This document shows, piece by piece, positions 1-55,180 of a stretch of DNA of 55,180 bases. A model generated the notes under the pieces. It saw only the letters and a list, made by a program, of their open reading frames with translations, was not told the DNA's origin and did not search any database. This stretch comes from a virus. Position 1 is the first letter of the stretch; each line of letters starts with the position of its first letter. The stretch spans positions 1 through 55,180 of the IMG/VR virus record IMGVR_UViG_3300025732_000052. The stretch is one strand, 5' to 3'. The position numbers and the translations under genes are program-made.

Positions 1-79
1 CTAAAGAATACATTGAGAAATCAACGCTTACATCTTCAAGTAATTCATCAAAGGTTTTATATTTTAATTCTGTAAGCAT
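1..79 (-). CDS. partial phage protein (N-terminus only)
   Basis: A minus-strand reading frame starts at an ATG at 79 and runs off the left edge of the window. The 26 visible residues begin MLTELKYKTFDELL and are acidic and probably helical. The start lies 5 bases past the stop of the preceding virion gene, the same tight spacing as its neighbours, so it is most likely another structural gene of the same transcript. The function cannot be judged from this fragment. Confidence 0.6.
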   Translation of the reverse strand, partial: MLTELKYKTFDELLEDVSVDFSMYSL

Positions 80-83
80 TGCC

Positions 84-749
84 TTATCTGTTTAAGTTAA
101 TATTGTCATCTGATAAATCTGAAGGAATCTGTAATCTTCCAATAAAATCTTGGATAGCCATTTTTTCTGCTTCAGCTAATAAAAATTCAGGAACATTAAT
201 CTTATGATCCATTCTTTTAATACAAGTATCTTCATCTGTATACTGAGATACATCTTGAATAAAAATACCTTCTATCTTTAAAGCTTCCCAGCTAATATTC
301 GGCATATATAAATAACCGTTTAAAAACCAGTAGTACTTAGTGTTGTTATATTTAAAACCTGTAGTCTTAGTCATAGAGGTATAAACACCAGGTGTAGTAG
401 GATTTAATTCCTGACTACCATCTATAGACGTTACAGATCTAATTAAAGGACCCCAGTAACCTTCCATGAATGTGGGAAGTTTATCTTTTGTACGCATTAT
501 AGTGCGCCCAGATTTTATACCAGCGCAGCATGCTTCAACCTTATCTATTTCAATTAACTCTAAACATGGTAAAGTTTGCCAAATAGAATTAAATTTAGAT
601 AGTTTATTCTGAGAGTCTTGTCTCCTCATCAGAACTTGGGCATATTTAATTATAACATTATAAACATACCTATTAGTAAGAAATGCATCTTGTCTTACAC
701 TCTTAACTTGATTTTTTACCCTTGAGACTACGGTTCCAATAGTTACCAT
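84..749 (-). CDS. ring/connector-type virion protein (putative)
   Basis: This 221-residue protein has an N-terminal helical part (residues 1-60, basic, with MRRQD near 42) followed by a beta-rich middle and a C-terminal helical segment. The style recalls T7 gp11-like adaptor or crAss-like ring proteins: an initial stretch on tail-tube assembly, then a hydrophobic YYWFLNGYLYMPN strand around residue 140. That likeness is a recollection of family pattern, not a search result. It is encoded 5 bp after the 193-residue gene within the late block, which supports a virion role. It could also be an unrelated tail protein. Confidence 0.4.
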   Translation of the reverse strand: MVTIGTVVSRVKNQVKSVRQDAFLTNRYVYNVIIKYAQVLMRRQDSQNKLSKFNSIWQTLPCLELIEIDKVEACCAGIKSGRTIMRTKDKLPTFMEGYWGPLIRSVTSIDGSQELNPTTPGVYTSMTKTTGFKYNNTKYYWFLNGYLYMPNISWEALKIEGIFIQDVSQYTDEDTCIKRMDHKINVPEFLLAEAEKMAIQDFIGRLQIPSDLSDDNINLNR

Positions 750-754
750 TTTTA

Positions 755-1336
755 TTAAAATTCAAATTCATCATATGAGCTAAGTATATCCTTATCTTCT
801 TTCTTAACTCTTTGCTTTCTAAGAGCTTTTGAAAACATCTCTGACACTTTCTTATATGAATCTACAACAATATATTTTTGCCAAGACACAGGATACTCTT
901 TAGCTACAGATCTCTTGAATTGTCTAACTGCTTGAAAACCCCATAACTCACGGTTTGCAAACTTATATTTGGTCTGATAGTTTGTATAGAAAATCTTAGC
1001 TAACTTAGAATCTGACTCTAGATTCCTGTTCTTTATTTCTTTACCGTATTTAACTGATAGACCATAATTTACATTAGTGTCCCGGTTAAATGTACAGGTA
1101 CCTATGAACAGGTATCCCAGACTTTCTGGTAACTCAACTCCATCTCTATACGCAATTACCTCTTTCCAAATATTTTCATTAAACTTCATCACTATCTTCT
1201 TGATAGTTTTGTCATCTAATGTAGAAAACTCAGGATGCCTCTCCTTGAACTCTGCTAAAAAATCTTTTGTTAAGATTCTCTTAGGTTTTATTCTCAGCCT
1301 TGAGGCATGTAAATCAGGTGCTTTATATCCTCTCAT
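755..1336 (-). CDS. conserved basic phage protein, possibly DNA-binding
   Basis: This 193-residue, strongly basic protein is rich in Lys and Arg throughout and ends in an acidic tail (SSYDEFEF). Residues 45-80 combine a helical N-terminal part with an ELPESLGYLFIG strand motif. This arrangement is loosely reminiscent of HU/IHF-like proteins seen in crAss-like and related Bacteroidota phages, but I cannot confirm it. It lies between the metallophosphoesterase gene and the ring-type gene, with 39 and 5 bp gaps, so it is probably cotranscribed with them. Function is not assigned. Confidence 0.4.
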   Translation of the reverse strand: MRGYKAPDLHASRLRIKPKRILTKDFLAEFKERHPEFSTLDDKTIKKIVMKFNENIWKEVIAYRDGVELPESLGYLFIGTCTFNRDTNVNYGLSVKYGKEIKNRNLESDSKLAKIFYTNYQTKYKFANRELWGFQAVRQFKRSVAKEYPVSWQKYIVVDSYKKVSEMFSKALRKQRVKKEDKDILSSYDEFEF

Positions 1337-1375
1337 ACCTTGACTACATTAATAAGATACAAAATTTAATCCAGA

Positions 1376-2584
1376 TTAAATACAGTTATAAACAAACTCT
1401 CCAATCTTACCATTGTCATAGTCATGAACCTCAATAAGGGCAGCTCTCTTACTACCAATAAACTTATTATGGTAGTGCCAGTAGTCTGTTTTAGATAGAC
1501 TAGGAATAATCTTAATAGAGAAACCAGTTATTTCATCCTCTGTAATATACTCTACAGTTTTCTTCTTATGATAATGTCCAGTATATAGAGTTCTAAATTT
1601 AGTATTACCCCAGGGCTCTGAAAATTCAGTAGCATAAACTAGTAATGAGTTCTTAGTATTTACATCTCCGTGCTCAAATGCAAAGAAGTTATTGTTAAAC
1701 GTAAGTACTTTTCTCTCTGCATAATCAGCATGCCATACTATACCATCCTCTTGTACAGCTTTAGAGAGAGCATGTACTAGATGATAAGATGATAGTCTAT
1801 CATGATTACCGGGTATAAACATTATATGTAATGTCTCACACCTCTCCTTTAAAAAACGAATGCCCCGGTATAGGGCATCAAAAGCTTCAGCATATACTTT
1901 GTAGGCTTTATCAGAGTTCTCTACCGGAGTACCTGATGTAGTAGTACCATTAAACGTATCCATGTTTAATATATCACCACCTACAACATACACTAGATCA
2001 TCTATAAAGTAATTATTAGATACACTCTCTGTAAGTTGTTCTAGTGAAGCAAAGTACTGTTCTATGATATCATCATTACCATCCTTACCAATATGCATAT
2101 CTTGCATAGATAGTACACAGCTTACATATCGGTGTCTCTTTTGCTTCTTTACTACTACTGGTTTATAATCCGGTTTAAAGTTTTCTATGATGTCTTTTAG
2201 ATAATCTTCTTTAGTCTTTACTACTTTAGTTACTAAAGCTGATACTAACCATTTATCACTTCTCTCCTTATTCCAATATTGAGATAACTTCCACTCTGTA
2301 GTATCTATACCCAAGATCTCTATAATCTCTTCAGGGGTTTTAGGATTAACTGATACTAATTTCTCTATCTTACCTGTGCCTTTTTCTAAATCATAAGACT
2401 CCGAATTAATTCTTTCTACATTATGTTCTGAATTGTATTTTAATTTTTTAGATTTAAATCCTAGAGACTTTTTAATCTTTAAATATTCATCTAAAGTAAT
2501 ACCAATTCTTCTTGCACACTCAATATTAGATAGCTTCCATTCTTTACTTTTAGCTACCTTATCTTTTAATTCTTGTGAATACAT
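1376..2584 (-). CDS. calcineurin-like metallophosphoesterase with N-terminal HTH region
   Basis: This 402-residue protein carries the full set of metallophosphoesterase motifs: D162-x-H164 (DMHIGK), GGD at 202-204, GNHD at 259-262, HGD at 305-307 and GHYH at 336-339. These would bind two metal ions. The first 50 residues look like a helix-turn-helix (CARRIGITLDEYLKIKKSLG), suggesting DNA binding. Mre11/SbcD-type nucleases share this catalytic fold, so a DNA end-processing or repair role is plausible, but a phosphatase or cyclic-nucleotide phosphodiesterase is not excluded. It follows the Cys-rich virion genes but has its own promoter-like element at 2601-2630, so it may be expressed separately. 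Confidence 0.85.
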   Translation of the reverse strand: MYSQELKDKVAKSKEWKLSNIECARRIGITLDEYLKIKKSLGFKSKKLKYNSEHNVERINSESYDLEKGTGKIEKLVSVNPKTPEEIIEILGIDTTEWKLSQYWNKERSDKWLVSALVTKVVKTKEDYLKDIIENFKPDYKPVVVKKQKRHRYVSCVLSMQDMHIGKDGNDDIIEQYFASLEQLTESVSNNYFIDDLVYVVGGDILNMDTFNGTTTSGTPVENSDKAYKVYAEAFDALYRGIRFLKERCETLHIMFIPGNHDRLSSYHLVHALSKAVQEDGIVWHADYAERKVLTFNNNFFAFEHGDVNTKNSLLVYATEFSEPWGNTKFRTLYTGHYHKKKTVEYITEDEITGFSIKIIPSLSKTDYWHYHNKFIGSKRAALIEVHDYDNGKIGEFVYNCI

Positions 2585-2600
2585 GCGGTAATTGTTTTAT

Positions 2601-2630
2601 CAAATGTAGTAAAAATAGTTTATAATCAAG
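2601..2630 (-). promoter_or_regulatory. Bacteroidota-type promoter for the metallophosphoesterase gene
   Basis: On the minus strand the sequence reads CTTG (2630-2627), 18 nt, then TACATTTG (2608-2601), which matches TAnnTTTG. The -7 element ends 16 bases before the ATG at 2584. The spacing is slightly shorter than the usual 19-21 nt. Confidence 0.45.
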
Positions 2631-2644
2631 TTATTATAAAATAA

Positions 2645-2698
2645 ACCCCGGCTTTTTACACCGGGGTCTAATCAGAGGGGTAAACCAACAAACCCTCT
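2645..2698 (-). terminator. terminator hairpin downstream of the Cys-rich virion genes
   Basis: There are two hairpins in tandem. The stronger pairs ACCCCGG (2645-2651) with CCGGGGT (2661-2667); on the minus strand it is followed by a T-rich tract. A second pairs 2674-2679 with 2693-2698. They lie between the stop of the 147-residue gene and the promoter of the metallophosphoesterase gene, so they most likely end the virion transcript. Confidence 0.7.
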
Positions 2699-2746
2699 TA
2701 GTACTTATACAATATTAATATAGTAAATGATTTTTAATTATCCAAA

Positions 2747-3190
2747 TTAAAGTGGTGGTACGCAAGCACTACCTGCGGTAACAACTAATCCCGAAGCGGC
2801 TGTATACTGTCCAGTAACAATACATAATGAAATAGTAGTTCCAGCATTAATATTTAAATTAACTTCTTCACCACTTGTACCACAAGCTTCATAGTTTAAA
2901 AGCTTAGCACTTCCTGTAGGATTATTAACTGTATAACTAGTACAACTTTGTACAATAGTTGTATCAGATGATACTAAGCTAAGCGTTACGTCTTCGCCAG
3001 AACCACAACGTGCATATACTTCAACATCATAAACAGTTGATGTTAATCCTGCTAACTGAATTGGTCCACTAGATTGTGGAAAAACCATACTTTGCCATGC
3101 TCCTTGAGGAGAATTAACTCTGTATTTTACCAAATAACCAAGAGCTGGTATAGGATTAGGAGGAGTAAAAGTTAAATATAAAGATGCCAT
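2747..3190 (-). CDS. Fn3/Ig-like virion protein
   Basis: This 147-residue, almost all-beta protein opens with MASLYLTFTPPNPIPALGY. Residues 1-75 look like a fibronectin type III-like domain (conserved-type strand YDVEVYARCGSG), and residues 80-147 form a second beta repeat with paired cysteines (VVQSCTSYTVNNP, LNYEACGTSGEEV). It shares a start/stop overlap with the 178-residue gene upstream and follows the same theme of small Cys-bearing beta domains. It is probably a decoration or adhesion protein on the virion surface. No enzyme motif is visible. Confidence 0.6.
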   Translation of the reverse strand: MASLYLTFTPPNPIPALGYLVKYRVNSPQGAWQSMVFPQSSGPIQLAGLTSTVYDVEVYARCGSGEDVTLSLVSSDTTIVQSCTSYTVNNPTGSAKLLNYEACGTSGEEVNLNINAGTTISLCIVTGQYTAASGLVVTAGSACVPPL

Positions 3191-3726
3191 TAGGTTGTTA
3201 ATGTTTTAAATGATAAGGTGATAGATGTACAGCAATCAGCACTACCAGAAGTACTAGTAAGTAATCTTACATAATAAGTTGTGTTTGCTGACAAGTTAAT
3301 AATAGTCCACTTAGGCGTAGCACTAACAAGAATTGACTGAGAACCTGTAACCGTTACAAACGCAGGGTCTGTAGACCATTGTAATTTAGTTGAAGTAATA
3401 GTAGCAGGAGCACCAGGAACAGTATAACTGACAGTTGCTTCGGTTTGTTTAACATTACTAATATTAAAATTCTTGATTGATTGACAAGTAGCTAGTGGAT
3501 TAAAGCAGTTTGGATTAGTTAAATATAATACTAATTTTTTTACTACTAAATCAAGACGCTCATTCTTCTTGATATCAATAGTATAAATATCATTACCGGT
3601 ATATTTAACGCATTCAAAACTTACTACCTCATCACATAGTTCAGAGATAGCACATTCAGTAGTAACTGGGGATACCAATTTGGTATCCTCACAGCCACAG
3701 GGTTTTGGTTGACAATTACAGCTCAT
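3190..3726 (-). CDS. Cys-rich virion protein with C-terminal Fn3-like domain
   Basis: This 178-residue protein starts with a very Cys-rich head (six of the first 25 residues are Cys, including CNCQPKPCGC) and then a conserved-looking segment also present in style in the 512-residue neighbour. Residues 90-178 form a fibronectin type III-like domain, with TTYYVRLLT near residue 150. It is translationally linked to the 147-residue gene (shared base at 3190) and lies 2 bp downstream of the 512-residue gene. The three likely build one surface assembly. Whether the cysteines bind metal or form disulfides cannot be told. Confidence 0.6.
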   Translation of the reverse strand: MSCNCQPKPCGCEDTKLVSPVTTECAISELCDEVVSFECVKYTGNDIYTIDIKKNERLDLVVKKLVLYLTNPNCFNPLATCQSIKNFNISNVKQTEATVSYTVPGAPATITSTKLQWSTDPAFVTVTGSQSILVSATPKWTIINLSANTTYYVRLLTSTSGSADCCTSITLSFKTLTT

Positions 3727-3728
3727 GA

Positions 3729-5267
3729 TTAGTTAATTATAAAGGAATTAAGGTTGCTTATTGGAGGACAACTGCCTGAACCAACAACAGTAGTTTGTTT
3801 AGGACAAACTTTGCTAACTACATCTACTCCAGATGCTACATCAATAATTGAAATTTCTACCTTGTAGGTTCCAACTGTAAGACCTTGAAGTGTACCACTA
3901 ATAGTTCCACCATATGTATTTGCAATGTTAGTAGTACTTTGTGAAAGCAATGCATCAGCATTAGTATACAATTTGATTCTATATTTCTTAGTAGAGCTAG
4001 ACGAGTAAACGTTATTAAAGCTATAACTAAGAGTATAGGTTGTTCCAGATAAAGCAGAAGATAATGATAATGTAGGACAACTAATATTAGAGGTAACGTT
4101 GTAGGTTAAAGTATTCTGACAAACCAAACCTTGGTTATCAGTGAAACAATAAGCAATAGCTACTTGATAAGAACCAGACAAATCTAACTGAGTGCTAGAC
4201 AAGTTCAAATCATAATAGTTAGTACCACCAATTAAGTTAGCAATATTAGGGAAGTTGTAGGTCTCAGTAAAAGGAATATTACTTACTGGAGATGCTACAG
4301 ATAATGTAATAGTTGATCCTGGTGTAGGACATTGTACAAAACCTGAAGGAATTACACTAGTGCCGGTTAACCGTACACGTAAGTTTGTACTAGATGTCAT
4401 ATCTAATAAGAAACCTAAATCAATATCAGCACAAGTTTTAGTGCAACATGCTTTTAATGACTCAATTTCATTACGTAAATCACAGATTGTAATCCAAAGA
4501 TTATTTACGCTATCTGCTACAGTAGATACAGTAGTCTTCCATCTATCTGAATAAGCACTTGCCATAGTACCAGTAGTACTTAAAGCAGGCTCATTAGAGA
4601 TATCACAGTAAGGAACAATGCTGGCTGATAATAAAGCCGGAGTTCCAACAACTGATTGTAGATCACAAAGCTTCTGTTCAATAGTAGAAACAATTGTAGT
4701 CAATGGTGCAGAACCACTACTTAAACAAACGTAAGTAGAATTCTTAGGTGCATAGTTTGTACTTAAAGAAGAAAGGGTGTTATTAATAGTTGTAATAGAA
4801 TTACTATTACTAACTACACTAGATTGTAAAGTAGTAACTGTTGTTTCTAATGTACAAAGCCTAGTTCCTAATAACTGGGCATATGATACAACACCTAATG
4901 TTGCACCACCAGCGGCTGCTTGCAAACAAGCTGCTACTGAACAAGTTAAATTAGCTGCAGGAGGAACACTAATAGCACTAATCTGTGATTGTAAACTACA
5001 AATTTTAGTTACTAAAGCTTGTATTAAAGCTGTAGAATTAGCTGGTGTAGAACCTAAACTAAGACATGATAAGTTTAAAGTTGCAATATCAATACAGCAA
5101 TCAGTTAAAACATCACATAACTGTTCACCCAGTTTTGCAACTACTTCACTTACTGTATCTCCTTTACAAAGACTTAAACAAGGAATGTTAGGACCTTGCC
5201 AGATAACGCAGTTAGATGATACCTCTGAACATCCTGTGCTTTTATAATTTGAACCTACGGGAAGCAT
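3729..5267 (-). CDS. large Cys-rich structural protein with Ig/Fn3-like C-terminus
   Basis: This 512-residue protein has an N-terminal region (residues 1-60) with regularly spaced cysteines (CSEVSSNCVIWQGPNIPCLS). A long Ser/Thr-rich middle with coiled-coil-like stretches follows (about 140-180), and after about residue 280 come two Ig/Fn3-like beta domains. The design suits a trimeric or fibrous virion appendage. It is the first gene of a three-gene set of Cys-rich proteins. A perfect 16-bp palindrome lies 27 bp upstream of its start. No catalytic motif was seen. Confidence 0.6.
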   Translation of the reverse strand: MLPVGSNYKSTGCSEVSSNCVIWQGPNIPCLSLCKGDTVSEVVAKLGEQLCDVLTDCCIDIATLNLSCLSLGSTPANSTALIQALVTKICSLQSQISAISVPPAANLTCSVAACLQAAAGGATLGVVSYAQLLGTRLCTLETTVTTLQSSVVSNSNSITTINNTLSSLSTNYAPKNSTYVCLSSGSAPLTTIVSTIEQKLCDLQSVVGTPALLSASIVPYCDISNEPALSTTGTMASAYSDRWKTTVSTVADSVNNLWITICDLRNEIESLKACCTKTCADIDLGFLLDMTSSTNLRVRLTGTSVIPSGFVQCPTPGSTITLSVASPVSNIPFTETYNFPNIANLIGGTNYYDLNLSSTQLDLSGSYQVAIAYCFTDNQGLVCQNTLTYNVTSNISCPTLSLSSALSGTTYTLSYSFNNVYSSSSTKKYRIKLYTNADALLSQSTTNIANTYGGTISGTLQGLTVGTYKVEISIIDVASGVDVVSKVCPKQTTVVGSGSCPPISNLNSFIIN

Positions 5268-5293
5268 TTTTTATAAATATAAGAGTACACGAC

Positions 5294-5309
5294 TATAGTG
5301 TACACTATA
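5294..5309. promoter_or_regulatory. 16-bp perfect palindrome upstream of the Cys-rich gene set
   Basis: TATAGTGTACACTATA is a perfect palindrome, located 27-42 bp before the start of the 512-residue gene. A further GTACAC half-site is at 5285-5290. It looks like an operator for a dimeric regulator, but no regulator has been linked to it. Confidence 0.4.
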
Positions 5310-5332
5310 ATATAAACAATTAATCACTAATA

Positions 5333-5358
5333 AAAAAGACCCCCGAAGGAGTCTTTTT
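5333..5358 (-). terminator. intrinsic terminator after the 93-residue gene
   Basis: AAAAAGAC (5333-5340) pairs with GTCTTTTT (5351-5358) around a short GC-rich loop, giving T-runs on either strand. It lies 24 bp past the stop of the 93-residue gene, separating it from the Cys-rich gene set. Confidence 0.75.
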
Positions 5359-5382
5359 ATTAAAATTAAAAATAATTAGAGA

Positions 5383-5664
5383 TTACTCTACTACAGACAT
5401 AGTAGGTTCTGCAGGAGCTTCAGCAGCAATGTGCTCAAAGGTATCCAAATTGATCTGACCTTTACCGTAGTTAGCTTCAATAGATTGGAAGAACTCATTC
5501 TGTTCTTTTACTACTTCAGCCATTGCTTCTTTTACTTTCTCTTTTACAGAAAGCAAGTCATTCATTTGAAGTTCGATCTTACCCAAATCCATAATTACGT
5601 TTTGAGTCTTTTGCTGGAAGCCTTTGATTGCTTCGATTTCTTGTTCAGTTAATTTGGTAGCCAT
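5383..5664 (-). CDS. small coiled-coil phage protein
   Basis: This 93-residue protein beginning MATKLTEQEIEAIKGFQ is almost entirely helical and charged, with heptad-like spacing over residues 5-70, so a coiled-coil oligomer is likely. A TTG start 9 codons further upstream is possible. The ATG at 5664 is preferred because the promoter's -7 element occupies 5689-5696, so the transcript would begin inside that longer frame. The gene has its own promoter and terminator, suggesting an independent, possibly high-level transcript. Function is unknown. Confidence 0.65.
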   Translation of the reverse strand: MATKLTEQEIEAIKGFQQKTQNVIMDLGKIELQMNDLLSVKEKVKEAMAEVVKEQNEFFQSIEANYGKGQINLDTFEHIAAEAPAEPTMSVVE

Positions 5665-5688
5665 GATTATATATTTAGTTGGTTTATG

Positions 5689-5721
5689 CAAATATAATAC
5701 TTTTCTTTAAACTATGCCAAA
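5689..5721 (-). promoter_or_regulatory. Bacteroidota-type promoter
   Basis: On the minus strand TTTG (5721-5718) is followed after 21 nt by TATATTTG (5696-5689), a full match to the TTTG/TAnnTTTG pattern. It lies 25 bases before the ATG of the 93-residue gene and decides that start. Confidence 0.75.
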
Positions 5722-6228
5722 TTAGCAGTCTTCTACCTTTGCGGCAGAGAATAAACTGACAAGTTTGGCTTTCAAGTGGCTATAACCAAATGCAAAAATG
5801 TCAACACCTTCTGCAGAAGACAAATCAGGAACAGTCAAAGTAACGGTGTACTCTTCAGTAACTTCTTCAGTTACGTACTCTTGTACAGTGTACTCTTCTG
5901 ATACTTCTTCACCTGCTTCGTTAGTGATAGTACGAGTCTTAACTACGTCCTTCTGTACAGGCTGCATCATAGTGCGAGTCTTAGTCTCTTCAACTTGCTT
6001 AGTCAAAGGAATAGACAAGTACTCACCAATTTGTTGGTTACGTGCTTGACCTCCGTCAATAGGAGCCATAGCGTTAGGAGAAGCTACTGCATCTGCAGCG
6101 CTCATGAATAATTGAATACGGAAGTTAGCGTTACCACTCTTAGAGATTTGGTAGTCAGCAATACGTACGTAAGCTTCATTGGTAATACCTTTATCGGTAC
6201 CAATGCTTTTTGTGATTTTAAGTGCCAT
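5722..6228 (-). CDS. phage protein of unknown function (168 aa)
   Basis: This 168-residue protein beginning MALKITKSIGTDKGITNEAYVR has a beta-rich N-terminal half. A striking run of Thr/Glu/Val repeats follows (residues 80-130, TEEYTV-like units three times), then a hydrophobic C-terminus. The repeated acidic segment may be an extended linker or stalk. A promoter at 6265-6296 precedes it and the next gene is also separately promoted. It sits between the LamG adhesins and the Cys-rich proteins, so a virion or tail-accessory role is likely but unproven. Confidence 0.55.
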   Translation of the reverse strand: MALKITKSIGTDKGITNEAYVRIADYQISKSGNANFRIQLFMSAADAVASPNAMAPIDGGQARNQQIGEYLSIPLTKQVEETKTRTMMQPVQKDVVKTRTITNEAGEEVSEEYTVQEYVTEEVTEEYTVTLTVPDLSSAEGVDIFAFGYSHLKAKLVSLFSAAKVEDC

Positions 6229-6264
6229 TGTTGTAAAATTATAATTTTAGATTTGTATACATAA

Positions 6265-6296
6265 CAAATATACTCAATAAAGTTTATTTTGTCAAG
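6265..6296 (-). promoter_or_regulatory. Bacteroidota-type promoter
   Basis: On the minus strand CTTG (6296-6293), 20 nt, TATATTTG (6272-6265). The -7 element ends 37 bases before the ATG at 6228. The upstream element overlaps the 3' end of the 115-residue gene. Confidence 0.65.
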
Positions 6297-6631
6297 TTAC
6301 TTAACGGGTTGTCACTTGTGTTCCATTCATCCGTAGATAACAATTCTAGAATTTCCTCATGAGTATACTCTTTCATACCTTCTTGATAAATGTTAGGTCT
6401 ACCGTAAATACCTGCAGGAACGGTTACAATTAACTTTTCACCCGTTTCAGAGTTAACAGTTTCTACTTCAGTTTCTGTAGTTTCTACAAGATTGTACTTA
6501 ATAAAAGTTTTCGTACCATCTACAGAGTATCTTAAAGTATCTAAAGAGTTTTCTAATATCTCATCAAAGTTAATGCTTTCTACTGCTGTAGCGGGAATAA
6601 TTAGCCATCTGCGATTTATAAAATGTGTCAT
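6284..6631 (-). CDS. phage protein of unknown function (115 aa)
   Basis: This 115-residue, mixed alpha/beta acidic protein begins MTHFINRRWLIIPA. It contains a Thr/Glu-rich stretch (ETTETEVETVNSETGE, about residues 50-65), similar in character to the repeats of the next gene downstream. It is 2 bp from the 428-residue LamG adhesin gene and is probably cotranslated with it. It could be an assembly factor for the adhesins, but nothing in the sequence proves that. Confidence 0.5.
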   Translation of the reverse strand: MTHFINRRWLIIPATAVESINFDEILENSLDTLRYSVDGTKTFIKYNLVETTETEVETVNSETGEKLIVTVPAGIYGRPNIYQEGMKEYTHEEILELLSTDEWNTSDNPLSNLTK

Positions 6632-6633
6632 AA

Positions 6634-7920
6634 TTAAAAAATGTTGTATCTTGTTTTGTAGTGATTAAAATTTTGTAATACTTCCGAATCTGAAAGTATC
6701 TTATTGTATTGTTTAAATACACCTATCTCCCCATTAAACTGAGATGGTGCACCTCCATACCATTGTTGCGATATAGGGTCATGCCCTAAATACCACCTCT
6801 GTGCAGAAGACGCTGAAATATTAGAACCTTCAGTATCATTTGTAGCAGTAACTTCAAGTACACCATCAGTGTAAACTTTCATTTGTTTATTACTATTATT
6901 GTAAGTAAAGACAACATGATGCCAGTTACCATCTGTTACTACTTTTGATCCTTGAGGATCTGATGATCCCCATCCATGCCACTGCGCTCTATTGTTTTCT
7001 ATACCTAACCAGAATCTTTCATAGAAAGTAATAGATGAAGCATTTGTCATAACTGCTATAGGCATCATAGATCCCCCATATGTTTTAAAGACCATTTCAA
7101 AACTTCTTGTATTAGAAGCATAAACTAATGGATTTTCTATAACTACGTGTGAGTTAGTTCCATCAAATTCTAGTTGCATGTTAGTGCCAAATGGTGTATT
7201 AACTACTGTTATAGAAGTACTATTGTTTGTAAGATCAAGTACAGATTGAGTCGTTGTTCTAGTAGCTAAAGGTAAAAACATTTGTCTAGGATCTTGTATC
7301 TCTGTTCCTTTTACAAGATTTACCGCAGCTAAAGAGACCTTGTCTGGAACTCCATATTGATAGTACCACATTCCAGGATAAAACATACTTGTACTTGCAC
7401 TTGTTGTTAGGTAGTTCCAAGCAAAATACCAACCATCCCCTAAATGAGTTCTTTGCCCTTCTGTATGTACTCCATATTCAGTAACGTATCCAGAAGGACC
7501 ATACTGATAATGATACATAAAATTCGGATGTGTGTAACCAGATTGTGTTTTATAAATAATAGAATAAGTGTAAGTAGTAGAAGCTTCAATAGGGACTCCC
7601 CAATCTCCGTACCTCCATAGCGAAGGACAACAATAACAGTAGTCCCCACAACCACAACAATTGTAGTCATTCCTAATTAAAACATACTGTACTGTTTTTT
7701 CTCCTAATTGGGGAATATAAGCTTGTTCTTGTCCGACTTGGCTAAAGTAACTTTGACCATTTGCATAGTTTACTAGATTAGCATTACCTCCCCATTGAAC
7801 AGGTGTACCAAGAATATTTGTCCCTGGCTTACCTTTATAGCAATTAAGCATGTCTTTAGTGTCAATAGATAATACTAAAGAGTCTTTTACTATCTGACCA
7901 TATCCCTGTGTTATTCCCAT
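6634..7920 (-). CDS. LamG-like (concanavalin A-fold) adhesin
   Basis: This 428-residue protein has an unusual N-terminal half with a CCGCGDYCYCC cluster near residue 95 and many Tyr/Trp residues. Residues 220-428 form a LamG-like jelly-roll domain, recognisable by GNWHHVVFTYNNSNKQMKVY and the final FNGEIGVFKQYNKILSDSEV signature. LamG domains bind glycans or proteins, so a host-surface recognition role in the tail fits. It is the third of three consecutive LamG-type genes with near-identical starts (VKDSLVLSIDTKDMLNCY here, VKQGLTFSFNTKDIKNSY in the next), indicating duplication. Confidence 0.75.
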   Translation of the reverse strand: MGITQGYGQIVKDSLVLSIDTKDMLNCYKGKPGTNILGTPVQWGGNANLVNYANGQSYFSQVGQEQAYIPQLGEKTVQYVLIRNDYNCCGCGDYCYCCPSLWRYGDWGVPIEASTTYTYSIIYKTQSGYTHPNFMYHYQYGPSGYVTEYGVHTEGQRTHLGDGWYFAWNYLTTSASTSMFYPGMWYYQYGVPDKVSLAAVNLVKGTEIQDPRQMFLPLATRTTTQSVLDLTNNSTSITVVNTPFGTNMQLEFDGTNSHVVIENPLVYASNTRSFEMVFKTYGGSMMPIAVMTNASSITFYERFWLGIENNRAQWHGWGSSDPQGSKVVTDGNWHHVVFTYNNSNKQMKVYTDGVLEVTATNDTEGSNISASSAQRWYLGHDPISQQWYGGAPSQFNGEIGVFKQYNKILSDSEVLQNFNHYKTRYNIF

Positions 7921-7922
7921 TA

Positions 7923-9053
7923 TTAAATATTATGTTGTGTTTTAATTGCATTAAAATTCTCTACCACCTCAGAGGCTAGAAGAACTCTATTATAAACTTT
8001 AAATACAGGAAGAGTCATTGGAAAGTTATCTCCAGGAGTTCCTCCTATATAGTGTACTGCTTGAGTAGTATTTAAACCTCCAGAATCTTTTAAGTTGCCA
8101 TCTATTGTTCTAACAAGTACACCATTCTTATAGCATTTAAACTGTCCAGTTCCTGCCTCATGTGTAAATATAAAATGAATTGTTTCATTAGCAGGAGCTG
8201 AATAATATATACCGGTAGTATATCCCCAAGCGGAATCACCATAGTTTCCACTATTATTAACTCTTCTTAAAAAATATAAAAGATCACCAGCCCAATCTCC
8301 TCTCATAAATATTGTAAATCCTATTCCTCCGGCACCATAAAGAAGATATCTAGATCCAACAAGATTATGGGTATGTCTAAAAACAAATTCTACACTACAA
8401 CTGCTTGTAGGATAGAACCCTGAAGAAAGTGTTAAATAGTCATCTGTTCCATCAAAAACAATTTGACCTGAAGAATTATAAGAAAGATTTGTAAGAGTAA
8501 TTGTAGTATTACCAGTAAGATCTTTTAAAGCTTCCGTTGTAGATCTTGTTCCTACTGTAAAAGGACTAACATAAGGTCCTGCTTCTATCTGAACATTTCT
8601 AACTGTAGGATTTCTTCCTGTACCATAGATAGTATAAGTAGCAAGCATTGCTCTGTTATCTCCAGGAGTATTTGCTTGCCAAGTAGCGTCTGGACCAGAA
8701 GGCGTAATATTAGGAAATACAAAACGTTGCCACTCTGTTGTTAAAGTTACCCATTGACCTACAAATCCATACTTAGTATATGAACCATTCTGCATATAAA
8801 CAAGACAGTCTCCAAAAATATTACCCTTCATTTCCATAGAAAGAGTATAAGGTATTAAACCATATGTTTCAAAAATTGGGACAAGATTATAATATTGACC
8901 AAACTCACCTCTAGACATAACCTCTGCAGGATTTCCTATTGTAGATATATAATTTACAATAGGCTTGCCTAAATAAGAATTCTTAATGTCCTTTGTGTTA
9001 AAAGAGAATGTTAAACCTTGTTTAACTGTTTTAGGTCCTACTTTAGTTGGCAT
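7923..9053 (-). CDS. LamG-like adhesin
   Basis: This 376-residue paralogue of the 428-residue protein has the same N-terminal motif (LTFSFNTKDIKNSYLGKP), a central beta-sandwich (about 60-165) and a C-terminal LamG-type domain (about 190-376) ending in FKVYNRVLLASEVVENFNAI. The final Asn-Phe-x-x-(Ile/Tyr)-Lys helix is shared with its neighbours. It is 2 bp from the next gene. It probably binds carbohydrate as part of the tail adhesion apparatus, and the paralogues may recognise different glycans. Confidence 0.75.
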   Translation of the reverse strand: MPTKVGPKTVKQGLTFSFNTKDIKNSYLGKPIVNYISTIGNPAEVMSRGEFGQYYNLVPIFETYGLIPYTLSMEMKGNIFGDCLVYMQNGSYTKYGFVGQWVTLTTEWQRFVFPNITPSGPDATWQANTPGDNRAMLATYTIYGTGRNPTVRNVQIEAGPYVSPFTVGTRSTTEALKDLTGNTTITLTNLSYNSSGQIVFDGTDDYLTLSSGFYPTSSCSVEFVFRHTHNLVGSRYLLYGAGGIGFTIFMRGDWAGDLLYFLRRVNNSGNYGDSAWGYTTGIYYSAPANETIHFIFTHEAGTGQFKCYKNGVLVRTIDGNLKDSGGLNTTQAVHYIGGTPGDNFPMTLPVFKVYNRVLLASEVVENFNAIKTQHNI

Positions 9054-9067
9054 TGCTTTAGTTGTAT

Positions 9068-9778
9068 TTATACACCATACCGACTACGGTACATGTTAAA
9101 AGTCTGTTGTACTTTAGATAAATTATGTGCCTCAGAATAAATCATAAACACACCAATATAACCATTAAAAAATCTCCATCCCCACAAAGAACCTAAGACT
9201 CCTTGGTTACCTCCTCCAAAGTATTGTCCTGTACCAGTATCAGCAGTTAGAGTCCCATTCAAACTATCATTTAAATATAAATTCATAGTAGTAGAACTGT
9301 TTCTAACCCATGCAATCTGAGACCAAGTATTCAAAGGAACAGAAGGACCTGTACTAATATACTCTCTCCATTCAGTGTAGTACTGATACACTCCAATCTT
9401 TCCACCCGCTAATTCATATCCTAAATTTACAGGTCCACCACTATAGTGTGAAAATATTCCTCCTGTAGAAGATATAGGATATACCCAAGCATATACGGTA
9501 CAAATTTCAGGTAAACCTAAAGGATTATATGTATTAGCTCCTAAATCATATCTAATTTGGTCATTACTACCATCAAAGAAAAACGATCCTGCACCAAGAG
9601 AAGAAAACTCAGCACCATTTGTTAAATTAGCAGTAGCGTTAATAGGATTATAAATTGAGTTTGCAACAAGATTACTAGCAGAGGTACTACCGTTATAGGA
9701 TTTTCCTAACACGGGATCTAAGTAGTATTCACGATTTAAAACAATTCCTGGAATTATAGGACCATGATGTAGTGCCAT
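9068..9778 (-). CDS. LamG-like adhesin (short form)
   Basis: This 236-residue protein starts at the ATG beginning MALHHGPIIPGIVLN; a TTG two codons upstream is less likely. It lacks the central domain of its two paralogues and consists mainly of one LamG-type domain (about 70-236), with CTVYAWVYPISSTGG and NTWSQIAWVRNSSTTMNLY strands and the closing FNGYIGVFMIYSEAHNLSKV motif. It directly follows the 2199-residue fibre gene, fitting a tip or accessory adhesin. Confidence 0.7.
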   Translation of the reverse strand: MALHHGPIIPGIVLNREYYLDPVLGKSYNGSTSASNLVANSIYNPINATANLTNGAEFSSLGAGSFFFDGSNDQIRYDLGANTYNPLGLPEICTVYAWVYPISSTGGIFSHYSGGPVNLGYELAGGKIGVYQYYTEWREYISTGPSVPLNTWSQIAWVRNSSTTMNLYLNDSLNGTLTADTGTGQYFGGGNQGVLGSLWGWRFFNGYIGVFMIYSEAHNLSKVQQTFNMYRSRYGV

Positions 9779-9790
9779 ATACAAATATAA

Positions 9791-12700
9791 TTATTTATTC
9801 TCTAATGCTTTTATACGAGTAAGTAAACTGTCAATGGTAGACTGCTGTTCCTTCATTGCTTCTACCAAGAGAGGAATAATCTTAGTGTAAGCCAAGTTCT
9901 TGTATCCATCTTCTTGAGTAGTAACGGCTTCTGGAAGTACTGCCTCAACATCTTGAGCAATAAGACCTACGTCATGTGTGCCTACTTGCTCACCTGAGTT
10001 CCAATCAAACTCTACTCCGCTCAAAGCCTTAATCTTTTCTACAGGAGTACTGATAGGAGTGATGTTATCCTTAAGTCTAGAATCTGAAGGCTGAACAATC
10101 GGGTAGTCAAAGTTAACAGTATTTCCGCCTCTAGGTACGTACCACATTCTTGAGTCTGCACCGTTTTCAGCAATACGTCTGAATTCAATGTCTTGACCTC
10201 CAGCATCCCCAGTAAGACGTATTTTAAGTGCTTTCCAACTAGTGTCTGCTTGACCTCTTATCAAGAAGTAAGTCAAAGGATCTTGGTTGTAACCTACATT
10301 ACCGTGAACTTCTAAACCTGTTCCGTTACCTCCTACAATAGTACACAAGTTACCTTCTTGCTCTACCAATGTTTTCCATGTACTCCAGTTTCCATTCCAA
10401 CCAGTTCTATAAGTACCTTTTCTAAAAATAGTACCAATGTTACCTGAGTTTTCTGGGAAGTACATTTGCAATAATGGACCACCAGTTTCTCCGTAAGATA
10501 AAGCTACACCGTAATCGTAGGTAAGGTTAGGTCTGTTAGCTCCACTGTGTCCTAGTGCGTTAGATACAATTAACTTACCACTTACGTAGTAACTATTCCA
10601 GTCTTGTCCATAGATGTCACCAAACTTACTAAGTTGTTGTGCCATTGTTGCACTTCCTGCAGTAGTAGCACTTCCTGCTGTAGAAGCATAACTTACTGAT
10701 TGACTACCTATATTTCCATTATGTACAAGTGTTCTCCAAGGTCCTACATCTCCAGGACTAATACTTCTAACAAAGAAGTCTGATTTATTCCAGAAAGCAG
10801 TTGCTATATGGAACTCATATTGGTTACTTGTTGAACTATTATGGTGAGCATTTACAATCAAATGGTACCAATCACTTGTTGGCATATTTGACATACCACT
10901 TCCATCGTAGAACCCAGAAGATAATCCTCCAGCAGAATTAGCACCACTATTACCAGTTGTTCTATATCCAAGTGTATTTACACCGTTACCTTTAACGAAG
11001 TATATTGAATCAGTTCCATCAAATAATTCTGAGTCCGCAGCCTTACCTGAAGTGGTTAACCAACCACCATAATTTCCAAGTTGATTTCTTACGTGAGCAA
11101 TACTTGATTTTCTAGACCAACCATCACCATTAGAAGTAATAAAACTACTAATTGTTGGGTTCTCAGTCTCAGATGTATTGAAATTTACATGGTTAGCGTA
11201 TATGTAACCATTAGAATCACGTTGAACAACATGGTTTCCAGTTACCCCAGTTGAGTAGCTAAATCCCAATGAAGTCAAGAATCCACCATAGTTGCCTAGA
11301 TCATTGGAGAACTGAGACAAGGCAGTAGGACGAGAACTTACGTTAGTCCATGCTACTGATCCTGCACTACCTGTAACATTGATTCCCCAAGTACCTGAAG
11401 CACCTGATCCTGTAAGAGAAGGGGAGTAAGCTGTATAGTTTGCATCGTTAAGTAGTACTCTCCAAGGGTTAAATGAACCAGCATCGCCATTTCTTGTTCT
11501 AAAGGCAATACCTGTTCCACTACCACTATAGGCAGCGTTAAGTTGAAGTGAATATCCTGTCTCACTGAATCTAGCAATAGGTCCTGTATAAGGAGCATTT
11601 ACTGAATATGTAAATCCAGTTGAGTTACCATCCATTGTATTTGCATCAAGAGTAAATCCTTGATAATACATAAGTAAAGACGGTTTACTTGATACATTAC
11701 CCCACGCTACTGCATTTGCTGTACCTGCAGTAGTTGCGTAACTTACTGATTGGCTTCCTATATTAGCAGTAGTAATTGCATCTGTAATTCCATAACCACT
11801 AATTGTAGTTGGCTTAGATGAAACATTCGCAAATGAAATACCAGTTATGTATCCACTATTATTAGTAAACTGGGAAATGTTCATGCTTGTTAAACTACCT
11901 GCAGTGGTTGCGTATGAAACACTTTGAGAACCTATACTAGATGATGTAATTACAGTAGCACCATTTACTAAAAGATCTGCATTAAAATAGAAGTTAGGTC
12001 TATCTGTGTAAATGTGAGCATGAGAACTATTTGCAGGGCCAAACTGAATCCAACCAGAAGGAGTGGTATGTCTAAAACCCCAATCCCCATTTGCAAAATA
12101 ATAGTTTGATCCAAGACTATGATTCCAGATTTTATATGTACCTACACCATTCAGTACAGAATTACTGTTAGGATCTAGATAATAACCAGTATCATTAGAG
12201 TCATAAAAAATAGGTGCTCTTAATGAACTTCCAGCCTGTAAGCTATTGTTAACATATACATTACCTGCCCCAAGTGGATCACTTCCATTATTAACAGACA
12301 TGACTTGTGTAACCATGTCATAGTCAGTATAAAATTTTATACCTTGATAGCCGGAATTTGCTCCTAATTTAATTCCTGTATGAAATGCAATTCTTAAATC
12401 AGGATAAGGATGATCCCATGATCCACTTTCTCTATATATTCCATATGCAGGAGATAGATCATTATCAAAGTACATTCCATAAGAATGATTAGTACTTACA
12501 CCATAATGATTTCTTAAATGATAAGAACTAAGTTTATCAGCGCTGAAATCTTGACCAGCTGCACCAGCTTTGTATGCATATCTACCATCTGATTCACTTT
12601 CTGTATAGTATCTATCATCGTGATTATGCGAAGGTAGAGAAGTAAGGTATCCAGCAGATGCATGGTTACCCCACCCAAATGCGGTATTCCACTGACTAGA

Positions 12701-15700
12701 GTTACCGTATCCAGTAGAATATATAAGTCCACTAAAGGTTGCATTACCGTCTGGAGTCAATGCTAAGGAGTCTATTCTAGTAGCAAAATTCTTTACAAAG
12801 AAATTTAAAGAACCTGAAGACCATCCTCCGCAGTTTCCAACGCTTTCTTTCTTAGCTACAATACCTGCTAAATTTACTGAGTTACTTCCTACAACACATT
12901 CATTGGAAGCAAATACCATACTTGCAGTAGTTTGATCTCCTCCGTTATTGTTGAATATTACTAAAGATGGAATAGAACCATTTACTCCTGTAGAAGCGTT
13001 ATCTCTTCTAAGAATAAGACGGGCAGTCCATTGATTAGGATTCTGATAAGTTGCTCCATCCCACTGAAAGTTACTTTGTCCATTAGATGTGGTACCTCCA
13101 ATAGATTGGTATCCTACAATACTTAAATTAGTAAGGTTAGAGTTACTATTAGGGTCAAGATAGTAGTTAGTATCATTTGAATCATAAAAGATAGGAGCAC
13201 GGAATGAACCAGCAACAGTATTGTTACCACTCATATCCAGTACCCAACGATCTGCAGAAGCAGACCATCCACCAATACGCATTATGTTATCAGAATCTAA
13301 ACCAAAGTTTACAGCATAGTTTCCTGCTCTATGGAATGACATAAACGCAGCATTACCACCTGTAGCATATGCTTGAAGACTAGGACTGTCTAGTCCTCCC
13401 AAGTAAGATCCTCTATTACTTCTAAAGTAGAAATAGTTTCCTTCCGTTAATGTAGTTCCAGACAGAGGTACATAAGAACTTAAGGCAGAAGAAGTAACAT
13501 AGCCTGGACCATTAGAAAGTTGATTTAAATTAGTTAGATTACCCGAATCCCAAACTTGTCTCCAAGCCTGAGAATTATTTATAGCAGTTGCACTAAAACT
13601 CCTATAATACATACTTCCATTAGAACTGAATCCTAATTGACTATTGTATTCTCCAGGATGTCTGTTAATATTTAAAATAGCATTAGAATTATCAGTAGCA
13701 GGCATACCTAAAAGAGCAGCTCCTGTACTAATTTGTCCTGTAAATATTATTCTGTCTGTTCCAGGATGTGTATCTGCAGCACCTCCATCACCTAAAAAAG
13801 TATTGGTTTCTGTATAACCTGTAATATATCCATTAGGATTACTAGAGTTGTAAGGAGTATACCCTAAAGCACCTGTTACTTGTCCTGATGTTATTCCTGT
13901 TAAGTATCCCGCACTAGCATGATTTCCCCAGTTGTAAGCGGCTATCCAGTTAGCAGATGTTCCATAAGAAGTTGTAGTAATAAGTCCTGCAGTCCAGATA
14001 CCTGTACCAATAGCTGTTTGAGTATTACCATTAGTCACAAACAACGCTTGGTGATCTAATCCAGGTTTAGATTGTCCTCCTACGTTTGTATGTGTCCATG
14101 CTATACCATAAAGAGACCCAGTAGAAGTTCCATCAGTAGCTAACTTGTATGCATCACCCATTGCAAATACACCTTGGTATCTAGTAGAAGAATAAACACC
14201 TACTAAACCGTCTCCAAAGTTTTGGTTTGTATAAACATTACCATTAACTGATATGCCTGCAGAAATAGTTGTTAATTTCCAGTTTCCCCCAGAATATAAA
14301 AGAGTATCTCCATTACCAGGATTTAATCTAATACCCCAAGAACCTGAAGAGTTTAGAAGTCCAAATCCATTAGCATCAAAGTAACCTAAATGCCCTTTTA
14401 ATACACTATTTTGATCTCTAACTTGAATTGAGCCGTAACTATCTGAATTTACTTGAAAATTTAAATAGTTAGATCCATTATTAATAAATCTAGTACCCGC
14501 ATTAAAGTGAAGTTGACTAACGTAGTTAACCTCACGATTCTGCATGTTAAAATTCCTAGACCAGTTTACATAGGTAGTATCATTTGTAACGTAGTTAAAC
14601 AAAGCAGTATCTGTACCAGCATTCCTTGTATTCCAAGTAAAGGTGTAACCTGAATCCCAATACCAATGTAAACCATAATCAGAACCTGCTTGAGAACCTT
14701 CACCAAAGTAGAAGTGTGCATCACCTGAATCAGTTGCTCCTACTCTAAGAATGTCATTGATGTGAACTTCATCTCCGTTACCATCTCCCAAGTAAGTGTT
14801 TCCGTAAACACTTAACTGGTTGATATTCAATGTACCCAGTCTAGAGGTACCATCCATATTTAGGTAGTAGTTATTATTATCACGGTCGACCAGAGTGTAT
14901 GTATACAATGTATTATTGAAGTACATATCACCACTTACAATAAAGTAATTACTACTATTCCACATAATTCTTCCTCCACTATCTTGACCAGTAGAAGTTA
15001 CAAAATCAATGTAAGATCCGTTTCCTCCAAATAATTGTAGCTGAGCGTAGTTATCGGCTAGGTTAAAGCCCATACCCTTATTAGTCAAAGAGTATCTAGA
15101 ACCTGCTACACTTCTGTCTCCTACATAGAATGGGAAGTTTGCATCTACTGTATCACTATTGATAGCAATTTTACTATCTGAAATTGTAATAGAGTTAGAT
15201 CCGTATTTACCAATATTAACTCTATTGTCAGCAAAAGCCTCAATTACAGGAAGACCTGCAATTGTATTTACTGAAAACAAAGAGTCACTTAAGTCATCTG
15301 TTACTGTAAATAAACGTCCATTTACTCCGTCTACTGCTAATACATCTAAACCACTAGTTGTACCAGTAACATATAATGGTACAGAACTTGGAGAAACTAC
15401 AGCCTCTCCTTCACCAATTGAAAGAGATTTTGCAATAACCATTCTACCATCTGTTGTAAGAGATGCTGCACCTTGATTATCATTATGTGCTTCATCCCCC
15501 CACCAGAATCCTCTACCACTATTGTTATTCATTTGAAATGACATAGCATACTCATCAGTACCCAAATGACCATAATCATAGCCATTTTTCATACCAATAG
15601 TATAAGTACCACTATCCCAAACTCTTAACTTATCTCTTGTTTGGTTACCATTAAAACCAACAAACCCTACTGCTTCAATGTTTACTACACGTGAATTACC

Positions 15701-16390
15701 ATTAGGATCTAAATAATAACTAGTATCCTGAGAGTCATAAAAAATAGGAGCACGCATAGAATGATCACTAAACCAATTACCAGTATTATCACAATAAGCT
15801 CCCCAGTTACTAGAAGAATTTAGAAATCCTATTCTACCGCTGTTTGTGTGTATACGTCTAGTAGTCTCATCCGTATCTGTCATATAAATATCAGCCGATG
15901 TACCACTACCTACGGTTAGTGCTCCATATACTTGAACATTGTAACTGTTGTCCATTCTTAGTCCCCAGTTACCTGCTGAGTTTAAGAAACCAATTTCATT
16001 TGATGAGTTAGCATAAAGATAACCTCTCAATGCACTTACATGACCTCCTGTGTAGAATCTAATTGCGGATAAACCAGTCGTAGATGATGCATCCCAATAA
16101 CCATTTGCTTGTGATGACCAATGCATTGTAGTACTTTCATTATACAGACCTGTGTTAGAGTTGTCATTTCTAAACCATGCAGTAGTATAAGTATTTGAGA
16201 ATCTTACAGTACTTGAAGTAGATACTCTTTGGTTTTCTAAGGGTTGGAATCTTCCATCAGATTCAGTCTCAGTAAAATACCTATCGTCATGGTTATGAGA
16301 CGGAAGACTGGTTAAAGCATAACTCCCGATGTTACCTGTGTGTATAGACTGGTAACCGCCTATTGTGGTATTGGATAATAAATTAGCCAT
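9791..16390 (-). CDS. giant tail fibre with C-terminal S74 chaperone
   Basis: This 2199-residue protein is the largest in the window. It starts MANLLSNTTIGGYQSIHTG and is built of repeated modules: APIFYDS(N/Q)DT-YYLDPN occurs three times, with a further degenerate copy ending NNYYLNMDG, and GNHASAGY twice. The last 100 residues match the peptidase S74 intramolecular chaperone of endosialidase type. They contain SDSRLKDNI, then GLIAQDVEAVLPEAV and a terminal coiled coil ending IKALENK. Such domains help trimerise fibres and then cut themselves off before the Ser. It overlaps the 1127-residue fibre gene by 8 bases. The role is almost certainly receptor binding or the fibre shaft. Confidence 0.88.
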   Translation of the reverse strand: MANLLSNTTIGGYQSIHTGNIGSYALTSLPSHNHDDRYFTETESDGRFQPLENQRVSTSSTVRFSNTYTTAWFRNDNSNTGLYNESTTMHWSSQANGYWDASSTTGLSAIRFYTGGHVSALRGYLYANSSNEIGFLNSAGNWGLRMDNSYNVQVYGALTVGSGTSADIYMTDTDETTRRIHTNSGRIGFLNSSSNWGAYCDNTGNWFSDHSMRAPIFYDSQDTSYYLDPNGNSRVVNIEAVGFVGFNGNQTRDKLRVWDSGTYTIGMKNGYDYGHLGTDEYAMSFQMNNNSGRGFWWGDEAHNDNQGAASLTTDGRMVIAKSLSIGEGEAVVSPSSVPLYVTGTTSGLDVLAVDGVNGRLFTVTDDLSDSLFSVNTIAGLPVIEAFADNRVNIGKYGSNSITISDSKIAINSDTVDANFPFYVGDRSVAGSRYSLTNKGMGFNLADNYAQLQLFGGNGSYIDFVTSTGQDSGGRIMWNSSNYFIVSGDMYFNNTLYTYTLVDRDNNNYYLNMDGTSRLGTLNINQLSVYGNTYLGDGNGDEVHINDILRVGATDSGDAHFYFGEGSQAGSDYGLHWYWDSGYTFTWNTRNAGTDTALFNYVTNDTTYVNWSRNFNMQNREVNYVSQLHFNAGTRFINNGSNYLNFQVNSDSYGSIQVRDQNSVLKGHLGYFDANGFGLLNSSGSWGIRLNPGNGDTLLYSGGNWKLTTISAGISVNGNVYTNQNFGDGLVGVYSSTRYQGVFAMGDAYKLATDGTSTGSLYGIAWTHTNVGGQSKPGLDHQALFVTNGNTQTAIGTGIWTAGLITTTSYGTSANWIAAYNWGNHASAGYLTGITSGQVTGALGYTPYNSSNPNGYITGYTETNTFLGDGGAADTHPGTDRIIFTGQISTGAALLGMPATDNSNAILNINRHPGEYNSQLGFSSNGSMYYRSFSATAINNSQAWRQVWDSGNLTNLNQLSNGPGYVTSSALSSYVPLSGTTLTEGNYFYFRSNRGSYLGGLDSPSLQAYATGGNAAFMSFHRAGNYAVNFGLDSDNIMRIGGWSASADRWVLDMSGNNTVAGSFRAPIFYDSNDTNYYLDPNSNSNLTNLSIVGYQSIGGTTSNGQSNFQWDGATYQNPNQWTARLILRRDNASTGVNGSIPSLVIFNNNGGDQTTASMVFASNECVVGSNSVNLAGIVAKKESVGNCGGWSSGSLNFFVKNFATRIDSLALTPDGNATFSGLIYSTGYGNSSQWNTAFGWGNHASAGYLTSLPSHNHDDRYYTESESDGRYAYKAGAAGQDFSADKLSSYHLRNHYGVSTNHSYGMYFDNDLSPAYGIYRESGSWDHPYPDLRIAFHTGIKLGANSGYQGIKFYTDYDMVTQVMSVNNGSDPLGAGNVYVNNSLQAGSSLRAPIFYDSNDTGYYLDPNSNSVLNGVGTYKIWNHSLGSNYYFANGDWGFRHTTPSGWIQFGPANSSHAHIYTDRPNFYFNADLLVNGATVITSSSIGSQSVSYATTAGSLTSMNISQFTNNSGYITGISFANVSSKPTTISGYGITDAITTANIGSQSVSYATTAGTANAVAWGNVSSKPSLLMYYQGFTLDANTMDGNSTGFTYSVNAPYTGPIARFSETGYSLQLNAAYSGSGTGIAFRTRNGDAGSFNPWRVLLNDANYTAYSPSLTGSGASGTWGINVTGSAGSVAWTNVSSRPTALSQFSNDLGNYGGFLTSLGFSYSTGVTGNHVVQRDSNGYIYANHVNFNTSETENPTISSFITSNGDGWSRKSSIAHVRNQLGNYGGWLTTSGKAADSELFDGTDSIYFVKGNGVNTLGYRTTGNSGANSAGGLSSGFYDGSGMSNMPTSDWYHLIVNAHHNSSTSNQYEFHIATAFWNKSDFFVRSISPGDVGPWRTLVHNGNIGSQSVSYASTAGSATTAGSATMAQQLSKFGDIYGQDWNSYYVSGKLIVSNALGHSGANRPNLTYDYGVALSYGETGGPLLQMYFPENSGNIGTIFRKGTYRTGWNGNWSTWKTLVEQEGNLCTIVGGNGTGLEVHGNVGYNQDPLTYFLIRGQADTSWKALKIRLTGDAGGQDIEFRRIAENGADSRMWYVPRGGNTVNFDYPIVQPSDSRLKDNITPISTPVEKIKALSGVEFDWNSGEQVGTHDVGLIAQDVEAVLPEAVTTQEDGYKNLAYTKIIPLLVEAMKEQQSTIDSLLTRIKALENK

Positions 16391-19300
16391 TTATCTTTTT
16401 GTTTAATTCTTGGACTTGATTAGTTAATTCCTTTACTGCACCTATAAGAGCAGCAGTTAAGCGAGAGTAGTGAACCCCTATAGGTTCTCCGTTCTCATCA
16501 TATTGTACAAATTCTGGGTACACCTCAGCAACTTCTTCTGCAATAAGACCTAGTTCAGTAGTTTCAGACCCAATCTTATTGTAAGTGACTGGTCTCAAAT
16601 TTACTACCTTTTCTAAATTTCCCTCACTTGTTTCTACGTTTTCTTTTAGTTTAATAGAAGAGTTTTCTGTAATAGTTCCATTAACAGTTAAATTTCCATT
16701 AACAGTCAAGGCTCCACCAATTGATCCTCCACTTAAGGGTAAGTAGTTTGCTAAAGCAGAGTTGAGCGCATATCCTGCTGAGGCATGATTACCCCAACCA
16801 TATGCTGTATCCCAGTTTCCAGAATTGTAACCAGAAGCTGATATAGTTCCAACAACTACTAAATTACCTGCATGCCATGCATAACCATCTGCTCTAAATA
16901 CATGGTAAAGGTTTTCAGAAACAGAACCACAACCATAACCTACACAAGAGTTTCCATAAATTCTAATCTCTTCATTGTTATCATCGTTAAGTTGGAATTC
17001 AAGCCAGCTGTTACCTGCACCTCTAGCAGAAGCTTCACTTATCCAACGCATAGAGTAAGGATCACTTTGAGGACTTCCAGCAGTATCTCTAAATCTAATC
17101 TCGTTAACATAAATAGGCGAAGCATATGCATTCAGACCAGCATTAAGAGTAAGAGCACCAGTCATGGTATCACCAGACTTAGATACCTTACCTGCAATAC
17201 TGTTAGTTACTGTAGTAGCAAAGTTTGAATCATCTCCTAATGCAGCAGCCAATTCATCTAGAGTATCTAGTGCTCCTGGTGCTCCATTAATTAAGTTATT
17301 GATTTGGGTAGTTACATAAGATGTAGTAGCATAGCCAGCAGAAGCGTGATTTCCCCACCCAAAGGCTGTGTTCCAGTTACTTACGTTAGTTGAAGTGAAG
17401 TTAGCAGTTGTCCATACGTCAACATAATCAGCATAAGGAGTAGTAGATCCAAATGTTTGCTGATAGATACGCATTCCAATACCTGACTTCTTGAACATGA
17501 CCAAATTGTCTGTTCCACCAGAACTATCGGTGTAAGAACGCATATGCAAATAATCTGCATATGGGGCTCCTCCGTCATTATTCCAAGAAGTAAATCCGAA
17601 CTGAAGATAACCTGCAGTAGTTTCTGAAGGAGAGATAATTCTATTGTCGTACCTAAGAAGTTGTCCTGTTTGATTAGTTACTTGACCAGATTCTGATGCA
17701 TAGCCTGCATTATTTGCATAACTAACGTTTTGAGACCCTATGTTTCCTGAGTGAATAACAGTTTGGTTGTCCCAATAAAGAACACCGTTAGTACGCATCT
17801 CAAGGAACTTACCCACTACCCCACTAATATGAAATGCTATACCTGTGGTTGTGTTGTCGTAAGATTCTGTCCAAAGAGCAGCACTTGTGTAGAGATTGTT
17901 AGTCTGTGACTTTCTTCCTCTTATTGTATTGTATCCGTAAATACCTCCATAGTTAATAAATTCACCATCGTTTCTAAGAATACCAGGAGTGTATACACCA
18001 GAACCATATTCTCCAGATTGATTAAGTCTAAGCCAAGAATCGTATGAAGCTATTGTGTCTTTATTATTTAAGTGAACTCTACCATCTCCAGTAATTCTAG
18101 TAGTCCAATTAGTTCCATTATTTACACCAATAGCATATCCTGCAGAAGGAGATACCCTAGTATACATACCATAGTCAAGACCAGAAGCATTTACATATAA
18201 TCCCCAGTCATTATTATTTGACTTAGTTATGTAAACTACAGCATCTGTAGAAGAGTTACCTGATCCTCCATCAAATATAGCAGCACCACTAACGTGAAAT
18301 TTTTCAGAAGGAGTAGAAGTTCCAACACCTACGTTTCTAGCAGCATCAATTGTTACGGCTCTATTTTCTTGAATACTAAATCTTAATTCTGAACCAACTA
18401 CATTAAAAGGTGCCCAAGCACCTAATCCTGAGTTATGCCCTCCAATTACAGCACCGTTAGTACTAGATGATAGATAACCACTTATAACTTTATCAGTTCC
18501 GCTTTTACCAAATACAGCAGTTCCATACCATGCCGATTCAGCAGGAACTGCTACGTCTCCTAGTAGAAGAGATCCTCCTGGAGTAATACGCATTTTTTCA
18601 GTAAGTGCAGACCCATTATAAGTCTTAAATAAAAGATTATATCCACTATTAATAATCTCAGCATCTCCACTACCCCATCTTAAACTATTGCCGCTATATA
18701 TATTTATAGAACCAGCTACATCAAGTTTATAATTAGGAGCTGTAGTTCCAATACCTACGTTACCTCCACTTTGGATGTAAACAGCGGTTGGAGAATATCG
18801 TGTTCCAAATGATAAGTCAGTAGCTCCAGTGCTGTAATAATGAAGTTTTATGTTTCCAAGTTCAGTTGCGGCATCTAAATCTTGCGAAAACCTGATTCCC
18901 GTAAAGTTACCATCACTAATACCGCCAACGTTATTTATATTTAATTGATAAGCGGCAGCTTGTGTAGCCCTACTCAAGCTTAATAAATGTGTAGGAGCAG
19001 TAGTTCCTATTCCTACGTTGCCACCATTAGTAATTACTGCGTAAGTAGTTCCACCACCACTACTTCTAAAGTTGTGTGTTGTATTATCATAGTAGTTTGC
19101 TGGATCTCCAGATCCTCCCAAGTACATAGTAACACTGTTTGAAGCGTTGTATATTACATTATATGTTCCACTGTTCTGGGCAATAAAAATGCCCCTAGAA
19201 GAAATAATTCCATCAACATCTAAACGGGATACAGGACTGACAGTACCAATACCTAAATTTCCATTATTTAAAGTCATCCAATAGGATGCACTTTGTGATC

Positions 19301-19766
19301 TCCAATAGTGTATGTTTGAATCTATGTAATTTCCATCTCCTGCATTATATAAATGTATATTATTCCAAGGATCACGTAAGTTTAAAAAGCTACTTCCTTT
19401 TTGTAATCTTACATTGTCTGTAACATTTGCAAACAATAGACTACCTGTCATAGTGTCTCCAGACTTAGCTACCTTGTTAGCTATACTATTTGTAATAGTA
19501 GTAGAGAAGCTAGCGTCATCTCCAAGTGCTGCTGCAAGTTCATTAAGCGTATCTAATGCTGCAGGAGCTGCATCTACTAAGGCAGCTATTGCACTAGTCA
19601 CATAAGACTGAGTAGCATATCCGCTTAAACTAGCAGAAGTTAAATAAGCTTGAGATGTAACCCAAGATTGAGTAGCTGCAAGAGCACCATTAATAGTAAT
19701 AGTCCCTGAGGTAACTACGTTACCCCCTACTATAAGTCCGTTTTTTACGATAAATTCATTAGACAT
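16383..19766 (-). CDS. tail fibre with C-terminal S74-type chaperone
   Basis: This 1127-residue protein begins MSNEFIVKNGLIVGGNVVT. It contains four NVGIGT-type repeats (GNVGIGTTAP and variants), GWGNHASAGY twice, and two copies of a GAPGALDTLDELAAALGDD-type segment separated by about 800 residues. The end (about 1030-1127) is a chaperone of the S74 kind: SSIKLKENV, then TELGLIAEEVAEVYPEFV and a coiled-coil tail. The motif around the proposed cleavage Ser differs from that of the 2199-residue fibre. It lies between a homing endonuclease gene and the larger fibre, with an 8-base overlap at its 3' end. Confidence 0.86.
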   Translation of the reverse strand: MSNEFIVKNGLIVGGNVVTSGTITINGALAATQSWVTSQAYLTSASLSGYATQSYVTSAIAALVDAAPAALDTLNELAAALGDDASFSTTITNSIANKVAKSGDTMTGSLLFANVTDNVRLQKGSSFLNLRDPWNNIHLYNAGDGNYIDSNIHYWRSQSASYWMTLNNGNLGIGTVSPVSRLDVDGIISSRGIFIAQNSGTYNVIYNASNSVTMYLGGSGDPANYYDNTTHNFRSSGGGTTYAVITNGGNVGIGTTAPTHLLSLSRATQAAAYQLNINNVGGISDGNFTGIRFSQDLDAATELGNIKLHYYSTGATDLSFGTRYSPTAVYIQSGGNVGIGTTAPNYKLDVAGSINIYSGNSLRWGSGDAEIINSGYNLLFKTYNGSALTEKMRITPGGSLLLGDVAVPAESAWYGTAVFGKSGTDKVISGYLSSSTNGAVIGGHNSGLGAWAPFNVVGSELRFSIQENRAVTIDAARNVGVGTSTPSEKFHVSGAAIFDGGSGNSSTDAVVYITKSNNNDWGLYVNASGLDYGMYTRVSPSAGYAIGVNNGTNWTTRITGDGRVHLNNKDTIASYDSWLRLNQSGEYGSGVYTPGILRNDGEFINYGGIYGYNTIRGRKSQTNNLYTSAALWTESYDNTTTGIAFHISGVVGKFLEMRTNGVLYWDNQTVIHSGNIGSQNVSYANNAGYASESGQVTNQTGQLLRYDNRIISPSETTAGYLQFGFTSWNNDGGAPYADYLHMRSYTDSSGGTDNLVMFKKSGIGMRIYQQTFGSTTPYADYVDVWTTANFTSTNVSNWNTAFGWGNHASAGYATTSYVTTQINNLINGAPGALDTLDELAAALGDDSNFATTVTNSIAGKVSKSGDTMTGALTLNAGLNAYASPIYVNEIRFRDTAGSPQSDPYSMRWISEASARGAGNSWLEFQLNDDNNEEIRIYGNSCVGYGCGSVSENLYHVFRADGYAWHAGNLVVVGTISASGYNSGNWDTAYGWGNHASAGYALNSALANYLPLSGGSIGGALTVNGNLTVNGTITENSSIKLKENVETSEGNLEKVVNLRPVTYNKIGSETTELGLIAEEVAEVYPEFVQYDENGEPIGVHYSRLTAALIGAVKELTNQVQELNKKING

Positions 19767-19769
19767 GTT

Positions 19770-20480
19770 TTAGTATTTATATTTCCAAACAAATCCGTAT
19801 GCTAACTTCTTAGTTCCACGAATACACTTTCCTATATGACTATCATCATAATTTAAAGTAGAAGCTATGTTTTTTATGGTAGTTGCCCACTCTTTTATTA
19901 CAGAATTATCTACTGGATTAATTTGCAATATACCACCATGATTTTCTAATAGATTCTTTTCTCTAGTGTTTAAACATGCTAATTTATAACTATCAGGTTT
20001 AATTTTATTTTTATTAGCTATTGATATTTTTTTCTTGGCTTCTTCAGAGCAAGCATAATTAGACTTTTTTGGAGCCCTTCCTTTCTTTGCTAAACTCATA
20101 AGTTGTTTTGTTTCTTCTGATCTTTTCTGCCCTAAGTGATGACTACTTCTTTTTAATTTAGTTTCTTCTGTATCTACTCTACCAAAAGTACCATCTCCAC
20201 CTGCAGTCATGTTCATACCTAAAGGATTGTTTTTGTAGAAAGTATTTAACAAAGTAATATACTCAATTTCTTTAGTAGAAAGTAAGTCGGGATTACATGT
20301 TTCTAAAACTTCTAAAGTATGGTTTTCCCAACCATACTTTTTTATACTATTGTAAATTAAGGGTTGCTTCTTACAGTTACAGTTTCTGTAACAAGAAGTC
20401 CTACTAGACAAGCACATAGTTTTACCTATGTAAACTTTTCCATTAGGGTTTGTGATTTTGTAAATTGTAGCTTGCTTCAT
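19770..20480 (-). CDS. GIY-YIG homing endonuclease with NUMOD domains
   Basis: This 236-residue protein has an N-terminal GIY-YIG nuclease motif (IYK at 6-8, VYIGK at 16-20, Arg27). A NUMOD3-like DNA-binding region follows (GGDGTFGRVDTEETKLKRS, with LGQKRSEETK and KKGRAP near 115-135). The C-terminus is NUMOD1-like (IKEWATTIKNIASTLN through YGFVWKYKY). These freestanding nucleases cut a specific DNA site and spread their own gene. It is wedged 3 bp before one giant fibre gene and 34 bp after another, typical of a mobile insertion between essential genes. Both flanking fibre genes look complete. Confidence 0.88.
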   Translation of the reverse strand: MKQATIYKITNPNGKVYIGKTMCLSSRTSCYRNCNCKKQPLIYNSIKKYGWENHTLEVLETCNPDLLSTKEIEYITLLNTFYKNNPLGMNMTAGGDGTFGRVDTEETKLKRSSHHLGQKRSEETKQLMSLAKKGRAPKKSNYACSEEAKKKISIANKNKIKPDSYKLACLNTREKNLLENHGGILQINPVDNSVIKEWATTIKNIASTLNYDDSHIGKCIRGTKKLAYGFVWKYKY

Positions 20481-20514
20481 TTTTTATTGTTTTCACTATC
20501 CAACAATGTTTGTA

Positions 20515-23500
20515 TTAGAAATATTTATAACTCATTACTATCGTGTAAGGATTAGCACTTGAGTTGACTGCGTTAATTCTTGCATCTGAGCCCACTAGAG
20601 AGCTTGTAAAGTTAACAGAGGTAGTTGACCCTATGTCAGGGGTAGTTGTTTCCGTATGAGCGATTGTAGGCGTTCCTGATTGATTCCAGGTAACCATGAT
20701 TGTACCAGCTCTTTGGTCTGTAAGTGAGTTGTTGTTTAAAATATAGTACTCAATAAAGGCACACATACCTACGCTTACGGTTTGAGCCCATACAACAGTA
20801 GTAGCACTAGGATTAATAGTAGCCGTAGAAGACATGTGTACTACTCCGTTACCAGTTCCTATTCTAAGTTTATCTTGTACTCTTACTTGTCCGTTTACAT
20901 CTAAGTCATATCCTGGAGAAGCTTGGTTAATACCTACTCTGTTAGTAGTAGAGTTGTAAGTCAAAGCAGAGGCTCCTGCTAAAGATCCAGAACTGTTGTA
21001 TTGGAATTGTGTATCAGATCCTCCTGGAGTTGTTGTTGCTATTGTCCAGCTTCTATTTGCGCTTAAGTCATAGCTAGTTCCATTAATAGTAAGCGTTCTT
21101 GCTTGTGGAACGTAACCTGCTGAACTATGATTACCCCAGCCATACGCAGTATTCCAGTTAGTACTGTTACCGCCTGTAGCTGTAATAACTCCACTTACGT
21201 CTAATTTAGTAGAAGGTGTTGTTGTGCCTATTCCTACGTTACCTGCGTCTATAGTAATACCCCCCGAAGTTGCTGGATCATATCCCCCTGCTACAATATA
21301 AACTTTATCGCCAGGAGTTCTAGCGGCTAAAGTCATAGCATTTTGGTTACTACCTACCCCTGCCGAATTAGCGTGCCATAAACTTCCAACATGGGTTCCT
21401 GTATTTTCATAAAAGTCTATACCAGAATATCCACTAGCGCTTGTGTGTTGAATATGTACTGTAGCCTGACCAGCAGTACCACCGTTTACTGCTAAAGCTG
21501 TACCAGGACTAATAGTACCAATACCTACATTTCCTAAATTATCAATAAATAATCTTGAAGTTGTTGAGCCAGTTCCTGTTTCTAAACTTATAGTTTTAGC
21601 TTGTACTGATAATGGTTTAAATTCTGCTCCCCAGTCAACTGCATATAAGAAACTGATTCCTGATTGTACTGCAAGTGTTGTAGAATGTCCTTGTGCAGAT
21701 AAACCAACAACAGAACCCGTTGCTGATATTGCTCCACTCACTTCAAGTTTTTCATATGGATTAGTAGTACCTATTCCTACGTTACCAGATGATAAAATGC
21801 TTAAAAACGTATTAGCTCCAGAATTCCAACTACCAGGTGAGGTGTTGTATTTAATATCAAACCTACCACCGTAAAAATCTAACCAGGGAGTGCCACTACC
21901 TACAGATAAAGCAAGACCATTGTTGTTACTACCGGAGCTATTTAAAATTCTAATAGCATTATCATTACCTGTAGCAACATCTAGCTTATAAGCAGGACTA
22001 GTGGTACCAATACCTACATTATCAGAAGCATTTATGGTTATAGTTGCAACTGAGCTTGCTCCTAAGTGTAGATAGTTAGCTGCTCTTAAAGCGGTGCTGT
22101 CTGATTGAGCATTTGAAAATATATGATTAGCGTTACCGTATCCTAAAAAAGTTCTGAATGTAGTATTTTCATTGATAACTAAACCACCATATTGATCTGT
22201 AGAATCTATTCTAATATTACCTGCATCTGAGCCATTAGCGGCCCCTACTATGTGCAATTTATTTCCGGGGCTTGTAGTACCAATTCCTACGTTAAATCCA
22301 AAAATTGAATCACCATTTGTTTTCCACTGTTGTGAAGCATCAACTCTATAGGCAGCACTTCCCGTAAGTCCATTTTTTACTACTTGTAATAACTCTCCTC
22401 CACCATCTCCAGAAAATGCTTTTCCTACTGCCCAAGTTCCAGTATAATTACTACCTTGAGCTCCCTCTAGTCTATAAAAAACAGCAGAATATCCACTTGC
22501 TGGATTTATTACAATACCCTCTCCCCATGCTACGCTTGAAGGTGTTATTTCAAGTTTAGAATAAGGACTAGTAGTACCAATCCCCACATTTCCAGTTGAG
22601 CGTTGGAATATTACTGCATTTCCAAGGTAAGCTCCATTGTCAGCATATCTTGCTAAAAATAAATCACCCCCAACATTACTTCCTGGCTCAGCACCATGTA
22701 CATATAAATCCCATCTGTTAAAACCAGATGTATTCCATATAAACTCTCTATAGTGAGACGTAGCACCACCATCTAAAATGATACCACTTGTAAATTTAGC
22801 ATATCCGTTTACATCTAACTTTTGTGAAGGAGTTGTAGTTCCTATACCTACATTTCCCGAAGTATTAATATATATTCTATTTACATTATTAGTATAAAAT
22901 CCTAAAGGTGTAGCGTTAGTTGATCCTATATAACCTTCATTAGAAATAAGACCTGCATACATTAGATATGTACCTGAGTTCTCAATCTTTATAATTCGGT
23001 CACCAGCACCATATAGGTGAAGATTGTGTGAAGGACTAGGAGTACCTATTCCCACATTACCACTATCTGTTATTTGAAATCTACCTCCAGTAATACCTGG
23101 GGCATCAACAGTTAGTGCACCTGTACCTCCTATGTTTAAAGCGGAGTATCCCCCACCATTAGTATCAATACGTATACCGTTAGAGTTTCCAGAAGAAATA
23201 GATAGTTTACCATACATGGTAGTAGTACCTATTCCTACATTTGAACCATCATCGTAGATCTGAGAGTTACCTAAAGTAGTAGATCCTGTGAACTTAGAAA
23301 TGTAATTTGTTGTTCCGCTAGCATTGGCAGGAGTGTATCCTAACCATCCAGCAATAGTCTTGTTTACCCAAAGAGTTCCGTTAAATCCTAATAACTCTCC
23401 GTTTACTGGTAAGTTTGTTTTTAAATCTACATCATGAATCTCGTTTAACTCAAATCCATTCTGTACTTTAACGAAGATTTCTCCGTTGTTAGAGTTCTTA

Positions 23501-24132
23501 CGGGTTACTATACCGATAAAAACTAAGTGAGCAGGGGCATACGGTTTATTGATTAAGCCGTAAATTAAGTTTCCTCCTGTTCCCAACCACACAGGATCAC
23601 CTGCTGCGCCTGCAGTTGAGGTATCTAATCCATCTAAAAGACCTTCTGTCACTACATTGGCAAAACCATTTGTAGAAACTGTGGCATCCAAAAGACCCAT
23701 AGTCTTAGAAGATGTGGCTTCAGAAGCATTAGAAGCCAAACCAACAATCATGTTAGTTCCATCTGCACTAGTAACGTAAACTGCTTGTCCCTTGTTAATA
23801 GCTACACCTGCCTTTACGGTATGCTGTAGTTTAGAAACATAAGGAGTTGTAATTGTCCAAGACCTATTAGCAGTTAAATCATAACTTACACCGTTAATAG
23901 TTAACGTGCGAGATGTAGGAACGTAACCACTTAAGCCTATGCCAGATGTAATATCTGACATTAATTGAGCATAGGTTCTAGTATATAGTTGTCCTTGTGC
24001 AGTTGTTCCTACAATAACATGATCCCAGCTAGCTGTGTTGGTTATTCCTGTTAAATAAACAGTCCCTGAAAGAGTGGTTAAACCTTGTATAGTTACACCA
24101 CATTGATAGGTTTTGCTGCTGAGTGACTTCAT
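20515..24132 (-). CDS. tail fibre/shaft protein rich in NVGIGTT repeats
   Basis: This 1205-residue protein begins MKSLSSKTYQCGVTIQGL. Residues 90-230 form a compact domain (VKAGVAINKGQAVYVTSADG to FVKVQNGFELNEIHDV) found in several phage fibre proteins. The rest is a beta-helical shaft with nine copies of an (N)VGIGT-(T/S)P unit, each starting a new LDV-type strand, and one GWGNHSSAGY. Unlike the two downstream fibres it has no S74 chaperone; its final 90 residues form a different beta domain (TVVWAQTVSVGMCAFIEY to the end). It probably trimerises with the other fibres. Confidence 0.82.
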   Translation of the reverse strand: MKSLSSKTYQCGVTIQGLTTLSGTVYLTGITNTASWDHVIVGTTAQGQLYTRTYAQLMSDITSGIGLSGYVPTSRTLTINGVSYDLTANRSWTITTPYVSKLQHTVKAGVAINKGQAVYVTSADGTNMIVGLASNASEATSSKTMGLLDATVSTNGFANVVTEGLLDGLDTSTAGAAGDPVWLGTGGNLIYGLINKPYAPAHLVFIGIVTRKNSNNGEIFVKVQNGFELNEIHDVDLKTNLPVNGELLGFNGTLWVNKTIAGWLGYTPANASGTTNYISKFTGSTTLGNSQIYDDGSNVGIGTTTMYGKLSISSGNSNGIRIDTNGGGYSALNIGGTGALTVDAPGITGGRFQITDSGNVGIGTPSPSHNLHLYGAGDRIIKIENSGTYLMYAGLISNEGYIGSTNATPLGFYTNNVNRIYINTSGNVGIGTTTPSQKLDVNGYAKFTSGIILDGGATSHYREFIWNTSGFNRWDLYVHGAEPGSNVGGDLFLARYADNGAYLGNAVIFQRSTGNVGIGTTSPYSKLEITPSSVAWGEGIVINPASGYSAVFYRLEGAQGSNYTGTWAVGKAFSGDGGGELLQVVKNGLTGSAAYRVDASQQWKTNGDSIFGFNVGIGTTSPGNKLHIVGAANGSDAGNIRIDSTDQYGGLVINENTTFRTFLGYGNANHIFSNAQSDSTALRAANYLHLGASSVATITINASDNVGIGTTSPAYKLDVATGNDNAIRILNSSGSNNNGLALSVGSGTPWLDFYGGRFDIKYNTSPGSWNSGANTFLSILSSGNVGIGTTNPYEKLEVSGAISATGSVVGLSAQGHSTTLAVQSGISFLYAVDWGAEFKPLSVQAKTISLETGTGSTTSRLFIDNLGNVGIGTISPGTALAVNGGTAGQATVHIQHTSASGYSGIDFYENTGTHVGSLWHANSAGVGSNQNAMTLAARTPGDKVYIVAGGYDPATSGGITIDAGNVGIGTTTPSTKLDVSGVITATGGNSTNWNTAYGWGNHSSAGYVPQARTLTINGTSYDLSANRSWTIATTTPGGSDTQFQYNSSGSLAGASALTYNSTTNRVGINQASPGYDLDVNGQVRVQDKLRIGTGNGVVHMSSTATINPSATTVVWAQTVSVGMCAFIEYYILNNNSLTDQRAGTIMVTWNQSGTPTIAHTETTTPDIGSTTSVNFTSSLVGSDARINAVNSSANPYTIVMSYKYF

Positions 24133-24149
24133 GTTTTTGTTTGTAATGT

Positions 24150-24179
24150 AAAAAAGCTAGGGGTTTTTAGGCCCCTAGC
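24150..24179 (-). terminator. intrinsic terminator between fibre genes
   Basis: GCTAGGGG (24156-24163) pairs perfectly with CCCCTAGC (24172-24179). On the minus strand it is followed by a run of T. It lies 21 bp past the stop of the 477-residue gene and may attenuate expression of the giant fibres. Confidence 0.8.
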
Positions 24180-24200
24180 AAAGATAATAGTTTAATTAAA

Positions 24201-25634
24201 TTAAGCAATTTTAATCACCAATACTCTAAGAGCATTTGTAGCAACAGGAGAACAGAATCCTAAAGTAACTACGTTGATGGTTGTACGTACTACGTCACAC
24301 TCTACGTTCTCACCAGTAGCTAGTTCATAAACTTGAACTATGATATCGTTAGAAGCTAAAGCGTGAGTCACTATCATGCTAGTAGCTGGAGCTGCTGGAC
24401 CTGTTGCAGCATAACGCAAAGCAGCTAATCCAGAAGGAGTTACTGCTACTGTAGAGCTACTTAAAGCATTTACTTCAGCACTAGTAGCCAATTCTACAAC
24501 ACCTGCAGCACTTGTAGTAGCGTTTACACCACTTACAGTGATAGAAGTTGTTCCTGAACCAGCAACTGCAACACCGTTAGATCCACTGATTGTGATTCCT
24601 GTAATAACGTCACCTGCTAAATCAGCAGAAGTTAAGTATTTGATTACACCTGAGTCACTTACCAAGTATTTGTTTCCTGTGTAAGCAGCACCAGCGTCAG
24701 CAATAGAACCTACGTGTAAAGGCTCAGTTACAGTAGACCAGTAGTCACTAGTCTCATTCCAGATGAAAGAAACGTTAGTACTTGTTCCTCTTTCTACTTC
24801 AATACCTGCGTTCTGAGAAGGAGAACTAACTTCATCTCTGTTAAGAAGAAGAATGTTATCACCAATCTCTACAGTGTTTGAGTTAACATAAGTTACTGTA
24901 CCGTTTACAGTTAAGTTGCCACCGACAGTTACGGTAGTTCCGTCATCTGTAATAGTTGAGTTAGAGAATCCTGTACCATTCCACTTAGTTAAGTAGTTGG
25001 TAGTCAATGATCCAGCACCTGTGATAGCAATGTCATCAGCGTTAACTGTGATACCAGTTCCTGCACCTACTGCAAAAGAACGTGAAGCTGTGATATCTCC
25101 TCCGCCAGTTAAACCTGCACCTGCTGTCAAAATAACTGCAGAGTGATCAGTGTTACGAGTAGAAGTGGTGTCAAGAGCTACGTCATTGGCGTTTACAGTA
25201 ATACCTGTACCTGCTCCAATGTTAAGAGTTACAGAAGCTCCAAGAGCAACAGAACCTCCATCAGTAAGACCTGCTCCAGCAACTACAGAAAGAGAAGAGT
25301 TAACCAACATTCCGTTAGTAACACCACCTGCCTTAATGGAAAGTTGATTAGAACCATTTAAACCAATAGAAGCATCGTCATACAGAACGTTTACGGTAAT
25401 ATCTCTGGTTCCGCTAACAGATATAGCGTTACCAGCTACAATTGACCTTAAATCACCTCCTACGTCTACCCAGGCAGTACCATCATAGAAGTAGATTGAC
25501 TTGTCTCCAGTAGAGGAGTTGAAGTAGACCTGACCTGCAGCAGGAGTTCCTGGTGCTGTACCTAAGTTCTGGATGACCGCATTCTGCAGTTCGCATTTAT
25601 TGAGGTCTATCGCTGTTAAGAATTTTTTTGCCAT
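24201..25634 (-). CDS. tail fibre N-terminal/attachment-type protein
   Basis: This 477-residue protein begins MAKKFLTAIDLNKCELQNAV, a start typical of phage fibre proteins from Bacteroidota and other phages. A GQVYFNSSTGDKSIYFYDG segment follows (about 35-55). The middle has four beta-rich AGAGLT/AGTGITVNA repeats, and a VGDNILLLNRDE-type strand precedes a C-terminal domain with a short beta sandwich. No chaperone domain is present. Its position between the receptor-type 151-residue protein and the giant fibres suggests a fibre base or proximal segment. Confidence 0.75.
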   Translation of the reverse strand: MAKKFLTAIDLNKCELQNAVIQNLGTAPGTPAAGQVYFNSSTGDKSIYFYDGTAWVDVGGDLRSIVAGNAISVSGTRDITVNVLYDDASIGLNGSNQLSIKAGGVTNGMLVNSSLSVVAGAGLTDGGSVALGASVTLNIGAGTGITVNANDVALDTTSTRNTDHSAVILTAGAGLTGGGDITASRSFAVGAGTGITVNADDIAITGAGSLTTNYLTKWNGTGFSNSTITDDGTTVTVGGNLTVNGTVTYVNSNTVEIGDNILLLNRDEVSSPSQNAGIEVERGTSTNVSFIWNETSDYWSTVTEPLHVGSIADAGAAYTGNKYLVSDSGVIKYLTSADLAGDVITGITISGSNGVAVAGSGTTSITVSGVNATTSAAGVVELATSAEVNALSSSTVAVTPSGLAALRYAATGPAAPATSMIVTHALASNDIIVQVYELATGENVECDVVRTTINVVTLGFCSPVATNALRVLVIKIA

Positions 25635-25661
25635 GATTATATTATTTTATATTTTTATTTT

Positions 25662-26117
25662 TTAGTTAAAGTAAGCTTTGCCACTAAATGCTCCACAAAA
25701 AGTAATCTTGCAACTATTAAGAGAGAGATAATCAACAGCTCCTTCAACAATACTTCCAGCAGAATCTACAACAGTAACGGAAGGATATTTATTCATGTTA
25801 TGAATAGCAGTCCATTCTATATTAGGTGTATTTTCATAGTGCACATAAGTATCTACATAGGATACAGTAAGTGCTGCAGCATTTCTTCTATTAAAAACAA
25901 TAGTTTTTATCAGATCTCCTACTAAAGATATAGATGTAATTGTTTCATCATATGCCTGATCTCCTTTTTGAGATAAAACAGCTGATAAATTATCTAGTGT
26001 TATTTTCTTTGTAATGTTATTTACAACATCTACAATTGGAATAACATCATAGTAAATATTTACCTCTTGTGAGAAGTAAGGAGGTAGTTGTGTTATAGTA
26101 GGATCGTAACTACGCAT
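25662..26117 (-). CDS. tail fibre accessory/receptor-type beta protein
   Basis: This 151-residue protein has a C-terminal domain (about 95-151) with the recurring phage-tail pattern IEWTAIHNMNKYPSVTVVDS followed by EGAVDYLSLNSCKITFCGAF and an SGKAYFN end. That small beta fold is common at the tips or bases of tail fibres. The N-terminal part (1-90) is mixed and shorter on motifs. Its start codon overlaps the stop of the 82-residue gene by one base. It probably forms part of the fibre network or baseplate. Confidence 0.65.
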   Translation of the reverse strand: MRSYDPTITQLPPYFSQEVNIYYDVIPIVDVVNNITKKITLDNLSAVLSQKGDQAYDETITSISLVGDLIKTIVFNRRNAAALTVSYVDTYVHYENTPNIEWTAIHNMNKYPSVTVVDSAGSIVEGAVDYLSLNSCKITFCGAFSGKAYFN

Positions 26118-26365
26118 TATACAATGAATCTATTTCCTGCTTGAGTTAATAAGTATTGAGGACCATAATCTACAACTTCAGTCTCAGTATACTCAGCATC
26201 AATTAATTTCATGAGATCAAAAACCTCTTTGTTGTAAATATCTATTTCTGCTGTATCACTACAACCAGTTTCAATACCATACTTGGTCTCTCTAAATTCA
26301 GCATACATTGCTTCACCAAATTTTAAAGAAACTTTAGCTTCATCACAGTTAGTGCACTTACCCAT
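26117..26365 (-). CDS. small protein with N-terminal CxxC (82 aa)
   Basis: This 82-residue protein begins MGKCTNCDEAKVSLKFGEA, with one CxxC pair at the start and a single Cys near residue 35, then an acidic helical C-terminus. It is sandwiched between a 42-residue zinc-ribbon-like gene (8-base overlap) and the 151-residue fibre accessory gene (1-base overlap). Its function is unknown. A tail-assembly or minor structural role follows only from position. Confidence 0.5.
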   Translation of the reverse strand: MGKCTNCDEAKVSLKFGEAMYAEFRETKYGIETGCSDTAEIDIYNKEVFDLMKLIDAEYTETEVVDYGPQYLLTQAGNRFIV

Positions 26366-26486
26366 TTTTTTGTTTTAAACTTTGTTCATACCCGTCTATA
26401 CAATTAGCACAGACTTGTTTACCATCAGATGCAGTTTTCTTTTGACAACCACAACTTAATCTTGATCCACAATTTTGACAATTCAT
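26358..26486 (-). CDS. 42-residue zinc-ribbon-like microprotein
   Basis: This small gene starts at the ATG at 26486 with MNCQNCGSRLSCGCQKK and later has CANC near residue 29. The two CxxC pairs plus CGC are enough for a zinc ribbon. It overlaps the 82-residue gene by 8 bases and lies 16 bp past the stop of the 182-residue gene, so it is part of the tail-gene transcript. I do not recognise a specific family. Similar small zinc-ribbon proteins recur in this genome. Confidence 0.55.
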   Translation of the reverse strand: MNCQNCGSRLSCGCQKKTASDGKQVCANCIDGYEQSLKQKNG

Positions 26487-26502
26487 ATTGGTTTATATTT
26501 AA

Positions 26503-27051
26503 TTAATTGCAATAAGTACAGTTTAGTTTTTCAAGTTGTTTCTTAGCATAGTTATATATTGCTTGACCTTGTTCAGGACTATGGCAAAATTCTACTTTTG
26601 CTTTAGCACCCTCTAACATCATCTTTAACAACCTTAACTTATTTAATTTTTCTTTTTCTGCAGGTAATGGCTCACATCCAGACAAGTTAATACTACAAAG
26701 AATATTGTAGTATATATTCATAGATTGTGCTATACGTAAGTGATTATATTCTACCCAAACTTTATCATTTGGTGCAACACTGTAGCGCAAAGTATAAATA
26801 CCGTCAGGTAATTCACTTAATGCTGTATCACAGTTTGTATCTTGCAAATGTAAAGTACATGCATTAAATACGTTTTCACTATTAGGTAAAATCTCAAGAA
26901 CTACTTCCTCTAAATACCCCGGAAGTAAAATTTGTAATCTATTACAAGTAATTCCTAACTCTGTACTGTATGTACTAGTATCTACAACTCTAAAGATTTT
27001 TGCATTAAGAGTTTCTGGAATATCTAAACTGAGGATGTGTTTTTGTGCCAT
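26503..27051 (-). CDS. virion protein of unknown function (182 aa), beta N-terminus and helical C-terminus
   Basis: This 182-residue protein has a beta-sandwich-like first 110 residues (MAQKHILSLDIPETLNAKIF) and then a helical segment with several Cys (YYNILCSINLSGCEPLPAEK, ending LNCTYCN). It lies after the transcription terminator of the tail-type protein, 109 bp past that gene's start region, and precedes the zinc-ribbon and fibre genes. It looks like a neck, baseplate or tail-completion component by context. No specific family was recognised. Confidence 0.5.
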   Translation of the reverse strand: MAQKHILSLDIPETLNAKIFRVVDTSTYSTELGITCNRLQILLPGYLEEVVLEILPNSENVFNACTLHLQDTNCDTALSELPDGIYTLRYSVAPNDKVWVEYNHLRIAQSMNIYYNILCSINLSGCEPLPAEKEKLNKLRLLKMMLEGAKAKVEFCHSPEQGQAIYNYAKKQLEKLNCTYCN

Positions 27052-27111
27052 AGGATTGTTAAATAGACGGTATGCCTACTCATATATAATTTACTAAATA
27101 AATCTAAATAA

Positions 27112-27141
27112 AAAAAGGGGAAGATCACTCCTCCCCTTTTT
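27112..27141 (-). terminator. intrinsic terminator after the tail-type protein gene
   Basis: A 10-bp stem (27112-27121 with 27132-27141) built of AAAAAGGGG and CCCCTTTTT gives a T-run after a GC-rich stem on the minus strand. It lies 20 bp past the stop of the 476-residue gene. Confidence 0.8.
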
Positions 27142-27160
27142 ATATGATAATAAAGTGTTA

Positions 27161-28591
27161 TTACAATGATTGTAAAGTTACACCATTACCAGCAGCGCTC
27201 AAAATTGAAGCCATATCGCTTTCAAAAGTAGAAGCTACTGAGCTAGTAATTACTTCACACACATACTGATCATTATCAAATGTGCTAGTAGGATTACTGA
27301 AGCGAGGTACATTGTGTACAACCATATAACGGTAGTAAGAGTTGTTACGGTTAACACCAAATACTGCATTACCATTCAAGATTTCACGGATACGTGGATC
27401 ATCATTGAAATGATTCTGTGCATAACGCTCAGACAAAATCAAATCACGGATGATAGTTTCACCAAAACCTTCACCTTGCTTAGGAAGTTGTAAAGTATTA
27501 ACACAAGTTCCACCAAAAGCACAAGGATCACCAACTTGATCAATTTCAGAAGCTAAAACAATAACGCCCTCTTTTTCAAAATGATCAGTAGGTTGGAAAG
27601 AACAATCACCAAACTTAGTGTCAACATAAGCACCAGTAATGATAATACCAGCTTTGTTGTCAGCAGTTGGAGTAGTATCTTCAACAAAAGAATCCCAAGA
27701 GATAGCTTTAACAGCGTAAGCAGCAGCACCAGATCCAGAACCACCAGAGAAAGTAACACCAGCAGCATCAGATAAAACATAACCTGAACCAGATACATTG
27801 ATGGTAATTGCAGTAACAGCACCACCAGAAATAGTAGCAGTAGCAGTAGCTTGAACACCTGAAGCAGGAGCAGCAATAGCTACAGTAGGAGCAGAAGAAT
27901 AACCACTACCACCGTTAGTAATTTTAATTTCAATTACTTTACCAACGTTAGCAGAAGTAGGATTAACATATGCAGTGTAGCTAACACCAGCATTAGTACT
28001 AACGTAAGCTACAGGAGAAATGAACTGATTAATACGGGGATCTTCAGCCAAGCTCTTAGCCCAACCAACCATAACTGCAGCAGGATCAACACTAGTTTGA
28101 CCAGTAGCGCAACAACCAGTGTAGTAATCAGCTACATAGTAAGCATTACGACCCAAGAAACGCAAAGCAGGAGAACCTTTAACATCTACACGTAAGTAGT
28201 AGGTTTCATCACACTTGTAAGTTTTGGTACAAGCAGCATAAGGAGTGTTGTTCAAACCAGCAGTAAGTCCTACAGCAACAATACTATTAGTTGCAGTTTT
28301 AGGAGATACTTTGTAGAAACCGCTAATGTACTTAGGGTTAATAGTTTTAGACTTTGAAGACTCAGCATAACCACCGTGGAAAGGACCAATCTTGTCATTA
28401 GCAGGAGTTAAGCTAGAAGATGCAAGAATAAAGTTTGTTCCGGTAGTAGCATTTAAGTTTACAAAAGTAGAGGCATTGTAAAGACCAAAGTTACCTACAG
28501 TGGTCAATTCAGATGCAGTAGTTCCGCTGGCGCTTTTCTGGTAAGTACCAGTCCCAAGGAACACCTTTTTGAAAGCATGATTGAAATACAT
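27161..28591 (-). CDS. probable major tail structural protein (tube or sheath type) with inserted beta domain
   Basis: This 476-residue protein begins MYFNHAFKKVFLGTGTYQKS. Its beginning and end look like a conserved structural core (EGVIVLASEIDQVGDP, YYRYMVVHNVPRF), while residues 219-298 are a compositionally distinct Gly/Ser/Ala-rich beta segment (ITNGGSGYSSAPTVAIAAPA, IVSGSGYVL-like strands). That segment looks like an Ig-like or surface domain inserted into the core. The gene follows two connector-type genes and has a strong terminator, as expected for an abundant virion protein. Which tail part it forms is uncertain. Confidence 0.55.
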   Translation of the reverse strand: MYFNHAFKKVFLGTGTYQKSASGTTASELTTVGNFGLYNASTFVNLNATTGTNFILASSSLTPANDKIGPFHGGYAESSKSKTINPKYISGFYKVSPKTATNSIVAVGLTAGLNNTPYAACTKTYKCDETYYLRVDVKGSPALRFLGRNAYYVADYYTGCCATGQTSVDPAAVMVGWAKSLAEDPRINQFISPVAYVSTNAGVSYTAYVNPTSANVGKVIEIKITNGGSGYSSAPTVAIAAPASGVQATATATISGGAVTAITINVSGSGYVLSDAAGVTFSGGSGSGAAAYAVKAISWDSFVEDTTPTADNKAGIIITGAYVDTKFGDCSFQPTDHFEKEGVIVLASEIDQVGDPCAFGGTCVNTLQLPKQGEGFGETIIRDLILSERYAQNHFNDDPRIREILNGNAVFGVNRNNSYYRYMVVHNVPRFSNPTSTFDNDQYVCEVITSSVASTFESDMASILSAAGNGVTLQSL

Positions 28592-28642
28592 AATTTTATT
28601 TTTTTAATTGTTTATAAATAGATACACTAATATTATACTAAA

Positions 28643-29047
28643 TTATTTTAAGAAAAGCAACTTATATTTTGTAGAATTTATTAAAGCCTTGATTTCATCC
28701 ATAGTATTTATGATACTAGAGCATATTACCATACCTTGAACAAGACCAATTTTATCATATAAACTGCGAAGATATTTTACAGCTTCATCTGTAGTTTTAA
28801 TAGTAGGAATAGCTGCTTGATCCGGGTAAGGTAATAATACCTCTTCTTTACCCTGATACTGTTCTGCTAAACCATCCGTAATATCTACAAGAGAATCATA
28901 AAACTCTCCCATTGCAACGTGTGCTGAATAATTTGTACTTAATAGATGAGCAACATGCACCTTAGTTGAGGCATGTAATAACTCATAAATCAACTCTCCC
29001 ATTGCTTTATGGACAGAGGAAGAAGGTCTTTGTAATTTATTAATCAT
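28643..29047 (-). CDS. helical phage protein, DUF5856-like
   Basis: This 134-residue, largely helical protein has HVAHLLSTNYSAHVAMGEFY and SLVDITDGLAEQYQGKEE near residues 30-65. The pattern of conserved His, Glu and Tyr residues resembles the DUF5856 phage family, whose helices recall ferritin-like bundles. That is a recollection and not a search result. It lies 2 bp from the 233-residue connector gene. A role in head-tail assembly or as a virion-associated protein is possible. Confidence 0.5.
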   Translation of the reverse strand: MINKLQRPSSSVHKAMGELIYELLHASTKVHVAHLLSTNYSAHVAMGEFYDSLVDITDGLAEQYQGKEEVLLPYPDQAAIPTIKTTDEAVKYLRSLYDKIGLVQGMVICSSIINTMDEIKALINSTKYKLLFLK

Positions 29048-29049
29048 CT

Positions 29050-29751
29050 TTAATTATTTCTTTCAGCGTTTTGAGAACCACGAGCAAACTGACTTACTGA
29101 TTCAATATCACCAGCAATAATGCTAACTGTTTCATCAATAAGTACTTCAGTTATATCATCTTTAAATTCACAAATTACATCAACTGTAGATACTAAACCA
29201 GTGTAAGGATTTACTGCACCAGTGATTTCTATATAAGCTGGTTTCCTGTAATATGTAAGAATAGGATTTACAATAGTAAATAAACCATCATGATAGATCT
29301 TTATTCTATTACCCATGATAGTACAGAATGTTTCACCCCATTCAAAACTGGGCTTTCTAAATTCATCAACTAATAAGTTTGCAGTATTAGCTTCTTCAAC
29401 TAGATATACAGTCATTGAATCAGCAGGACAGCATTCTGATTTAGCATCAGTAGACACTTTCTTATACTCTAAGTAATCAGCAGGTAAAGGGTTAGACTCA
29501 AAATACTCAGGTTTATTTAAGCCAGTTATTGGTAATTCTAACAACAAGATCTGTAAATCATCTATACGTCTTTTAGAACCCTCATCACCTTCACGGAAAA
29601 CATTACTAGCATGGAGTTGTCTTCTAACCCATTCTAGTTGTGCCTTGTTAAAAGCTTCAATAATCTGCCATGCCTCAAGATTATCATAATCATTTGAGGC
29701 CAACTTATTAAGCCGCTGCTTAATTTTTAACTGGAGTATATCGTTATTCAT
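29050..29751 (-). CDS. head-tail connector-type protein (putative)
   Basis: This 233-residue protein begins MNNDILQLKIKQRLNKLASND and then WQIIEAFNKAQLEWVRRQL, a segment I associate with conserved proteins in Bacteroidota phage head-tail regions. The C-terminal half is beta-rich (FCTIMGNRIKIYHDG). It follows the 337-residue protein gene and precedes the DUF5856-like gene, 2 bp away. A connector or tail-completion role is likely. The assignment rests on gene order and pattern, with no catalytic residues. Confidence 0.45.
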   Translation of the reverse strand: MNNDILQLKIKQRLNKLASNDYDNLEAWQIIEAFNKAQLEWVRRQLHASNVFREGDEGSKRRIDDLQILLLELPITGLNKPEYFESNPLPADYLEYKKVSTDAKSECCPADSMTVYLVEEANTANLLVDEFRKPSFEWGETFCTIMGNRIKIYHDGLFTIVNPILTYYRKPAYIEITGAVNPYTGLVSTVDVICEFKDDITEVLIDETVSIIAGDIESVSQFARGSQNAERNN

Positions 29752-29765
29752 ATGTGTTAACTGTA

Positions 29766-29785
29766 GGGGTATTATATTATACCCC
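29766..29785. other. short intergenic hairpin
   Basis: GGGGTAT (29766-29772) pairs with ATACCCC (29779-29785) in the gap between the 337- and 233-residue genes. There is no T-run on the coding strand, so it may be a processing or stability hairpin. Confidence 0.35.
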
Positions 29786-29807
29786 CTCAGTGTTATTCTA
29801 TATTAGA

Positions 29808-30821
29808 TTACTCTTTCCAATGCTTTTCAACCTTCTCTATAATCTTGTCAGAAACATCCTGATTTAAAGGATTTTTCATATACTCAACTATATCAGCTGG
29901 TGTTCTACCAAGCATTGTGCTAGATTCAAGATGATAAATAAATCCATCACTCTTACTAACTATATATTTATAAAAAGAAGAATCTTTAACAACTGCTCTG
30001 AGTTTAAGATTAGTTAAATCCTCATTAGCAAGTGCTAAGAACTTCTCTGCTGTTTTAGTTTTATCAGTTTCAATTGTCTCACCATTAATGTATTTGTCCA
30101 TGTTATCATAAACAATATCATTAGGTGTAGACTTTTTATACTGTGCACTATCAATGTCAAGAACTTTGGCAATATAAAATAATTTTCCTTGGTTCTTGTC
30201 AAACATTTTTTGTAATTCAGACAAAGCTTTGTTACGTAACTTTTTACTTTCTGTTTTAATTGTTACAGTCTCTTCAGCTCTATCTAAATAGAATTTTGGA
30301 GGAACGGCCCTACGTCTTGCATCATCGTAGTTTTTAGCTACAATACTAAAACCATTTGACTCAATTGCATAAAGCTTGATAAGATCATATGGATCTTTAG
30401 CAGGCTCTAAGAATAATGGTTCATTACCACATCTTATTGCAATCTTACTCCAGAACTCATCATTATCTGGTTTAAGAAGTTTAATCTTATTCCAGAAATC
30501 AGGATCATCAGGATTAACAACGTTAGCTGCTAATTCCTTTTCTAATTGAGAAACTACTTTTCTAATCTCTCTGATTTTAGCTTCACGCTCATCATCTGGT
30601 AAGAATTTTACTTCAGGAGCAAATTCATTTAATCCAGTTACATAGCGCTTAATCCCGTTAATCTCAAGACAAGCAAGTTGTTCTTCATGAAATACCCCAT
30701 CAAAAAGGGATAATCCGTACTTTTCAAGACCCATATTATTGATTGTTGAATCAAAATAGGGACGTACACTTACAGTACTTTTTTTGTTCTGTGGGTACCT
30801 TTCTACAATTGTTATACTCAT
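29808..30821 (-). CDS. conserved virion-region protein (337 aa)
   Basis: This 337-residue protein begins MSITIVERYPQNKKSTVSVRP. It is charged and mixed alpha/beta, with a Lys/Glu-rich helical centre (KLLKPDNDEFWSKIAIRCGNE near 113) and an acidic C-terminus (VEKHWKE). It sits two genes after the major capsid protein. I do not recognise a family. A head protein, a head-assembly factor or an internal virion protein are all possible. Its length and position match proteins often found in this slot in Bacteroidota phages. Confidence 0.45.
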   Translation of the reverse strand: MSITIVERYPQNKKSTVSVRPYFDSTINNMGLEKYGLSLFDGVFHEEQLACLEINGIKRYVTGLNEFAPEVKFLPDDEREAKIREIRKVVSQLEKELAANVVNPDDPDFWNKIKLLKPDNDEFWSKIAIRCGNEPLFLEPAKDPYDLIKLYAIESNGFSIVAKNYDDARRRAVPPKFYLDRAEETVTIKTESKKLRNKALSELQKMFDKNQGKLFYIAKVLDIDSAQYKKSTPNDIVYDNMDKYINGETIETDKTKTAEKFLALANEDLTNLKLRAVVKDSSFYKYIVSKSDGFIYHLESSTMLGRTPADIVEYMKNPLNQDVSDKIIEKVEKHWKE

Positions 30822-30842
30822 GGTTTTTTGTTGGTTTGATTA

Positions 30843-30869
30843 TATAGGGGAGCTATTAACTCCCCTATA
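30843..30869. other. 10-bp intergenic hairpin
   Basis: TATAGGGGAG (30843-30852) pairs perfectly with CTCCCCTATA (30860-30869). The T-run is on the plus-strand side, so it is not a canonical terminator for the minus-strand genes. It lies between the decoration-like and 337-residue genes and may affect mRNA processing. Confidence 0.4.
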
Positions 30870-30874
30870 ATTTT

Positions 30875-31309
30875 TTAATTAATTACTGAGAAATGTACAG
30901 ATACTGCAGCATTTAATGCAGCAGAAGAATGCACATTGTAAAGTTTTACACTGAAACTATTAGCAGCAATAGCTGAAATAGTTGCATATGCAATACCATT
31001 TCCTGCGTATTGTACAGATACTAAAACTTTAGAAGTAGCTAACACTTTGCTATTTGTAACAACAAATACAGCAGAAGCATCAGCAGCTAAAGTACTAGAT
31101 ACTGTAGTAATAACACCTGCTTCAGCATTCACAGTAACACCTGAAGTAATGCTACTAGATTGAGTTACATTAGCAGTAGTAATAGCAGCAGCTTTTGTAT
31201 TTAATTCATTTACAATAGCATTAATGTGTCCAAATTTAGCTAAGGACATATCAGATTCTTTTACTAAGAAAGCATCTGGAGAAGCGGGAGAAAATGTAGA
31301 GATTGCCAT
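30875..31309 (-). CDS. head decoration/fibre-type protein (putative)
   Basis: This 144-residue protein begins MAISTFSPASPDAFLVKESD and after residue 45 becomes an all-beta, Ala/Ser/Val-rich domain (ASAVFVVTNSKVLATSKVLV, then HFSVIN at the end). It immediately follows the major capsid gene, and such small beta-sandwich proteins in that position usually decorate the capsid or form head fibres. The sequence of the domain also fits a trimeric head fibre of the type known in crAss-like phages. The role is inferred from fold and position. Confidence 0.55.
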   Translation of the reverse strand: MAISTFSPASPDAFLVKESDMSLAKFGHINAIVNELNTKAAAITTANVTQSSSITSGVTVNAEAGVITTVSSTLAADASAVFVVTNSKVLATSKVLVSVQYAGNGIAYATISAIAANSFSVKLYNVHSSAALNAAVSVHFSVIN

Positions 31310-31334
31310 TTTATTTTATATTTTTTTTAATTAG

Positions 31335-31367
31335 AACCCAGAGCCAGCAACGAAGTGACTCTGGGTT
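31335..31367 (-). terminator. terminator-like hairpin after the major capsid gene
   Basis: AACCCAGAG (31335-31343) pairs perfectly with CTCTGGGTT (31359-31367) 14 bp past the major capsid stop. The following tract on the minus strand is A/T-rich but not a clean T-run, so it may terminate only partially, setting capsid protein excess. Confidence 0.55.
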
Positions 31368-31380
31368 GATATGTTTATTA

Positions 31381-33000
31381 TTAGAAGCTTCCGCCAGTAA
31401 TAGGGTTACGCATAACAATTTTCAACACTTTAGTTGGGTCTTTTACCCAAACTGCAGGCATTGTTTGAGACATCATTACACGGTATCCGTTAAAGTTACC
31501 AGAAGATTGGAATCCTTGGCTACGGCCCATATAATCCATAGTTCCGTTTTGGTAGAACCACTTCAATTGATTATCCCAAGACAATTTCAACAAGTAAAGG
31601 TTTTCATTTACGTTATCAGTAATGTCAAAGATAATGAAATTATATGAACTCAAAGGATGACCATCAATTAAGGGGTTTTCAATATCGTTAGTATGTAAGT
31701 TATCAAATGCAGGGTTCAATACAAACTTAACGTTAGCCAAGAAAGGAATTACGTAGCTGGTGTATGCAAATCCAAAGTTCAAATCCATACCTTTACCGGT
31801 AATAGCTCCAACTTCAGAAGCATTGATAACCAAACCACTGTTAACAGCTTCTTTCTTAATAGCCTCATTCACCATTTTCATACCACCCAAACCGGTTTGT
31901 ACAATCAATTGGCGCTTAGGATCTGGACCTTGGAAGTCAACTTTACCAACGTAGAAGTTGTACAATTCAGCACGGAACATATCCAAAGTGAAACTAGATT
32001 TGTTGTAGATACGCTTGAAAGAGTTATCCAACTGCTTCCAAAGACCCACTGACAAACGGATATCATCTGGACCATCTTGCTTAATCTTACCACCTTGTCC
32101 CCACATCAAGTAGGTCTCAATGTCATTAGCAATTTTGCTCAAGTGAGCAGCTTCCATAGTAGTCAAGAAAGTACGGCTTAACTGACCATTGTCAAATGCA
32201 CGCTTAACTGCATCTTTACCCATAGTCTGTACCATAGACTCCAAGCTATTGATTGCAGGGTCCATAGACTTATCAAAGTTACGCCAGATTTCTACAACAG
32301 GAACAGTACCATCAGCTTTCATACCACCCTTCAACATCAAGTCAGCACGACTAGAGATTGAGTAAGATACGTGAGCTTCAGCACCACCTACGAAGTTGTA
32401 GAATTCACGGAAACCAGCACCATAGTGTCCGATATCAGAGAAACGCTCACCGTATTCACCACGAGCAGAACCTTTACGGAAAACTTTAGTACCAGATGCT
32501 AAGTATTTGTTATCCAAGTATTTAGCGTTGTCATTGTTTACTAACTGAACAGTGTAGATGAAACCATCACCTGTAGGAAGAATATCAGCAGCAGTTACAT
32601 ACATTTCCAAACCGTTGTATTTGTCATAAGTAATGATATCACCATGTCCAAAAGAACGCTTGTTTAATTTGATTTTGAAGGTAGTACCATCAACACCTTT
32701 AGCAGCATTTGCAGATTCAATATCTTCTACAATGTAAGGAAGATCTTGAGCTACAGGAACTTGCCATTTGTACTCACCACGAGCATTGTCTACAGAGATG
32801 ATGTTTTTTCCACCAAAACTAGAGAATTGATACAAGGGCATTTCAACTTTTTGAGCCATTGCCCATAAGTCTACTGGACCCATGTCCATAGGTTCACTGC
32901 TTTTCAGCATGTTTACGAGGTGGTATGAATCTACGTGAGAGCTAGCTTGGTAGCTGGTATCACGCAGAAATATACCATTGTTTAAAACTGGAGTTGCCAT
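31381..33000 (-). CDS. major capsid protein (HK97-fold, inferred)
   Basis: This 539-residue protein begins MATPVLNNGIFLRDTSYQAS and has the size, composition and position expected of a major capsid protein. It follows the scaffold-like gene and precedes the decoration-like gene. Segments such as RSFGHGDIITYDKYNGLEMY and GTKVFRKGSARGEYGERFSD resemble the peripheral and axial domains of HK97-fold capsids. The Ala/Gln/Tyr-rich C-terminus lacks a catalytic signature. A terminator-like hairpin follows it, and its own leader is A-rich (ATTATGGCA on the minus strand). Confidence 0.75.
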   Translation of the reverse strand: MATPVLNNGIFLRDTSYQASSHVDSYHLVNMLKSSEPMDMGPVDLWAMAQKVEMPLYQFSSFGGKNIISVDNARGEYKWQVPVAQDLPYIVEDIESANAAKGVDGTTFKIKLNKRSFGHGDIITYDKYNGLEMYVTAADILPTGDGFIYTVQLVNNDNAKYLDNKYLASGTKVFRKGSARGEYGERFSDIGHYGAGFREFYNFVGGAEAHVSYSISSRADLMLKGGMKADGTVPVVEIWRNFDKSMDPAINSLESMVQTMGKDAVKRAFDNGQLSRTFLTTMEAAHLSKIANDIETYLMWGQGGKIKQDGPDDIRLSVGLWKQLDNSFKRIYNKSSFTLDMFRAELYNFYVGKVDFQGPDPKRQLIVQTGLGGMKMVNEAIKKEAVNSGLVINASEVGAITGKGMDLNFGFAYTSYVIPFLANVKFVLNPAFDNLHTNDIENPLIDGHPLSSYNFIIFDITDNVNENLYLLKLSWDNQLKWFYQNGTMDYMGRSQGFQSSGNFNGYRVMMSQTMPAVWVKDPTKVLKIVMRNPITGGSF

Positions 33001-33033
33001 AATTATTTATTTATTTGTTTGTTTGTTGTGTTG

Positions 33034-34260
33034 TTAAAATCTTTTAAAAATATTTGCTTGTCTTGGAATCTTACGCTGTTTGGGTTCCTCTCTTTCTTCA
33101 GGTACAGTACTAGAAACTTTTCTTGACTGTTCTGTTTTAAGTTGCCTTACAGTGTTTTCAACCACTTTATTTTTGCCTTGCTCCATGATCTTTGACTTGT
33201 ATCCATCAGGATCTGCCAATAACCACAGCGCTTCAGCTACTAATGGGTAGTTAGGTTCTACAAATTGATGTTTCTCTAACAAATGACCCAATAGGTTTGT
33301 GTTTCTTCCTGAGATAGAAGGATAGTTAGGTTGTACAAGACCAGCATATAACATAGACTGGGTTTTCTTATCCAACTTAACACCAGCTAACTCAGCGGGT
33401 TTAAGAGCCTCATACACGTTATCCATGTAAGCTGCTGCTGCTTGTTCTTGTTGTGCCTTCATATGCTCTTGTTCAGCAATCTTTTGGGCTACAATAGACT
33501 CTTGCATCTTATCCAACTTTGGTTTAAACTTATTAGCTTGTTGTTCTAACTTACCTAAGTCTTTCCAGGTTGTGATTTCCTCATCAATATCTTCATCATT
33601 ACCAAATCCAGTAGCACGCAAATAAGAACGTACAATTTGTTCTTGATCCATTTCATCTGTAGGATCTAAACCACGTACTTCTTCTACTTGTGCTAATGCA
33701 CTGAACAAACCTTTAAGATCTGTACCACCATTAGCTACATACTGGGCAGCATACTGAAGTTCTTCAGGAAGCGCTTCAAAGAACTCTTTTGGAGTTTGCT
33801 CTTTAATTGCTCGCTCCTTTTCTTCAAAGTTAGCTTGCAAGAGCTCCTTCCAATCTTTAATAGAGTATTCATCCATTGGTTTATCATCTTCAAAACCAAT
33901 CAATACACCCTCTTCAATAAGTTTAGAGAAGGTTTCCACCATACCACTCTTATCTACTTTAGGTCTACCTCCTCTGGGTGACTCCTCTTCTTGCTCTAAT
34001 AAATCATCAACCTCATTGGTTAACTCTTTAAGAACTTGTTCAGCAGATTGAGTTGGTTTCTTGATGTTACCATCCTCATCCTCTTCTTCTTTATCTAAGA
34101 ACGTTAAATCCGTTTTAGGAGATGAAAAGATACTTGGTTTCTTTTCTTCTTCTGTTGGAAGCATGATACTATCTGCTCCCGGAGCTCCACCAAAGATATC
34201 ATCAATGTTGATATCTACTTGTTGTACGGTGGTTTGCTCAGTTGGTTTGGTTTCACTCAT
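33034..34260 (-). CDS. prohead scaffold-like protein
   Basis: This 408-residue, highly acidic protein begins MSETKPTEQTTVQQVDINID and carries a Glu/Asp-rich N-terminal region (about 60-95, EEEDEDGNIKKP), a long helical middle (KLEQQANKFKPKLDKMQESI, coiled-coil-like, about 235-290) and a basic C-terminus (PKQRKIPRQANIFKRF). Acidic helix with basic tail is the usual layout of scaffolding proteins, which bind the capsid through the basic end. It sits between portal and major capsid, as scaffolds do. A prohead protease was not seen. Confidence 0.65.
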   Translation of the reverse strand: MSETKPTEQTTVQQVDINIDDIFGGAPGADSIMLPTEEEKKPSIFSSPKTDLTFLDKEEEDEDGNIKKPTQSAEQVLKELTNEVDDLLEQEEESPRGGRPKVDKSGMVETFSKLIEEGVLIGFEDDKPMDEYSIKDWKELLQANFEEKERAIKEQTPKEFFEALPEELQYAAQYVANGGTDLKGLFSALAQVEEVRGLDPTDEMDQEQIVRSYLRATGFGNDEDIDEEITTWKDLGKLEQQANKFKPKLDKMQESIVAQKIAEQEHMKAQQEQAAAAYMDNVYEALKPAELAGVKLDKKTQSMLYAGLVQPNYPSISGRNTNLLGHLLEKHQFVEPNYPLVAEALWLLADPDGYKSKIMEQGKNKVVENTVRQLKTEQSRKVSSTVPEEREEPKQRKIPRQANIFKRF

Positions 34261-34367
34261 ATAGTTGGTTATTTTAGTTTGTAGTGTACATTAAGAATAT
34301 AATATATTACTTCTAATAAACTTTAAAAATTTGATTTTAAAGCCGTATTTTTTGTAATATAAGGCTA

Positions 34368-37115
34368 TTACTTCTTCTTGTTATCTTTAACATCATACTT
34401 ATTCTTGTTCACTCTAGCTATTTCTAATTGTTTATTAGCAATCTCTCTTTGTGAAGCAAGCTTTTCTCTTTCAATAGATAACTTATCCATGTTAATAGCT
34501 TTCTGAGTACTGGCAGATTCTTTCTTTAAGTCCATTTGTTGCTGAAACTCCTCACTCTTACGGATATCTTTCATAGCATCTTGATAATCAGACTGTAAAT
34601 TTTGGTTAATATCTACACCAGCACCATAACCAGCAGCCCTAATTTCAGCAATAACAATATCATTCTGTCTATTCTTCTCATTCTCTTCAGCTTCAAACTG
34701 CATCTTCATCATAGCCTCTTGATTCTTAGCTTGTAAAGCCTGCTCTTGCATAGCTTGTTGTTGTTGCATTTCCTGCTGACGTTGAGCTTGTTGTTTCTCA
34801 TCAGAAGATTTAAGGATGTGAGATACTTCTGCAATAGACTCAGCCTTCATGATATTACCTAAATCATAAATAGAGGCACCTGCGGTGTTGTTTGTGATAG
34901 CCAATTGCTTTAACTGCTCCAGAGTAGCTCTGTGATTAGTTTTGGTCGTACAGAAGATATTAAAGTCTCTAAGCAATAAGTCAGTACCATTCATCTCAAA
35001 GTTAACCTTCTCATCAGTAGAGGTAATATACTGCAATCTAATAGATGGTTTGGTTGACTGATAGAACTGGGCTAAGTCTGTACGCATCTGATGTACACGA
35101 GGCATTAAGTAATCACAGTGATTAATAAAGTATGTCTCTGTCTGTGCATAAGAGTTTGATACAGCAATTCTTACACCAGTAGCTGTTGCTTGCTCTACTT
35201 GTTCTCCAAGACGCTGTGGTGTAATACCTATTACCTCAAATGCTTGCTGCTTAAAGTAGTTAGCCAATTGAGTTCTAGACATCAAACGCTGTGTCTGTTC
35301 TAAGTTTAATACCTGATAGTGTTGAAAGTTAAGAGCATTCTCAGTGTTAGTGATAGATGTATCCAATGGTAACATCTGGAAGTTCTTCATTGCAACGTAG
35401 GCTTTTGCTAAGTTGTTCTTTCCCCAATCTTCTCCCAATGAGTGTCTAGGTAAAGCATTCTGATCTAACATGATCACAGTACCTAATTCATCTACAAGAA
35501 TATCAGCAATTTGGTTATTTACAATGTTATAACCAATCTGGTAAGGCTTCATTAAATCTACTAAAGATGTAGACTTAGTGTTTCTATCTGAGAATACAGA
35601 TCCTTCTACTGGTAATTTACAACCGTACAATGTAGAATCTCCTTTAAATTGGAAAGGTACTCGTCCTGGTTTAGAACGATTAATACCTAAGTAAATAGGA
35701 TTAATACCACTTGCATTGTTGTTCATCCCAAAATATGCAGGGTAGTTAGGCCCAATTTTTACTCCACCCCATACCTCATTAATCCAAATCCAATCAATAT
35801 GTTCTCCTGCAATTAAGTTCTCTTTAGTTTTATTCTTAAGTACACTTGTATCATAGATAGGTTTTTGAGTAATAGCATATGACTCATCTACCACATCTTG
35901 CATAACTTGTCCGGTCTCATCAATCTTAATTAAATGTCCAACTTTACGCTGTGACTTCCAATAGATATGAGCTACACGTAACATATCTGTATTCTGATAA
36001 TCTGTATAATCTTCAGATTCAGACATGATATAACTAACTATATCATTACCAGCAGTACTATTTTGCTCCCATACAGACATAAACTGACGGTATTGTAATG
36101 ATGGCATGTTAGTATTCCATTCATGAGACTTAGTAGCATCATAGTAAGAACCATCATTTTGCATTCCTTGCAATGGATATCCTGCTGCTCTTGTTGGATA
36201 AATAGCTTCTAATGATTGTAATTGAGCATCAGTCATTAAATATCCATACTTGTCAATAATATCAGAGACTGTATATAACTCAACTTTACCTACCCAGTTA
36301 CCTTGAGAGATATACCTAATGTCTGGAGACTTATGATAGAAAGTAACCAAAGGATTCCACAATTCTAATTCATAATCATCTTCATTCATCTTAAAGTGCC
36401 AGAACTCTCTATCTGTGATTAACATATCACGGAAAGCTCTTTCCTCAAGTTCATCCATTTTAAATCTTTCCTCATCCACACGGGCTTGATGTTCTGCCCA
36501 CTCTTCTAACATTGAACGATAGTCTTTCTTAAAGAACTGTTCAATCTCAGGTAATGATTTAAGATTTTCTGGGGCTAATGCTTTCTGAATCTCAGGATCT
36601 TCCATATCAGCACCCTGCTCAATCATACTCATAACTATCTTACGTTCAGCATCAGCTAATAGCCTTTGCTCAATCATAGCTCTTTTCTGATCTAATAATT
36701 CATTGTAGGAGATCTCATCTACAGCCCGGAATGTTACTCTTGTATTTCTTTTAGCAAATTCTGCTACTAATACATTAATTACATTAGGAATAATTGGGTA
36801 AAATTTTAACTCTAATGCTGACTGATCTTCTTTAGTAAGAACATCAATTAATTCAGCATACTCTACATCTTCCTCAACTATATAATCACTACGATCAATA
36901 ATACCTTTAGCAAGCTTGTAGTTCTTAGAGAGTCTGCGTGCATTTCTACGCAACTGCTTCATACCCTGCCACTCTAACCAATCAAGGTTATGTGCAGCCC
37001 AATCATCATCTTTATCCTTTCTTGGAATAAATTGGATTGGTTGAGTAAGAGTACTCATCTTATTGTATTCTGCCTTAGCTCCATTTTTGAGCTGCATAGC
37101 ATTATATAACTGCAT
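34368..37115 (-). CDS. portal protein
   Basis: This 915-residue protein lies next to the large terminase. The first 350 residues have the mixed helical/beta pattern of portal proteins (TDREFWHFKMNEDDYELELW near 242, FYHKSPDIRYISQGNW near 265). The C-terminal 180 residues are a Gln/Ala-rich coiled coil (QQAMQEQALQAKNQEAMMKM) that ends in a Lys-rich tail (DVKDNKKK). Portal rings of crAss-like and P22-like phages are also unusually long, so 915 residues is compatible. It overlaps a 53-residue gene by 14 bases. Function is assigned from order and pattern. Confidence 0.75.
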   Translation of the reverse strand: MQLYNAMQLKNGAKAEYNKMSTLTQPIQFIPRKDKDDDWAAHNLDWLEWQGMKQLRRNARRLSKNYKLAKGIIDRSDYIVEEDVEYAELIDVLTKEDQSALELKFYPIIPNVINVLVAEFAKRNTRVTFRAVDEISYNELLDQKRAMIEQRLLADAERKIVMSMIEQGADMEDPEIQKALAPENLKSLPEIEQFFKKDYRSMLEEWAEHQARVDEERFKMDELEERAFRDMLITDREFWHFKMNEDDYELELWNPLVTFYHKSPDIRYISQGNWVGKVELYTVSDIIDKYGYLMTDAQLQSLEAIYPTRAAGYPLQGMQNDGSYYDATKSHEWNTNMPSLQYRQFMSVWEQNSTAGNDIVSYIMSESEDYTDYQNTDMLRVAHIYWKSQRKVGHLIKIDETGQVMQDVVDESYAITQKPIYDTSVLKNKTKENLIAGEHIDWIWINEVWGGVKIGPNYPAYFGMNNNASGINPIYLGINRSKPGRVPFQFKGDSTLYGCKLPVEGSVFSDRNTKSTSLVDLMKPYQIGYNIVNNQIADILVDELGTVIMLDQNALPRHSLGEDWGKNNLAKAYVAMKNFQMLPLDTSITNTENALNFQHYQVLNLEQTQRLMSRTQLANYFKQQAFEVIGITPQRLGEQVEQATATGVRIAVSNSYAQTETYFINHCDYLMPRVHQMRTDLAQFYQSTKPSIRLQYITSTDEKVNFEMNGTDLLLRDFNIFCTTKTNHRATLEQLKQLAITNNTAGASIYDLGNIMKAESIAEVSHILKSSDEKQQAQRQQEMQQQQAMQEQALQAKNQEAMMKMQFEAEENEKNRQNDIVIAEIRAAGYGAGVDINQNLQSDYQDAMKDIRKSEEFQQQMDLKKESASTQKAINMDKLSIEREKLASQREIANKQLEIARVNKNKYDVKDNKKK

Positions 37116-37263
37116 AGTCTGTAATTGTTGTATTAAATTGTTCTATTAATTCATTAACATTAATGTCAACAGTTTCTTCATCTTCATCAGAATAATAACT
37201 GATATAAGTTACATTAACTGTAACATTTTCCATCGCTGTAGTACTCATGCACCAGTTTATCAT
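37102..37263 (-). CDS. 53-residue acidic microprotein between terminase and portal
   Basis: A short gene starts at the ATG of an ATGA overlap with the terminase stop (37263) and ends 14 bases inside the portal gene. It begins MINWCMSTTAMENVTVNVTY and has an acidic stretch (SYYSDEDEETVDINVNELIE, residues 22-41). Two further Met residues offer alternative starts. Its tight overlap with both neighbours indicates coupled translation. I do not recognise the family; small proteins here could help motor or portal assembly. Confidence 0.55.
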   Translation of the reverse strand: MINWCMSTTAMENVTVNVTYISYYSDEDEETVDINVNELIEQFNTTITDYAVI

Positions 37264-39452
37264 TTTAAATTTCTAAACGCCTGTTTTGGTCTTTGCATAT
37301 TGCTAGAAGACCCACTTTTTCCAATATGCCTAAAAGCCCCTACTTTTAATTTATATAAATCTTTTGACTTATCCAAACTTTCAGGGTTTAGTTCTCTACG
37401 TTTTAAATATCCACGGTTTGATTGTTGGATTTTTGCAAAGGCTACAAGAGCTGTAAATGCCACTAATCTATCCACGTTTAAACCCTCTCTATATGCCAAC
37501 ATCTCTTTGATCAGCATAGGATCTGGTATTCTAGATACACCATAGGTAGTCTTTACAACTGTACCATCTGTTTTATAATCATGATCAATCTCCTCTCTAA
37601 GAAATTCAATTGCATAAGAAAGTAAATGAGCTTTAAATAATGTACCCGTGTTTCTCCAACCATACTGTTGATATACACTAGCATTACTACCAATGTCTTT
37701 CAAGAATAAGATCTGATCTTTAGTAACTAGGTATCTCTGTTTTCTCTGAGATATCATGTACTGGATAAATAGGGATACGTTATTCTCCACTAATGTCCAA
37801 GCGTTATACCACTCAATAATTAACTCTAGTCTTTCATGTGTTTTCTTGATATCATCAAAACGTCCACACCATGCTGCTACAATTCTATCCTGTTCTATAT
37901 GCGTTTTCTGCTCTCCACCCTCTTCTCTAGATACTTCCACAGGAGCTTTATAAACAAAAATGGAACAAAGAGAATCAGAGGTAGTAGTCTTACCTTCAGA
38001 AACCGGGTCAATACTTGCATAATACATTCCAAATGTAGGATCTTTTTTAGGTCTTTCCCACACGACCAAACATCCTGTCTTATCTTCTGTCTTTTTAGAG
38101 ATAGGAAACTCATTAATAGGTAGTTTATTAGAGTCTTTAACAGCTAAATTACTATGCTCATCTCTATATAACTCTAATAATTCATAAGCATATTCTTTAT
38201 CTTCAATTCTTCGTAATTGTGCAGCAAGTAAATGTACAGAAAATACAGACTCTCTTCTAAATGCAAAAGCCTCTTCAATATTTGTAGGCTTCTGGGAGAT
38301 ACGTAACTGGTACTTATCAGGCTCAATCTCTTTCTTCCACTTAATCCTCTCTTCTTTAATAGCTTCTAAAGCAGTCTCTACTAATGAGTTACCATACTTA
38401 TCTACATACGGCATCATTGACCACTGTTCAGGAATAAATAATCCGGCTGTACCAATAGTCCCTTTACTATCTAATAGATTAGTTTCTACAGCAAAGATAT
38501 CATTAGCTTCCGGGTTCATGATTAAGTTCTTTAATGGTTCACACTGATCAAGGTCACCGACAGATCCTGCTGCAATAAATACCCCGGTAGTTACCATACC
38601 AGATTGTAATGCAGGTCGTAAGTATTCATATGTCTCCCCCATCTTAGGAGCAATACCTGCTTCCTCGTGGAAGAAGTACTGACAAGGACCACCCACACCC
38701 GCTGTTGCAGATTTCTCAAATGACATACCTTGTATAGTACCTTTTAATCCTACCTCAGTTTTCTTATTCCCTTTTCTTACCTCAATCTTTTGCTGCCATA
38801 GCATTACTTTATCCGGATTCATTGGTCTGTACCAGGCTGTATGCTCATTCAGAAACGATGCATACTCATCTAAGAACTTCCATGTACCCTTATCGTTTAT
38901 ATAATCTTTAAGCGAAGCTCCTATCTTAAGAGTAACACCCTCTTCAAACCATAATGAGTTGATTAGTTTACCAGCATGAAAGTATGAAGATGCAATCTGA
39001 CGTTTCTTAAGAATAGCTACGTGCTTGTAGTATAGTTCAGCCAAGATCTCATACAGAGCCATGTGGTACTGAGCATCCCGGACTTTAGCAAATCCAAACC
39101 TCTTCTCTTCTTTATCATAAATAGGTAAGAAGTTTAACCACATGTAATAATCTCTGCTTAAGTACCAAACATTTGTTTGATCCTTATACAGTACACCATT
39201 CCTGCATTTCTTTTTCTGGTCATCCCAGTAATATATGTAATCCTTAGATTTAAAAGGCGCTACTGTATAGAAGCCTAACTTATTAAAAGTAGTTGCCTCT
39301 TTATTAAACAATAGACTAGTCTCATTAAAATTATACTGCCCTGGTTCCTTAAATAGTGTAAGTAAATAACTTCTCCATTCCTCTCTAGAAGAAAATTCTG
39401 TAATTGTCCAAACACCATTATCCCAAGTAGGAATTTCAATAATACTATTCAT
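37260..39452 (-). CDS. terL: terminase large subunit
   Basis: This 730-residue protein is the DNA-packaging motor. A Walker-A-like loop is degenerate (KKRQIASS, residues 149-156), a Walker B/catalytic motif is clear (FFHEEA at 260-265), and the C-terminal nuclease shows its first Asp at D482 (YYASIDPVSEG) and an acidic residue in LVENN (E556). It hydrolyses ATP to push DNA into the prohead through the portal and cuts concatemers. It overlaps the 77-residue gene by 8 bases and the 53-residue gene by 4. The length is above the usual 500-650 residues, with N- and C-terminal extensions. Confidence 0.88.
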   Translation of the reverse strand: MNSIIEIPTWDNGVWTITEFSSREEWRSYLLTLFKEPGQYNFNETSLLFNKEATTFNKLGFYTVAPFKSKDYIYYWDDQKKKCRNGVLYKDQTNVWYLSRDYYMWLNFLPIYDKEEKRFGFAKVRDAQYHMALYEILAELYYKHVAILKKRQIASSYFHAGKLINSLWFEEGVTLKIGASLKDYINDKGTWKFLDEYASFLNEHTAWYRPMNPDKVMLWQQKIEVRKGNKKTEVGLKGTIQGMSFEKSATAGVGGPCQYFFHEEAGIAPKMGETYEYLRPALQSGMVTTGVFIAAGSVGDLDQCEPLKNLIMNPEANDIFAVETNLLDSKGTIGTAGLFIPEQWSMMPYVDKYGNSLVETALEAIKEERIKWKKEIEPDKYQLRISQKPTNIEEAFAFRRESVFSVHLLAAQLRRIEDKEYAYELLELYRDEHSNLAVKDSNKLPINEFPISKKTEDKTGCLVVWERPKKDPTFGMYYASIDPVSEGKTTTSDSLCSIFVYKAPVEVSREEGGEQKTHIEQDRIVAAWCGRFDDIKKTHERLELIIEWYNAWTLVENNVSLFIQYMISQRKQRYLVTKDQILFLKDIGSNASVYQQYGWRNTGTLFKAHLLSYAIEFLREEIDHDYKTDGTVVKTTYGVSRIPDPMLIKEMLAYREGLNVDRLVAFTALVAFAKIQQSNRGYLKRRELNPESLDKSKDLYKLKVGAFRHIGKSGSSSNMQRPKQAFRNLK

Positions 39453-39678
39453 CTTCTACAACGTCTACAATGCTTTCAAAGTTTTCAGGTTTACCATTTG
39501 TAGTAATAATCATATAAAGTAATGTATCAATTGTCTTAGATGCAATCTTTGACTTACATTCTTTACCATTACCAAAATATGCTTCTTTATCATCACGATG
39601 AAAAGCATTCCATTGTTTTGTGTACGTGTTGTAATTAAACAACCAGTCGTACAAGCTGTGTTCTATATCATTGATCAT
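39445..39678 (-). CDS. small phage protein (77 aa) preceding terminase
   Basis: This 77-residue protein begins MINDIEHSLYDWLFNYNTYT, is helical and ends acidic (VDVVEDE). It overlaps the large terminase by 8 bases and the 171-residue gene by 11, showing tight coupling. It lies where a small terminase subunit is often found, but no helix-turn-helix is obvious, so I leave the role open. Confidence 0.5.
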   Translation of the reverse strand: MINDIEHSLYDWLFNYNTYTKQWNAFHRDDKEAYFGNGKECKSKIASKTIDTLLYMIITTNGKPENFESIVDVVEDE

Positions 39679-40183
39679 AAGCTAATCCTATATTTCCTCT
39701 TACTTGACTTTGCTGTTCTTCAGCTAAATCTTTATATGCTCCCTTAAATGACTGTCTAATCTGCTCAAACTTAGCAGCAGCATTCACTAAAGCTGTAATA
39801 TTACCATCTCTACCATGCTGTATTTCCGTAGTCTCCATGTAATGGGCTAATCTATCCAGCATAGACTTAATTCCTACATACGTTCTATACGTAGGAGTCT
39901 CGTATAACTTCTTACATGTATTCATACCCCGGATAATTAAATCATCCTCAGTAGAAACATCCATATCAATCTCAGACATTATAATCTCTTCCTTCTCATG
40001 TTCAGGAACATTGAAGAAAGGATTAAGATCTGGGTTAGGGCAAGTCATATAAAACAGGTAGGTATATACTTTTAAATAATCCTCTGGATATTCCGTCATT
40101 ATATCATTAAGAGAGGAGATTGTATAACAGTGCTCTGTAGGCACCACCTTATTATTAACTATATCAAATAGTTTAATTAGCAT
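39668..40183 (-). CDS. conserved packaging-region protein (171 aa)
   Basis: This 171-residue, mainly helical protein begins MLIKLFDIVNNKVVPTEHCY. Its C-terminal part (about 130-171, AAAKFEQIRQSFKGAYKDLA, ending GNIGLAYDQ) is the kind of segment I associate with a conserved protein next to the terminase in Bacteroidota phages. Position and helical content allow a small-terminase role, but the DNA-binding N-terminus expected for that is not apparent. It overlaps both neighbours by about 11 bases. Confidence 0.45.
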   Translation of the reverse strand: MLIKLFDIVNNKVVPTEHCYTISSLNDIMTEYPEDYLKVYTYLFYMTCPNPDLNPFFNVPEHEKEEIIMSEIDMDVSTEDDLIIRGMNTCKKLYETPTYRTYVGIKSMLDRLAHYMETTEIQHGRDGNITALVNAAAKFEQIRQSFKGAYKDLAEEQQSQVRGNIGLAYDQ

Positions 40184-40985
40184 CTTGTTTATGTTTAATT
40201 AGGTTTATCACCTCTGTTTTAAGGTAAGGCAAATCATATGGGACAATCTTTTTAACTAAAGGTTCTCCTTGATCATCAAGCTTGGTAATAGGGTTTCCAA
40301 ACTTATCTGTACCCTCTGTATAGAACAATACATGGTGAATTGTTAGTTTTCCCGGCTTTAGTTTAGGGTTGTGCTTCAATATAATATACATATATGTAGA
40401 CAACTGTAGTGCATAATGCCAGAAATTACAATCATCTAGGTGACTAACGGGCGTTAGCATCTTCTGACTAACACCCTCCCAATTTACATAGGATTCTTTC
40501 TTAATCTCTTTATTCGTCTTATAATCTGTGATATTTACATAACCTTTTGCCACCTCTACAAGATCTGATTGACCACATATACCAGCAGACTTCAAGTAAA
40601 CAAAATGTTCCGGATACATACCCTCTACTAGCTTCTGTGCTGGAGCATACTTTATATCATCAGTAACTAGGGGCCTAATAATAGGTAGAATACAACCATG
40701 TCTTTCAATAGTATTTAACTGGAGTAAGTCTGCTTCACGCTGATTGTGATACCAGTTACCCTGATCAATAGCTCTATTAGATTCATTAGACCATGCCTGT
40801 AAAATATCCTCTACAGTCATACCGTACCACTTAGACTTCTTAGACTTAGCTGACTTCTCTGCTACAGTTTGAGCATCAAATGGCTTCTTATACTTAGATA
40901 TAAACGAGGTCACTGATGTCCATTCTATACCGTCAGTATCTACTGACTCATATTTATGATTCTGGGATTTAAATATTACACTCAT
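40173..40985 (-). CDS. PD-(D/E)XK nuclease (Cas4/RecB-like)
   Basis: This 270-residue protein carries the PD-(D/E)XK core: H80 (GNWYHNQRE), E121, D141 in GQSD and D154-x-K156 in DYKTNK. Such phage nucleases act as DNA exonucleases in recombination, repair or DNA end-processing. The N-terminal segment (FKSQNHKYESVDTDGIEWTS) is the usual prelude of phage members of the group. It sits upstream of the terminase and overlaps its neighbours slightly. No Cys cluster for an iron-sulfur centre is evident, so it is not a full Cas4. Confidence 0.82.
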   Translation of the reverse strand: MSVIFKSQNHKYESVDTDGIEWTSVTSFISKYKKPFDAQTVAEKSAKSKKSKWYGMTVEDILQAWSNESNRAIDQGNWYHNQREADLLQLNTIERHGCILPIIRPLVTDDIKYAPAQKLVEGMYPEHFVYLKSAGICGQSDLVEVAKGYVNITDYKTNKEIKKESYVNWEGVSQKMLTPVSHLDDCNFWHYALQLSTYMYIILKHNPKLKPGKLTIHHVLFYTEGTDKFGNPITKLDDQGEPLVKKIVPYDLPYLKTEVINLIKHKQDAN

Positions 40986-41317
40986 AGTTTAGATAATAAA
41001 TCATTCTCTTGTTCTTCAGTAAGTAAAGCCGGCCATTTCTTTAATGGACACTCAGAAGATAAACTCCGTGTCTTAAACTTTAAAGAACACCCACACTCAG
41101 AACAACATGGTTGTGTACCAGGTGCTAAACAATTAACACCACTAAGGTCTACATTAGGACAAGCCAAACAAATAGTGTTACGCTCAAGAGCAATCTGCTC
41201 AATAGTATCTGTAGTAAATAAATAATTCTTAATTCCCTCAAGAATAAGTTCTTTGTTATTCCACAGAGTCGTCAGTTTGTTGTTTTTTATTTTTTCTATG
41301 ATCTTTCTTTTTCTCAT
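40982..41317 (-). CDS. zinc-ribbon-like protein with CxxC pairs
   Basis: This 111-residue protein has a basic N-terminus (MRKRKIIEKIKNNKLTTLW) and then a Cys-rich centre: CLACPNVDLSGVNCLAPG, CCSECGCSLKF and finally SSECPLKKW. The spacing fits one or two zinc sites. Proteins with this CGC/CPL end are common in Bacteroidota phages, but the function is not established. The start overlaps the next gene by 62 bases; no internal Met is available, so this long overlap seems real. It may bind DNA or RNA. Confidence 0.55.
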   Translation of the reverse strand: MRKRKIIEKIKNNKLTTLWNNKELILEGIKNYLFTTDTIEQIALERNTICLACPNVDLSGVNCLAPGTQPCCSECGCSLKFKTRSLSSECPLKKWPALLTEEQENDLLSKL

Positions 41318-41639
41318 ACTCTTCTTTCATTTTAATCTCTAAATTTTGCATCTTCTCTAGCTTATCTACTGTACTCTTGTACACATGATACCTAGAAAAA
41401 ATCAAGTTCTCCCGGTTCTCTAAGTACTCAGAATATCTCCGGATATTAGTCTGAAGAATATCCCACTTAATATTAAACGTACCAAGACCATCTATAAGTA
41501 CATGGGGATCCTCTAAAGAAGAGAGAGACTTCCTAGCTTTATCCCAGTAAAAGTCTGTCACTGCTTTAATCACCTTTTGTTCCATTTCTAACTCTATAGA
41601 TGTCTCCTTTAAAATGTCTTTATACTTCTTCGGATTCAA
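41256..41639 (-). CDS. helical phage protein with an HU-like GLGTF motif (127 aa)
   Basis: This 127-residue protein begins MNPKKYKDILKETSIELEME. The stretch DPHVLIDGLGTFNIKWDILQ (residues 44-63) resembles the HU/IHF beta-arm entry (GFGTF-type) and is preceded by two helices as in that family. The C-terminal half is a long charged helix and a KKK-rich tail. An HU-like nucleoid protein is therefore a possibility, though the arm region is short. It overlaps the 122-residue gene by 20 bases. Confidence 0.4.
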   Translation of the reverse strand: MNPKKYKDILKETSIELEMEQKVIKAVTDFYWDKARKSLSSLEDPHVLIDGLGTFNIKWDILQTNIRRYSEYLENRENLIFSRYHVYKSTVDKLEKMQNLEIKMKEEYEKKKDHRKNKKQQTDDSVE

Positions 41640-41988
41640 GACTTACAAATTTATAATCTAATAAAACATTACCTTTAGCTTGTACATTAAGAGAGGTTGC
41701 TAACTTAATCATCTTTCTACCCTTACCATTCTTCTCAATCATTCCCTTACGCTCAAACTTAATAACCGCATTACGCACAGACTGAGGGGTTTTAAATACC
41801 CCCTCGTCTGATGCATAATTACAAAACTCAGTAAGCTCAATCTCTCCGTTAAATGCAAGCATAGTAAGACAATCAAGATCAGCGTTACTAACATTAATCT
41901 TCTCCAGATAACAATGGGTGAGAAGCTGATACTTTACAATATCACTCTTCCCCATCTTAACCTTCTTACTAACTTGATTTACAATCAT
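41620..41988 (-). CDS. winged-helix DNA-binding protein (putative)
   Basis: This 122-residue protein has a winged-helix pattern: an alpha-helical core (DIVKYQLLTHCYLEKINVSN), a recognition-helix-like segment (TPQSVRNAVIKFERKGMI, about 68-85) and a wing (KNGKGRKMIKLA). It may be a transcription regulator or replication/packaging factor. It overlaps both neighbours by a few bases. Because it lies at the start of the virion transcript next to the strand switch, a role in the early-late switch is a reasonable guess. Confidence 0.55.
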   Translation of the reverse strand: MIVNQVSKKVKMGKSDIVKYQLLTHCYLEKINVSNADLDCLTMLAFNGEIELTEFCNYASDEGVFKTPQSVRNAVIKFERKGMIEKNGKGRKMIKLATSLNVQAKGNVLLDYKFVSLESEEV

Positions 41989-42224
41989 GACCTCTTAAGT
42001 GTTCTAGGTTGCTCAGCTTCCTCCTCTTCAGGCTCCTCAGCTAACATGTTAGCTACCATCACCTGAAACTGCAAGCGCTTAGCTCTCTGTTCCTCAATGT
42101 CAGTAACCAACGTTTCATACTTTAACTGTACAGTTAAAAACTCTACTTGTTCAGTATAGTACTGAACCAACTTCTCTTTGCGCTCTTTTACCTCTTCAGG
42201 TGTAAGCTCTTTATTTTCTTCCAT
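41985..42224 (-). CDS. small acidic coiled-coil protein
   Basis: The preferred start is the ATG at 42224 (MEENKELTPEEVKERKEKLV), giving 79 residues. An upstream TTG would overlap the stop of the 42-residue gene, so it is less likely. The protein is highly charged, helical, with a Glu-rich end (LAEEPEEEEAEQPRTLKRS). It overlaps the winged-helix gene by 4 bases. No family recognised. Confidence 0.5.
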   Translation of the reverse strand: MEENKELTPEEVKERKEKLVQYYTEQVEFLTVQLKYETLVTDIEEQRAKRLQFQVMVANMLAEEPEEEEAEQPRTLKRS

Positions 42225-42229
42225 AATTA

Positions 42230-42358
42230 TTAAATTTCCCAATATACAAATACCAACTCATTACAATCACAAGGATCTCTGGGATCCATTGGTCTACCAC
42301 ACCTAATACAAGTGGTGCTGGTTGGTTTATTATCTTCTCTAACTTCTTCATTCTCCAT
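42230..42358 (-). CDS. 42-residue zinc-ribbon-like microprotein, first gene of the virion transcript
   Basis: A small gene starts at the ATG at 42358 and reads MENEEVREDNKPTSTTCIRC; it holds CIRC near residue 17 and CDC near 31. Two Cys pairs of this kind suggest a zinc-binding fold. It is the most promoter-proximal minus-strand gene and stops 6 bases before the ATG of the next gene. The same kind of microprotein appears at 26358-26486. Confidence 0.5.
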   Translation of the reverse strand: MENEEVREDNKPTSTTCIRCGRPMDPRDPCDCNELVFVYWEI

Positions 42359-42553
42359 GATATACAAGATTACACTTTATATATTTACCCCCACTAACAT
42401 TTTATCAACAAGTATCCCCCCGTACATGGGGTTCACTCTAATACCCCCTACCACGTATATGGAGATTATTTTATGGGTGAGGATGTGGAGGTCTATAAGC
42501 TATCAACTCCCCTCCTTACTTAGAGTCGGGACTAACCCCCCGCAAAAACTACC
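42359..42553. promoter_or_regulatory. divergent intergenic region at the strand switch
   Basis: This 195-base region separates the leftward virion block from the rightward early genes and must hold promoters for both. It is G/C-poor on the left and has CCCC(N6)GGGG-type hairpins, for example around 42418-42429. No clean TTTG/TAnnTTTG match was found on the leftward side, so the late promoter may need a phage activator. Confidence 0.5.
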
Positions 42554-42817
42554 ATGATGTACTTTTATAAAAAAACAGACAAAGCAATTATTTGCACAAC
42601 AGGAACATTGGGAACCAAGACCGTGACTTTGCCCAATGGTAAGAAGATTGAGTCACGCATCCAAGTAGCAGACCTTAAATTTGGGGTCATTGCTGTGGGT
42701 GATCAAGAGGTGGGTGACATGAAAGTAGGGGATAAACTGCCCTACAAAATCATTGGTGATCCCATCATTGACCAGGATGGGAATCCTACAACTCTGTATT
42801 GGTGCACACCTGAATAA
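42554..42817 (+). CDS. first rightward early gene, beta-rich protein (87 aa)
   Basis: This 87-residue protein begins MMYFYKKTDKAIICTTGTLG and is beta-rich (two alternative Met starts at 42554 and 42557). It is the first plus-strand gene after the switch. A hairpin (CACACCT with AGGTGTG) spans its stop codon. It ends TTLYWCTPE. No conserved motif was identified. An early host-takeover role is likely by position only. Confidence 0.55.
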   Translation: MMYFYKKTDKAIICTTGTLGTKTVTLPNGKKIESRIQVADLKFGVIAVGDQEVGDMKVGDKLPYKIIGDPIIDQDGNPTTLYWCTPE

Positions 42818-42822
42818 GGTGT
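42804..42822 (+). other. hairpin at the stop of the first early gene
   Basis: CACACCT (42804-42810) pairs with AGGTGTG (42816-42822) across the stop codon. There is no T-run, so it may only stabilise or attenuate the mRNA. Confidence 0.35.
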
Positions 42823-42867
42823 GTGCCCTTACGGGTTACAGGCATAGGCACTTTCTATACAAGTTCT

Positions 42868-43007
42868 CAATTGTCCAGAGATTAAATTATGGTGGCTCCA
42901 TAAGCTTGTTATATAGTTAAATATAGTTTTGTTTAACTTTTGAAAGTCTCAACCCGGGAATTCTTGAGACAATTGTCATTTTGTTTAACTTTTTTCTGAC
43001 AATTGTA
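42868..43007. repeat. GACAATTGTC operator-like palindromes
   Basis: The palindrome GACAATTGTC is complete at 42968-42977, while CAATTGTC occurs at 42868-42875 and GACAATTGTA at 42998-43007. The last two copies also form a longer inverted repeat around the second TTTTGTTTAACTTTT. Such repeated palindromes next to promoter elements look like repressor or activator binding sites. Confidence 0.55.
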
Positions 43008-43047
43008 AGGGTGTGAGAGTAAATGACTAACACACTTCACCATAAAA

Positions 43048-43100
43048 CTACATATGTAGCAAAGTGGTAAGAAGTGGGGTTAGGTGGGAACAAGTGGGCC
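43048..43100. repeat. palindrome and four 10-bp iteron-like repeats
   Basis: A perfect 12-bp palindrome CTACATATGTAG (43048-43059) is followed one base later by four consecutive 10-bp units at 43061-43100, all with the core AAGTGG or AGGTGG. The 10-bp period equals one helical turn, placing sites on one DNA face. Replication origins with iterons have this appearance. A further ACTCG(N6)CGAGT hairpin lies at 43127-43142. Confidence 0.5.
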
Positions 43101-43184
43101 ATTATATGGCTAATACATTGATTAACACTCGTTTGAGCGAGTATAAACAGCATTTAGGCTCAAAGCGTCACTATATGAGTGGGT

Positions 43185-43559
43185 ATGGAAACAATAAAAG
43201 AAACATTAGATATTAAAGGAGTAACAATTGAGTTAGTTGTTAAGCTTCCTTATGGTAGAATGATAGAGCATTGCATCACTACAGTAGAAGGTAAAGAAAG
43301 ATGGGGATACATTAGTAACCCTGTTTTATTTGCGCACATCTGCTATCATGGTAAGTTTGCGTTTACGCTAACCCGTAAGGAGTTTGCTGATCATATTAAG
43401 GTAGATATGAGTGATGCTCTTAACAGGCTAAGAGAAAAGACTGTCGCTTTCTTAAACAACGGTTATGAGTTAAACGAGGGTACTCGTTGGCATGAAAGAG
43501 CTGTTGAAGAAAGAGATAGTCATTTGGCTTTCTTACCTAGAATTTTTGGGGGGGCTTAG
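43185..43559 (+). CDS. early protein of unknown function (124 aa)
   Basis: This 124-residue protein starts at the ATG at 43185 (METIKETLDIKGVTIELV); a GTG two codons upstream exists but is less likely. The N-terminal 60 residues are beta-rich and the rest helical (MSDALNRLREKTVAFLNN). There is a basic patch near RWHERAVEER. It follows the repeat-rich control region directly, so it could be an early regulator. No family was recognised. Confidence 0.55.
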   Translation: METIKETLDIKGVTIELVVKLPYGRMIEHCITTVEGKERWGYISNPVLFAHICYHGKFAFTLTRKEFADHIKVDMSDALNRLREKTVAFLNNGYELNEGTRWHERAVEERDSHLAFLPRIFGGA

Positions 43560-43574
43560 GCTCCCTTTACTTTA

Positions 43575-43694
43575 ATGCATCATAACTCACTTCCAAAGGG
43601 TGAGCAGTGGTATCTACATACTAATGAACTGGTATGGTGTACTACTGAATGCAGATGGGAGATAAAAACTACAAGGTATGGTATATCCTACTAA
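43575..43694 (+). CDS. 39-residue possible microprotein
   Basis: A short frame starts with ATG at 43575 (MHHNSLPKGEQWYLHTNELV) and ends at 43694. Its 3' end overlaps one arm of a perfect 9-bp inverted repeat. It carries two Cys (TTECRWEIK) and several Trp. Coding evidence is weak: no strong ribosome site is visible. Confidence 0.3.
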   Translation: MHHNSLPKGEQWYLHTNELVWCTTECRWEIKTTRYGISY

Positions 43695-43715
43695 CACATC
43701 TAGAGGACCTTGTAG
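43669..43715 (+). terminator. inverted repeat, possible terminator
   Basis: CTACAAGGT (43669-43677) pairs perfectly with ACCTTGTAG (43707-43715), followed by TTCTTTTATT. The 29-nt loop is long for an intrinsic terminator. Confidence 0.35.
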
Positions 43716-43796
43716 TTCTTTTATTATACTCTGTGGTATTATACCTACTAGTATTACCGGATTTTTTAATTGAACTAAACTTAAATAGATATAGAA

Positions 43797-43994
43797 ATGG
43801 AAAACACTTTTGAACCTACTGTTAGACATAATACTATGTTACGTATTATGGATGATCAAACTAAAGCTGCTATTAAGCAGATTGTTGACACTGTTGGATA
43901 TTACCGCACTATCCAATATTTAACTACTGAGTGTGGTAAGTCTAATACACAGGCCCGGATTTTGGCTGATATTGGATGTTATATGCTTAACTAA
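43797..43994 (+). CDS. small early protein (65 aa)
   Basis: This 65-residue protein begins MENTFEPTVRHNTMLRIMDD and is mainly helical. The C-terminal helix contains a Cys near residue 46 (LTTECGKSNTQARILADIG) and resembles part of a helix-turn-helix, but this is not clear. It is preceded by an A-rich leader and ends one base before the next gene. Confidence 0.55.
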   Translation: MENTFEPTVRHNTMLRIMDDQTKAAIKQIVDTVGYYRTIQYLTTECGKSNTQARILADIGCYMLN

Positions 43995-43995
43995 C

Positions 43996-44208
43996 ATGAA
44001 GAACTTTATAGTCTTCTCTACATTAGGTCAAGTGAAGAACTTTATTAAGCGTAAACTTCCCACTTATTACTCTAATGACGGATGTGGTTGTTGTTATAAT
44101 GAATCATATCCTTTAATTAGGGGTAAGCGGTTACTTTATGTCCGGGTAAATTCTACACACGGCCACATAACTGCGGAAGTAACTGTCATTGGCAGATACA
44201 AAAGATAA
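43996..44208 (+). CDS. small early protein (70 aa), Cys-bearing
   Basis: The ATG at 43996 (MKNFIVFSTLGQVKNFIKRK) is chosen over a longer frame that would overlap the upstream gene. The protein is basic with a CGCC cluster (SNDGCGCCYNESYPLIRGKR, about 27-46) and a beta-rich end (VNSTHGHITAEVTVIG). The function is unknown. Its stop is followed by a hairpin-rich stretch. Confidence 0.6.
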   Translation: MKNFIVFSTLGQVKNFIKRKLPTYYSNDGCGCCYNESYPLIRGKRLLYVRVNSTHGHITAEVTVIGRYKR

Positions 44209-44230
44209 AGAGTTATATAAACTCTGCAGA

Positions 44231-44354
44231 ACACTCTACTGGCCATAGGGTGTATTTTTATCCGTGATTGGCCTCACGTCAAGGTACCTAAAGATACCTT
44301 TGAAACACAAAGGGTGTTTCTAAAGGGGATTAGTGAACAAACGATCTAATCCCC
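44231..44354 (+). ncRNA. array of five consecutive hairpins
   Basis: Five stems follow one another in 124 bases: ACACTCT/AGGGTGT (44231-44253, one GU), CGTGA/TCACG (44263-44278), AAGGTA/TACCTT (44281-44300), GAAACAC/GTGTTTC (44302-44320) and GGGGATTA/TAATCCCC (44325-44354). The first and last are followed by T-rich tracts, so both could be terminators. The three middle ones suggest a structured 5' or 3' RNA. There is no long open frame here. Confidence 0.5.
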
Positions 44355-44381
44355 AATCTTTATTTTAAAATAAAAACAGAT

Positions 44382-44561
44382 ATGAATATATATAAAGAGA
44401 TTCCAAGCTTGGTACTGATAGTATTAGGCTTGTTGGCTGCTTGGGTAGCCTTAACAGTATGTCAGGTAGGTACCGGTGTTCAGTATTTTAGTGCTTTCTT
44501 AGCATTGGGTTACTGGTTACTGGCTTTTTTGAGTTGGCCTAATAAAACTAAAGAGATATGA
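44382..44561 (+). CDS. 59-residue two-helix membrane protein
   Basis: This small gene begins MNIYKEIPSLVLIVLGLLAA and has two hydrophobic segments (about 9-27 and 34-50) with a short loop. It is probably an inner-membrane protein. It overlaps the following gene by an ATGA junction (44558-44561). It could act in lysis, superinfection exclusion or host membrane change. Confidence 0.6.
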   Translation: MNIYKEIPSLVLIVLGLLAAWVALTVCQVGTGVQYFSAFLALGYWLLAFLSWPNKTKEI

Positions 44562-44716
44562 CTTTTGAAGAAGCAAGTGACATGTATGCTATGTATAGCA
44601 TTAGTCCGGAATTAACTTGTCAGTGTGATGAATTTCACATGTGCCAACAATGCCATGAAGACGCTAAGAATGAAAGTGATCTTAATGCATTAGAGAATCA
44701 AACTTATGAAGGATAA
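44558..44716 (+). CDS. 52-residue zinc-finger-like microprotein
   Basis: The gene starts in an ATGA overlap and reads MTFEEASDMYAMYSISPELT, followed by CQCDEFHMCQQCHED, giving four Cys and two His suited to one zinc site. The rest is acidic. It ends at the base of a strong hairpin at 44716-44754. Function is unknown. Confidence 0.55.
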   Translation: MTFEEASDMYAMYSISPELTCQCDEFHMCQQCHEDAKNESDLNALENQTYEG

Positions 44717-44754
44717 ATATACAACTTGCCCTATTACCGGGTGAGTTGTATATT
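44716..44754 (+). terminator. 11-bp perfect hairpin before the tRNA
   Basis: AATATACAACT (44716-44726) pairs perfectly with AGTTGTATATT (44744-44754), with a GC-rich inner stem (GCCC with GGGT). It lies at the stop of the preceding gene and overlaps the promoter-like element of the tRNA. It may end the upstream transcript and separate it from the RNA island. Confidence 0.55.
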
Positions 44755-44756
44755 TG
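44725..44756 (+). promoter_or_regulatory. Bacteroidota-type promoter for the RNA island
   Basis: CTTG (44725-44728), then 20 nt, then TATATTTG (44749-44756), a full TAnnTTTG match. The predicted start (about 44761) falls just before the tRNA-Leu 5' end at 44763. A hairpin occupies the same bases, so transcription here may be regulated. Confidence 0.6.
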
Positions 44757-44762
44757 TACTAT

Positions 44763-44851
44763 ACTACTATGGCGGAATAGGTAGACGCGCAGGACTTAAA
44801 ATCCTGTTGTCAGTAATGACAGTGTGGGTTCAATTCCCACTGGTAGTACCA
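44763..44851 (+). tRNA. tRNA-Leu (anticodon UAA)
   Basis: A full class II tRNA: the acceptor 5' strand ACTACTA pairs with TGGTAGT (one GU); the D arm contains GCGGAATAGGTAGACGC; the anticodon stem CAGGA/TCCTG holds the loop CTTAAAA (anticodon TAA); a long variable arm (GTCAGTAATGAC) follows; the T arm is GTGGG-TTCAATT-CCCAC; and CCA is encoded (44849-44851). It decodes UUA, a frequent codon in AT-rich phages. Confidence 0.93.
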
Positions 44852-45201
44852 AAAAACAACTTCTTACAGAAGACGGATTAGCACCGTTGAAAGAAACCTT
44901 GACTCCTGGGAGTAATTACCCAAGTGAGTAAATGCCTCAAGGTTACTGTGATGGACCCTGCTCTGCCAGTGCGCACTTTAGCAACAGGTGAACAGTAAAC
45001 TATGTTCAGTAAAATCTAAAAGCATGGTGATCATGCAAGGAGTTGTTTTTTAAGATCAACCCTGTGAATAGTATTCATAGGCCATGTACCATTAAGCATA
45101 CCGTAAGAACTGCTAAATGGTCATTCTAGTTACTGGGAATACATAACTAGTAACAACCCCCAGTAAGCTTGTCTGATCAACAGAAACTGCTGGGGTTTTT
45201 T
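44851..45201 (+). ncRNA. ~350-nt structured noncoding RNA with two domains and terminator
   Basis: No significant open frame is present, but structure is strong. Domain 1 is closed by an 11-bp stem (AAAAAACAACT 44851-44861 with AGTTGTTTTTT 45041-45051) and contains hairpins such as GACGG/CCGTT, AACCTTGA/TCAAGGTT (44895-44902 with 44937-44944) and GCATG/CATGC. Domain 2 has CTGTGAAT/ATTCATAG (8 bp), ACCATT-AGCA with TGCT-AATGGT, CTAGTTA/TAACTAG and finally CCCCAG/CTGGGG followed by six T, an intrinsic terminator. The RNA begins right at the tRNA-Leu CCA end, so it may be cut from the same transcript. It resembles in context the large phage RNAs GOLLD and ROOL, which lie beside tRNAs, but is shorter and I cannot match it to either. 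Confidence 0.65.
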
Positions 45202-45203
45202 AT

Positions 45204-45320
45204 AGTCAGGTGGCGGAATGGTAGACGCTAAATGTGAAAATTGGAATTGCGGTGTGGAAGCCGTAGTTCCGCTAACAAAATCACTTTACCATTACAGGTT
45301 CAAATCCTGTCCTGACTACA
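45204..45320 (+). tRNA. tRNA-like element A (Leu-type arms, atypical centre)
   Basis: The ends are those of a tRNA: acceptor AGTCAGG/CCTGACT (7 perfect pairs), Leu-type D arm (GCGGAATGGTAGACGC) and T arm ACAGG-TTCAAAT-CCTGT. No canonical anticodon arm with a 7-nt loop is found. The centre (about 60 nt) forms instead a long extended stem (AAATGTGA/TCACTTT) topped by TTGCGG/CCGCTAA or TGCGG/CCGTA. CCA is not encoded (the end is ACA). It may be an unusual tRNA with an intron, a degenerate tRNA or a tRNA mimic. Confidence 0.6.
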
Positions 45321-45336
45321 AATAATAAATCTAAAT

Positions 45337-45504
45337 ATGACAGTTAAAGAAAATACCTTAAGTGAAATCAACACTGACGAATCTGATTTGAACGAAGTCG
45401 AAGGAACAGGTCCTTACTGCTGTAATGTGAGGATGGTATTAGCACCTTCTGAAATAGTTTATGAATGCTTAGAATGTGGTGGTTGGTGTTACAGCAGTTC
45501 TTAA
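45337..45504 (+). CDS. 55-residue Cys-rich microprotein between the tRNA-like elements
   Basis: The frame begins MTVKENTLSEINTDESDLNE and ends with a Cys-rich half (YCC at 26-28, YECLECGGWC near 43-52). The first half is acidic and may be flexible. The second could be a zinc ribbon lacking part of the usual fold, or the core of a modified peptide. It is the only gene located between the two tRNA-like elements and has no promoter of its own in view. Confidence 0.55.
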   Translation: MTVKENTLSEINTDESDLNEVEGTGPYCCNVRMVLAPSEIVYECLECGGWCYSSS

Positions 45505-45511
45505 TAAACAT

Positions 45512-45620
45512 AGTCAGGTGGCGGAATGGTAGACGCTAGAAGTGAATAGATAAGTAAGTGTATTGTCACTTAAACAACTTTACTACTTATCATACAGGTT
45601 CAAATCCTGTCCTGACTACA
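45512..45620 (+). tRNA. tRNA-like element B (Leu-type arms, atypical centre)
   Basis: It shares 28 identical bases at the 5' end and 30 at the 3' end with element A (acceptor, D and T arms) but has an unrelated centre. Here GATAAGTA pairs with TACTTATC (8 bp) and an inner hairpin TAAGTG(TATTGT)CACTTA is present, while AAGTGA/TCACTT is an alternative pairing. A normal 7-nt anticodon loop cannot be assigned. No CCA is encoded. Confidence 0.6.
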
Positions 45621-45641
45621 AAGGCTACCCAATAGTGGCCC

Positions 45642-45667
45642 TAACCAATGAGTGGTTAAAATCTTTT
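45642..45667 (+). terminator. terminator after tRNA-like element B
   Basis: TAACCA (45642-45647) pairs with TGGTTA (45653-45658), followed by AAATCTTTTT. It closes the RNA island. Confidence 0.5.
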
Positions 45668-45685
45668 TCATATCTGTATTACGTC

Positions 45686-45716
45686 AAAGGAGGTTATTGG
45701 GCCTCCTTTTTCTTTT
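45686..45716 (+). terminator. intrinsic terminator
   Basis: AAAGGAGG (45686-45693) pairs perfectly with CCTCCTTT (45702-45709) and is followed by TTCTTTT. It is the second terminator within 60 bases and isolates the RNA island from the downstream genes. Confidence 0.8.
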
Positions 45717-45757
45717 AGCAGATATATAATCTTGTAACTAATTAATAAAAACCACAT

Positions 45758-45940
45758 ATGAAAAAATTTAATTTTAAACTAGTGTCCTCATTGATAATGA
45801 CTTCATTAGGAATCACACAAATTTGTACTATGGTATTGCTTATGTTTACTGGTAATGTAAATTATCTGTATGCTGCCGTATCATTATTAGTATCAATGTT
45901 CTTTGTTATGGTATTCTTTGACCGTTTTATTGAAGATTAA
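45758..45940 (+). CDS. 60-residue two-helix membrane protein
   Basis: This protein begins MKKFNFKLVSSLIMTSLGIT and has two predicted membrane helices (about 10-31 and 36-54) with a short loop. The topology and size resemble small phage membrane proteins acting in superinfection exclusion or lysis. One base separates its stop from the next start codon. Exact role is unknown. Confidence 0.6.
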   Translation: MKKFNFKLVSSLIMTSLGITQICTMVLLMFTGNVNYLYAAVSLLVSMFFVMVFFDRFIED

Positions 45941-45941
45941 C

Positions 45942-46187
45942 ATGAGCCAGATACTTTCTTACCGTAAAACTGAAGAACCAGGTAAAATCATTCTTCTTGT
46001 CAAAGACATAAAGGGTGGTGAACATGAGGTTGGTCCCGTTAATCATATAGATTTAAACTTCTATATGCAAGGTGGACATGTGCAATCAGCATTTCCTTAT
46101 CTTAGTGTAGATCAGAGAGAGTTAATCATCTCTGGCTATACACAACAGATGTGGGATGATTTAGTGGCCGGAATCGGAGGACTGTAG
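45942..46187 (+). CDS. small soluble protein (81 aa)
   Basis: The ATG at 45942 (MSQILSYRKTEEPGKIILLV) is chosen over a longer frame that would overlap the membrane protein. The protein has a beta-rich N-terminus and helical C-terminus with a Trp (QQMWDDLVAGIGGL). It is followed by an intrinsic terminator. The function is unknown. Confidence 0.6.
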   Translation: MSQILSYRKTEEPGKIILLVKDIKGGEHEVGPVNHIDLNFYMQGGHVQSAFPYLSVDQRELIISGYTQQMWDDLVAGIGGL

Positions 46188-46235
46188 GTCGTATACTACA
46201 GTCCAATGTGTTTTTAAATATTAATATTTGTAACC

Positions 46236-46262
46236 GGGGGTGTATACGAGCACCCCTTTTTT
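46236..46262 (+). terminator. intrinsic terminator
   Basis: GGGGTG (46237-46242) pairs with CACCCC (46251-46256), followed by six T, 49 bp past the preceding stop. Confidence 0.85.
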
Positions 46263-46277
46263 AATTAAACTACTACA

Positions 46278-46910
46278 ATGAACTCTTTTACATTTAAAAA
46301 AGCAAAAAAAGTACAGTGTTTTCATGATGATAACACACAACTTATGCTGGTTATTTATGATAGCTGGCATTGGTCCTATGATTACAGTAAGAAAAAACTA
46401 AGTGTTTGGTTTGCTACAACTCCTACAAAATGGACTAAAAACATTCCTGTTCAGGACTTCTCTATTAAAATACAGACTCCTATCTATTTCAAAGATGGTA
46501 GACTATCTGTTAAGCGAAAGCCCGTTTATGAAAAACAGAGTGTAGATTGGGATCAAGATAGTGCACACTGTGTATCTTTTAAGATTTCATTCTTTAGTAA
46601 TTACTTTAATTTATCATTTGATGAATCAGTAGATGCTCTTTATGGTGATGACATTATTGTTATCCTTGAAAGTATGCGCGGATTCTTTACAGAATTTAGA
46701 GAGGAACTTAAAAGAATAAAGTCTTTTGATCTAGATACTGTAGATGCTATCTTAACATCTCTGAATTGCAGACTATGTAAGTTTGGTATGAACAACTCTA
46801 CTCCTGAAAAAGTTAGGGATGAAAGAATTCCAAAAAGATATAGTATCTTGCCGGCAACTCAATCAATATTCAATGAAGAAACTACTGATATTGACCCTCT
46901 TCCTTTCTAA
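46278..46910 (+). CDS. early protein with SSB-like C-terminal tail (210 aa)
   Basis: This 210-residue protein begins MNSFTFKKAKKVQCFHDDNT. It is beta-rich in the first 110 residues and mainly helical later, and ends EETTDIDPLPF, close to the acidic D...PF tail of bacterial single-stranded DNA-binding proteins that recruits partner enzymes. No OB-fold can be asserted from the body. It overlaps the following exported-protein gene by 38 bases. A role in DNA metabolism or interaction with the host SSB network is plausible. Confidence 0.5.
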   Translation: MNSFTFKKAKKVQCFHDDNTQLMLVIYDSWHWSYDYSKKKLSVWFATTPTKWTKNIPVQDFSIKIQTPIYFKDGRLSVKRKPVYEKQSVDWDQDSAHCVSFKISFFSNYFNLSFDESVDALYGDDIIVILESMRGFFTEFREELKRIKSFDLDTVDAILTSLNCRLCKFGMNNSTPEKVRDERIPKRYSILPATQSIFNEETTDIDPLPF

Positions 46911-47214
46911 TACATTGTACTCTCAATCTATTAAGATTAAAGTACATAAATTTGAAAGTGATGAAATCTGTCACCGGTTAACTTGTGATGATACAGCTGC
47001 TGTTATTAGTTTAGCAGAAGAAGAGGGTGTAGATAATGCCTTTGTAATGAAAGTATCAGAACAGAAGATGTTAGTTACTATGAAATGTGACGATTGTGAA
47101 GTACAGTATGTGCTTTATGATCGTTACATACACATGATTGTTAAATATTACCCAACTAAAACCCTATTTTATGACAAAAACTACAATGTTTACAAACCCA
47201 AGACCTGTGATTGA
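46873..47214 (+). CDS. exported small protein with signal peptide
   Basis: Starting at the ATG at 46873 gives 113 residues with a clear signal peptide (MKKLLILTLFLSNTLYSQS) and likely cleavage after Ser17 or Ser19. The mature part holds CHRLTCDDTAA and MKCDDCEVQYVLY, four Cys that may form disulfides in the periplasm. The longer upstream frame is rejected because it would bury the signal peptide. It overlaps the 210-residue gene. It may modify the envelope or block secondary infection. Confidence 0.6.
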   Translation: MKKLLILTLFLSNTLYSQSIKIKVHKFESDEICHRLTCDDTAAVISLAEEEGVDNAFVMKVSEQKMLVTMKCDDCEVQYVLYDRYIHMIVKYYPTKTLFYDKNYNVYKPKTCD

Positions 47215-47317
47215 AGGTAAAATCATAGGTAAAGTGTCACAGAATGGCACTATTATTGGTCTTATGGTTAAGACCGGTCAAAGAATTACAATGATGAAGT
47301 ACTCTGGTTCCGTATAA
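47171..47317 (+). CDS. 48-residue basic microprotein overlapping its neighbour
   Basis: The frame begins MTKTTMFTNPRPVIEGKIIG, is basic and beta-rich, and overlaps the exported-protein gene by 44 bases in another frame. It ends just before a terminator hairpin. Coding is plausible because it fills the gap with a steady composition, but the family is unknown. Confidence 0.45.
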   Translation: MTKTTMFTNPRPVIEGKIIGKVSQNGTIIGLMVKTGQRITMMKYSGSV

Positions 47318-47359
47318 ACTAGAGTGTTTCGTATTTAGATTAGTTATAAGTTGAAAACA

Positions 47360-47389
47360 ATGGGGGTCTATACGGTACCCCCATTTTTA
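47360..47389 (+). terminator. intrinsic terminator
   Basis: ATGGGGGT (47360-47367) pairs with ACCCCCAT (47377-47384) and is followed by TTTTT. Confidence 0.88.
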
Positions 47390-47401
47390 ATCTAAAATCC
47401 T

Positions 47402-47896
47402 ATGATATTAAAAGTTAATGATGATCTCAGTGTGACTCACACTAAATCGTACAAGAAATTGTTTATTGTTTCTCTATCCCTGAATGTAATATTATTGTTT
47501 ACATCTATGATGGATCTAAGTACCGAGATTGTCTCGGTAGTTAAAGACACTGTTACAATTGAAAAGACTGTGGAAGATATGAAACTTACTGACTCTGGCT
47601 TAACAGCTGAGTTAGTGAAGTATGGCTGTGTATTACCGGCTGTTGCTGTTGCCCAAGCTAAGATAGAATCTAGCATTGGTAAGAGTAACGTTGGTGTAAA
47701 AGCCAAGAACATGTTTGGATTAACTTACCATAAGTGTAAGTATGTAGATGGCAAACATGGTGTATATGCAAAGTATAAGTCTTACAGAGACAATGTAAGA
47801 TGCTACATTGATATACAGAATAAGTATCTACGTAAAATTGATGGTGTCTACGCCAGTGACCCAAACTACCTGAGTGCTCTTAGAGCCGCTAAATAA
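47402..47896 (+). CDS. membrane-anchored glucosaminidase (candidate endolysin)
   Basis: This 164-residue protein starts with a short cytoplasmic head, then one hydrophobic segment (KLFIVSLSLNVILLFTSM, about 19-36) and a GH73-type glucosaminidase domain (from about 60). The latter shows AVAQAKIESSIGKS with the probable catalytic E89, KNMFGLTYH and DNVRCYIDIQNKYL. GH73 enzymes cut peptidoglycan glycan strands. The N-terminal helix suggests a signal-anchor-release or membrane-held endolysin. Its position among early genes, away from the tail module, is notable. Confidence 0.72.
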   Translation: MILKVNDDLSVTHTKSYKKLFIVSLSLNVILLFTSMMDLSTEIVSVVKDTVTIEKTVEDMKLTDSGLTAELVKYGCVLPAVAVAQAKIESSIGKSNVGVKAKNMFGLTYHKCKYVDGKHGVYAKYKSYRDNVRCYIDIQNKYLRKIDGVYASDPNYLSALRAAK

Positions 47897-47934
47897 GCTC
47901 GCAATGTGGTAGTTGATTAGAGAATTAGTATATA

Positions 47935-47962
47935 AGGGCTGGGAGAAATCCTGGCCCTTTTT
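47935..47962 (+). terminator. intrinsic terminator after the glucosaminidase
   Basis: AGGGCTGGG (47935-47943) pairs with CCTGGCCCT (47950-47958, two GU pairs), followed by TTTTC. Confidence 0.75.
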
Positions 47963-48003
47963 CTAATGTGGCTACCTTGTAAATATATAAAAAATCATCT
48001 ATC

Positions 48004-48450
48004 ATGAATAACACAGAAGTTAAACAAGCAACCAAAAGAATTCAAAACCTGCAGAAGTATGGCTTTGACTTAGAAGCTGTCCAGATTATTACTGGGTATG
48101 AACAACATGTAGTTGTAAATTTTGCAACACCTATGCACAAAGTAAAGAAACATCCTAAAAAACACTTAACTCATGGACAAAAAGGCTATGTCCGTAAGTG
48201 TAAGGATATTGTAGAAGCTAAATCACCAGGATTCTGGCACAGAAAGTCAGAAAAAACTGTTACCAATGTAGAGTATCCTGATAATGTTGTAGCTGTAACT
48301 GCTAAACCTGACTTGATTAAGCCGGTTTCTCACACAATTAAAAATATTAAAGCAGACAAACCCGTGAGTTTAGTGATTGGAGAAGAGGGTAGAGCTCTAC
48401 TTATTGATATTGAAATGTTGCCAAAGGGTATTAAAATTACTTGGCAATAG
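48004..48450 (+). CDS. basic early protein (148 aa)
   Basis: This 148-residue protein begins MNNTEVKQATKRIQNLQKYG and is strongly basic, with KVKKHPKKHLTHGQKGYVRK around residue 55. That is a nucleic-acid-binding composition. The C-terminal 60 residues are beta-rich (SLVIGEEGRALLIDIEML). It may bind DNA or RNA, but no defined fold was recognised. Confidence 0.5.
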   Translation: MNNTEVKQATKRIQNLQKYGFDLEAVQIITGYEQHVVVNFATPMHKVKKHPKKHLTHGQKGYVRKCKDIVEAKSPGFWHRKSEKTVTNVEYPDNVVAVTAKPDLIKPVSHTIKNIKADKPVSLVIGEEGRALLIDIEMLPKGIKITWQ

Positions 48451-48470
48451 CCTTATAATAGAAATAACTT

Positions 48471-48509
48471 ATATATAGAGTAGTTAATTAATTTAATTAC
48501 TCTATATAT
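48471..48509 (+). promoter_or_regulatory. 17-bp hairpin directly before the 84-residue gene
   Basis: ATATATAGAGTA (48471-48482) pairs perfectly with TACTCTATATAT (48498-48509) and the stem extends by a GU and four AT pairs around a TTAAT loop. A TATATTTG element (48505-48512) is embedded at its end, but no upstream TTTG is at the right distance. It may be an operator or RNA hairpin controlling translation start. Confidence 0.5.
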
Positions 48510-48518
48510 TTGAATGAG

Positions 48519-48770
48519 ATGTTGTACCAATTAAGGAATGGTAAGGTTATAGAGTTATCTGTAGAGCAGTATCTTGACTGCACTGATGATGACTTGCAAT
48601 ACCTCATGTGCCTTAATGCCGGTGATGTAGTTGAAGACCCGTTCTTTGGTGCATCTATTAGCAGTACAACAATTACAATCCTAGAAGTTGAAGAACTAGA
48701 GATAGAGGAGATAGACCCTTCAGAGTTTGAAGCTGATATACTCCCGGAAGATTTACTTCCAGACATGTAA
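48519..48770 (+). CDS. small acidic protein (83 aa)
   Basis: The preferred start is the ATG at 48519 (MLYQLRNGKVIELSVEQYLD); a TTG at 48510 is also in frame but sits in the hairpin. The C-terminal half is strongly acidic (ILEVEELEIEEIDPSEFEAD), typical of proteins that mimic DNA or bind basic partners. A terminator follows. Function is unknown; DNA mimicry is a possible idea. Confidence 0.55.
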   Translation: MLYQLRNGKVIELSVEQYLDCTDDDLQYLMCLNAGDVVEDPFFGASISSTTITILEVEELEIEEIDPSEFEADILPEDLLPDM

Positions 48771-48793
48771 GCCGGTTAATAGCCGGTTTTTTT
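48769..48793 (+). terminator. intrinsic terminator
   Basis: A CCGG/CCGG stem (48772-48775 with 48783-48786) extended by GU and AU pairs is followed by a run of T immediately after the stop of the 83-residue gene. Confidence 0.65.
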
Positions 48794-48829
48794 ATGCATT
48801 AAACAATTTAAAAAACCCTAAAAAATATT

Positions 48830-49357
48830 ATGAACAAAGTTAAAGTTGTTGCTGATGAGTTCGGCAACGTAATCCGTGTGTCTCAAAACAATCCTGAGTA
48901 TGGTTTTGTACGTGTTGAACAAGATGCTATTGAAGTATCTAATGGTTGGGTACGTAGGAAAGTAAGATCATCTATTGTACCAGGTCTAGTATCAGACTTA
49001 AAAGCAATTGGTTGGGAAGCTAATCAAGAGTTAAGCGGTAAGATTACCGTTAAAGAATCTCTTGAGCCCATCATGGAATCTAATCCTGATTTTGGTGTTA
49101 AGCGTGCTGGTCAAGATGGTCCCGTTTGTTTATTTGAAGATCAGGCTATTTACAGACGTACTTATTACACTCTTGACACAGAAGATCAAGATGTATTTAT
49201 TCAACACACTAATGTTGATGAGATCCGTGAGTCTAATTCTAGCCGTGGAACAACAGCAGTTGCTGTAAAGCCTGCTCCTAAAGCTAAAGTAGAAGTAAAA
49301 GAAGAAGAGATTGAAGTTTCTGTAACCTCTGATTCTGACGTAACATTTGATTTCTAA
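48830..49357 (+). CDS. early protein with SSB-like acidic C-terminus (175 aa)
   Basis: This 175-residue protein begins MNKVKVVADEFGNVIRVSQN and has a beta-rich body to about residue 130. It is followed by a flexible linker (VAVKPAPKAKVEVKEEEIEV) and an acidic tail ending SDVTFDF. An N-terminal beta body, flexible linker and acidic tail with terminal Phe is the plan of phage single-stranded DNA-binding proteins. An OB-fold cannot be proved by eye. The gene is a monocistron with a terminator after it, suggesting abundant expression. Confidence 0.55.
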   Translation: MNKVKVVADEFGNVIRVSQNNPEYGFVRVEQDAIEVSNGWVRRKVRSSIVPGLVSDLKAIGWEANQELSGKITVKESLEPIMESNPDFGVKRAGQDGPVCLFEDQAIYRRTYYTLDTEDQDVFIQHTNVDEIRESNSSRGTTAVAVKPAPKAKVEVKEEEIEVSVTSDSDVTFDF

Positions 49358-49364
49358 TTAATAC

Positions 49365-49386
49365 GGGCTGGGGAAACTCAGCCCTA
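49365..49386 (+). terminator. intrinsic terminator
   Basis: GGGCTG (49365-49370) pairs with CAGCCC (49379-49384), with a T-poor but AT-rich tail. It follows the 175-residue gene. Confidence 0.6.
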
Positions 49387-49391
49387 TTATT

Positions 49392-50225
49392 ATGATTAAG
49401 TTACAAAAGACTAAGACTTTAGAGACTAAAGACAATAACAATAGTGCTAACTGCATTGCACCAAATGTAATCTACGGATGCTTTGGTGGGTGCGTTAGCA
49501 CTTACTGTTATATGTCCCGGTACAACGGGAACAGAGTTTATGTAAACACTAACGTAGATGATATCTTTAACTCTGTATTAGAGTGGGAGAAGAACTATGT
49601 TAAACAGCCGGATCAACAGGACCCTGTGTATACTATGGTAGACATAGCCTGTAATAGTGATCTAGTACTTATGCAGAAGCATATGCCTGAACCCTTGATT
49701 GATTATCTTAAGAGATATGATGACCATCCTAGACTTAACTCTACTATGGCCACTAAATATCCTTCATTACTAACTCTAGACGTTAGTAGTTTTAATAAGA
49801 AACCAAGAGTCCGGGTTAGTGTTATGCCTCAAGTATTCTCTGATATACTAGAACCTAAGATGCAAAAGATATCTGATAGAATAAAAGATATTAATAGATT
49901 AAAGGATTTAGGATGGGAGGTACACATAAACTACAGTCCAGTTATTTTCTACCCAGGTTGGGAAGAACTCTATGATGATTTATTTAATGAGATAAAACAT
50001 ATTGCCGGTGAGAATAAGTGTGAGGTTATTGCTCTTACTAATCATGCATTACAAATGCAACGGGCAAGTGTTCTAGCTCAAAACCTAATGAAATATAGCT
50101 CAGAAATAAAGAATAATGAACAGATTATGCGCTATCCTTTGAGCTACAAAACCAAATGGTTGGATACATTTAAGTACTTGTATACACAATACTTTGATAT
50201 AGACACTATTAGGTACATCTTCTAA
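49392..50225 (+). CDS. radical SAM protein resembling spore photoproduct lyase
   Basis: This 277-residue protein has C30, C34 and C39 in GCFGGCVSTYCYMSRY, an iron-sulfur motif of the radical SAM type but with CX3CX4C instead of the usual CX3CX2C. Further similarity to spore photoproduct lyase-like proteins is seen in EVHINYSPVIFYPGWEELYD (about 178-197) and the late EVIALTNHALQMQ segment. These enzymes use S-adenosylmethionine to make radicals that repair or modify DNA bases. It starts in an A-rich leader right after a terminator. The exact reaction is unknown. Confidence 0.68.
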   Translation: MIKLQKTKTLETKDNNNSANCIAPNVIYGCFGGCVSTYCYMSRYNGNRVYVNTNVDDIFNSVLEWEKNYVKQPDQQDPVYTMVDIACNSDLVLMQKHMPEPLIDYLKRYDDHPRLNSTMATKYPSLLTLDVSSFNKKPRVRVSVMPQVFSDILEPKMQKISDRIKDINRLKDLGWEVHINYSPVIFYPGWEELYDDLFNEIKHIAGENKCEVIALTNHALQMQRASVLAQNLMKYSSEIKNNEQIMRYPLSYKTKWLDTFKYLYTQYFDIDTIRYIF

Positions 50226-50247
50226 TCAACAAACTAAATTACCACAT

Positions 50248-50712
50248 ATGAAAAAAGAGAACCGGGTTATGTATAGCGGAAAGCTATCTACATACCAAGC
50301 AAACACAAAGAACTTTAATGGTAAGTCTTATCAAGTTTATGACAAAGACCCCTTTAATCCTAATCAGAACTTCTTGTACAAGCGTGCCATATTTGGTATT
50401 AGCATGTATACGGAAGAAGAACTCAAAGAAATGTCTGAAGCTAAAAAACTACGGGTTATCAAAGCCCATAGAAAAACTCAGTTTATTCTAAACTCCTGGA
50501 AACAAGAGATGATGATTAAATTTAGTAATTGTTTATTGGGACATTTCTTTAAGGATCATCCTTTCTTAAATCCTTTTTGGGAAAATACAGAACCAGATCC
50601 TAAATTTGTATGTACGCTATCATTTAAAGACTTAGGTATCAATAAAAAAGATATCATTGACAAATTAATAGATAGTGGTATCTTACCAATTAATTTCTAC
50701 CAAATCTCATGA
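50248..50712 (+). CDS. conserved early protein (154 aa)
   Basis: This 154-residue protein begins MKKENRVMYSGKLSTYQANT. It has a basic helical middle (SEAKKLRVIKAHRKTQFILN) and an Asp/Glu-rich C-terminus. It is the gene after the radical SAM enzyme and overlaps the 106-residue gene by 4 bases, so they may act together. No known family was recognised. Confidence 0.5.
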   Translation: MKKENRVMYSGKLSTYQANTKNFNGKSYQVYDKDPFNPNQNFLYKRAIFGISMYTEEELKEMSEAKKLRVIKAHRKTQFILNSWKQEMMIKFSNCLLGHFFKDHPFLNPFWENTEPDPKFVCTLSFKDLGINKKDIIDKLIDSGILPINFYQIS

Positions 50713-51029
50713 CAAAATTCCACGGCCTTGACAACAGACAGATTGTATTCTGTTATTTAAACAATCTAATTCAATTAGAGGAACTTGAAGAACTTATTGC
50801 GGAAGCACAGATAAGTTCTACTGTACCATTTATGGGTAGTTCTGTAACTCTATCAATGATATTAACAGATGAAAACATACAAAAGCTTAAAGAGCATGAT
50901 ATGTATATTATGTTGAATCAGGTTAATGATATTCTTTACCCTGTGGTAGAGCTTATCAAAGATAGTGATCCGGATCTTTATGAAGAAGTATCAGCTGCCT
51001 TTGATATAGGATTAGATGATTTAATATGA
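50709..51029 (+). CDS. small acidic helical protein (106 aa)
   Basis: This 106-residue protein begins MTKFHGLDNRQIVFCYLNNL and is almost entirely helical and acidic. It overlaps both the 154-residue gene and the HNH nuclease gene by 4 bases, so all are coupled. It could be an inhibitor or partner protein, but this is speculation. Confidence 0.5.
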   Translation: MTKFHGLDNRQIVFCYLNNLIQLEELEELIAEAQISSTVPFMGSSVTLSMILTDENIQKLKEHDMYIMLNQVNDILYPVVELIKDSDPDLYEEVSAAFDIGLDDLI

Positions 51030-51409
51030 AGCAGTGTCAAGACTGTGGAATTACTGTACCTAACTTTTGGAAAAGGATATTAGGTAAAGGCTATTGTAAG
51101 AACTGTGCTAATAAGTATAGTAAACCAAAGTCTTTACCTAAAATCTCCAAAAAGAAAGTGGTAGAGAATCAAGAGTATAGTATACTACGTGTAGAGTTTT
51201 TAAGTAAACATCCTACATGTCAAGCTAAACTTCCTGGATGTACTGTAATGAGTACAGATGTACATCACCTTTATTCTGGTAAAGATAGAAGTAAATATTA
51301 TCTAGAATCTAGTACATGGAAAGCAGTATGCAGGATGTGCCACAATTTTATACATGATAAGCTATCATCTGAAGAAGCTATAGAATTAGGACTTAAACTT
51401 AAACAGTAA
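51026..51409 (+). CDS. HNH endonuclease with zinc finger
   Basis: This 127-residue protein has a zinc-finger head (C4, C7, C24, C27) and an HNH nuclease core: C65 and C72, DVHHL with H80-H81, then CRMCHNFIH (C102, C105, H106, H110). Such phage enzymes cut DNA for recombination, packaging or homing. It is coupled to the 106-residue gene by an ATGA overlap and is followed by the promoter and gene of a GIY-YIG nuclease, a cluster of mobile nuclease genes. Confidence 0.82.
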   Translation: MKQCQDCGITVPNFWKRILGKGYCKNCANKYSKPKSLPKISKKKVVENQEYSILRVEFLSKHPTCQAKLPGCTVMSTDVHHLYSGKDRSKYYLESSTWKAVCRMCHNFIHDKLSSEEAIELGLKLKQ

Positions 51410-51441
51410 TTTGTTTATATAATTTATATGATGTATATTTG
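51410..51441 (+). promoter_or_regulatory. Bacteroidota-type promoter for the GIY-YIG gene
   Basis: TTTG (51410-51413), 20 nt, then TATATTTG (51434-51441): a full consensus match. It lies 19-50 bases before the ATG at 51460. The nuclease gene thus carries its own promoter. Confidence 0.85.
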
Positions 51442-51459
51442 TAGTATAAAACTACAAAC

Positions 51460-52194
51460 ATGCATCAAGATAATTTTTATGTATACACTCATACTAGAAC
51501 AGATATAAATCAAATTTTTTATGTAGGTATAGGTAAAACACCACCTATTCATAAAGTATATAAACATAATACTAAGTATTCCAGAGCTTATGAAAAAACT
51601 AAAAGAACTACTTTTTGGAAAAACATAGTTAAGAAAACAGAATATAAAGTGGATATAGTTTATGAAAGTTCTAATGAAGAAGAAGTTAAGCTTAAAGAAA
51701 TAGAACTTATTTCTTTTTATGGTAGAAAATGTTGTGATGATTCAGGTATTTTAGTAAACTTTAGTCTTGGAGGTGATAGAAACGATGGACCTAAAAACTG
51801 GGGTATTAAAATTAATCAAATAGATATTAGTACTAAAAAAATTATTAAAGTTTGGGATGAACTAAAAGATATACAAAATGAATTAAATTTTTTAAAAACA
51901 AATATTATAAAATGTTGTAGAAAAAAACAAATTACTGCATATGGATATATGTGGGAATATACTAATGATAGATCTTATGATAATATAAGATCTACAACAG
52001 CTAGAAAAAAAAATACAAATAGACGGGTTGGTATAGATGTTTTTACAAAAGATGGAATATTATATAAATCATTTACTACCCAAGAAGAAACTTCTAAATA
52101 TTTTAATATACATAGAGCAACTATACATAAATATTTAAATGATAAGTTTCCTAATAAACATCCTTACTTTATTTTTAAATATAAAAAATGGTAA
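51460..52194 (+). CDS. GIY-YIG homing endonuclease (second copy)
   Basis: This 244-residue protein has the GIY-YIG core (YVYTH at 7-11 and YVGIGK at 21-26) and C-terminal NUMOD1-like DNA-binding repeats (KVWDELKDIQNELNFLKTN and GILYKSFTTQEETSKYFNIH). It is very rich in Lys, Asn and Ile. It has its own promoter, unlike neighbouring genes, and lies after an HNH nuclease. It is not closely similar in sequence to the other GIY-YIG gene at 19770-20480, so the two arrived separately. Confidence 0.85.
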   Translation: MHQDNFYVYTHTRTDINQIFYVGIGKTPPIHKVYKHNTKYSRAYEKTKRTTFWKNIVKKTEYKVDIVYESSNEEEVKLKEIELISFYGRKCCDDSGILVNFSLGGDRNDGPKNWGIKINQIDISTKKIIKVWDELKDIQNELNFLKTNIIKCCRKKQITAYGYMWEYTNDRSYDNIRSTTARKKNTNRRVGIDVFTKDGILYKSFTTQEETSKYFNIHRATIHKYLNDKFPNKHPYFIFKYKKW

Positions 52195-52242
52195 AAATAA
52201 CCCAGATGTAGCAAAAGAATATGGCTTTAGTAAAACAAGGAT

Positions 52243-52434
52243 ATGAAAACAGAAACAGAACACTTAGAAGATAAATTAAAGATGGCCAATATTATTGGTT
52301 ATTGTATTGGTGAGTTAAAAGGACATCATGCACATTATGCAGGACCGCAAGCAATAGAAAAAAGCTATTTAGAAGCAGAGAAACAGTATAAAGAATTTTT
52401 AGATAACCTAATTAAAAAACCAGATGACATTTGA
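52243..52434 (+). CDS. small helical protein (63 aa)
   Basis: This 63-residue protein begins MKTETEHLEDKLKMANIIGY, is helical and His/Glu-rich (LKGHHAHYAGPQAIEKSYLE). It overlaps the next gene by 11 bases. Its function is unknown. Confidence 0.45.
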   Translation: MKTETEHLEDKLKMANIIGYCIGELKGHHAHYAGPQAIEKSYLEAEKQYKEFLDNLIKKPDDI

Positions 52435-52681
52435 AGATTTAGAATTTAAACCTATGACTAACCATGATAATGGGATACATGTAAGAGTAGAGTTTCCTAA
52501 TGGTTATGGTGCTAGTGTTATACAATCCCCATATAGTTATGGTGGATCTAATGGTCTATATGAGTTAGCAGTATTATATGGTGGTCATATATGCTATGAT
52601 ACAGAGATAACTAATGATGTATTAGGCTATCTTAACCAGGCGGATGTAACAGAGTTACTCCAAAGGATAGAGGCACTATGA
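52424..52681 (+). CDS. small beta-rich protein (85 aa)
   Basis: This 85-residue protein begins MTFEDLEFKPMTNHDNGIHV, mainly beta strands with a helical end (ADVTELLQRIEAL). It overlaps its neighbours by a few bases at each end, so it belongs to one operon with them. No family recognised. Confidence 0.5.
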   Translation: MTFEDLEFKPMTNHDNGIHVRVEFPNGYGASVIQSPYSYGGSNGLYELAVLYGGHICYDTEITNDVLGYLNQADVTELLQRIEAL

Positions 52682-53628
52682 AGAACCTACCAACAGCAAA
52701 GGAATTTCTTAACAGAGATGAGAGTGGAGTCTATAATGAAGTAGACATTACTCAGGCTATGGATGCATATGCTAAACTACATGTACAGAGGATTAAAGAC
52801 TTCTTAAATTCTGAGATATGTGAGCGTAGAGAGTATACAGCATCTCGTATGTGTGAGGAAGTACTTAAGTTCATACAAGACAGTGAAAAACTAGATAAGT
52901 TTTTAGGAGGTGCATATGGAGAAATCTATCAGTCTGATGCACTTGCAAAACTTAAAGAAAGAGTTGGACAACGTAAAGAATTTAAAAAAAGAAAAGAAAA
53001 TATGGGTAAAATAGACAAAAACAGTAAATTTTATAAGCCTCCTACCCTACAAGAGCGCTTACAAGATATTAAGTATTTCTTCTTGTTCTGGAGAGGTAGA
53101 AAGAGAGGTATGATATTCACCCGTAACATTGAATTAGATGATTTCCGTTATATCTTCTTTCCCAAAGGATTTGAGAAGTATGGTTACTTAGGAGTACATC
53201 TATGGCATGAAGAAGGTGATTACTTTAATGCTCTTTATCCTTTAGTACTTGCTATGGACCATGACGCTAAGCCTAAATTCTGCCCTAGGTGGTTTCTACG
53301 CTTTCTTCACGTGTTTGGTAGTGATAGATCTATTGTAAGAGTACGTAACTGGACCTTGCATAACTTACTTAGAAAGCTAACTAAAGGTATTGCCTTTGTA
53401 GATTGGAAGACTAAGTGGCACAGTTATGACCTACGTATCTCTATACATGCTCCTATGCACTTACAAAACTTAGCAGATGACATAGAACAGGGGTTTTACT
53501 CTAGAGGTGCACAAGAAGAGTTAGTAGCTAAGATTAAGCAACTAGACCCTAATGCAGGTATTATCTGGGGTAGTGTAGATAGATTAAAAAAACAACTAGA
53601 AAAATTAGAAAACAATGACACCGATTAG
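52678..53628 (+). CDS. two-part early protein (316 aa), possible fusion
   Basis: The first 105 residues (MKNLPTAKEFLNRDESGVYN, then AMDAYAKLHVQRIKDFLN) look like a stand-alone helical protein found at small size elsewhere. From Met109 (MGKIDKNSKFYKPPTLQERL) another protein seems to begin, with aromatic-rich strands (LQDIKYFFLFWRGRKRGMIF). The two halves differ in composition, so this is probably an in-frame fusion of two genes. The activity is unknown. It overlaps neighbours on both sides. Confidence 0.5.
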   Translation: MKNLPTAKEFLNRDESGVYNEVDITQAMDAYAKLHVQRIKDFLNSEICERREYTASRMCEEVLKFIQDSEKLDKFLGGAYGEIYQSDALAKLKERVGQRKEFKKRKENMGKIDKNSKFYKPPTLQERLQDIKYFFLFWRGRKRGMIFTRNIELDDFRYIFFPKGFEKYGYLGVHLWHEEGDYFNALYPLVLAMDHDAKPKFCPRWFLRFLHVFGSDRSIVRVRNWTLHNLLRKLTKGIAFVDWKTKWHSYDLRISIHAPMHLQNLADDIEQGFYSRGAQEELVAKIKQLDPNAGIIWGSVDRLKKQLEKLENNDTD

Positions 53629-53839
53629 CAAAGATTCATTACGAGACATATTAGAAGCTAAAATTGAAAGCTTTCCAAAGCCAAAAAAAATAGTAGGATG
53701 GTATTGCTTATCTACTAAGATTATGGTAAATACTATTGCATTTGCTACATATAGTAAACCTAACTTTATTAAGAGATTCTTTATGAGAACCTTACTAGAC
53801 TTTTACTGGGTTAAAGACACAAACAATGACAACCAATAA
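53615..53839 (+). CDS. small basic protein with hydrophobic segment (74 aa)
   Basis: This 74-residue protein begins MTPISKDSLRDILEAKIESF and has one hydrophobic segment with a Cys (VGWYCLSTKIMVNTIAFATY, about residues 27-46). It overlaps the 316-residue gene by 14 bases and the next by 14. It may associate with the membrane. Function is unknown. Confidence 0.5.
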   Translation: MTPISKDSLRDILEAKIESFPKPKKIVGWYCLSTKIMVNTIAFATYSKPNFIKRFFMRTLLDFYWVKDTNNDNQ

Positions 53840-54338
53840 ACAACAAAATGCAGTGGGCTTATTAATAGAACAAGCCCATAAAGAATGGGGTGAATACAAA
53901 AGAACTATGACAAAAAATAAACAACAAACGGAAGTTGATGTTGCAGAATTAGCGATGAAACTTTATCCATTCAGTAATTCAGAAAGAAATGCTTTTATAA
54001 CTGGGTATAATAAAGCCCGTGAAATGTACGAAGACAAAATGGAAGCCGAAACCATCAAACAATGTGCAACACTTTCAACGATAAAGGCAAGTGCTTATGA
54101 AGACGGATTTAATGACGGATATATGAAGGCATCGAGAACAACAGGCACAACTGAAAGTGGCATCGCAACAGGTAATAACATTTCCACAACAGGCACAACA
54201 ACAAACATAACACATTTTTGTGAAGTATTTGAACCCGCATATAAACCATCGCCAAAGGTAGCAACTATAACATGTGTACCTTGTAAAAAATGCGGAAAAA
54301 GTTTATGGCAACACGCAAAGTGGACAAACATAATATGA
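53826..54338 (+). CDS. MTxNKQQ-family protein (170 aa)
   Basis: This protein contains two successive copies of the family start, MTTNKQQNAVGLLIEQ and MTKNKQQTEVDVAELA (the second ATG is at 53907 and may be the true start). The rest is helical with a Gly/Thr-rich linker and a terminal CVPCKKCGKSLWQHA zinc-type motif. A truncated first copy fused to a second would explain the doubled start. The family looks widespread in Bacteroidota phages and prophages, judging by recall, and its function is unknown. Confidence 0.6.
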   Translation: MTTNKQQNAVGLLIEQAHKEWGEYKRTMTKNKQQTEVDVAELAMKLYPFSNSERNAFITGYNKAREMYEDKMEAETIKQCATLSTIKASAYEDGFNDGYMKASRTTGTTESGIATGNNISTTGTTTNITHFCEVFEPAYKPSPKVATITCVPCKKCGKSLWQHAKWTNII

Positions 54339-54604
54339 CAAACAATAAACAACAAACGGCAGTGGAGTGGTACATTGAAAAACTACTCGATTTAGATTAT
54401 GAATATGCAAAAGGACTAATAACTTTGGGAGTTTGGAGTGAAAGAAAAAATTCTTTAATTCAACAAGCCAAAGAAATGGAGAAGGAAAGAATTGAAACTG
54501 CATACAACAAAGGAACAGTTCATGGAATTGATTATCCTGAAAGTACATTACCAATAACTGGTGAACACTACTACGAACAAACCTACGGAGGAGGTGAGCA
54601 ATGA
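54335..54604 (+). CDS. MTxNKQQ-family protein (89 aa)
   Basis: It starts at the ATG of an ATGA overlap (MTNNKQQTAVEWYIEKLLDL), preferred over a longer upstream frame. It is helical, charged and ends TYGGGEQ, a C-terminus shared with the gene at 54785-55078. That repeated end exists because the next gene's Shine-Dalgarno sequence (GGAGGAGGTGAGCA) is part of this coding region. Function is unknown. Confidence 0.65.
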   Translation: MTNNKQQTAVEWYIEKLLDLDYEYAKGLITLGVWSERKNSLIQQAKEMEKERIETAYNKGTVHGIDYPESTLPITGEHYYEQTYGGGEQ

Positions 54605-54741
54605 AACTATACACAGAAGAACAATTAAAAGCAATGATTGAAAAAAGCCAATTTGTAAAAAAAGTATTTTTTGCTGGATTTAAAGCAGGAGTAGCAGTAA
54701 GTATATTATCTTATTTAACATATTTAGCCCTATCACGATAA
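54601..54741 (+). CDS. 46-residue single-pass membrane protein
   Basis: It starts in an ATGA overlap right after a strong Shine-Dalgarno site. It begins MKLYTEEQLKAMIEKSQFVK and has one hydrophobic segment (VKKVFFAGFKAGVAVSILSY, about 19-38). The first residues (MKLYT) are the same as in the gene at 54785, suggesting duplication followed by divergence of the rest. It may anchor in the inner membrane. Confidence 0.6.
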   Translation: MKLYTEEQLKAMIEKSQFVKKVFFAGFKAGVAVSILSYLTYLALSR

Positions 54742-54773
54742 TGAAAAATAAACAAATGAACAACTTGAAACAA

Positions 54774-54787
54774 GGAGGTGACAAATG
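54774..54787 (+). promoter_or_regulatory. strong Shine-Dalgarno site
   Basis: AGGAGGTGACAA precedes the ATG at 54785 at the ideal spacing and is a full match to the anti-Shine-Dalgarno, unusual for a Bacteroidota-type phage. Similar sites occur before 54601 and 55075 (GGAGGAGGTGAGCA). Confidence 0.7.
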
Positions 54788-55078
54788 AAACTTTACACAC
54801 AACATCAATTGCTAAACACTGCTGAGGCAATCAAAAACTACTACGAGAATAATCCAGATACTGCACAAGAAATGGTAAAAAAACATCTTATGAATTTAGC
54901 ACCAATCACCACAAAAAGAACTCTCATCATCTACAACACCAAAGAAACAACGGAAGAAGAAGCAAGGCATTTATTAGAGATTCTAAATTGTGATGATTCA
55001 ACCTTATGGGACAACGCAGACCATTGCGGAGTTCAAGTAATTGAAGTACCATTAACCTACGGAGGAGGTGAGCAATGA
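54785..55078 (+). CDS. small protein (97 aa) ending TYGGGEQ
   Basis: This 97-residue protein begins MKLYTQHQLLNTAEAIKNYY. It has helical and beta parts (TLIIYNTKETTEEEARHLLE) with one Cys pair (CDDSTLWDNADHCG). Its N-terminus resembles that of the 46-residue protein and its C-terminus the 89-residue protein, because of shared cassette ends. It is coupled to the following gene by ATGA. The function is unknown. Confidence 0.65.
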   Translation: MKLYTQHQLLNTAEAIKNYYENNPDTAQEMVKKHLMNLAPITTKRTLIIYNTKETTEEEARHLLEILNCDDSTLWDNADHCGVQVIEVPLTYGGGEQ

Positions 55079-55180
55079 TTGAAAACATTAAAGCAAGATT
55101 CAAAGCCAAGAGATTTAACATTTGGACAGAAGAAATTGACTTAAAAAATAGAGAGGGTTATTTTATTTATAAAGGCAATG
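55075..55180 (+). CDS. partial gene at the right end
   Basis: It starts in an ATGA overlap preceded by GGAGGAGGTGAGCA and continues beyond the window. The visible part begins MIENIKARFKAKRFNIWTEE and is basic. No function can be given. Confidence 0.6.
   Translation, partial: MIENIKARFKAKRFNIWTEEIDLKNREGYFIYKGN

Follow-up and report, generated by a model that had tools for sequence, protein, structure and literature searches.

What is an RNA that has both ends of a tRNA but not its middle? The question is raised by two elements on the plus strand of a viral DNA stretch of 55,180 nucleotides (here called the window), element 1 at 45204-45318 with C74 at 45319 and element 2 at 45512-45618 with C74 at 45619, as delimited by reading the sequence. 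In element 1 the 5' strand of the acceptor stem (AGTCAGG, 45204-45210) is followed by a linker and Leu-type D arm (TGGCGGAATGGTAGACGC, 45211-45228), by a core of 65 nt that replaces the anticodon and variable arms and forms an extended hairpin (45229-45293), by the T arm ACAGG-TTCAAAT-CCTGT with the acceptor 3' strand CCTGACT (45294-45317), and by the discriminator A73 and C74 (45318-45319), CCA not being encoded. Element 2 repeats this order, with the same acceptor strand (45512-45518), a linker and D arm of the same sequence (45519-45536), a core of 57 nt with a possible H-type pseudoknot, AAGUGA/UCACUU with GAUAAGUA/UACUUAUC (45537-45593), the same T arm and acceptor 3' strand (45594-45617), and A73 and C74 (45618-45619). 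An earlier note on this DNA had described identical ends of about 28 and 30 nt, perfect 7-bp acceptor stems, Leu-type D arms and canonical T arms, and all of these can be read off both elements: the shared ends measure 28-29 nt (5') and 30 nt (3'), the acceptor strands pair in seven of seven positions, the T arm carries a TTCRANT loop and the D arm has the GG able to make the elbow.

The centres, as the note had also claimed, are mutually unrelated in sequence, and a search for a 5-bp stem with a 7-nt anticodon loop found none in either element. The neighbouring ordinary tRNA-Leu(UAA) (44763-44851, plus strand, acceptor ACTACTA, CCA encoded), which lies outside the class and serves for comparison, has a centre of 35 nt. 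It was the sole call of an ARAGORN search of the window for tRNA and tmRNA; neither element was called and no tmRNA was found, by which a tmRNA is rejected. Nor are the elements ordinary tRNAs that ARAGORN missed, as neither folds as one. The Rfam tRNA model (RF00005, cut-off 29 bits) gives element 1 38 bits and element 2 17.6 bits. Against dinucleotide shuffles the whole elements fold with z -4.4 and -2.6, and the cores alone with z -3.1 (element 1) and -1.1 (element 2, no better than shuffles). Dead tRNA pseudogenes are likewise rejected, the stems being intact in the window and showing compensatory changes in relatives, where pairing was partly selected.

Judged from its sequence, the window is a fragment of a crAss-like phage; its terminase is 24-26% identical to Crassvirales terminases over 84-89% of its length among the matches listed, and also matches PHROG 6681, terminase. 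Both elements recur, with their cores the same, in a near relative (L017, whose contig is 114,558 bases long), and a relative of each core was found in one further locus (L001 for element 1, L113 for element 2). The pair cannot be a chance resemblance, because the same two ends occur together on about 300 other loci. A pattern made of the D segment and T loop at a spacing of 45-75 nt retrieved 37 viral stretches with 38 elements and 21 distinct cores; although the acceptor formed no part of it, AGTCAGG was present in 33 of the 38 elements and 16 of the 21 distinct cores, the other five having another acceptor. The 5' or 3' part alone matched at least 119-120 viral stretches each, and an exact AGTCAGG lies 36-203 nt upstream in 278 of 310 distinct 3'-end matches, compared with 67 of 310 in a downstream control window, a figure raised by adjacent elements.

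We defined the shell as acceptor AGTCAGG/CCTGACT, T arm ACAGG-TTCRANT-CCTGT, A73 and C74, and stem pairing was part of element selection, with at most one mismatch in the acceptor and at least four of five pairs in the T stem. So defined, the class comprises at least 557 elements (a few of them wrongly parsed by the simple rule, as in L212) with at least 457 distinct interiors, on 312 of the 339 loci collected, and the largest array has at least 12 elements within one locus. The 457 interiors fall into 312 families, 235 of them singletons, and the Chao1 estimate is 864 families, all at arbitrary Smith-Waterman thresholds (36 for the first set of 266 elements, 262 plus 4; 34 for the full set). 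The window's own copy (L038) and a near relative (L254) were excluded from later comparisons, leaving 553 elements. In the first set 252 of the 266 elements overlap no open frame of 80 or more residues, and of 453 distinct contexts 320 have a neighbour within 1 kb that is a tRNA or a further element.

The carriers are diverse: the window is crAss-like, one carrier (L320) has a terminase 49% identical to its counterpart in Flavobacterium psychrophilum phages, another (L003) a DNA polymerase with 72% identity to the one in Flavobacterium phage immuto, and carrier contigs reach 311 kb (L208). No protein family common to the neighbourhoods of the elements was found, the widest cluster being present at 37 of 312 loci; cluster 2 contains the L320 terminase. 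In a collection of 84,980 species, each represented by a single genome, the 5' pattern occurs on five contigs, which we read as phage contigs, and the 3' pattern occurs on one contig per genome in the genomes that bear them. Among bacterial genomes of the phylum and the family of G021, which supplied one of these contigs, the 3' constant part was found in 1 of 395 and 1 of 294, both times on that same G021 contig, and the constant end is therefore not a common host tRNA end there; a host-derived tRNA end is rejected. The full exact 3' end was found in no described phage among 60 of 399 matches listed, and in neither of two records of cultured Flavobacterium phages related to carriers, even with 3 mismatches allowed. 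The crAss phages cr4_1 and cr108_1 and one megaphage match it at 3 mismatches only. In the complete human-gut genome of crAss-like phage cr4_1 (NC_055893.1) this site, at 67844-67867 on the minus strand, belongs to an unannotated tRNA-like element that has, by eye, a 9-nt loop where the anticodon would be. Further tRNA-like elements with abnormal centres have other acceptors (L016 1310-1465, GGTTGGG; L043 751-846, minus strand, AACCGAG; L025 2628-2718, AGGTGAG), and from these the class may reach beyond the AGTCAGG shell.

How constant the shell is must be judged with its selection in mind, most loci having been gathered by shell patterns, which inflates all such figures. AGTCAGG is exact in 484 of the 557 elements and, with one representative per family, each position of the acceptor 5' strand is 96-99% constant, both under a selection that permitted one mismatch. 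Where T-stem pairs depart from the consensus, 104 of 113 still pair, 46 of them by changes on both sides, under a selection for four of five pairs. The ends resemble each other as closely across core families (0.93) as inside a family (0.91), and ordinary tRNAs of the same loci, in the 16 largest one-anticodon groups, have ends only 0.54-0.72 alike, a comparison in which the element ends are partly selected. A73 is present in 398 and C74 in 446 of 453 distinct contexts. The D arm is variable among elements and sometimes replaced; a D-arm-like fold is found in 264 and a GG in 299 of the 312 family representatives. The last base of the core is U in 264 of the 312, which would be compatible with an A15-U48 tertiary pair. 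One very short element (L288, at a site matched from L319 4985) has 22 nt between acceptor and T arm, and consists of the shell and one small GG hairpin; L319 has a longer element there.

A helix ends exactly 2 nt 5' of the T stem, the position of the variable arm in the window tRNA-Leu, in 57 of 160 first-set cores, compared with 6.9 in shuffles, and cores folded by themselves have modestly low energies (mean z -0.84, with 39% below -1, Wilcoxon p 8e-14). Relatives do not show decayed centres: cores are conserved within families, at a mean identity of 0.87 that is partly set by the clustering threshold, and covariation was seen in both families tested, by shuffles that do not correct for relatedness. 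In family A5 (five sequences) ten cells changed on both sides, with a score of 0.400 that none of 500 shuffles reached; the signal in family A6 (six sequences) is weaker, with four cells and a score of 0.344 reached by about 3-4 of 500 shuffles. Crossing helices are weakly enriched over all cores (z 3.8), but a general H-type pseudoknot is not indicated, with only 8 of 77 cores above their own 95th percentile. Neither a shared motif (the best 7-mer, TAAGATG, occurs in 9 of 160 cores, 1.3 expected) nor a known RNA family unites them: non-tRNA Rfam models gave chance-level overlaps in the window stretch to E 5, such as snoZ242 at 14.7 bits, and nothing for the cores in six array loci (to E 0.01) or 17 loci (gathering threshold).

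Cores move as cassettes, because unrelated cores occur in near-identical flanks and one core occurs in four different flanks. We compared elements from different loci with homologous flanks directly on both sides, tRNAs and elements being masked, and among 167 such pairs 108 had identical, 9 related and 50 unrelated cores. Both flank matches reach at least 60 nt and 80% identity in 41 of the 50, which represent about eight sites by eye and include one pair (L098/L168) that by eye is in fact related. In one pair (L021/L034) about 200 flanking bases contain one difference and the two shells match completely, down to an unusual ACCGG/CCGGT T stem, yet the cores are unrelated; at another site five phages have five different cores. 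Conversely, one and the same 36-nt core recurs in four settings whose flanks show no visible relationship over 60 nt on each side, its carriers differing in D-arm and T-stem variants, and D-loop inserts are found with different cores, some of which occur elsewhere without the insert.

Ordinary tRNA genes are also replaced in place, at 4 of 56 sites and with the same isotype in the pairs listed, compared with 8 of 62 sites for elements, and exchange itself is therefore not peculiar to these RNAs; what is peculiar is that the part replaced is unrelated. At 97-99.9% flank identity replacement affects none of the 18 tRNA pairs and 4 of the 20 pairs of elements, and at 90-97% 6 of 12 and 8 of 12, though the inner tRNA part compared is short, and a low identity within it is a weak sign of replacement. 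Among 15 listed of 170 candidate empty sites most are arrays with or without one element, or with a different element; one (L196, compared with L189 and L199) looks like a real empty site, with no target duplication visible.

The sequence before the elements resembles the leader of ordinary phage tRNAs. Preferences for U at -1 and A at -4 are known for bacterial RNase P, and these bases precede 379 and 319 of 453 elements, compared with 435 and 421 of 641 ordinary tRNAs of the same loci. The enzyme gauges the acceptor/T stack and not its sequence, in the account given in PMC4919913. With a stack of 7+5 pairs and a matching leader signature the elements are predicted, from sequence, to be RNase P substrates. 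Some leaders contain a candidate promoter: TAnnTTTG, a Bacteroidota promoter motif, starts at -12 in 14 of 453 element contexts (0.34 expected), and at -12 in none and at -14 in four of the 641 ordinary tRNAs. Near positions included, about seven of these contexts are independent by eye, and because the motif begins at -12 there, some element RNAs probably start at A1 itself.

We consider it probable that the elements are a phage class of tRNA-shelled RNAs in which the shell serves to mature and protect interchangeable RNA cores, in the manner of a tRNA scaffold. The shell, that is the acceptor helix AGUCAGG/CCUGACU on the T arm, then A73-C74, would be the part measured by tRNA end-processing enzymes, with the D arm, where present (as is usual), supplying the GG for the elbow. 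In the sequences themselves an exchangeable RNA core stands where those two arms, anticodon and variable, would be, at times joined by a further insert within the D loop, and cores pass between phages as cassettes, through recombination that runs across the constant ends or close to them. Host tRNA machinery would cut the 5' end by RNase P, or transcription would start at position 1 in the seven or so promoter contexts, and the host would trim the 3' end and probably add CCA, yielding a stable RNA, protected from exonucleases, that displays its core where an anticodon arm would sit. The earlier note had offered, among other readings, RNAs that are tRNA to enzymes but serve another purpose, or RNA scaffolds, and this part of its interpretation is the best fit to a constant shell, tRNA-like leader and tail, and structured, exchangeable cores; its intron-bearing tRNAs are not supported, and its decoys for anticodon-cutting toxins are unlikely.

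The least certain step is what the cores do. Perhaps they act in trans as effector RNAs that would bind and block components of host defence or of rival phages, a suggestion we make tentatively. Such a role would explain the diversity and turnover of cores, and this diversity, the multi-copy arrays and the in-place swapping suggest that the RNAs serve as effectors in an arms race, be it against hosts or against other phages. It is conceivable, if again doubtful, that Bacteroidota phages share an open-ended library of effector RNAs on one host-matured, tRNA-shaped carrier and retarget it by swapping cores. If so, the class would be the RNA counterpart of hypervariable protein anti-defence islands.

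Of the other explanations, the one that survives best, though unlikely, is that the elements are antisense RNAs of superinfection immunity or regulation, whose cores target phage transcripts and define immunity groups by their differences. The exchange of cores among close relatives is reminiscent of a switch of immunity, the leader is of tRNA type, and phages provide a precedent in the C4 RNAs of P1 and P7 and the CI RNA of P4, which are RNase P-processed antisense RNAs. Like the elements these are small phage RNAs whose specificity differs between related phages, but they have no conserved tRNA shell and act by antisense pairing, of which element cores give no sign in their own loci: over loci of 8-15 kb and the window, the mean longest antisense match is 9.25 nt, compared with 9.31 nt in controls (n=273), and the two window cores reach just 10-12 nt in the whole 55 kb.

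Slightly less likely is that the elements are decoys which titrate enzymes that attack or modify the acceptor end or elbow of tRNA in abortive defence, the core merely barring use in translation. Toxins that attack the acceptor end, for example nucleotidyltransferases or acetyltransferases, are known, the constant part is precisely the acceptor/T stack, and there are several copies per phage; such a decoy nevertheless leaves covarying, exchanged cores unexplained. The decoy for anticodon-cutting toxins that the earlier note proposed is unlikely as worded, because the anticodon arm is what the elements lack and there is no anticodon loop to offer such nucleases.

We think it improbable, too, that they are selfish or drifting tRNA-derived cassettes with functionless cores, in which the ends persist by recombination alone. 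In-place replacement of ordinary tRNA genes in the same loci and the existence of short or odd variants would fit such drift, but compensatory changes in the T stem and in two core families, the likeness of cores within families, the tRNA-like leader and promoters positioned at the first base all argue for function. That they are functional if strange tRNAs, expanded or, as the earlier note had suggested, intron-bearing, and decode in phage translation, is largely refuted and most improbable, for despite the tRNA shell our test recognised a normal-looking anticodon arm in only 7 of the 557 elements (L073, for one, has a Lys(UUU)-like arm) and in none of the other 550, the interiors form 312 unrelated families and not one intron family, and cores range from 23 to 162 nt (262 elements of the first set).

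The preferred reading, a tRNA shell carrying exchangeable RNAs, has relatives in kind. tRNA-like RNAs in general are familiar, as tmRNA, viral tRNA-like structures and TMERs, but we know of no precedent for a single conserved tRNA shell that holds unrelated and exchanged cores by the hundred; to our knowledge the tRNA fold has served as a general RNA carrier solely as a laboratory tool. tmRNA likewise joins the acceptor/T domain of a tRNA to a larger RNA that contains pseudoknots, but differs from the elements in its tag reading frame and in the degenerate state of its D arm. Another is the engineered tRNA scaffold, which, as described in PMC3753655, keeps the acceptor, T and D arms, puts an RNA cargo in place of the anticodon arm, and has that cargo processed and protected through the tRNA shell; that scaffold is artificial, whereas the elements occur naturally in phages, conserve a single acceptor sequence and carry hundreds of cargos that are exchanged as cassettes. 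The TMERs of MHV68, on the description in PMC11499242, also join a viral tRNA-like part to other RNA cargo, several per genome, but belong to a eukaryotic virus and carry their stem-loops behind a complete cloverleaf, from which tRNase Z severs them, whereas here the cargo lies inside the tRNA. Allo-tRNAs and selC* tRNAs are, in the report of PMC7609411, likewise metagenomic and of unusual architecture, some with an A1:U72 pair, but keep an anticodon and decode, whereas the elements have no anticodon arm.

Searches of the open-access literature, a scope that mostly leaves out subscription papers, listed no title or abstract describing such RNAs, and the class is apparently a large, so far undescribed set of phage RNAs. 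If our reading is right, the tRNA fold serves bacterial viruses as a general vehicle for RNA domains of other kinds, hundreds of which are new and each of which brings its own natural tag for expression and stabilisation, and constant flanks around a swapped core give a comparative handle for finding targets. Counts of phage tRNAs may include non-decoding RNAs, because the Rfam tRNA model scores a number of elements above its cut-off.

Several further features of these loci may be recorded. Between the two window elements lies an open frame of 55 residues (45337-45504, plus strand) with, by eye, an acidic N-terminal half and five Cys in the C-terminal half. A stretch of about 200 nt between tRNA-Leu and element 1 looks structured by eye and contains a candidate freshwater-1 RNA (RF02979, cut-off 72) at 44947-45014 on the plus strand with 66.3 bits; others are at L054 4124-4186 (70.1 bits) and L151 8501-8562 on the minus strand (70.0 bits), and all three fall just short of the cut-off and lie near tRNAs and tRNA-like elements. 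Genes for tRNA-Glu, -Met and -Pro differ strongly in their inner parts between flank-homologous phages while keeping the isotype (L163, L176, L205, L215, L251, L145, L134, L154, L098, L010, L015 and L004). One carrier has a candidate phage-encoded, reduced RNase P RNA between its tRNA-His and tRNA-Met genes (L003 1366-1600, minus strand), which spans the full RF00010 model in 235 nt with 49.7 bits (cut-off 100; E 1.6e-14). Pistol self-cleaving ribozymes are present on two element carriers, in the window at 43127-43188 (plus strand) and in L036 at 2664-2725 (minus strand).
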